A stretch of DNA of 22,861 bases. Origin: a virus. Made by a program: the position numbers and the translations under genes. This document shows positions 1 to 22,861 of the stretch, piece after piece. Positions within the stretch are counted from its first letter, which is position 1, and each line of letters opens with the position of its first letter. The stretch lies in the IMG/VR virus record IMGVR_UViG_3300028920_000280, positions 1 to 22,861 of that record; one strand, given 5' to 3'. The notes under the pieces are model-generated. The model did no database searches. It had not been told where the DNA came from and saw nothing but the letters and a program-made list of their open reading frames with translations.

Positions 1-924
1 CACGAACAGCACATGACCGTCCAGCAAGGTGGTGCAGGTACACACCGGGCGCAGTGTGATATCGCTGCGGGGCTCGTGACCGATGAACCAGGCCCGTCCC
101 TGCATGTCGTAACCGGTCGGAGCCTGGGTGTTTGGGAAGTCCGCGACGCCTCCGGGATACCCAGGTCCCACCGTGAGGCTGGTGTCGATCACGATGAAGA
201 CGTGCCCCTCCAACGTCAGGAAGGTGGCATAGAGCAGATCCCAGTCTGCGAACACGTTGCCGCTCGGAGCGGGCTCTGTCGGTCGCCAGACGAGCGTGTG
301 GGAGGTTCCTGCCGCATCCGCTGCCGGAACCCACGCCGCGCCGCTCCACTTGAGCACCTGACCGACTGCCGGGGCCGCATTGTCCACCGGGTTGCCCTGG
401 ATGCCGATTACGGTCTGATCCACGGGCACCGAAGCCAGATCGCCGCCAGCCGTGAACCCTGCCTGGAAGTTGACGATCGTCTGCCCGTTGGCGAGCACCA
501 GTCCGTTGCGCCAGTAGATCAAGTCCCCGTACCTGACGGCGAACAGGATCTGGTCGTTCGGGTTCGTGGCCGTGGGCACCTGGGAGCCCACCGCCGCCGT
601 GATGGTCTTGTTGCCGTCCTGCGGATACCTCACCACGGGCGCGTACAGCATCCTCCCGTCCGAATCGAGGACGGCCGAGCCCGCCTCGATGATGCAAAGG
701 AGCCCGGCAATGGGGCTGATGATCCGAAGGGGCTCGCTCCAGCTGAGCGTGTGGCTCCCCAGGGTCCAGGTGATGTTCCCGCCCCCCATGAGGATGAGGT
801 TCCGATCCTCCCGCGAAGCGTAGACCGAAGCATCCACCTCCCCGAAAAGCGCCACGATCGCCGCGTACCAGGGATCCGCGTCCTCGGTCGGCAAACTCCA
901 CTTCATCCGGCTGGTAAGGGGCAT
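1..924 (-). CDS. Tail fibre or baseplate appendage protein, N-terminal part (cut by left edge)
   Basis: An open frame of 308 codons begins at ATG 924 (MPLTSRMKWSLPTEDADPWY) and runs off the window without a stop. The start follows the stop of the gpJ-like gene by 9 bases, and an AGGTG ribosome site lies just upstream. The first 40 residues resemble a short baseplate-docking segment. Further on, around residues 187 to 200, is a GQVLKWSGAAWVPA stretch of the kind repeated in phage fibre and appendage proteins, in a sequence that looks beta-rich and low in charge. Position directly after a gpJ-type wedge gene suits a fibre, fibre connector or distal baseplate protein; this is inference from order and that one motif. 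No receptor-binding domain can be judged because the C-terminus is missing. The coding call is firm; the precise role is not. Confidence 0.75.
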   Translation of the reverse strand, partial: MPLTSRMKWSLPTEDADPWYAAIVALFGEVDASVYASREDRNLILMGGGNITWTLGSHTLSWSEPLRIISPIAGLLCIIEAGSAVLDSDGRMLYAPVVRYPQDGNKTITAAVGSQVPTATNPNDQILFAVRYGDLIYWRNGLVLANGQTIVNFQAGFTAGGDLASVPVDQTVIGIQGNPVDNAAPAVGQVLKWSGAAWVPAADAAGTSHTLVWRPTEPAPSGNVFADWDLLYATFLTLEGHVFIVIDTSLTVGPGYPGGVADFPNTQAPTGYDMQGRAWFIGHEPRSDITLRPVCTCTTLLDGHVLFV

Positions 925-933
925 CTCTCACAC

Positions 934-3171
934 CTACGAGGCTTTGGGGACTACCTTGAGCGAATCGAGGTAGGTCAACTGGGTGGAAGTCACGGTCACC
1001 AGACCACGGGTCAGCACCTGGCCGTCGTTCAGGATCAGGTTGCTGCTGGAGTCGAGGTAGTCGGTCGTCAGAACCGGAGGCGACGCGAGCGGAACCACGT
1101 ACGAACCGTCGATGGTCACGTTGGCCCAGGCCACCCCGGCAAGTCTGAGGATGGTCTGGGCGATCACGGACCAGTACAGGGACTGCCCGAACTCGCGACC
1201 ACGCAACAGGTTCTCGACAGTCGTCCGGACGGAGGTCTCGGTGGCGGTCTGGGAGAAGTTGGGCAGGACCCCCACCTCGACGGCCACCACCGCCGGCACG
1301 AGAAAGTCGTCGCCGGCCACCACCTTGACCGTCTGGGTGACCTCGTTGCGCTCCTCCAGGAAGCTCTGAAGGCTCTTGACAAGGCCCGTGGAGGGGCTGG
1401 CGTAGAACCCCGCCGCATCGCGCGCGAGGATGGGCACCGTCACCAGGTTGGCCTTGCAGTCCGCCGCCAGGAATGCGTCCACGTGGTCGTAGATTTGATC
1501 CAGGTACACCGCGACGTCCGCCGACACGTCCACGACCACCGCCAGGATGTCCGCCGTCAGGGAATACAACCCGGAAGGAGTAGCCGAATCCCCGATGGTG
1601 GACTCCATGTTCTGACGAAGCTGGTCGGCCGTGTACAGGTAGGAATCCGGCGTGGTTAGATCCAATCCGATCTCCTGGGCCTTCTCGATGATGGTCCGGA
1701 TGTATCCTGCGGTGGCTGCGTATCTGCCCGTGATGGCGAGGGCCAGCGCTCGGGCATCTCCGGAAGATCCGTCCACGGTATCGAAGTGCTGGTTGATGGA
1801 AGCGACCTCGCCCGCATTCAGCTGAGCCGTACCACCCGGACCGTACGCATCCACCTGGGCCTTTCCTGCGATCACCGCGACGTCGATGTTGTCCAGGTCC
1901 ACCCCGATGTCCACGGCATCGTTCTTGTCCTGCTGCACACCGTTCAAAGCCCCGCCCGCGTTGGTCCCCTCGATGTCGTTGGATCTGGTGGCGATCTCCG
2001 TCAGGGCCGTCTCCAGGTCCGTGAGGTCGGACGTCAGGGAGGCAAACTCGGTCTCCAGCGCCGCCACGTCCGCCGCCACCAGGACATCGGGGCCGGTGAC
2101 CAGTGCCCGGATGCCGTTGAGGTAGGTCATGAGCGCCAGGTCCGTGGACGCGGACCGGCTGGAGAGCGCCTGCGCCACGGCCACCCGCCCGAACAGGGGG
2201 TCCGCGTACGAGCCCGCGAGCGCCTCGTAGTCCTCCCGCGTCACGGCGACGTAGCGGCTCTTCCAGACCTTCGGCGCGTACGCCTTGGCGCTTTCCAGCG
2301 ACTCCGCATCGTCGCCTCCGATGGATCCGGCCGGGTTGTCGATGTTCAGATCGATCTCGGTGAAGGACACGATGAGGGGCGTCACCACCTCGCGGATGGT
2401 GTTGCGGGAGACGATCCCGGACTTCCCCCTGGAGATCACGTAGGTGACGGAGATGCTGGCCCCGGCGGTCGGGATGTTTCCCACGACCCCGTCCCCGAAC
2501 CGGATGGTCGGAGGATCGTCGTTGTATCCCAGCTCGTACTGGTCGCTGGCCTCGAACTCCAGCATGTCCTTCTCCTCCCAGGGAGTGCCGTCCACGATCA
2601 CGCTGGAGGTTCCGTAGGTCACGAAGAACCCCTCCTCGACTCGGGTCAGCTCGAAGACCTGTTTGGAGGTTCCGTCCGAGACGAACGTCTCCGTGACGGT
2701 CTCCCCCTGGTAGCAGCTGACCACGTAGTCCGCCGTGGATCCGGCCGGGATGATCACCGTCTCGAAGACCTCGAAGACGAGGTCGTCCGGACCCAGGAAC
2801 TGGAAGCCTTGCGGGATCGGCACGTTGAAGACCTGCGCCTCCACGAGCGAAACCGTCAGGTCCACGGACGAGGAGACAGCGGCTCGCATCTTGTAGCCGA
2901 GCTGCCTGCTGAGCCTCGCCACGGCCCGGCGGGTGCGGGCCGTACTAAGGAACGTGTCCGTCGCGCGCCGATCCAGGTAGAAACCCAGGGTGTCTAGCCC
3001 ATAGCCGACCATGTCCAGCAGGACGATGCCCATGGCCGACGCGGCGAAGTCGTTGTACTCGCTGGCAAACTTCACCTGGAGGTTCGCCTTCAGGTCGTCC
3101 GTCGCGGTGGGGTAGTCTAGGCCCCCGTATTTGACCTTCTGGAGCTGGGCTAGGACTTGGCTTGTGCTCAT
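934..3171 (-). CDS. Baseplate wedge protein, gpJ/gp6-like, with a large helical insertion
   Basis: A 745-aa protein starts at ATG 3171, which overlaps the gp25-like stop as ATGA. An upstream in-frame extension to 3396 lies wholly inside the gp25-like gene and is rejected. The N-terminal 300 residues look like the Baseplate_J/T4 gp6 family: early GIVLLDMVGYGLDTLGFYLD, a beta-rich middle with IRFGDGVVGNIP, then SRNTIREVVTPL. The VTREDYEALA stretch near residue 320, followed by FGRVAVAQAL, is the usual gpJ hallmark. The C-terminal half resumes with VKVVAGDDFLVPAVVAVEVGV and a repeat-like beta region. Between about residues 345 and 575 sits an alanine- and aspartate-rich, probably helical segment that seems extra to the core fold. 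In the virion this protein would form the wedge ring around the hub and link the hub to the periphery. Family call is good; limits of the insertion are approximate. Confidence 0.88.
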   Translation of the reverse strand: MSTSQVLAQLQKVKYGGLDYPTATDDLKANLQVKFASEYNDFAASAMGIVLLDMVGYGLDTLGFYLDRRATDTFLSTARTRRAVARLSRQLGYKMRAAVSSSVDLTVSLVEAQVFNVPIPQGFQFLGPDDLVFEVFETVIIPAGSTADYVVSCYQGETVTETFVSDGTSKQVFELTRVEEGFFVTYGTSSVIVDGTPWEEKDMLEFEASDQYELGYNDDPPTIRFGDGVVGNIPTAGASISVTYVISRGKSGIVSRNTIREVVTPLIVSFTEIDLNIDNPAGSIGGDDAESLESAKAYAPKVWKSRYVAVTREDYEALAGSYADPLFGRVAVAQALSSRSASTDLALMTYLNGIRALVTGPDVLVAADVAALETEFASLTSDLTDLETALTEIATRSNDIEGTNAGGALNGVQQDKNDAVDIGVDLDNIDVAVIAGKAQVDAYGPGGTAQLNAGEVASINQHFDTVDGSSGDARALALAITGRYAATAGYIRTIIEKAQEIGLDLTTPDSYLYTADQLRQNMESTIGDSATPSGLYSLTADILAVVVDVSADVAVYLDQIYDHVDAFLAADCKANLVTVPILARDAAGFYASPSTGLVKSLQSFLEERNEVTQTVKVVAGDDFLVPAVVAVEVGVLPNFSQTATETSVRTTVENLLRGREFGQSLYWSVIAQTILRLAGVAWANVTIDGSYVVPLASPPVLTTDYLDSSSNLILNDGQVLTRGLVTVTSTQLTYLDSLKVVPKAS

Positions 3172-3557
3172 GGCGACCCCAACGTGACGTTGACGCTCTG
3201 CGTCTCCTGCGTGGCGAGGACAGTGTACTGCACCGTGACCACAATCTGTCCCTCGAACATCGAATTTCTCGTCACGGACACGCTGTTTACGGTCACGCGC
3301 GGTTCCCAGCGGGAGATGCTGTTCGACACCGCCGAACGGATGTACTGCACCAACCCCGGACCATCGGGCTCGAAGATGAAGTTCAGGGCCCCGCATCCGA
3401 ACTCGGGCTGGTGGTAGCGCTCGCCCGGCTGCGTGGTGATGATCTGGACGATGGACATCTTGATCAGATCGGCGTTCGTGGCACGCTCGGGCACCGACTG
3501 GCTCCCGGCCTGAAACGGAAACGCGATGCCGATGTAGTTGATGCCGGTGCTAGCCAT
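3168..3557 (-). CDS. Baseplate wedge/sheath initiator, gp25-like
   Basis: A 129-aa protein, the normal length for the gp25/GPW family (lysozyme-like fold). Visible family features are the N-terminal IAFPF segment, KMSIVQIITTQPGERYHQPEFG at about residues 33 to 54, FIFEP at 61 to 65, and the EPR motif at residues 85 to 87 followed by alternating beta residues. The EPR motif is the conserved core of gp25-type proteins, which sit at the top of the baseplate and template the first sheath ring. The start at ATG 3557 has a GGAGG site 4 to 5 bases upstream, lying in the 9-base gap after the Leu-Pro protein. Its stop overlaps the start of the gpJ-like gene as ATGA, which suggests coupled translation of the two wedge proteins. 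Confidence 0.93.
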   Translation of the reverse strand: MASTGINYIGIAFPFQAGSQSVPERATNADLIKMSIVQIITTQPGERYHQPEFGCGALNFIFEPDGPGLVQYIRSAVSNSISRWEPRVTVNSVSVTRNSMFEGQIVVTVQYTVLATQETQSVNVTLGSP

Positions 3558-3566
3558 CCACGCCTC

Positions 3567-3938
3567 CTACGCCGCCGCGTCGAGCGGACAAGCCGGCAGC
3601 TGGGGCAGCCGGGGCAATGCGGGGAGCTTCGGCAGACCCGGCAATGCGGGGAGTCCCGGCAGTCTGGGCAACCGCAAGGCGGGAAGCTCGAAACCGGGCA
3701 ATGCGATCGTCGGGAGCCTCGGAAGCCTCGGGAGCGCCGGCAGCTTCGGGAGACCGGGAAGCGCGGGAAGCGCAGGCAGCCGGGGCAGACGCAATCCCGG
3801 AAGCTCGAATCCCGGCAGGGCTATGGTGGGCAGCCGGGGCAGCCGGGGAAGACCCGGCAATTTCGGCAGACCGGGCAGGCCCGGCAGCCGTGGAAGTCGC
3901 GGCAACCCTGGAAGCTCGAACGTGCATAGCGAAGCCAT
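3567..3938 (-). CDS. Leu-Pro repeat protein in the spike-tip position
   Basis: A 123-aa protein starting MASLCTFELP and ending LPACPLDAAA. Nearly all of residues 7 to 118 is a run of X-Leu-Pro triplets, 32 Leu-Pro steps in total, with X mainly Gly, Arg, Ala or Lys. The triplets form three longer repeats, each opening with FELP; the first two end TIALPG. One cysteine lies before the repeats and one after. Copies 2 and 3 differ at many codons (CTT/TTG/CTC/CTG, CCC/CCG/CCT, CGG/AGA), yet almost all changes are silent in this frame. That is strong evidence that this frame is translated and selected. The gene follows the spike gene by 3 bases and precedes gp25. No family is recognised. A polyproline-II-like rod or a spike-tip or hub accessory role is inference. 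A rival frame starting at ATG 3945 has a better placed ribosome site but lacks this codon signature. Confidence 0.8.
   Translation of the reverse strand: MASLCTFELPGLPRLPRLPGLPGLPKLPGLPRLPRLPTIALPGFELPGLRLPRLPALPALPGLPKLPALPRLPRLPTIALPGFELPALRLPRLPGLPALPGLPKLPALPRLPQLPACPLDAAA
3594..3920 (-). repeat. Three tandem coding repeats of the Leu-Pro protein
   Basis: Three direct repeats of 37, 39 and 33 codons lie at 3810..3920, 3693..3809 and 3594..3692. Each encodes FELP, then X-Leu-Pro triplets including a GLPKLP step and an RLPRLP or RLPQLP step. The first two are closed by TIALPG and the third breaks off before it. The DNA copies have diverged at third positions while the protein is preserved, so the duplication is not recent. 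The TIALPG units interrupt the strict three-residue period and may mark turns or register breaks. Confidence 0.85.
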
Positions 3939-3941
3939 CCG

Positions 3942-4901
3942 TCATACTTTCACCTTGATCGACTTGCTGAGCAAGCTCGGTGGCGGGGGAACGACCGGGG
4001 GAGAGGTCGGGGCTGTCGGTCCCGTCGCCACGTGCGTGTGGGACGTCAGGTAGGCCAGCAGCAACTCGCCCAGGACGGAGTGGTTGACGGCCGGCGACCC
4101 CAAGGCCACCCCTCCGGAGCCGAAATTGATCTCCTTGGCCGTGATGTTCACCGCGTTCTTGCAGATTATGTTCACGTCCCCGTCCGCCAGGCCCAGGTAG
4201 TTCTGCTCCTTGTCCTGCAACTTCAAACCCTGGTCGTCCATGACGATCTGGTTCCCGTGGCTGTCCAGGACGATGAACTGCTTGCTGTCCGTCTCGTAGG
4301 ACATCACGCACTCGCCCCCGTTCGCCAGCAGCTGGAACCCTCCGTCCTTGGTGAAACGGAGCCAGCTGGTCTTGCCCACACCGGCAGTGCGGTCCGCCGA
4401 CTTGGACGGATCGTCGAACATCTCGTCGCCGTCCTCCGGTTGATGCCACAGCAGCTGGACGAACTGCTCGTCCGGCTCGTCCGAAAAGAGAAGGGAGTGC
4501 CCCCCGCGCGACACGAACCCGCGCACGTGGGGCAGATGCTCGTCCGAATGGGAAAACTCGGAGGGCAGCGCGTCGTCGATGTACCACCCAGGGAAGTAGG
4601 CCAAGGGCCGGGCCTGATCCCCGGCGAAGAACACGACCCGGACCTTGTCCCCGATCTCCGGGGGGTAGAAAGCCCCGCGCTTGTCCCCCGCCAGGACGAA
4701 CACGGGGGTTACCCACTGGTTCAGCGCCGTGTCGTGCCCGAAGTCCTCCATCACGACCTTGATCCGGCCACGCTCCTCCGGATCTCGGTTGTCCTTCACG
4801 CGCCCCCGGTACAGGCCGGTGAACAAGCGAAAGCCCTCCTCCAGCCCGTCTTCCATGACCGTGGCAAGCAGCTTCTGTATCGTTTCGATCGGAGTGGACA
4901 T
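3942..4901 (-). CDS. Baseplate central spike protein, gp5/gpV-like (OB-fold)
   Basis: A 319-aa protein starting at ATG 4901, two bases after the hub stop. Residues about 25 to 105 match the gpV/VgrG/gp5 OB-fold: GLYRGRVKDNRDPEERGRIKV, then VTPVFVLAGDKRGAFYPPEIGDKVRVVFFAGD and LAYFPGWY. After it comes a short linker (DEHLPHVRGFVSRGGHSLLF) and a repetitive beta segment, including GNQIVMDDQGLKLQDKEQ and DVNIICKNAVNITAKEINFG, of the kind that builds the trimeric beta-helix needle. The C-terminus has a HTHVATGP stretch and a proline-rich tail. No lysozyme insert such as that of T4 gp5 is present. The protein should trimerise under the hub and be the membrane-puncturing needle. The hub lies upstream and the Leu-Pro protein downstream, where a tip protein is often encoded. 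Confidence 0.9.
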   Translation of the reverse strand: MSTPIETIQKLLATVMEDGLEEGFRLFTGLYRGRVKDNRDPEERGRIKVVMEDFGHDTALNQWVTPVFVLAGDKRGAFYPPEIGDKVRVVFFAGDQARPLAYFPGWYIDDALPSEFSHSDEHLPHVRGFVSRGGHSLLFSDEPDEQFVQLLWHQPEDGDEMFDDPSKSADRTAGVGKTSWLRFTKDGGFQLLANGGECVMSYETDSKQFIVLDSHGNQIVMDDQGLKLQDKEQNYLGLADGDVNIICKNAVNITAKEINFGSGGVALGSPAVNHSVLGELLLAYLTSHTHVATGPTAPTSPPVVPPPPSLLSKSIKVKV

Positions 4902-4902
4902 T

Positions 4903-6363
4903 TCACAAGCTCTTGTAGTCGCCGTCAGGTCCCACCGGATCGTTGGGATCGGATCCTTCCGGCTCTGCTTTCTTCTCGGTCTTCCCTCCAGACTCTGCCG
5001 GCGGGGCCTCGTTCGTCTTGCCGGCCAGCGGCTTGGTCTGGCCCGGACCCTCCGTCACGCCGACGCGCACGCAGTCGAAGCGGGTCAGCCCCCCGTCCGG
5101 GCCGATCTGGAAGAACAGCTTCTGGATCCAATACCGCCCGTCGATCCGGCTGCCGAATCCGGAGATGTCCAGGTTCTCGTGGGGAACCAGGTGGGGAATC
5201 AGCACGCTCTCGATCTCAAGCTCGATTCCCTGCGTCTTCCACTCCTTCATCGCGGCTGCGAGAGCCTTGTTCAGCTCCCCCTTGGAGGTCGGATCCCGCG
5301 CCTGGGTCTGTCGCGCACCCCCTTCCGGGACCTCCGAGGCATCCGGCGACGGTCCACCTCCAGGCTTCTTGGATGCCGTTGGTTTCGTTTGCGCCCCCTC
5401 CTTCGCCCCGGACTTGTCGGCATCCGGCGTACCGACCGTTTTCCTCACCACCTTCCCGGTCTTCTCGTCCACCCCCACGACCAGCGTCCCGGCCAGCGTC
5501 CGGGCAAACAACGCGCTCGTCTTCAGGGACGCGGCCGTGATCGGGTAGGCATTGGTGTCCCCTCCCAGGACCCCGCCGGAAAACAGGTGGAACGTGGCGA
5601 CCGGCGGCTGCTCCCCGATCGAGTACTTCATCGAGTTGATGCGAAGAACGCTCCCGTCCGCCAGAGCCGTACAGTAGTTGGCCTCGACCAGACTCTGGAT
5701 GACGGCCCAGTCCGTCCGGCTGTTGCGCGTGTAGGAGTCCATCTTCTCGTTCATCAGCTTGATGCCTGGATCGTCTCCGGGCGGAATGACCTCGACCTTG
5801 CGGTTCAGCTGCTGCTGCTTGCCCTCCCAAAGCTCCTTGATGATCTCCAGGGGGGACTTGTTGTTCCAGGGATCCTGCTTGTTCTTCTTGCTGCTCTTCT
5901 GCTGTTTTGCAGCGATGGTGGGGGGCGGGACGGTCTTCAGCACCAGGCTGACCTCCGTCCCTATGGAGAAGTCGATCTCCTCGACGACCCCGTAGAAGGT
6001 CTGGAGGTACGCCCCCGCCCCCGTGGTGCGGAAGCCCATCTCGACGACGGCGATCGTTTTCCCCTGCTGAAGGAGATAGCTGTTCACCAGTTTGATCGCG
6101 TCGTCGTAGGTCGGACTCAGGTTGATGGTCATCTGGTAGAACATCCCCTGCCACTCGATCAGCACCTCCTGGAGCATGGCGAGGTTGTCGCCCTCGAACT
6201 TGATTCGCTTGGCAACTGTATCCGGCCACCCCTTGCCCTGCCACAGCGGGAAAGCCTCCTCCAACGACGCACCCTCCGGAATCAGCTTCACTGCGACCAC
6301 CGGGGAAAAGTAGTCGTAGGGAAGCATCTCCCGCATGCGTTCGGGATCGGGCAGCTGTGTCAC
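4903..6363 (-). CDS. Baseplate hub protein, gpD/gp27-like
   Basis: A 486-aa protein. The chosen start is GTG 6363, which overlaps the stop of the LysM gene as GTGA; longer in-frame extensions lie inside that gene. The N-terminal half (FSPVVAVKLIPEG, then IEWQGMFYQMTINLSPTYDDAI, GVVEEIDFSIGTEVSLVL) fits the first barrel-like domain of late-control D/gp27 hub proteins. The region around WAVIQSLVEANYCTALADGSVLRI fits the conserved middle of that family. Two low-complexity, probably disordered stretches follow: a Lys/Pro/Gly-rich one at roughly 5280..5480 and an acidic Pro/Glu-rich tail ending DPVGPDGDYKSL. Between them a compact domain contains PHENLDISGFGSRIDGRYW. The hub ring would join the last tube ring to the spike encoded next. 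The ribosome site (GGTGGTG) is weak, so coupling to the LysM gene is likely. Confidence 0.82.
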   Translation of the reverse strand: MTQLPDPERMREMLPYDYFSPVVAVKLIPEGASLEEAFPLWQGKGWPDTVAKRIKFEGDNLAMLQEVLIEWQGMFYQMTINLSPTYDDAIKLVNSYLLQQGKTIAVVEMGFRTTGAGAYLQTFYGVVEEIDFSIGTEVSLVLKTVPPPTIAAKQQKSSKKNKQDPWNNKSPLEIIKELWEGKQQQLNRKVEVIPPGDDPGIKLMNEKMDSYTRNSRTDWAVIQSLVEANYCTALADGSVLRINSMKYSIGEQPPVATFHLFSGGVLGGDTNAYPITAASLKTSALFARTLAGTLVVGVDEKTGKVVRKTVGTPDADKSGAKEGAQTKPTASKKPGGGPSPDASEVPEGGARQTQARDPTSKGELNKALAAAMKEWKTQGIELEIESVLIPHLVPHENLDISGFGSRIDGRYWIQKLFFQIGPDGGLTRFDCVRVGVTEGPGQTKPLAGKTNEAPPAESGGKTEKKAEPEGSDPNDPVGPDGDYKSL

Positions 6364-6674
6364 GGCACCACCCGGCTGGCAAAGTAGGCAGGCAACCCGG
6401 ACTTGGCCGGAATGCGTATGGTGTCCCCCACGTTCAGATGCACTGGGAGCAGTTCCAGGTCGTTCGCCACGGCGATGACGAACCACAGGGAGGGGTCACC
6501 GTATTGCCGGTAGGCGATCAGATCGATCCTGTCGCCGCCCTTCACGGTGTACTCGATGTCGTCCTCGCGCTCCGGAATTGGAGGCAACACCAGCAGGTCC
6601 CAGAACTCGACCCCGGCGTAGTCGATGAGGTTGCCCAGCTGGAGGCGGCTGCTGGTTCCTATCCGAACACCCAT
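6360..6674 (-). CDS. LysM-domain baseplate protein, gp53/Afp7-like
   Basis: A 104-aa protein. Residues 41 to 89 form one LysM domain: EYTVKGGDRIDLIAYRQYGD, then PSLWFVIAVAND, and the closing HLNVGDTIRIP. Small LysM proteins next to the hub and spike are typical of contractile tails (T4 gp53, P2 gpX, Afp7/Pvc7), where the domain glues baseplate parts together and does not bind cell wall. I start it at ATG 6674, which overlaps the tape measure stop as TGATG and has a GGGAG site 8 bases upstream. A GTG one codon earlier (6677) is also possible. Its stop overlaps the GTG of the hub gene. Confidence 0.9.
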   Translation of the reverse strand: MGVRIGTSSRLQLGNLIDYAGVEFWDLLVLPPIPEREDDIEYTVKGGDRIDLIAYRQYGDPSLWFVIAVANDLELLPVHLNVGDTIRIPAKSGLPAYFASRVVP

Positions 6675-9600
6675 CACATCGTCTCCCTGCCGTAGTCCAT
6701 GCCCAGATCGGCCAACAGGTCGCGCGCCGGCATGGGTCGGCCGCGCGCATTGCGCCCGCGCCGGACGTCACGCTCCATCATGGCCTGGAGGAGCGTCGCC
6801 TTCATGTCCTCGTGCGCCTTCAGGAACGTCGCCCGCCAGTCCGAATACCATGCCGGGTTGTTGGTCGCGGCGAGCACCTCCTTCATCGGTCCGAGGGCCA
6901 GCTGCTCCAGGTCGCGCCTGCGCCGGTCCGCACGCCCCAGGTCCGTAACCGGGTCCTCGACGGCCCCCACCAGGTCCACGGCGGCGGTAGCCCGCAGGGA
7001 CTCCCCGAGAACCTCCTGGAGCGACCTGGAACCCTCCGCGACCTTCCCGAAGGCGTCCAGGGCCGACTTGGCGTAGTAGTCCGCCGCGACGGACCCGTGC
7101 ATCCAAGGCTGCACGACGGCCATGGACAGGACATCGGAAGCCAGTTGCGGAGTCATATCCGAAGCGGCCATCTCCTGAAACACGCGCCTGGCCTCGTCCC
7201 CGACCAAAGCGACGTCGCCCATGCCTGCCCTGGCGAAGGCATCCATGTACTTCGTTGCTTTCGAGGCGGAATCCTCCACGTCGTGGTGCAGGGTGTTCTT
7301 GACGAACACGTCCTTGACCTTCTTGTCCACGTCCTCCAACCCGGCGACGGTGGACAGGGAGAAGTTGTTCATCGCCTGCTTGGCGCGTTCGGCCGACTTC
7401 ATAATCGCGTCTGAAAGCTCCTTGGGAAGTAACTTCTGCAACGAGGGGAACTTCTGCAACGCCTCCCGCAGAGGACGGATAATAAGCGAATCCAGCTTCT
7501 CCATGACGAACCGGAAGATACTGAGCACCAGGGCTTTGATTCCGTTGATCAACACCTTCACGGCGCTCCACACCCGGAGGAACGTGCTCTTGGCGACATC
7601 CCAAACACTGCTCAACACGCCTTTCAGCATGTTGAAGGGAGTTTCCAGGACTTTGCGCAACCCTTCCATCGCCTTCTCGGCCTTCTCCTTCAAACCCTCG
7701 AAGACCTCCTTGAGCTTGGTTTTCACCGCGTCGACCTTCTCCTGAACCCAGGTGAACCAGGACTTCATGATCTTCTTCAGTTCGCCCCAGGACTTGTCCC
7801 ACATCTGCTTGATACGGGTGAAGATGCCCGACACCACCAGGTAGACCTTGTCGAACCACGACTTCACGGTGTCGTAGATGCCCTTGAAGACCCTCTTTGC
7901 CTGGTTCCAGATCCACGTGAACTTGTCCACGACCCACTTGGTCACCGGCTCGACGACCTTCTTCCAGATCATGTCGAACGTCGACTTGAAGATGCTGTAG
8001 ACCGCAGTCACCACCGGCTCGATGATCCACCAGATGGTGGCGAACACCTTCTTGACGACCTTGACCGCGTTCTTGAACACCTTGGAGACGGTCTGGTAGG
8101 TCTCCGACAGCGCACCGTAGATGCTGGTGAACACCTTCTTCACCGCGCCCCACATCCACGCGAACCCGGATCCGATCGCCTTCACGGCCTTCCACACCTT
8201 GGAGGCGACCCAGGCCACGGCCTTGCCCGCGAGCTTGAGCCCGTCCCACAAGAGCCCGAGCACGAACCCGATCCCCTTCCACAAGTACTCGAAGCCCTTG
8301 ATCACCACCTTCCAGAACCACTTGAAGACCGTGAAGGCCACCTTCACGGCGACCTCGATCACCTTGAACACCACGCCGATCGGTCCGGCCAGCGACGGGA
8401 ACTTCTTCTGGAGCCACGTCTTGATCGTATCCAGCAGCCCGACCACGAAGCCCTTCGCCGTGTCCATCACGTAGTCCCAGATTTTCCCGAAGATGTTGTA
8501 GAGCACCGGCATCAGCTTCAGGAACAGCGGGACCGCCGCGCCGACCAGCTTGACCACGGTCTTCACGAGCGCCGGGATCAACTTGGTGACCAGCTTGACC
8601 AGCACGGGCCAGAACTTCGAGAACGCCTCGCCCATCTTGCCGAAGAGTTTGCCCACGAAACCGCCGGCCGCTCCCCCCGTGTCCTCGCCGGACAGGAGCT
8701 TCTCGATCTTGTTCGGCAGATCCTCGACGAATTTCAGGACTTTCGGCAGGTACTTGTCGATGGCCGGCGGAATCTTCTCCAGCACCCAGGTCAACGCACT
8801 GACAAGGGTGTCCAGGATCTTCGCCTGGAACTTGGGGATGCCGCTCATCACGGTCACGTACAGGCTCGCCACGCCCTTCAACAACTTCGCGCCCAGATCC
8901 ATCCATTTGATTCCGGAGAACCAGTCGACGACGGAGCCGATCCAGCCGGGCACCTTCTTCCACAACCATCCGAGCGCCTTCTTGAGCAACCCGCCAACGG
9001 TGTCGATGGCTCCCAGAACCCAGTCCTGGACCTTCGTGACGAACGACTCGCCCATGCTCAGCCCGGCCACGGCCGTGTCCACGATCTTCGGAATGGCCGT
9101 CTGGAGCCACTTCGCCGCCTTCGGAGCCTGCGACACTACCCAGGCGAAGGCATCCTTCAGCCAGTTCCAGACCCCCTCTCCTATGCCCTTCGCGGCGTTC
9201 ACACCGCCCGACAGGGCCCCTTTCAGACCCTCCCAGACGTTGCCGAGAACCTTGCCCCAGTCGAGCTTGGCGAAGATCATGAACGCGGAGGACAGTGCCT
9301 TCCAGAGCAGCTGCATCCCGCGCGTGCTCATCTCCGCGATCCCGGAGAACAGGCGGACGAACAGGTTGCCGGCCCCCTCCCCGCCCTTGGCAAACGACTC
9401 CGACAGCCGCTCGATGATCCCGGTCGCCACGGCCGTGAAATCGAGGGACATGACCTTGCGGAACATCTTGTTGGGAAGCTCGATGAAGATGTAGACCAGC
9501 TTGTCGAGCAGACCCATCGCGATACTGCCCCAATCGGCCTCCTCCACGGCCGAGACGAACGCGTCCTTCAAGTCGACGACCATGGACTTGATCTTGCCGG

Positions 9601-12169
9601 CCATGTCGGACATCTTGCCCTTGGCCGCACCCGCCTGATCGCCGCCGAACAACGAACCCAGAAGGTCGAAATCGCCGGACAGGGCCCCTTTGATGGCCTT
9701 GAACACCTTGGAGAACAGGGCCTTCCAATCGACCTTGGAGAACTTCTCGTAGACGAAGTCCACGCCCTTGGCGAGCTTGTCCAACCCCGTGTTGGCGAAG
9801 TTCTGGATGTCCTTGCCGAGCTGATCCAGAGCCTGCCCGAACGTCTTGCCCTCGATCATCAGCTGGCCCATCCGCAGCCCCAGAACCGTCAGGGGCAGCA
9901 CCAGGGCCCCGGCCGCGACGGACACCGCCATCATGGGACCGCTCATGCCGATGAACGCGGGGGCGAGCCCGCCGACGATGGGCGCGAGCGAGCCGAGCAG
10001 CGGCAGAACCTGGTTGCCGATTTCCCCGAACAGCACCGCCATCGGCCGCAGGGCCTCCGGAACCAATGCGTAGGCCCCGATCTGGTGCATGAGGGAAAGC
10101 TGCTTGACCACGCCCGCCAGGGGACCGTCGCCGGCCGCGACGGCCTGCATCCGCTTGTTGAACCGCTGGAACTCCTTGCCGGTGGCACCGACGAACGCCA
10201 CGGCCGATGCACGGGAGATGGCCCGGAAGCCCATCACCCCGGCTTCCTTCATGCGGTCGAAGGACTCCTGTAGCGTCCGGCCGGTCGAATGGGACTCGTC
10301 AGCCAGCTTGCCCAGACTGCTGTCCGTGATCTTGACCGCCTCCATGCCGGCCAGGATCGCGTCGGCATTCGGTCCCTCCATCTGATGGGCGAACTCCTCG
10401 AATGCCTGGGCGACCTCCGGATCGAACGACTTCGCCATCCAGCCGCGCAACCGTGCGAACACCGGACCGACCGCCTTGCCCTGCTTCTTCAGCGTCTTGG
10501 CGATCTCGGCCATGCCCTTGGTGAACCCCTCCGGACCCGTCTGCATCATCGCGAACGCGTGGTCGACGTTGACCCCCATCCTCATGAGGTTCGTCTGAAG
10601 CTCCGGGAAGCCCTCCCCCGCCCCGGTGAACAGCTGATGCCACTCCTCGCGGGACGAACCGATCTTCTTCGAGATGGTCAGGGACAGGGCACTGGCCTTG
10701 TCCAGATCCTGGTAGATCGCGTAGAAACCGCGCATCGCCGCCACGGTGGAGCGCTGGTACTTCGCCAAGTCCTCCCCACGCAGCAGCTGGCCCGTTCTGT
10801 CCGTCACGCCGCCCAGCGACTCGATGATCTCCCCGGCCTTCCCCACGGCCTTGGGGATGTCCATCGCCTCGCGGCCCAGCTCCTGGAGCCCTCCGACGAA
10901 CAGGCTCAAGTCCTTGTCCCCGAACTGAAGCTCCTTGCGCATCCTGCGCAGGTGCCCGGCAAGCTGCGTGGAGTCGATGCCCAGGGACTCCTGCGCCTTC
11001 GCCAGCTGCTTCGCGGACGTGATGCCGATGGCCGCAAACTCCTTCTGCGCCCAGTTGAACTGCGCAAGTGCATTCGCGGTCGTGCTGGCATCCATGTTGA
11101 GCGACGACGCCATGGCGGACGCCTCGCCCGTGAACTGACGGAGTGCCGAACCGGTCAGACCCCGCTGCGCCCCGATGGCCTTCGCGGACTTGGCGAACTG
11201 CACGCCCTCGGCTTCCAGACTGGTCGTCAGGTTGACGTTGGCCTGGAGCAGGGATCCGATCCCGGACTTCATCCGGCTGATCTGGGCCAGCAACCCGGTC
11301 CCGATGCCCTGGAACACCGTCTGGAGCTTGCTGAGGCTGACCAGGGACTTGAGGCTGTCCCCGAACGACTTCAGCTCCTTGAACATCTTGATGATGTGCT
11401 CGGTGTCGATGACCATCCGGGTCGATTCCTTGTGGAACGACCTGGATGCTGCCTCCATCGCCACCGGTAGATCGTGATCGAACGTCTCCGTGGACTGCTG
11501 GACCGCCTTGTCCAGATCCTGCACGCCCTTCGTGGACTCCTCCGGATCGAGGGACGCGGCGCGTGTCGCCGCCTCTGCCGCGTCCCGCATGCCCAGAAAG
11601 CCCTTGGCTGCCTCCCAGGCGCTCCTCGCCACGGCCGTGACGGGCCCCACCGCCCTGGAGATCCCGAACGCCGCATCCGCCGCCTTGTAGATAGCCGTTC
11701 CCGTCTCCACGGCCCGATCCTTCAGGTCGCCCATCGCCATCCCGACCTGTTCGAGCCCCGTCTCCTGGTAGAGCCCCCGGACCGCCCCCTTCACACGTTC
11801 GAACCCGCCGGTCACGTCCTCCTTCAACTGGGTGCCGATCTCGGTGAAGTGGCCCTTCCACTCCTCGACGGTGTCGGTCACACCCTGCTTGAACTCGGTC
11901 CACTGCTCCCGGCCACGCTTCAGCTCGTCGCCGGCCCTCTCGATCGACTCCACGGCAGCATCCCCGAAGCCGGTCATCGCATCGGACGCGGCGTCGATCT
12001 GCGGCACGACCCCCTCGAAGGACGGAACGAAAGGCTTCACCGCATCGACGGCCGAGGCAGCCCTTTCGGACATCTCGATGAAGCCCTCGGACACGCTGGC
12101 CTGGAAGTCCTTCAGCTTGAGGTCTTCGACCCCAAACGAAAAACCCAAACCCATCATATTCAAGGACAT
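6674..12169 (-). CDS. Tail tape measure protein
   Basis: At 1831 aa this is the longest gene in the window. It starts at ATG 12169 (MSLNMMGLGFSFGVEDLKLK) with an AGGAG site about 10 bases upstream, 39 bases after the end of the frameshifted chaperone. The N-terminal 650 residues are mostly helical and coiled-coil-like. A strongly hydrophobic, Gly/Pro-containing segment lies at about residues 715 to 765 (around 9860..10030), as in many tape measures thought to cross the host membrane. From about 9200 to 7490 the protein is dominated by Trp/Phe-spaced Lys/Val-rich helices (VWKAVKAIGSGFAWMWGAVK, FATIWWIIEPVV), the aromatic-period pattern of tape measures. I see no peptidase or lysozyme motif. 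By the usual rule of about 0.15 nm per residue the tail would be near 270 nm, an inference. Order after the chaperone and before the baseplate genes supports the call. Confidence 0.95.
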   Translation of the reverse strand: MSLNMMGLGFSFGVEDLKLKDFQASVSEGFIEMSERAASAVDAVKPFVPSFEGVVPQIDAASDAMTGFGDAAVESIERAGDELKRGREQWTEFKQGVTDTVEEWKGHFTEIGTQLKEDVTGGFERVKGAVRGLYQETGLEQVGMAMGDLKDRAVETGTAIYKAADAAFGISRAVGPVTAVARSAWEAAKGFLGMRDAAEAATRAASLDPEESTKGVQDLDKAVQQSTETFDHDLPVAMEAASRSFHKESTRMVIDTEHIIKMFKELKSFGDSLKSLVSLSKLQTVFQGIGTGLLAQISRMKSGIGSLLQANVNLTTSLEAEGVQFAKSAKAIGAQRGLTGSALRQFTGEASAMASSLNMDASTTANALAQFNWAQKEFAAIGITSAKQLAKAQESLGIDSTQLAGHLRRMRKELQFGDKDLSLFVGGLQELGREAMDIPKAVGKAGEIIESLGGVTDRTGQLLRGEDLAKYQRSTVAAMRGFYAIYQDLDKASALSLTISKKIGSSREEWHQLFTGAGEGFPELQTNLMRMGVNVDHAFAMMQTGPEGFTKGMAEIAKTLKKQGKAVGPVFARLRGWMAKSFDPEVAQAFEEFAHQMEGPNADAILAGMEAVKITDSSLGKLADESHSTGRTLQESFDRMKEAGVMGFRAISRASAVAFVGATGKEFQRFNKRMQAVAAGDGPLAGVVKQLSLMHQIGAYALVPEALRPMAVLFGEIGNQVLPLLGSLAPIVGGLAPAFIGMSGPMMAVSVAAGALVLPLTVLGLRMGQLMIEGKTFGQALDQLGKDIQNFANTGLDKLAKGVDFVYEKFSKVDWKALFSKVFKAIKGALSGDFDLLGSLFGGDQAGAAKGKMSDMAGKIKSMVVDLKDAFVSAVEEADWGSIAMGLLDKLVYIFIELPNKMFRKVMSLDFTAVATGIIERLSESFAKGGEGAGNLFVRLFSGIAEMSTRGMQLLWKALSSAFMIFAKLDWGKVLGNVWEGLKGALSGGVNAAKGIGEGVWNWLKDAFAWVVSQAPKAAKWLQTAIPKIVDTAVAGLSMGESFVTKVQDWVLGAIDTVGGLLKKALGWLWKKVPGWIGSVVDWFSGIKWMDLGAKLLKGVASLYVTVMSGIPKFQAKILDTLVSALTWVLEKIPPAIDKYLPKVLKFVEDLPNKIEKLLSGEDTGGAAGGFVGKLFGKMGEAFSKFWPVLVKLVTKLIPALVKTVVKLVGAAVPLFLKLMPVLYNIFGKIWDYVMDTAKGFVVGLLDTIKTWLQKKFPSLAGPIGVVFKVIEVAVKVAFTVFKWFWKVVIKGFEYLWKGIGFVLGLLWDGLKLAGKAVAWVASKVWKAVKAIGSGFAWMWGAVKKVFTSIYGALSETYQTVSKVFKNAVKVVKKVFATIWWIIEPVVTAVYSIFKSTFDMIWKKVVEPVTKWVVDKFTWIWNQAKRVFKGIYDTVKSWFDKVYLVVSGIFTRIKQMWDKSWGELKKIMKSWFTWVQEKVDAVKTKLKEVFEGLKEKAEKAMEGLRKVLETPFNMLKGVLSSVWDVAKSTFLRVWSAVKVLINGIKALVLSIFRFVMEKLDSLIIRPLREALQKFPSLQKLLPKELSDAIMKSAERAKQAMNNFSLSTVAGLEDVDKKVKDVFVKNTLHHDVEDSASKATKYMDAFARAGMGDVALVGDEARRVFQEMAASDMTPQLASDVLSMAVVQPWMHGSVAADYYAKSALDAFGKVAEGSRSLQEVLGESLRATAAVDLVGAVEDPVTDLGRADRRRRDLEQLALGPMKEVLAATNNPAWYSDWRATFLKAHEDMKATLLQAMMERDVRRGRNARGRPMPARDLLADLGMDYGRETM

Positions 12170-12208
12170 TCTGGAATATCTCCTCGAGTGCGTCCGCGTG
12201 GTCGTTCG

Positions 12209-13179
12209 TCAGCGTCTGCTCTTCATTCTATTCGCTTGAGCCTCCATTTGCTTCTGTTTTTGCTGCTCTGCCTCCAGCTTCTTCATCACGAAGCGGTGCC
12301 TGCGAGTACTCGGCATCTCCATGATCGCCGGGTACTGCTGCTTCGAGAACTCGATCATGAAGTAGATTTCCGCTTCCAGGACCTCTGGGCTGCCGAGGGG
12401 AAGAAAAAACCGCGCTGGCTGATGTCCAGATCCTCCTCCCATTCGGCTCCGCACGCGGGGCACTCAAACTCCACGGACGTGTCCACGCCGCCCTCGTTCT
12501 CCGAGAACATGTCGCGCAGGGCATTTCGCTGTTCCATGGACAGCCTCTGGATCTGCGGGAGGTTGACCGGATGGTCGTCCAACAGCTCCAGCCGGGCCAG
12601 GATCGAAAGGCTGACCGAGGCGTTCTTGCGCTGCTGGAGGGGGAACGCGCTGATCTTCAACTCGCGCTCGCCGGTCATCACGTGCCACCGGACACTGTGA
12701 CCCCCCGGAATCTCGGCGTCGAAGACCCGCTTCGTCGGATCCGGCATGGGCTGGATCTTCAACTCGTCCAGATCCACGGTGAACAGCTCCTTGTGCCGGC
12801 ACTCCGGGCACTTGGCGATGTAGGGAAAGCTGTCTCCCAGCGAAGTCCGGCGGGTCGACAGGAGCAGGAACACGCGGTCCCCCACCGGCATCTTCGGGAG
12901 GATCTCGCTGATCACGCGGGCATCGTCGATGTTGCCGAGCTTCACCAGGGTGTTGGCGAGGATCATCTCCATCTTCTGCGCCGACTGGAGCTTCTCGCTG
13001 GCGAGGATGTCCTCCTCGACACCGCTGAACTCCCGCAGCACGACGTCCCGGACGAGGTTGCCGTCCTCGTCAAGCCACCCGCACGGGAGCACGTAGCTTG
13101 CGATGGGGGACTTGGGATCCTGGGTCTGGTTCTCGGCGTACCACTGGGCCTTGGACGCCATGTCTTTCTCGTCAGTCAT
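12209..13179 (-). CDS. Tail assembly chaperone, -1 frameshift product (join 13179..12403 and 12403..12209)
   Basis: Slipping back one base at T TTT TTC (12409..12403) joins the first 259 residues of the zero-frame protein to 64 residues of the -1 frame, giving 323 aa. The extension begins LPLGSPEVLEAEIYFMIEF and ends MEAQANRMKSRR. It holds YPAIMEMPSTRRHRFVMKKL followed by a Glu/Gln/Lys helix, which resembles the C-terminal parts of other frameshifted tail chaperones that contact the tape measure. No convincing ribosome site or sensible start exists for this frame alone, and it is open exactly from the slippery site to 39 bases before the tape measure. In lambda and many other tailed phages the ratio of the two products is required for tail assembly. 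That this phage uses it so is inference from family behaviour. Confidence 0.82.
12355..13179 (-). CDS. gp26-like tail/baseplate assembly chaperone, zero-frame product
   Basis: A 274-aa protein starting at ATG 13179 (MTDEKDMASK) with a perfect GGAGG site, two bases after the upstream stop. A longer in-frame extension lies within the upstream gene and is rejected. Two Cys pairs, CPEC at 124 to 127 and CPAC at 240 to 243, could hold one zinc. The C-terminal DLDISQRGFFFP after the second pair resembles the end of T4 gp26-type baseplate assembly proteins. Those are encoded just ahead of the hub and tape measure genes, and their relatives act in tail assembly. The zero-frame tail after the frameshift site is only 15 residues (PSAAQRSWKRKSTS, basic and unstructured). 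The family match is by eye and moderate; the role as tail assembly chaperone rests also on the frameshift and the position just upstream of the tape measure. Confidence 0.85.
   Translation of the reverse strand: MTDEKDMASKAQWYAENQTQDPKSPIASYVLPCGWLDEDGNLVRDVVLREFSGVEEDILASEKLQSAQKMEMILANTLVKLGNIDDARVISEILPKMPVGDRVFLLLSTRRTSLGDSFPYIAKCPECRHKELFTVDLDELKIQPMPDPTKRVFDAEIPGGHSVRWHVMTGERELKISAFPLQQRKNASVSLSILARLELLDDHPVNLPQIQRLSMEQRNALRDMFSENEGGVDTSVEFECPACGAEWEEDLDISQRGFFFPSAAQRSWKRKSTS
12403..12409 (-). promoter_or_regulatory. Programmed -1 ribosomal frameshift site (T TTT TTC)
   Basis: In the zero frame the codons read GGT TTT TTC, so TTTTTTC is a canonical X XXY YYZ heptamer with both tRNAs able to re-pair in the -1 frame. 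Just downstream, bases 12398..12395 (CCTC) can pair with 12385..12382 (GAGG) across a 9-base loop. An outer CTTCC/GGAAG pairing (12403..12399 with 12377..12373) could extend the stem with a bulge. A GGGAGGAGG stretch lies about 22 bases upstream, rather far for the usual stimulator. Confidence 0.85.
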
Positions 13180-13181
13180 TT

Positions 13182-13775
13182 CTACCTCCGAACAGATGGT
13201 GCGCTCTCGGTCGTGTACAGGAGCATCAGCCCCTTGATCCCGTCCGTGACGGTCAGGTTCCGGTCGGACAGGACACCCTTGAACCGGTCGTAGTCCGCCG
13301 CATCGACCCACAGGTTGATCTTCAGGTCGCTGCCGCGATCCTGGTAGTTCTCCAGATCGGAGAACCTGGCTGGATCCTCGACCACGAGCTTCATCATGTA
13401 CCGGGTGAGCCCGGCCATGCTTGAGAAGCCGTTCCTGGTGCTCAGGGACGTCTGGACGCTGTCGTAGAGCTTCCGGCTGATCCAGACACAGATCGGCCGC
13501 TTCGGCGTCTTGCCGGTCTCCTCGGCCTTCCGGACGGCCGCGTTGGCGACCTCGCAGGTCCGGCAGATGAGATAGCCGTTCGTGAGGACGAACTGACCGC
13601 CGGCAGCTTCCGGCACGTGCATCCGGACGGTCACGTTCTCGGCGCAACCGCAATTTCCGCACTTGCCGCCGTAGTGCTCCCAAACGGCGCGGATCCAGGC
13701 GTCCTGTCGGGACTTCGCGCCGGATTGCAGTACCTCGACGGCGCTTTCATCTGTAGGGGAGAGGGGGTCGGTCAT
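13182..13775 (-). CDS. HNH-like zinc protein fused to two ribbon-helix-helix-like repeats
   Basis: A 197-aa protein starting at ATG 13775 (MTDPLSPTDESAVEV) with GAGG six bases upstream. Residues 33 to 75 look like an HNH/zinc-binding fold: CGNC at 39 to 42, a His at 53 (RMHVPEAAGG), TNGYLICRTC with Cys 71 and 74. Where active HNH enzymes have His-His or Asp-His, this has Met-His, and the final CxxCH histidine is Glu, so nuclease activity is doubtful. Residues 94 to 132 (ICVWISRKLYDSVQTSLS, then MAGLTRYMMKLVV) and 151 to 188 (LKINLWVDAADYDRFKGVLS, then VTDGIKGLMLLY) look like two copies of a strand-helix-helix unit of ribbon-helix-helix type, which would let one chain form its own DNA-binding dimer. 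A DNA-binding regulator or degenerate endonuclease is inferred. It sits between the accessory cassette and the chaperone gene. Confidence 0.7.
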   Translation of the reverse strand: MTDPLSPTDESAVEVLQSGAKSRQDAWIRAVWEHYGGKCGNCGCAENVTVRMHVPEAAGGQFVLTNGYLICRTCEVANAAVRKAEETGKTPKRPICVWISRKLYDSVQTSLSTRNGFSSMAGLTRYMMKLVVEDPARFSDLENYQDRGSDLKINLWVDAADYDRFKGVLSDRNLTVTDGIKGLMLLYTTESAPSVRR

Positions 13776-13838
13776 GGGCTACCTCGTTCATGCAGTAGAT
13801 GAAGGGTAGCCCTACTTACCCCGTGGGGGCAAGAAGAA

Positions 13839-14201
13839 TCAGGCGGCTCGGGGAACGGAGGCGAGGAAGGAGGGAGCGGGGGCAACCTCCTTGAAACCGC
13901 AGCCCCGGCACACGAACGTGCGCCCGGACTCGAAGGCGACGACGTCGCCCACCGAGAAGGACCGGATCCGGAGCCCGGCACGGTCCCCGACGTTGAAGCG
14001 CTCGAAGAGCGCCTCGCAGTCGGCCTCCGTGTCGGCCGGCGTGTCGACGACCGCGACGACCTCGTAGAGGCCGGGATCGTCATAGAACTCGCCCACTGTC
14101 TTGATCGCGCAGGCGACGGAGCACTTGGACTCCTTGCCGCCGATGCTGACCTTGGTGGTGGTGGTGGGGAGGGAGGCTGCGTAGATGATGGTGGCTTGCA
14201 T
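13839..14201 (-). CDS. YodL-like domain protein of unknown function
   Basis: A 120-aa protein from ATG 14201 (MQATIIYAASLPTTTTKVSI). An in-frame GTG-type start six codons earlier (14219) would lie in the promoter and is less likely. The C-terminal half, ALFERFNVGDRAGLRIRSFS with VGDVV and a closing CGFKEV, matches the pattern of YodL-type and related phage proteins, in which an RSxSVGDV motif precedes a final GF-x-x-V/L motif. The N-terminal KVSIGGKESKCSVACAI also suits phage relatives. Four cysteines are present, with VCRGCGF near the end, but no full zinc site is clear. No activity is known to me for this family. A TTGACA/TACACT promoter places transcription start at or within two bases of the ATG, and the ribosome site is poor, so the mRNA may be leaderless. 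Confidence 0.7.
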   Translation of the reverse strand: MQATIIYAASLPTTTTKVSIGGKESKCSVACAIKTVGEFYDDPGLYEVVAVVDTPADTEADCEALFERFNVGDRAGLRIRSFSVGDVVAFESGRTFVCRGCGFKEVAPAPSFLASVPRAA

Positions 14202-14208
14202 GCCTATC

Positions 14209-14236
14209 AGTGTAAGCACATGAGCCAGATTGTCAA
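14209..14236 (-). promoter_or_regulatory. Sigma70-type promoter for the YodL-like gene
   Basis: On the minus strand, TTGACA (14236..14231) and TACACT (14214..14209) are separated by 16 bases. The -10 box ends 7 bases before ATG 14201, so RNA would begin at or next to the start codon. The -35 box overlaps the TGA stop of the upstream gene. It is closely similar to the promoter at 15685..15712, sharing TTGACAATC, then TCA, then CTTA and ACT in the same register. Confidence 0.65.
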
Positions 14237-14859
14237 GAGCTACCTTGACTTTTCTTCTTCGGCCTGGAATCGAGGCGTTTCCGCTTCGGGGGATCGAGCA
14301 GATCGGCCGCGTCCTCGTAGCCTGGAAGGGGAGCCGGCGGAAGCATCGGACCCAGTGGCCGAACGAACAGCCCGGTGTTGATCGCCATGGTGTCCTCGGT
14401 CAACCCGTGCTTCCTCTTCACCTCGCGGAACGAAGGGGACAGCTTGATGACCACGATGTTCCCCGGCTCCTTCCGGATGACGGGTTTGACCTTCCTCCAG
14501 CTTGTGATCGCGTCCCGGTTGCGTTTCGCCAGATCCCGCAACCTGGCCCGCCTCTTCGGATCGTCCTCGTTCGCCAGCTGCTCCCCGTACCGCTCCCAGG
14601 CAACCGCGAAGCCGCCCTCCAGCTCCTGGCGCAACCACTTGCCGACGTCCAGCTTCAGCAGGATGTTCTTCGGATCCCACACGCGGACCTCGTCGTTCCG
14701 GACCAGGTGCCTGGCGATGGCGTACCTGCCCTTCTCGTCGTAGCGGCCCTTCAGCCCGTAGGCCACATCGTGATCCGGCGGGGGGCGGCGGGCTTCGAGG
14801 ATGTTCCTGGTGGCGGCTACGAGGTCCCGGAGTCTCATGCCGGTAGTGTAGTCCGGCAT
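14233..14859 (-). CDS. Hypothetical basic protein
   Basis: An unrecognised protein of 208 aa if begun at ATG 14859 (MPDYTTGMRLRDLVAATRN), or 201 aa from ATG 14838 (MRLRDLVAATRN). Neither start has a good ribosome site. The earlier part of the open frame overlaps the upstream gene and looks like a shadow. The body is rich in Arg, Lys and Trp, with helical segments such as LDVGKWLRQELEGGFAVAW and RRARLRDLAKRNRDAITSW, and a beta-like stretch GNIVVIKLSPSF. The C-terminus is strongly basic (DPPKRKRLDSRPKKKSQGSS). The composition suggests nucleic-acid contact, but there is no motif to fix a function. It is the fourth of the small genes downstream of nrdJ and its stop overlaps the next promoter. Confidence 0.7.
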   Translation of the reverse strand: MPDYTTGMRLRDLVAATRNILEARRPPPDHDVAYGLKGRYDEKGRYAIARHLVRNDEVRVWDPKNILLKLDVGKWLRQELEGGFAVAWERYGEQLANEDDPKRRARLRDLAKRNRDAITSWRKVKPVIRKEPGNIVVIKLSPSFREVKRKHGLTEDTMAINTGLFVRPLGPMLPPAPLPGYEDAADLLDPPKRKRLDSRPKKKSQGSS

Positions 14860-14866
14860 GCCGGGT

Positions 14867-15061
14867 TCAAGCAAGGGGCCGGCACTTCGGGCAGTACACC
14901 TTGAGCTTGGTGTCGCAGAGGGGGCATTCCCCTTCGAACGCACCGGGTGCGCCCAACCGGATCGCCGCCCGCAGCTCGCCGGGACTGAAAGTCTCGGCGT
15001 ACTCCGCGATGATGGCTGCCAGCTCGCGCTGACGCTGGCCTGTGGACTTCACATCAGCCAT
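14867..15061 (-). CDS. Small zinc-ribbon protein
   Basis: A 64-aa protein from ATG 15061 (MADVKSTGQRQRELAAIIAE), preceded by AAGGGGAG about 11 bases upstream. It overlaps the end of the preceding gene by 13 bases in another frame. A longer reading from 15124 is inside that gene and lacks support. Residues 8 to 35 form an amphipathic helix. Residues 46 to 60 hold CPLC and CPKC pairs ten residues apart, a compact zinc knuckle or ribbon. The short protein with its terminal zinc site resembles many phage accessory proteins of unknown role. No partner is evident beyond neighbours that also carry Cys pairs. Confidence 0.68.
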   Translation of the reverse strand: MADVKSTGQRQRELAAIIAEYAETFSPGELRAAIRLGAPGAFEGECPLCDTKLKVYCPKCRPLA

Positions 15062-15480
15062 TCTGGCACCGGCTCCCCTTTGGCCTCGTACTCGGCCCGG
15101 ATTTGGACCTTGGATGCCTCCCACCGGGCCTTCTGCTCGGCATCGCGAGCCTTGCGGCGGGTCTTGATTGCCTCGACGTCTTCGAGGGTCCGGGGCTCGA
15201 TCTCGGACTCGCCCAGACCCTGGTCGTCGGCGTGACGGCTGGGACCGTCGTAGTCCGGCTTACCAGCGAGCTTGTAGCAAGCCGAGTGGTAGAGCGCGAA
15301 ACTGTCCGGCCCATCGCTGATGTCGATGGATCCCAATCCGCCGTGGACACGTCCGTACCCGTCATACGTGCCACGCAGCACGGAGCCGTCTTCACCGACG
15401 ATGACAACCTGGCCCATCCAGTCGTCGCCCTCTTTAGCAGATTCGCCGCAGCACTTGCATTCCCAGGAAAAACAACCCAT
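15049..15480 (-). CDS. MGCFSW-family small protein with N-terminal Cys motif
   Basis: A 143-aa protein. I take ATG 15480, giving the typical N-terminus MGCFSWECKCCGESAKEG; a GTG one codon earlier is possible, but GGGAG lies 7 bases before the ATG. The start overlaps the preceding stop as TGATG. The first 15 residues carry four cysteines (C3, C8, C10, C11) and GQVVIVGEDGSVLRGTYDGY follows, then a YHSACYKL stretch. Together this fits an uncharacterised family seen in bacteria and phages that begins MGCFSW and ends its core with a His/Cys pair, probably zinc-binding. The last 50 residues are a charged helix (AIKTRRKARDAEQKARWEAS). Function is unknown. Confidence 0.75.
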   Translation of the reverse strand: MGCFSWECKCCGESAKEGDDWMGQVVIVGEDGSVLRGTYDGYGRVHGGLGSIDISDGPDSFALYHSACYKLAGKPDYDGPSRHADDQGLGESEIEPRTLEDVEAIKTRRKARDAEQKARWEASKVQIRAEYEAKGEPVPEWLM

Positions 15481-15677
15481 CACAGCACTCCCATGTCCTG
15501 GAGGTAGACCTCCAACAAGTCGGCCGTCTCGTGATCGAGATCGGCGTGGAGGATGTCGTACTCCTCCCAGTCCACCGCCCCATCCTCGTAACGGCAGGAC
15601 TCGACGGTCCCGCAGATGTCGGCCACAAGGCCAACGAGGTTGTTGTGGAGGGTGGTGGAAGTGGAGGAAGTGTTCAC
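15480..15677 (-). CDS. Hypothetical small acidic protein
   Basis: A 65-aa frame starting at GTG 15677 (MNTSSTSTTLHNNLVGLVAD) and ending DLLEVYLQDMGVL. It is acidic in its second half (EDGAVDWEEYDILHADLDHE) and matches no family I know. AGGAG lies only two bases before the GTG, too close for normal use. A strong promoter puts the expected RNA start one or two bases upstream of the GTG, so leaderless translation is plausible. The stop overlaps the next start (TGATG). Coding status rests on this tight packing and the promoter. Confidence 0.6.
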   Translation of the reverse strand: MNTSSTSTTLHNNLVGLVADICGTVESCRYEDGAVDWEEYDILHADLDHETADLLEVYLQDMGVL

Positions 15678-15684
15678 AGCTCCT

Positions 15685-15712
15685 AGTATAAGTAGGTGAA
15701 CTGGATTGTCAA
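15685..15712 (-). promoter_or_regulatory. Strong sigma70-type promoter downstream of nrdJ
   Basis: On the minus strand TTGACA (15712..15707, perfect) and TATACT (15690..15685, five of six) are separated by 16 bases, in the 45-base gap between the nrdJ stop and GTG 15677. Expected RNA start is about 15678, at the start codon. It should drive the small-gene group independently of the tail operon. It is the sister of the promoter at 14209..14236. Confidence 0.75.
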
Positions 15713-15722
15713 GGGAGAAAGA

Positions 15723-18700
15723 TCAGCACTTCGAGTAGCCGCAGCTGGCGCACTCCTCGCACCCGCCTGCCCGGTACAACGTCGCGCTGTGGCACTCGGG
15801 GCAGATGTCCGGGGGACGGAGGGAGGGGGGACCGGAAGCCTCGCAGCCGCATCCCGCCGCCACGAGGAGCCGCTCCAAAGCCTTCGCGACGGCATCCGGG
15901 ACCGAGAAGACCTTCTCCGGTCCAAACCCCGCAGGATCACCGCCCTGGATGCCCTGGAGCTGGTCTATGACGAGCTGCACCCGCCGGGTCGGAGTCACGT
16001 GGCTGTCCACCCGGAGCAGCAGGGAGATGAGCCTCGCAATGGCTTCCCGGTCGGCAGCCATGATGGTACCGCTCCGGGACACGTCCAACCAGACCTCGAA
16101 GGGCTCGTCCGTTTCCGGGTCGTACCCGAGCTTGACGTTCAGTTTCCCGACCGACGTCTGGACGGACACGGCGCGCATCGAGTAGGTGTCCTTCGGGATG
16201 GGGTGGACCTCCGGAGTGGCCTGCACCGTCTCGACCTTGTGCAGAACCTGCTTGTCCCGGCTCAGATCCCGGTAGACCGTCCCGCCCTTGCAGCCCAAAT
16301 AGTACATCCGCCGGTAGAACTGGTCGACCTGGAACACCGTGTAGGTGTGGGGCAGGTTGCTGGTCTTGCTGATCGAGGAATCCACCCAGCGCTGGATGGC
16401 TGCCTGCGTCTCGGCGTGGTCCTCCGGGGTCATGTCCATGGCCGACACGAACCAGTCCGGCAAGTCGAGCTGGAGGTTGCCGGCCGCGAGCCAATCCCGC
16501 AGGGGTGCGGCCATCTCCTTGTGCCGGCCCAGCCGACCCTCGCGCTCCCACTCCAGCCACGGGTACGCCTCCATGCCCGTGGAGGTGTCCATCATCGTCC
16601 CCACCGTCCCGGTCGGGGCCTGGCTCAGAGCGGTGACGTTCCGCATCCCGTTCTCCGCGATCTGCAACTGGAGGGATTCCGGCAGGGTCTTGATGAAACC
16701 GCTCTCGACCAGCTTCGCAGGATCGCACGCCGGGAACATGCCCTTCTCCTTTGCCAGCTGGACGGAGGTCTCGTAGGCGTTGACGCAGATGAACTTGTAG
16801 AGGCTGTCGAGGAACTCCAGGCACTCCGGGTTGGCCCCGTACCGGATGTGGCACCGGATGAGCATCTCCCCAAGACCCATGGTGCCGAGACCGATCCTTC
16901 GCTCGGATTGCTGCTGCTCGGCCTGCTGGGGAAAGGGCACCCGTGCTATGTCGATCACGTCGTCGAGGAACCTCACGCCGAGGCGTATCGTTTCAAGCAA
17001 ACCGTCCCAGTCGACGTCGGCAGGCTCCCGCATCCCGGAGCCGGTGAGGTGCCGGGCCAGGTTCAGGTGCCCCAGGTTGCAGACGGACCAAGGAGGAATG
17101 CCCTGCTCGCCGCAGGGATTGGAACAGTAGATGATCCCTTTCTCGTAGTAGTACGAGTTGGACATCCTGTTGTAGCGACCGACGAAAAACAACCCCGGCT
17201 CCGCGCTCGCGTGGGCGGCGTGGACGATCCGGTCCCACAGCTCCGCAGCCTTCAACGTGCGGACCACACGAACCGGGTAGCCCTTCCCCTTCCACTTGTA
17301 GATGTCCCCGTCCCACTCGGTATCGTATGCCGGGTGGTCGGTCTCCGGAAAGATCAGATTCCAATCTTCATCGCGCGTCACGGCCTCCATGAACTCGTCG
17401 GAGACGGCCACCGACAAGTTTGCCCCTTCGAGCCGGCCACCTTCGCGCTTGGCGTCGATGAAGTCAAGGATGTCCGGGTGCCAGTCGTAGTGCATGAGCA
17501 TCAGCGCGCCCTGCCGTGAGCCGCCCTGCTCGATCAAAGTCGTCGCGAACGCGTACAGCTCGGACCAGCACACCGATCCGCTGCTTCGCCCGTTCACGCC
17601 CTTCACATAGGAGTACTTCGGGCGCAGGCTCATCAGCGGTACACCGACACCGCCGCCGCGAGACATGATTTCTGTAAGGTGGTTGAGCGTCTCGATGATC
17701 CCGGACCTCGAATCGTGCGGTGCGGGCAGAACGAAGCACTGCTTGGTCAGGTAGCCTCGCCCGATGGTCATGGTGTGGGTTTCGCCTTCGACGCAGCAAT
17801 AGACCTTCTCCACTCGCCCCGTGGCTTTCACGGATCTGACCTGAACCGTATGCCCCCTGCCTGTCTTCTTCTTGGCTACGAACAGACGCTTGTGGTCCGA
17901 ACGAAGCAGATCGAACCCGTTGACGAAGCACCTCCGGATACGAACCACGTAGCACGGATCGTAATCCTCCCCGAAGTTGCTGCCTTTCCCCCTCAGCACC
18001 TTCGGAGGTCCGACAACCAACCCGGCTCGCGGAGCCCGCTTCGCCAGACCGCGCAGCGTTTCAAGGGAGGACTGCGTGATGGCGACTACTCCGGTTTTCT
18101 CCACATAGCCGTCTGTCGCTATGAGTCCGGAGATGAACCCTCGAAGATAGCTGGGCGACAACCGAGAATCTGGCAAGTCCTTCCACTCAGCCTTGCAACC
18201 CGTGACGTGGACACGTCCATCCTCTTTCTCCGTGACCTCGAAGCGTTCGTCGGATTCAAACCACCGACGAAGCTCCTTCTTCGGGCCAAACAGGTCCACT
18301 CGGGACTTGTGGGCGGACGTGATCGTTCCGTCTCCGAACACGATCCCGTGCCTGATTCCCTCGGCGTAATCCGGACCACCGACTTCGAGAGACGCGGGGT
18401 TCAGAGGCACCGAAAGCCCCTCCAGATCGAGAGTCTTGACCGTACGAAGCTCGTCCTTCCGCCTGCCAGCCACTAGCCACTCGTGTTCCGCCGTCGCATG
18501 AATCACGTCGCCATTGACAAAAGTGACCGCGAACAGTTCCTGCTCGCCGTAGCACGCGAACTCCGCAGGGCGGAACACGCCGCCTCGGGAGAGCACACGG
18601 GCCACCTTGCCTTCCAAATGCTTGATCGGCCACACACCGTCTTCGGTATGCACCAGGGTGTCCCCGCTCACGCAGTTGTACGGAGTCAGGAACTCCTGCA

Positions 18701-19082
18701 CCCCCGCCCCGGCCCATATCCTTCCGGCCGGAACGAAACGTTGCGAGACCAGGCGCTCGTTGAACTTGTCGCGCCACGGAAACGGATCCCCTTCGGCGGC
18801 AGCCACCGCCGACGCCACGCGGGAACAACCCGCCTGGAAATCCTCGACGGGCAGGTCGACCTGCTCCCACGGAAGGGTCAACACCTCCTCGGTCGGCTCC
18901 AGCTGCACCACGACCTTCTGCGCCTCGGACGAGACCGAAACCAGCCGGCCGAGGTATCGCTTGGAAACCTTCGTGTCCGGGCAGACGACGACCCTCTGCC
19001 CTGCTTCCAGGTGGTTGTGGTCGTGGTCCTTGGCCGCGTACCTGTCCAGAAAAATCAGCTGTCCCAGCTCGCTCAGCGCCAT
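15723..19082 (-). CDS. nrdJ: Class II (adenosylcobalamin-dependent) ribonucleotide reductase, intein-containing
   Basis: An 1119-aa precursor that would give an 807-aa enzyme after protein splicing. It makes deoxynucleotides from ribonucleotides for phage DNA synthesis. All expected active-site residues are visible: redox Cys 449 (CFVLPAPHDS), the NPCGE motif with Asn 655, thiyl Cys 657 and Glu 659, and second redox Cys 668 (CNLGHLNL). GGGVGVPL follows Cys 449, and QAPTGTVGTMMD lies near the expected phosphate loop. The C-terminus carries CPEC, then CEECASCGYSKC, the swinging cysteine tail typical of B12-type enzymes. No B-subunit gene is seen, as expected for class II. Residues about 24 to 84 form an extra beta-rich, KOW/SH3-like insertion (AGQRVVVCPDTKVSKRYLGR). 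The start at ATG 19082 has GGAGG seven bases upstream. The gene lies, unusually, between tail tube and tail chaperone genes. Confidence 0.95.
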   Translation of the reverse strand: MALSELGQLIFLDRYAAKDHDHNHLEAGQRVVVCPDTKVSKRYLGRLVSVSSEAQKVVVQLEPTEEVLTLPWEQVDLPVEDFQAGCSRVASAVAAAEGDPFPWRDKFNERLVSQRFVPAGRIWAGAGVQEFLTPYNCVSGDTLVHTEDGVWPIKHLEGKVARVLSRGGVFRPAEFACYGEQELFAVTFVNGDVIHATAEHEWLVAGRRKDELRTVKTLDLEGLSVPLNPASLEVGGPDYAEGIRHGIVFGDGTITSAHKSRVDLFGPKKELRRWFESDERFEVTEKEDGRVHVTGCKAEWKDLPDSRLSPSYLRGFISGLIATDGYVEKTGVVAITQSSLETLRGLAKRAPRAGLVVGPPKVLRGKGSNFGEDYDPCYVVRIRRCFVNGFDLLRSDHKRLFVAKKKTGRGHTVQVRSVKATGRVEKVYCCVEGETHTMTIGRGYLTKQCFVLPAPHDSRSGIIETLNHLTEIMSRGGGVGVPLMSLRPKYSYVKGVNGRSSGSVCWSELYAFATTLIEQGGSRQGALMLMHYDWHPDILDFIDAKREGGRLEGANLSVAVSDEFMEAVTRDEDWNLIFPETDHPAYDTEWDGDIYKWKGKGYPVRVVRTLKAAELWDRIVHAAHASAEPGLFFVGRYNRMSNSYYYEKGIIYCSNPCGEQGIPPWSVCNLGHLNLARHLTGSGMREPADVDWDGLLETIRLGVRFLDDVIDIARVPFPQQAEQQQSERRIGLGTMGLGEMLIRCHIRYGANPECLEFLDSLYKFICVNAYETSVQLAKEKGMFPACDPAKLVESGFIKTLPESLQLQIAENGMRNVTALSQAPTGTVGTMMDTSTGMEAYPWLEWEREGRLGRHKEMAAPLRDWLAAGNLQLDLPDWFVSAMDMTPEDHAETQAAIQRWVDSSISKTSNLPHTYTVFQVDQFYRRMYYLGCKGGTVYRDLSRDKQVLHKVETVQATPEVHPIPKDTYSMRAVSVQTSVGKLNVKLGYDPETDEPFEVWLDVSRSGTIMAADREAIARLISLLLRVDSHVTPTRRVQLVIDQLQGIQGGDPAGFGPEKVFSVPDAVAKALERLLVAAGCGCEASGPPSLRPPDICPECHSATLYRAGGCEECASCGYSKC
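17739..18674 (-). mobile_element. Intein with LAGLIDADG homing endonuclease inside NrdJ
   Basis: A 312-aa intein (precursor residues 137 to 448) interrupts TPYN/CFVLP immediately before redox Cys 449. Splicing block A starts CVSGDTLVHTEDG; block B is GDVIHATAEHEWLV with Thr 197 and His 200; block F is VYCCVEGETHTMTI with His 436. Two LAGLIDADG-type endonuclease blocks are present: HGIVFGDGT (245 to 253, Asp 251) and LRGFISGLIATDG (313 to 325, Asp 324), so the nuclease looks intact. The C-terminal block ends GYLTKQ followed by Cys: the usual His-Asn pair is Lys-Gln. Gln-ending inteins are known, for example in a viral reductase, but loss of both residues is uncommon. The endonuclease would cut intein-free nrdJ alleles and spread the element. 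Confidence 0.95.
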
Positions 19083-19143
19083 CCTCGTACCTCCGCAAGT
19101 GAGTGATGGAAGGCAGCCTACTAGAGCAAGAAACGGGCCTGCA

Positions 19144-19857
19144 TCAAAACTCGAAGGTCTTGTGCTCGACCATCTCGACGCTCATCTCCAGTTCGGAGAT
19201 GGAGACATCGCCGGACGACGCGTCGAAGTCGCCGTCCATCTTGTACCGGGAGGGCAGACAGCCGTAGAGGATGTAGACCTTGGCCGGGATGCGGGGGGCA
19301 AACTCGAACTGCGGGAATCCAAGCGCACCCAACACCCCCGCCGCCACCCCTATGCTTCCGGCCACCGACAATCCCGCCACTCCCCCGGTGATGGTAGCTC
19401 CGACGCCGGCCAGCCCCGCCCGGTACGCGGTGCCTTTCAGGTCCGCGTTCGGGTCCGCAAGCGGGTTGCCCATCATCCGGGAGAAGAAGTGGACGAGCAT
19501 CATCGTGCGCCTGGGCGTGACGCCGCCGGTCCGCATGCCGGGAACGATGCCGGCGGTGAACTCCTCCGGGTCTCCCTTCAGCGACGCCATGACCCAGTGC
19601 CAGAAGTCGCTGTCGTACCAGGTCACCCCCCGCTGGAGGGTGACGGGGCCGACACTGGCCCCGGTGACCACCTTCTTGTCGAAGATCCAGTTGGCTTCGT
19701 TGATGGTCTCCGTGGTCAGGCTGATCTCCGGACCGGATATGGAGGAAAAGCCGCCGAAGGGATTGAAAATGGGGAGGGCCAGCGTGCTGATGGGTGCGAC
19801 GTCAACCAGCCAGAACGGATACTGCTGGAGGTAGTCGAATGTCCAGCTGCGGGCCAT
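19144..19857 (-). CDS. Second tail-tube-like protein with a glycine-rich insertion
   Basis: A 237-aa protein starting MARSWTFDYLQQYPFWLVDV three bases after the first tube gene. It is a paralogue of that gene: both begin MAR, share a RGV motif preceding an aromatic-W stretch (QRGVTWYDSDFWHWV here), and end with GDFDASSGDVSISELEMSVE against GDLDASTADVSVAEADVAYE. This copy has an extra Gly/Ala/Val-rich segment at residues 146 to 180 (GLAGVGATITGGVAGLSVAG and on). Tube folds of the gp19 type are reused in contractile tails for the main tube and for initiator or adaptor rings next to the baseplate, and also in injection systems with several tube paralogues. Which of the two is the bulk tube is not decided by sequence. 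The insertion makes this one the likelier special ring. Confidence 0.82.
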   Translation of the reverse strand: MARSWTFDYLQQYPFWLVDVAPISTLALPIFNPFGGFSSISGPEISLTTETINEANWIFDKKVVTGASVGPVTLQRGVTWYDSDFWHWVMASLKGDPEEFTAGIVPGMRTGGVTPRRTMMLVHFFSRMMGNPLADPNADLKGTAYRAGLAGVGATITGGVAGLSVAGSIGVAAGVLGALGFPQFEFAPRIPAKVYILYGCLPSRYKMDGDFDASSGDVSISELEMSVEMVEHKTFEF

Positions 19858-19860
19858 GCC

Positions 19861-20415
19861 TCACGACGTGAAGTCTTCGATGGTGAAGTACTCGTAGGCG
19901 ACGTCGGCCTCGGCCACCGAGACGTCGGCCGTGGAGGCATCGAGGTCGCCGGCCGGCTTCACCCGGATCGGGAAAGCCTCCTTCACCGTGTACTCCCGAC
20001 GCGGGCTGAGTGTGGCCGGGTCCTGCACCTTCAAGGGAATATCGGACGCAGGGGTCCAGCCGGTCGGCAACCCTGCCCGGTGGAACTGGTAGATGGTCAC
20101 ATCGGCCCGATACGGTTCCCCAGTTGCAATCGTCCGGATCAACCACTGGTACATCCCGGTGTCGCCAAGCACCACACCCCTGGAGAACGTCAGATCCGCC
20201 GTGGTCGGCAGACCTGGGTACTTCTGGGTGAAGATGCTGTTCCCCTCGCGGTACTCGACCGCCTCCAGGGAATACTCCGGAGTCGTGATCGACGAAAAAC
20301 CTGCCTCCGTGAAGTTCGAGTTGGTGGGTACGAGCGGGTCTCCACCTCCCGGCAACAGCGCCTTCGCGTGGAACCGGAAGGAGTGGAACAGGTCTTCGTT
20401 TGCTGGTCTCGCCAT
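19861..20415 (-). CDS. Tail tube protein, gp19-like
   Basis: A 184-aa protein, the normal length for contractile tail tubes, starting at ATG 20415 (MARPANEDLFHSFRFHAKAL) with AGGAG about eight bases upstream. Features of the family are FRFHAKALL at the start, GFSSITTPEYSLEAVEYREG near residue 40, LTFSRGVVLGDTGMYQWL near 75, and a late IRVKPAGDLDASTADVSVAE beta hairpin. Tube monomers stack as hexamer rings inside the sheath. The gene sits after sheath and the 204-aa protein and just before its paralogue, fitting the standard order sheath-tube. Confidence 0.88.
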   Translation of the reverse strand: MARPANEDLFHSFRFHAKALLPGGGDPLVPTNSNFTEAGFSSITTPEYSLEAVEYREGNSIFTQKYPGLPTTADLTFSRGVVLGDTGMYQWLIRTIATGEPYRADVTIYQFHRAGLPTGWTPASDIPLKVQDPATLSPRREYTVKEAFPIRVKPAGDLDASTADVSVAEADVAYEYFTIEDFTS

Positions 20416-20459
20416 GGGTTGTCTCCTATGTTAGCACGCCCGTCCTAGAAGCTCCCGGC

Positions 20460-21074
20460 TCAGCTTTCCCGGCGAACCAGCAGGAACACTTCGCCGGCCA
20501 CGCCGCTGTCGGAACGACGGACGAAGAGTCCCTCGGTGGCACCCGGCACGGCCAGAGCACTGGCGTTCGGACCGGTTGCCGGATGGGAACCCACCAAGGC
20601 GCTGGCGATGGGACCGGCCAGCAGCGTTCCCGCCCCTGCTGCCTGCGTGTAGACATTGAGGGTGCTGCCGACGACCGCAGTCGAGACGAGCCCCCACGCC
20701 ATGACAACCCGGAACTTGAAGGGCAGACTGTCCACGGCGTAGACCTGGACGTCGTCCGGGGCACCGCCAACGCCTGCCGCGAAATCTGCCCGGAGGATGA
20801 CCAGCCCGGCAGCGATGTCTGCTGCCGCCACCGGGGCCATGTCCTGGGCCTGGACCGCCTGGGGCGGCGTCAGGAAGCCCGACGCGACCTCGGCTGCGGA
20901 GGGGGTGACGGAAACCGTCACGGTGCCCGCATCGAGGGCTTCGATCAAACCCTGCAAGGTGGACAGATCGGAAGCGTCGCGGGTAGTCGTGATCGACTCG
21001 CCGGCCGCGAGTTCCTTGTAGAAATCCCGCAGGTACACGGGGTCGGAGCTGATGTTCGTGACAACGAGCTGCAT
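20460..21074 (-). CDS. Virion-type protein of unknown function between sheath and tube genes
   Basis: A 204-aa protein starting at ATG 21074 (MQLVVTNISSDPVYLRDFYK) with a GGAGGAAA site five bases upstream. The N-terminal 65 residues (VTNISSDPVYLRDFYKELAA, then SLxxL-type helix, then GTVTVSV) form a small beta/alpha unit that I have seen in phage structural proteins. The middle is an Ala/Val-rich linker. The C-terminal third (LPFKFRVVMAWGLVSTAVVG, then NVYTQAAGAGTLLAG) looks like a beta-sandwich of decoration or appendage type. No signal peptide or catalytic motif is visible. Position between the sheath and tube genes suggests a virion component. The function is not known. Confidence 0.75.
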   Translation of the reverse strand: MQLVVTNISSDPVYLRDFYKELAAGESITTTRDASDLSTLQGLIEALDAGTVTVSVTPSAAEVASGFLTPPQAVQAQDMAPVAAADIAAGLVILRADFAAGVGGAPDDVQVYAVDSLPFKFRVVMAWGLVSTAVVGSTLNVYTQAAGAGTLLAGPIASALVGSHPATGPNASALAVPGATEGLFVRRSDSGVAGEVFLLVRRES

Positions 21075-21127
21075 GAGAGTTTCCTCCGGTCAGTGTGCTA
21101 GCTAGCCTACCTCATCCCGCAGTACGA

Positions 21128-22861
21128 TCACAGGGTCTTCTGGGCGAACCTGAACCGCACGAACTCGGCAGGCTTGCTCGCAGCCACGCCGATGTCGCAG
21201 ATGACCTGCCCCGCGTCGATGCTGGACTGGTCGTTGTTGGAATCGTCGCAAGTGACGTAGAACGCCTCGGCTGGGGTAGTTCCAGCGAAATACCCCTGGT
21301 TGAAAAGGTTGAGCAAGAAACCTCCGATCGAGGTGCTGATCTTCGACCAGAGCAACGGGCCGTTCGGCTCGAACACCGCCCAGAACGTGCTGTTGTACAC
21401 GCTCTTCTCCAGGAACATGAAGAGACGTCGGACGTTGATGTAGCGCCACGCCGCCTGGGAGGAGATGGTCCTGACGCCCCACACCGCGTTCCCGATGTTG
21501 GTACCCGACGCGAGCGGGTTGATCTTGTTCGGGTAGAGCAGATCGCGCTCGCCCTGCGTCGAGACGTACTCCAGGCCGAGCAGGAAGTTGAGCTGGCCGT
21601 CGACCGTTCCGCCGGGAGCCTTGCCCACGTTCCGGGTCGCATCCGTCCGGGCATAGATGCCCGCGAGATGGCCCAGCGGCGGAATGAGCTTCGGGCGGTT
21701 GTTCGCCAGGGGATCCGCGATCTTGATCCACGGCCAGTACAGCGCCGCGTAGTCGCTGAAGCGGTTCAGGTCGTAGCGGAACCAGTCCACCGCCTCCTGC
21801 GGGCTCTTGCCCATCGGAGTCGAGATGATGATGAACCGGTCGCCGCCGTGCGGGAGCGCCGCTCGGGACGCGGCGTAGTCCAGCTGATCCCCGGTGACGG
21901 TCACGTCGCCCGCGAAGTCGGGGACGATGACCTGGAGGATCTCCTCGACCTTGCTGAGCGCATACATGCCCTCGTTGTTGGCAATCAGCGTCGGGGCCGT
22001 GAACTGGTTGCGTCCGTAGTTCGTGTCGTCGAACGTACCGTTGTCCCCGTCCTCGTAGTAGTCCACGCCGCCGTAGGTGTACTGCTTCCCGGTCGATGTG
22101 GACGTGCCGTTGATGTACTCGTTGCCGCCGAAGACCTCGTAGTGATCGTCCTCGTCCGGAGCAAGGTAGTAGGTTGCCGTGACCAGGGTGCCGCCGTCGA
22201 CCTCCTCCACGAGCGTCACGTCGAGCGCTCCGGAGGTGTAGTCGATGGTGTTGGTCCCGGAGGTGTCCACGTCTCCGGTCAGATTGCCGATGCCGTCGTC
22301 CGTGATGGTCCGCGCCACACCGTTGATGTCCGTGTAGCTGATGGTCAAACTCCGGGGGTTGATCGGCGCTGCGTCGATGGTCGTCGTGACGGACTTGCCG
22401 CCGGCACTGTCGTCGCCGCCGGCCAGAACCTGCCACTTCGCATCGCCCTGGAGGGTGTCGGGGTTGTAGTCCGAACCGGGCTCGGTCACCGTGATGTAGT
22501 CGCTCAGCTCGTTGATCACGTCCGGGAAGTACTGGAGGGACGTGGGGTCCGTGAAACTGACCTCCTCGAACTGCTCCACCACGTCGTAGGTCTCGGACGA
22601 GGTGTTGTAGAGCCGGACGATGACGTTGAACCGGCTGTAGGAAGCCGTGGACACCGTGTACCAGTCCGGATGACCGTAGACCTGGATCTTGACGTCGTTC
22701 GCCCACTCGCCCTTGCTGATCGGAGCGAGATCCCACGCGTTGTTCGTGTAGGTCGCCAGGACGCGGGCCAGGTTGTGCGGAGCCGTACCGAACGTGATGG
22801 TCCAGTCGCCGGCATTGGCTCCGTCCAGATCCACCGTGCCAACGGACGCGGTCCAGCCACC
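21128..22861 (-). CDS. Tail sheath protein (N-terminus cut by right edge)
   Basis: An open frame of 577 codons enters from the right edge and stops at 21128; the apparent start at 22834 is only an internal GTG in TVDLDGAN. The C-terminal 200 residues are clear sheath: YWPWIKIADPLANNRPKLIP, then GHLAGIYARTDATRNVGKAP, LYPNKINPLAS, WRYINVRRLFMFLEKSVYNS and VASKPAEFVRFRFAQKTL. These build the subtilisin-like and C-terminal handshake domains that slide during contraction. Upstream, at roughly 22090..22400, is a beta domain with APINPRSLTISYTDING and NTIDYTSGALDVTL, a module often inserted on the outside of phage structural proteins. Gene order (sheath before tube) agrees. The first codons and the start lie outside the window. 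Confidence 0.94.
   Translation of the reverse strand, partial: GGWTASVGTVDLDGANAGDWTITFGTAPHNLARVLATYTNNAWDLAPISKGEWANDVKIQVYGHPDWYTVSTASYSRFNVIVRLYNTSSETYDVVEQFEEVSFTDPTSLQYFPDVINELSDYITVTEPGSDYNPDTLQGDAKWQVLAGGDDSAGGKSVTTTIDAAPINPRSLTISYTDINGVARTITDDGIGNLTGDVDTSGTNTIDYTSGALDVTLVEEVDGGTLVTATYYLAPDEDDHYEVFGGNEYINGTSTSTGKQYTYGGVDYYEDGDNGTFDDTNYGRNQFTAPTLIANNEGMYALSKVEEILQVIVPDFAGDVTVTGDQLDYAASRAALPHGGDRFIIISTPMGKSPQEAVDWFRYDLNRFSDYAALYWPWIKIADPLANNRPKLIPPLGHLAGIYARTDATRNVGKAPGGTVDGQLNFLLGLEYVSTQGERDLLYPNKINPLASGTNIGNAVWGVRTISSQAAWRYINVRRLFMFLEKSVYNSTFWAVFEPNGPLLWSKISTSIGGFLLNLFNQGYFAGTTPAEAFYVTCDDSNNDQSSIDAGQVICDIGVAASKPAEFVRFRFAQKTL

Follow-up and report, generated by a model that had tools for sequence, protein, structure and literature searches.

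Three-repeat, proline-rich proteins encoded beside the central spike of contractile tails are candidate spike-tip accessories

INTRODUCTION

To our knowledge, contractile tails form their membrane-piercing end in one of two ways, either as a metal-loaded HxH apex or as a separate PAAR cone. In PAAR structures, histidines and a single cysteine form a zinc site close to the tip. Contractile systems commonly carry cargo on the spike, and CIS_tube proteins are a feature of contractile injection systems. The HxH motif of the spike binds metal in P2, phi92, and Mu (PMC10811340), and AlgoCIS provides a precedent for one chain on a trimer, with a single PAAR-like Alg10 bound to the trimeric spike tip (PMC8894135).

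Here we describe the LP protein, coded by a viral genome segment of 22,861 nucleotides (positions 1 to 22,861 of IMG/VR record IMGVR_UViG_3300028920_000280; hereafter, the window), and its relatives. PAAR and PAAR-like tips (T4 gp5.4, type VI secretion PAAR, and AlgoCIS Alg10) resemble it in being small proteins of the spike/gp25 neighborhood, and the LP protein too is proposed to act as a single chain on a trimeric spike. It differs in that it has no match to PF05488 and is built from three long proline repeats with two terminal cysteines, and with no histidine and two cysteines the window protein lacks the composition of the PAAR zinc site. The HxH iron-loaded apex systems (P2 gpV, phi92 gp138, Mu gp45, and Milano gp27) are similar in that the spike next to the LP gene also carries HxH, but there the spike makes its own tip, whereas here there is an additional conserved protein. 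The phage S16 gp38 adhesin, with its polyglycine/polyproline type II bundle, is likewise an extended, low-complexity repeat protein of the tail, as the LP protein is presumed to be, but LP proteins are composed of proline and hydrophobic residues and not glycine runs, and their prolines are spaced by 3, 5, or 7 residues with no fixed register.

RESULTS

The LP gene of the window. The LP gene (positions 3567 to 3938, minus strand) codes for 123 residues from an ATG start to a C-terminal CPLDAAA, with AAGGTG 12 bases 5' of the ATG. Leucine precedes 32 of its 33 prolines, 28 of the Leu-Pro dipeptides share a single triplet phase, and proline recurs at i+3 for 26 of the 33. The two cysteines, Cys5 (codon at 3924 to 3926) and Cys117 (codon at 3588 to 3590, within the CPLD motif), are invariant among 25 aligned family members, and between them lies a 39-residue repeat, with copies at residues 6 to 44 (3807 to 3923), 45 to 83 (3690 to 3806), and 84 to 116 (3591 to 3689, ending just before Cys117), all on the minus strand. 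Its self-identity of 81% is not reached in any of 300 triplet shuffles, and Tandem Repeats Finder (TRF) reports the array as 117 nt x 2.4. Of the codon differences between repeats 2 and 3, counted across all 39 codons of the frame, 23 are silent and 5 alter the residue (pN/pS, 0.14). The first-pass annotation had described 32 Leu-Pro steps in 123 residues, three longer repeats with single flanking cysteines, and a pattern that is actively kept, all of which agree with these data; its estimate of about 18 silent and 3 changed codons was correct in kind and low in number. Sequence-level evidence thus confirms the open reading frame as a real gene with a pattern selected at the protein level.

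The plus strand opposite the LP gene carries an open, collagen-like Gly-Ser/Arg-X frame, and the equivalent wobble-aligned frame is open in 24 of the 25 members, as would be expected if the array were a GC-rich DNA repeat without a product or if the collagen-like frame were the true gene. That frame can contain a stop only where the sense strand has a stop of its own or codes for Tyr, His, or Gln, and it stays open because LP proteins have almost none of these residues; by this coding argument, it is a shadow of the LP gene. The sense product does not have glycine at every third residue but reads X-Leu-Pro, with Gly-X-Y found only in antisense. Moreover, the sense start, the two cysteines, and the stop stay in place across the family despite GC3 values anywhere between 0.29 and 0.97, and the neighboring baseplate genes share the LP strand. 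The artefact reading is thus strongly disfavored, and we would be very surprised if it proved correct.

An undescribed protein family. A protein search followed by sub-alignment searches of viral contigs identified 32 homologues, which with the window protein make 33 distinct proteins; the family is too diverse for a single whole-family scan of the collection, and alignment subsets were searched instead. The homologues are 100 to 130 residues long, occupy the same genomic slot, and share a signature of an N-terminal cysteine followed by x-[FIL] or near and a C-terminal cysteine mostly in C-P-[LIF]-D, with both flanking cysteines present in all 25 aligned members and in all 8 found later. One near-identical pair (L016/L053) comprises an IMG/VR record and Sphingomonas sp. 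Leaf34. A cysteine-less relative (L052, 4980 to 5375) adjoins gp25 and has about three 46-residue repeats with DFGDGDGF linkers between Leu-Pro stretches. Long proline-rich open reading frames without the family signature (L014, L017, L018, L020, L022, L023, L098, and L100) were excluded and are probably antisense shadows of collagen-like genes; short LP runs within larger proteins (L004 to L006, L019, and L021) were left out of the counts. We note that L005 (4753 to 6594), L004, L006, and L021 are proteins of ∼500 to 610 residues with a short internal [LI]-P run, and that the L005 and L006 genes are flanked by a spike-like gene on one side and gp25 on the other, a T4-like arrangement.

Neither the window protein nor the other members match a describing Pfam or NCBIfam family. 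NCBIfam BAC and Pfam HIND and GLTT each match one member, all compositionally, and PDB profile matches to YopM, IpaH, and internalin-like leucine-rich repeat proteins (E ≥ 0.0036) reflect Leu-Pro composition only. The phrog_31248 profile (200 positions, function unknown) weakly matches only 2 of 21 members, one of which is the window protein (E, 1e-8), and the match is probably driven by composition. INPHARED, queried with two LP proteins and three spikes, has no annotated phage with the family, a result limited by the BLAST low-complexity filter; a profile search of 300 genomes from the order of Sphingomonas Leaf34 recovered no further copy at E ≤ 1e-8; and no description of the family was found in open-access papers. 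The initial statement that no baseplate protein of this kind has been described is consistent with the lack of a counterpart in Pfam, NCBIfam, the PDB, and INPHARED, and the LP proteins are a real, undescribed, and selected family.

Three repeats between two cysteines. Among 25 LP proteins with periods of 32 to 42 residues, the Cys-Cys distance divided by the repeat period is 2.89 ± 0.08 (range, 2.58 to 3.00), and distance and period are correlated (r = 0.93); in the eight members found after this rule was set, the ratio is 2.83 to 3.06. In 24 of 26 cases, the repeats within a protein resemble one another more than they resemble the repeats of any other protein; the three copies therefore stay alike, with between-repeat codon comparisons giving pN/pS values of 0.14 to 0.90. 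Repeat identity is weak (0.36 to 0.40) in L003, L010, L042, and L045; triplet shuffles reach the observed value 46 times in 300 for L010, which does not beat this control, and 4 and 6 times in 300 for L042 and L045, which beat most shuffles. We take these length and codon comparisons to demonstrate both the three-copy rule and purifying selection on the LP proteins.

The hydrophobic composition of the proteins, together with the frequency of spike-borne cargo among contractile systems, would also suit a passenger peptide, hydrophobic and rich in proline, that the spike delivers at injection and that is effector-like or acts on membranes. We consider this improbable, as the fixed copy number, the two cysteines, and the homogenized repeats across very diverged members are a better fit to a structural part, and the LP proteins match no catalytic or toxin family.

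The conserved pattern is (x-hydrophobic)n-Pro. Between consecutive prolines, 397 of 407 two-residue stretches read x-hydrophobic, 136 of 137 four-residue stretches read x-hydrophobic-x-hydrophobic, and all 17 six-residue stretches obey the same rule; stretches of three or five residues are rare (15), and P-x-P (122) and P-P (68) are also present. For stretches of three or more, agreement with the rule is 89%, versus 22% when the non-proline residues are shuffled. The conserved pattern is thus (x-hydrophobic)n-Pro, mostly with n = 1 to 3, and several homologues depart from the strict triplet. The rule is upheld across the whole GC3 range of 0.29 to 0.97, and the target of selection is therefore the protein rather than a repeat in the DNA. 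Spacings of 5 and 7 break the three-residue register, so the data do not call for a strict polyproline II rod with fixed faces. Two suggestions of the first-pass annotation, a conserved polyproline-type register and a basic edge of X residues, are not supported; net charge (K+R-D-E) ranges from -6 to +10 across the family. Homologues that break the Leu-Pro frame had been regarded as a possible refutation, and in the narrow sense they exist, with the broader (x-hydrophobic)n-Pro rule, the three repeats, and the two cysteines conserved instead. AlphaFold single-chain models of the window protein (21 sequences) and L043 (25 sequences) have no confident fold (pLDDT, 58 to 60; pTM, 0.14 to 0.15).

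The baseplate operon and the spike. In the window, the spike, LP, gp25, and Baseplate_J genes form one compact baseplate operon, all on the minus strand, with three bases separating the spike stop from the LP start. The central spike (3942 to 4901; 319 residues) has a Phage_base_V OB domain (PF04717; E, 6.7e-17) and spike relatives in the PDB, and the gp25-like sheath initiator or baseplate wedge gene (3168 to 3557; PF04965; E, 1e-18) is followed by Baseplate_J (934 to 3396), such that the Pfam matches on either side agree with the placement of the LP gene between spike and gp25 proposed at first pass. Near the spike C terminus, an HTH motif (residues 288 to 290; 4032 to 4040) resembles the metal-binding HxH of other spikes, and the proline-rich tail that follows, VATGPTAPTSPPVVPPPPSLLSKSIKVKV (3945 to 4031), is a candidate docking segment, its association with LP in related loci having been framed post hoc. 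The central spike is the likely partner of the LP protein. Elsewhere on the same strand of the window, two adjoining genes (19144 to 19857 and 19861 to 20415) each match the T4 gp19 tail-tube family, and by this homology the phage may have two tube proteins. A ribonucleotide reductase gene (15723 to 19082, minus strand; PF02867; E, 2e-102) is split by an insertion that resembles an intein and weakly matches LAGLIDADG_3; the insertion starts CVSGDTLVHT and apparently ends ...YLTKQ|C, with glutamine in place of asparagine.

Across the family, the LP gene directly follows a spike or spike-like gene or is one small gene away, often with an overlap of 1 to 4 bases, and a position beside a spike gene, as for PAAR, is seen in the window and in most LP loci; in about ten divergent members, Pfam does not confidently identify the upstream gene as a spike. 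At most loci, the end of the upstream spike consists of HxH, then GP[ST]xPP or a close variant, then a run rich in prolines, frequently with a basic tail (e.g., SKSVKLK). The mean number of prolines past HxH is 2.74 in LP-linked and 0.79 in LP-less spikes (P = 5e-4), and a V-x-[VLI]-[KR]-like tail is present in 15 of 19 LP-linked but 1 of 14 LP-less spikes (P = 6e-5), both comparisons being framed after looking, uncorrected for relatedness, and drawn against 14 LP-less spikes from a scan for similar tails and not a random sample. One locus (L071) is an exception, having such a spike tail with LP absent. The records of 16 LP-less loci gave no LP match at E ≤ 0.001, in a search that had no internal positive control, although this profile did recover the family in the separate search of the order of Leaf34.

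Translational coupling to the adjoining spike gene, with three equivalent segments suited to three chains, would also be expected of a nonvirion assembly factor, a chaperone holding the three spike chains during β-helix folding. Nothing specific speaks against this, except that LP-less HxH spikes evidently fold; we rate it as a marginally poorer prospect than the injected passenger. A stronger competitor, although one that we regard as distinctly on the unlikely side, is that the LP protein binds the threefold hub or spike elsewhere, as a sleeve on the shaft or at the hub-wedge site, with a role in assembly or sealing and not in piercing. The three-repeat logic applies equally there, the spike's own HxH may already make the tip, and C3 symmetry is common to hub and spike (PMC10811340), but the LP gene is directly coupled to that of the spike, and this, with the proline-rich tail common to the spikes, weakly favors the spike end.

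PAAR and other neighboring genes. PF05488 has no match among 21 LP members or in 22 records that carry LP, the complete Sphingomonas Leaf34 genome among them, in searches with positive controls, and the window protein has no above-threshold match to any Pfam family. The separate PAAR gene that the first-pass annotation proposed looking for therefore did not appear when the window and the further records with LP were searched with PF05488. PAAR is also missing from nearly all LP-less comparison records, and these data provide no contrast by which PAAR and LP could be called mutually exclusive. For many HxH spikes, LP and PAAR are both absent. The Leaf34 LP cluster includes a CIS_tube protein and the sole Phage_base_V match of that genome, and since CIS_tube is present the LP family may extend beyond phages. 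In the 109-kb contig IMGVR_UViG_3300045996_003734, two blocks of hub, spike-like, small accessory, and LP genes (L109 and L110; 38 to 44 kb and 100 to 107 kb) are 88% identical, and therefore the module moves together; each block has a 3' gene with a lipoprotein-like start.

We note that a second small gene, coding for ∼80 to 165 residues, lies beside the spike/LP pair or the spike in many loci, both LP-bearing and LP-less (L053, 8386 to 8628; L094, 3323 to 3808; L042, 4508 to 4978; L109, 2678 to 3004; and L071, 4092 to 4530). The product often reads MxLxxxxLxxxL...AAxxLAxAxxxY..., and the four tested have no Pfam match; no gene of this kind separates spike and gp25 in the window.

DISCUSSION

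Three homogenized repeats coded beside a homotrimer gene are most simply read as a single chain presenting three equivalent surfaces, and we give about even odds that the LP protein is an accessory of the central spike trimer, a single chain with pseudo-threefold symmetry that most likely caps or collars the spike tip. The chain would be extended and stiffened by proline, with its three near-equal repeats corresponding to the three identical subunits of the spike, most probably at the distal, C-terminal end of the spike. The two cysteines are about three periods apart and would meet if the chain closes around the axis; after one trip they could form a disulfide or share a metal ligand, a clamp that is plausible but unproven. 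The position beside the spike, the three repeats, and the proline-rich basic tail past HxH in LP-linked spikes all argue for a cap, whereas the many HxH spikes with neither LP nor PAAR suggest that a further tip is not generally needed. We infer contact with the spike, location at the tip, closure by the cysteines, and presence in the virion. The spike tip or plug suggested at first pass is still the best reading and is strengthened by the three-repeat rule, its location being the inferred part.

As such a cap, the LP protein would take the role of a PAAR tip, as one monomer on a trimer, although the two architectures are unrelated; in our interpretation it functions as PAAR tips do but does not belong to the PAAR family. 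More tentatively, and with somewhat greater doubt than confidence, we propose a new class of spike tip, a pseudo-threefold single-chain cap, closed Cys to Cys and built of (x-hydrophobic)n-Pro, that replaces PAAR in a broad set of uncultured myophages and in at least one chromosomal contractile injection cluster. The composition of the LP proteins is unlike that of any baseplate protein found, (x-hydrophobic)n-Pro is a simple repeat code for which current structure prediction yielded no confident fold, and the correspondence of three internal repeats with a homotrimeric partner is a directly testable rule. The LP family may represent a third solution for the membrane-piercing end of contractile tails.
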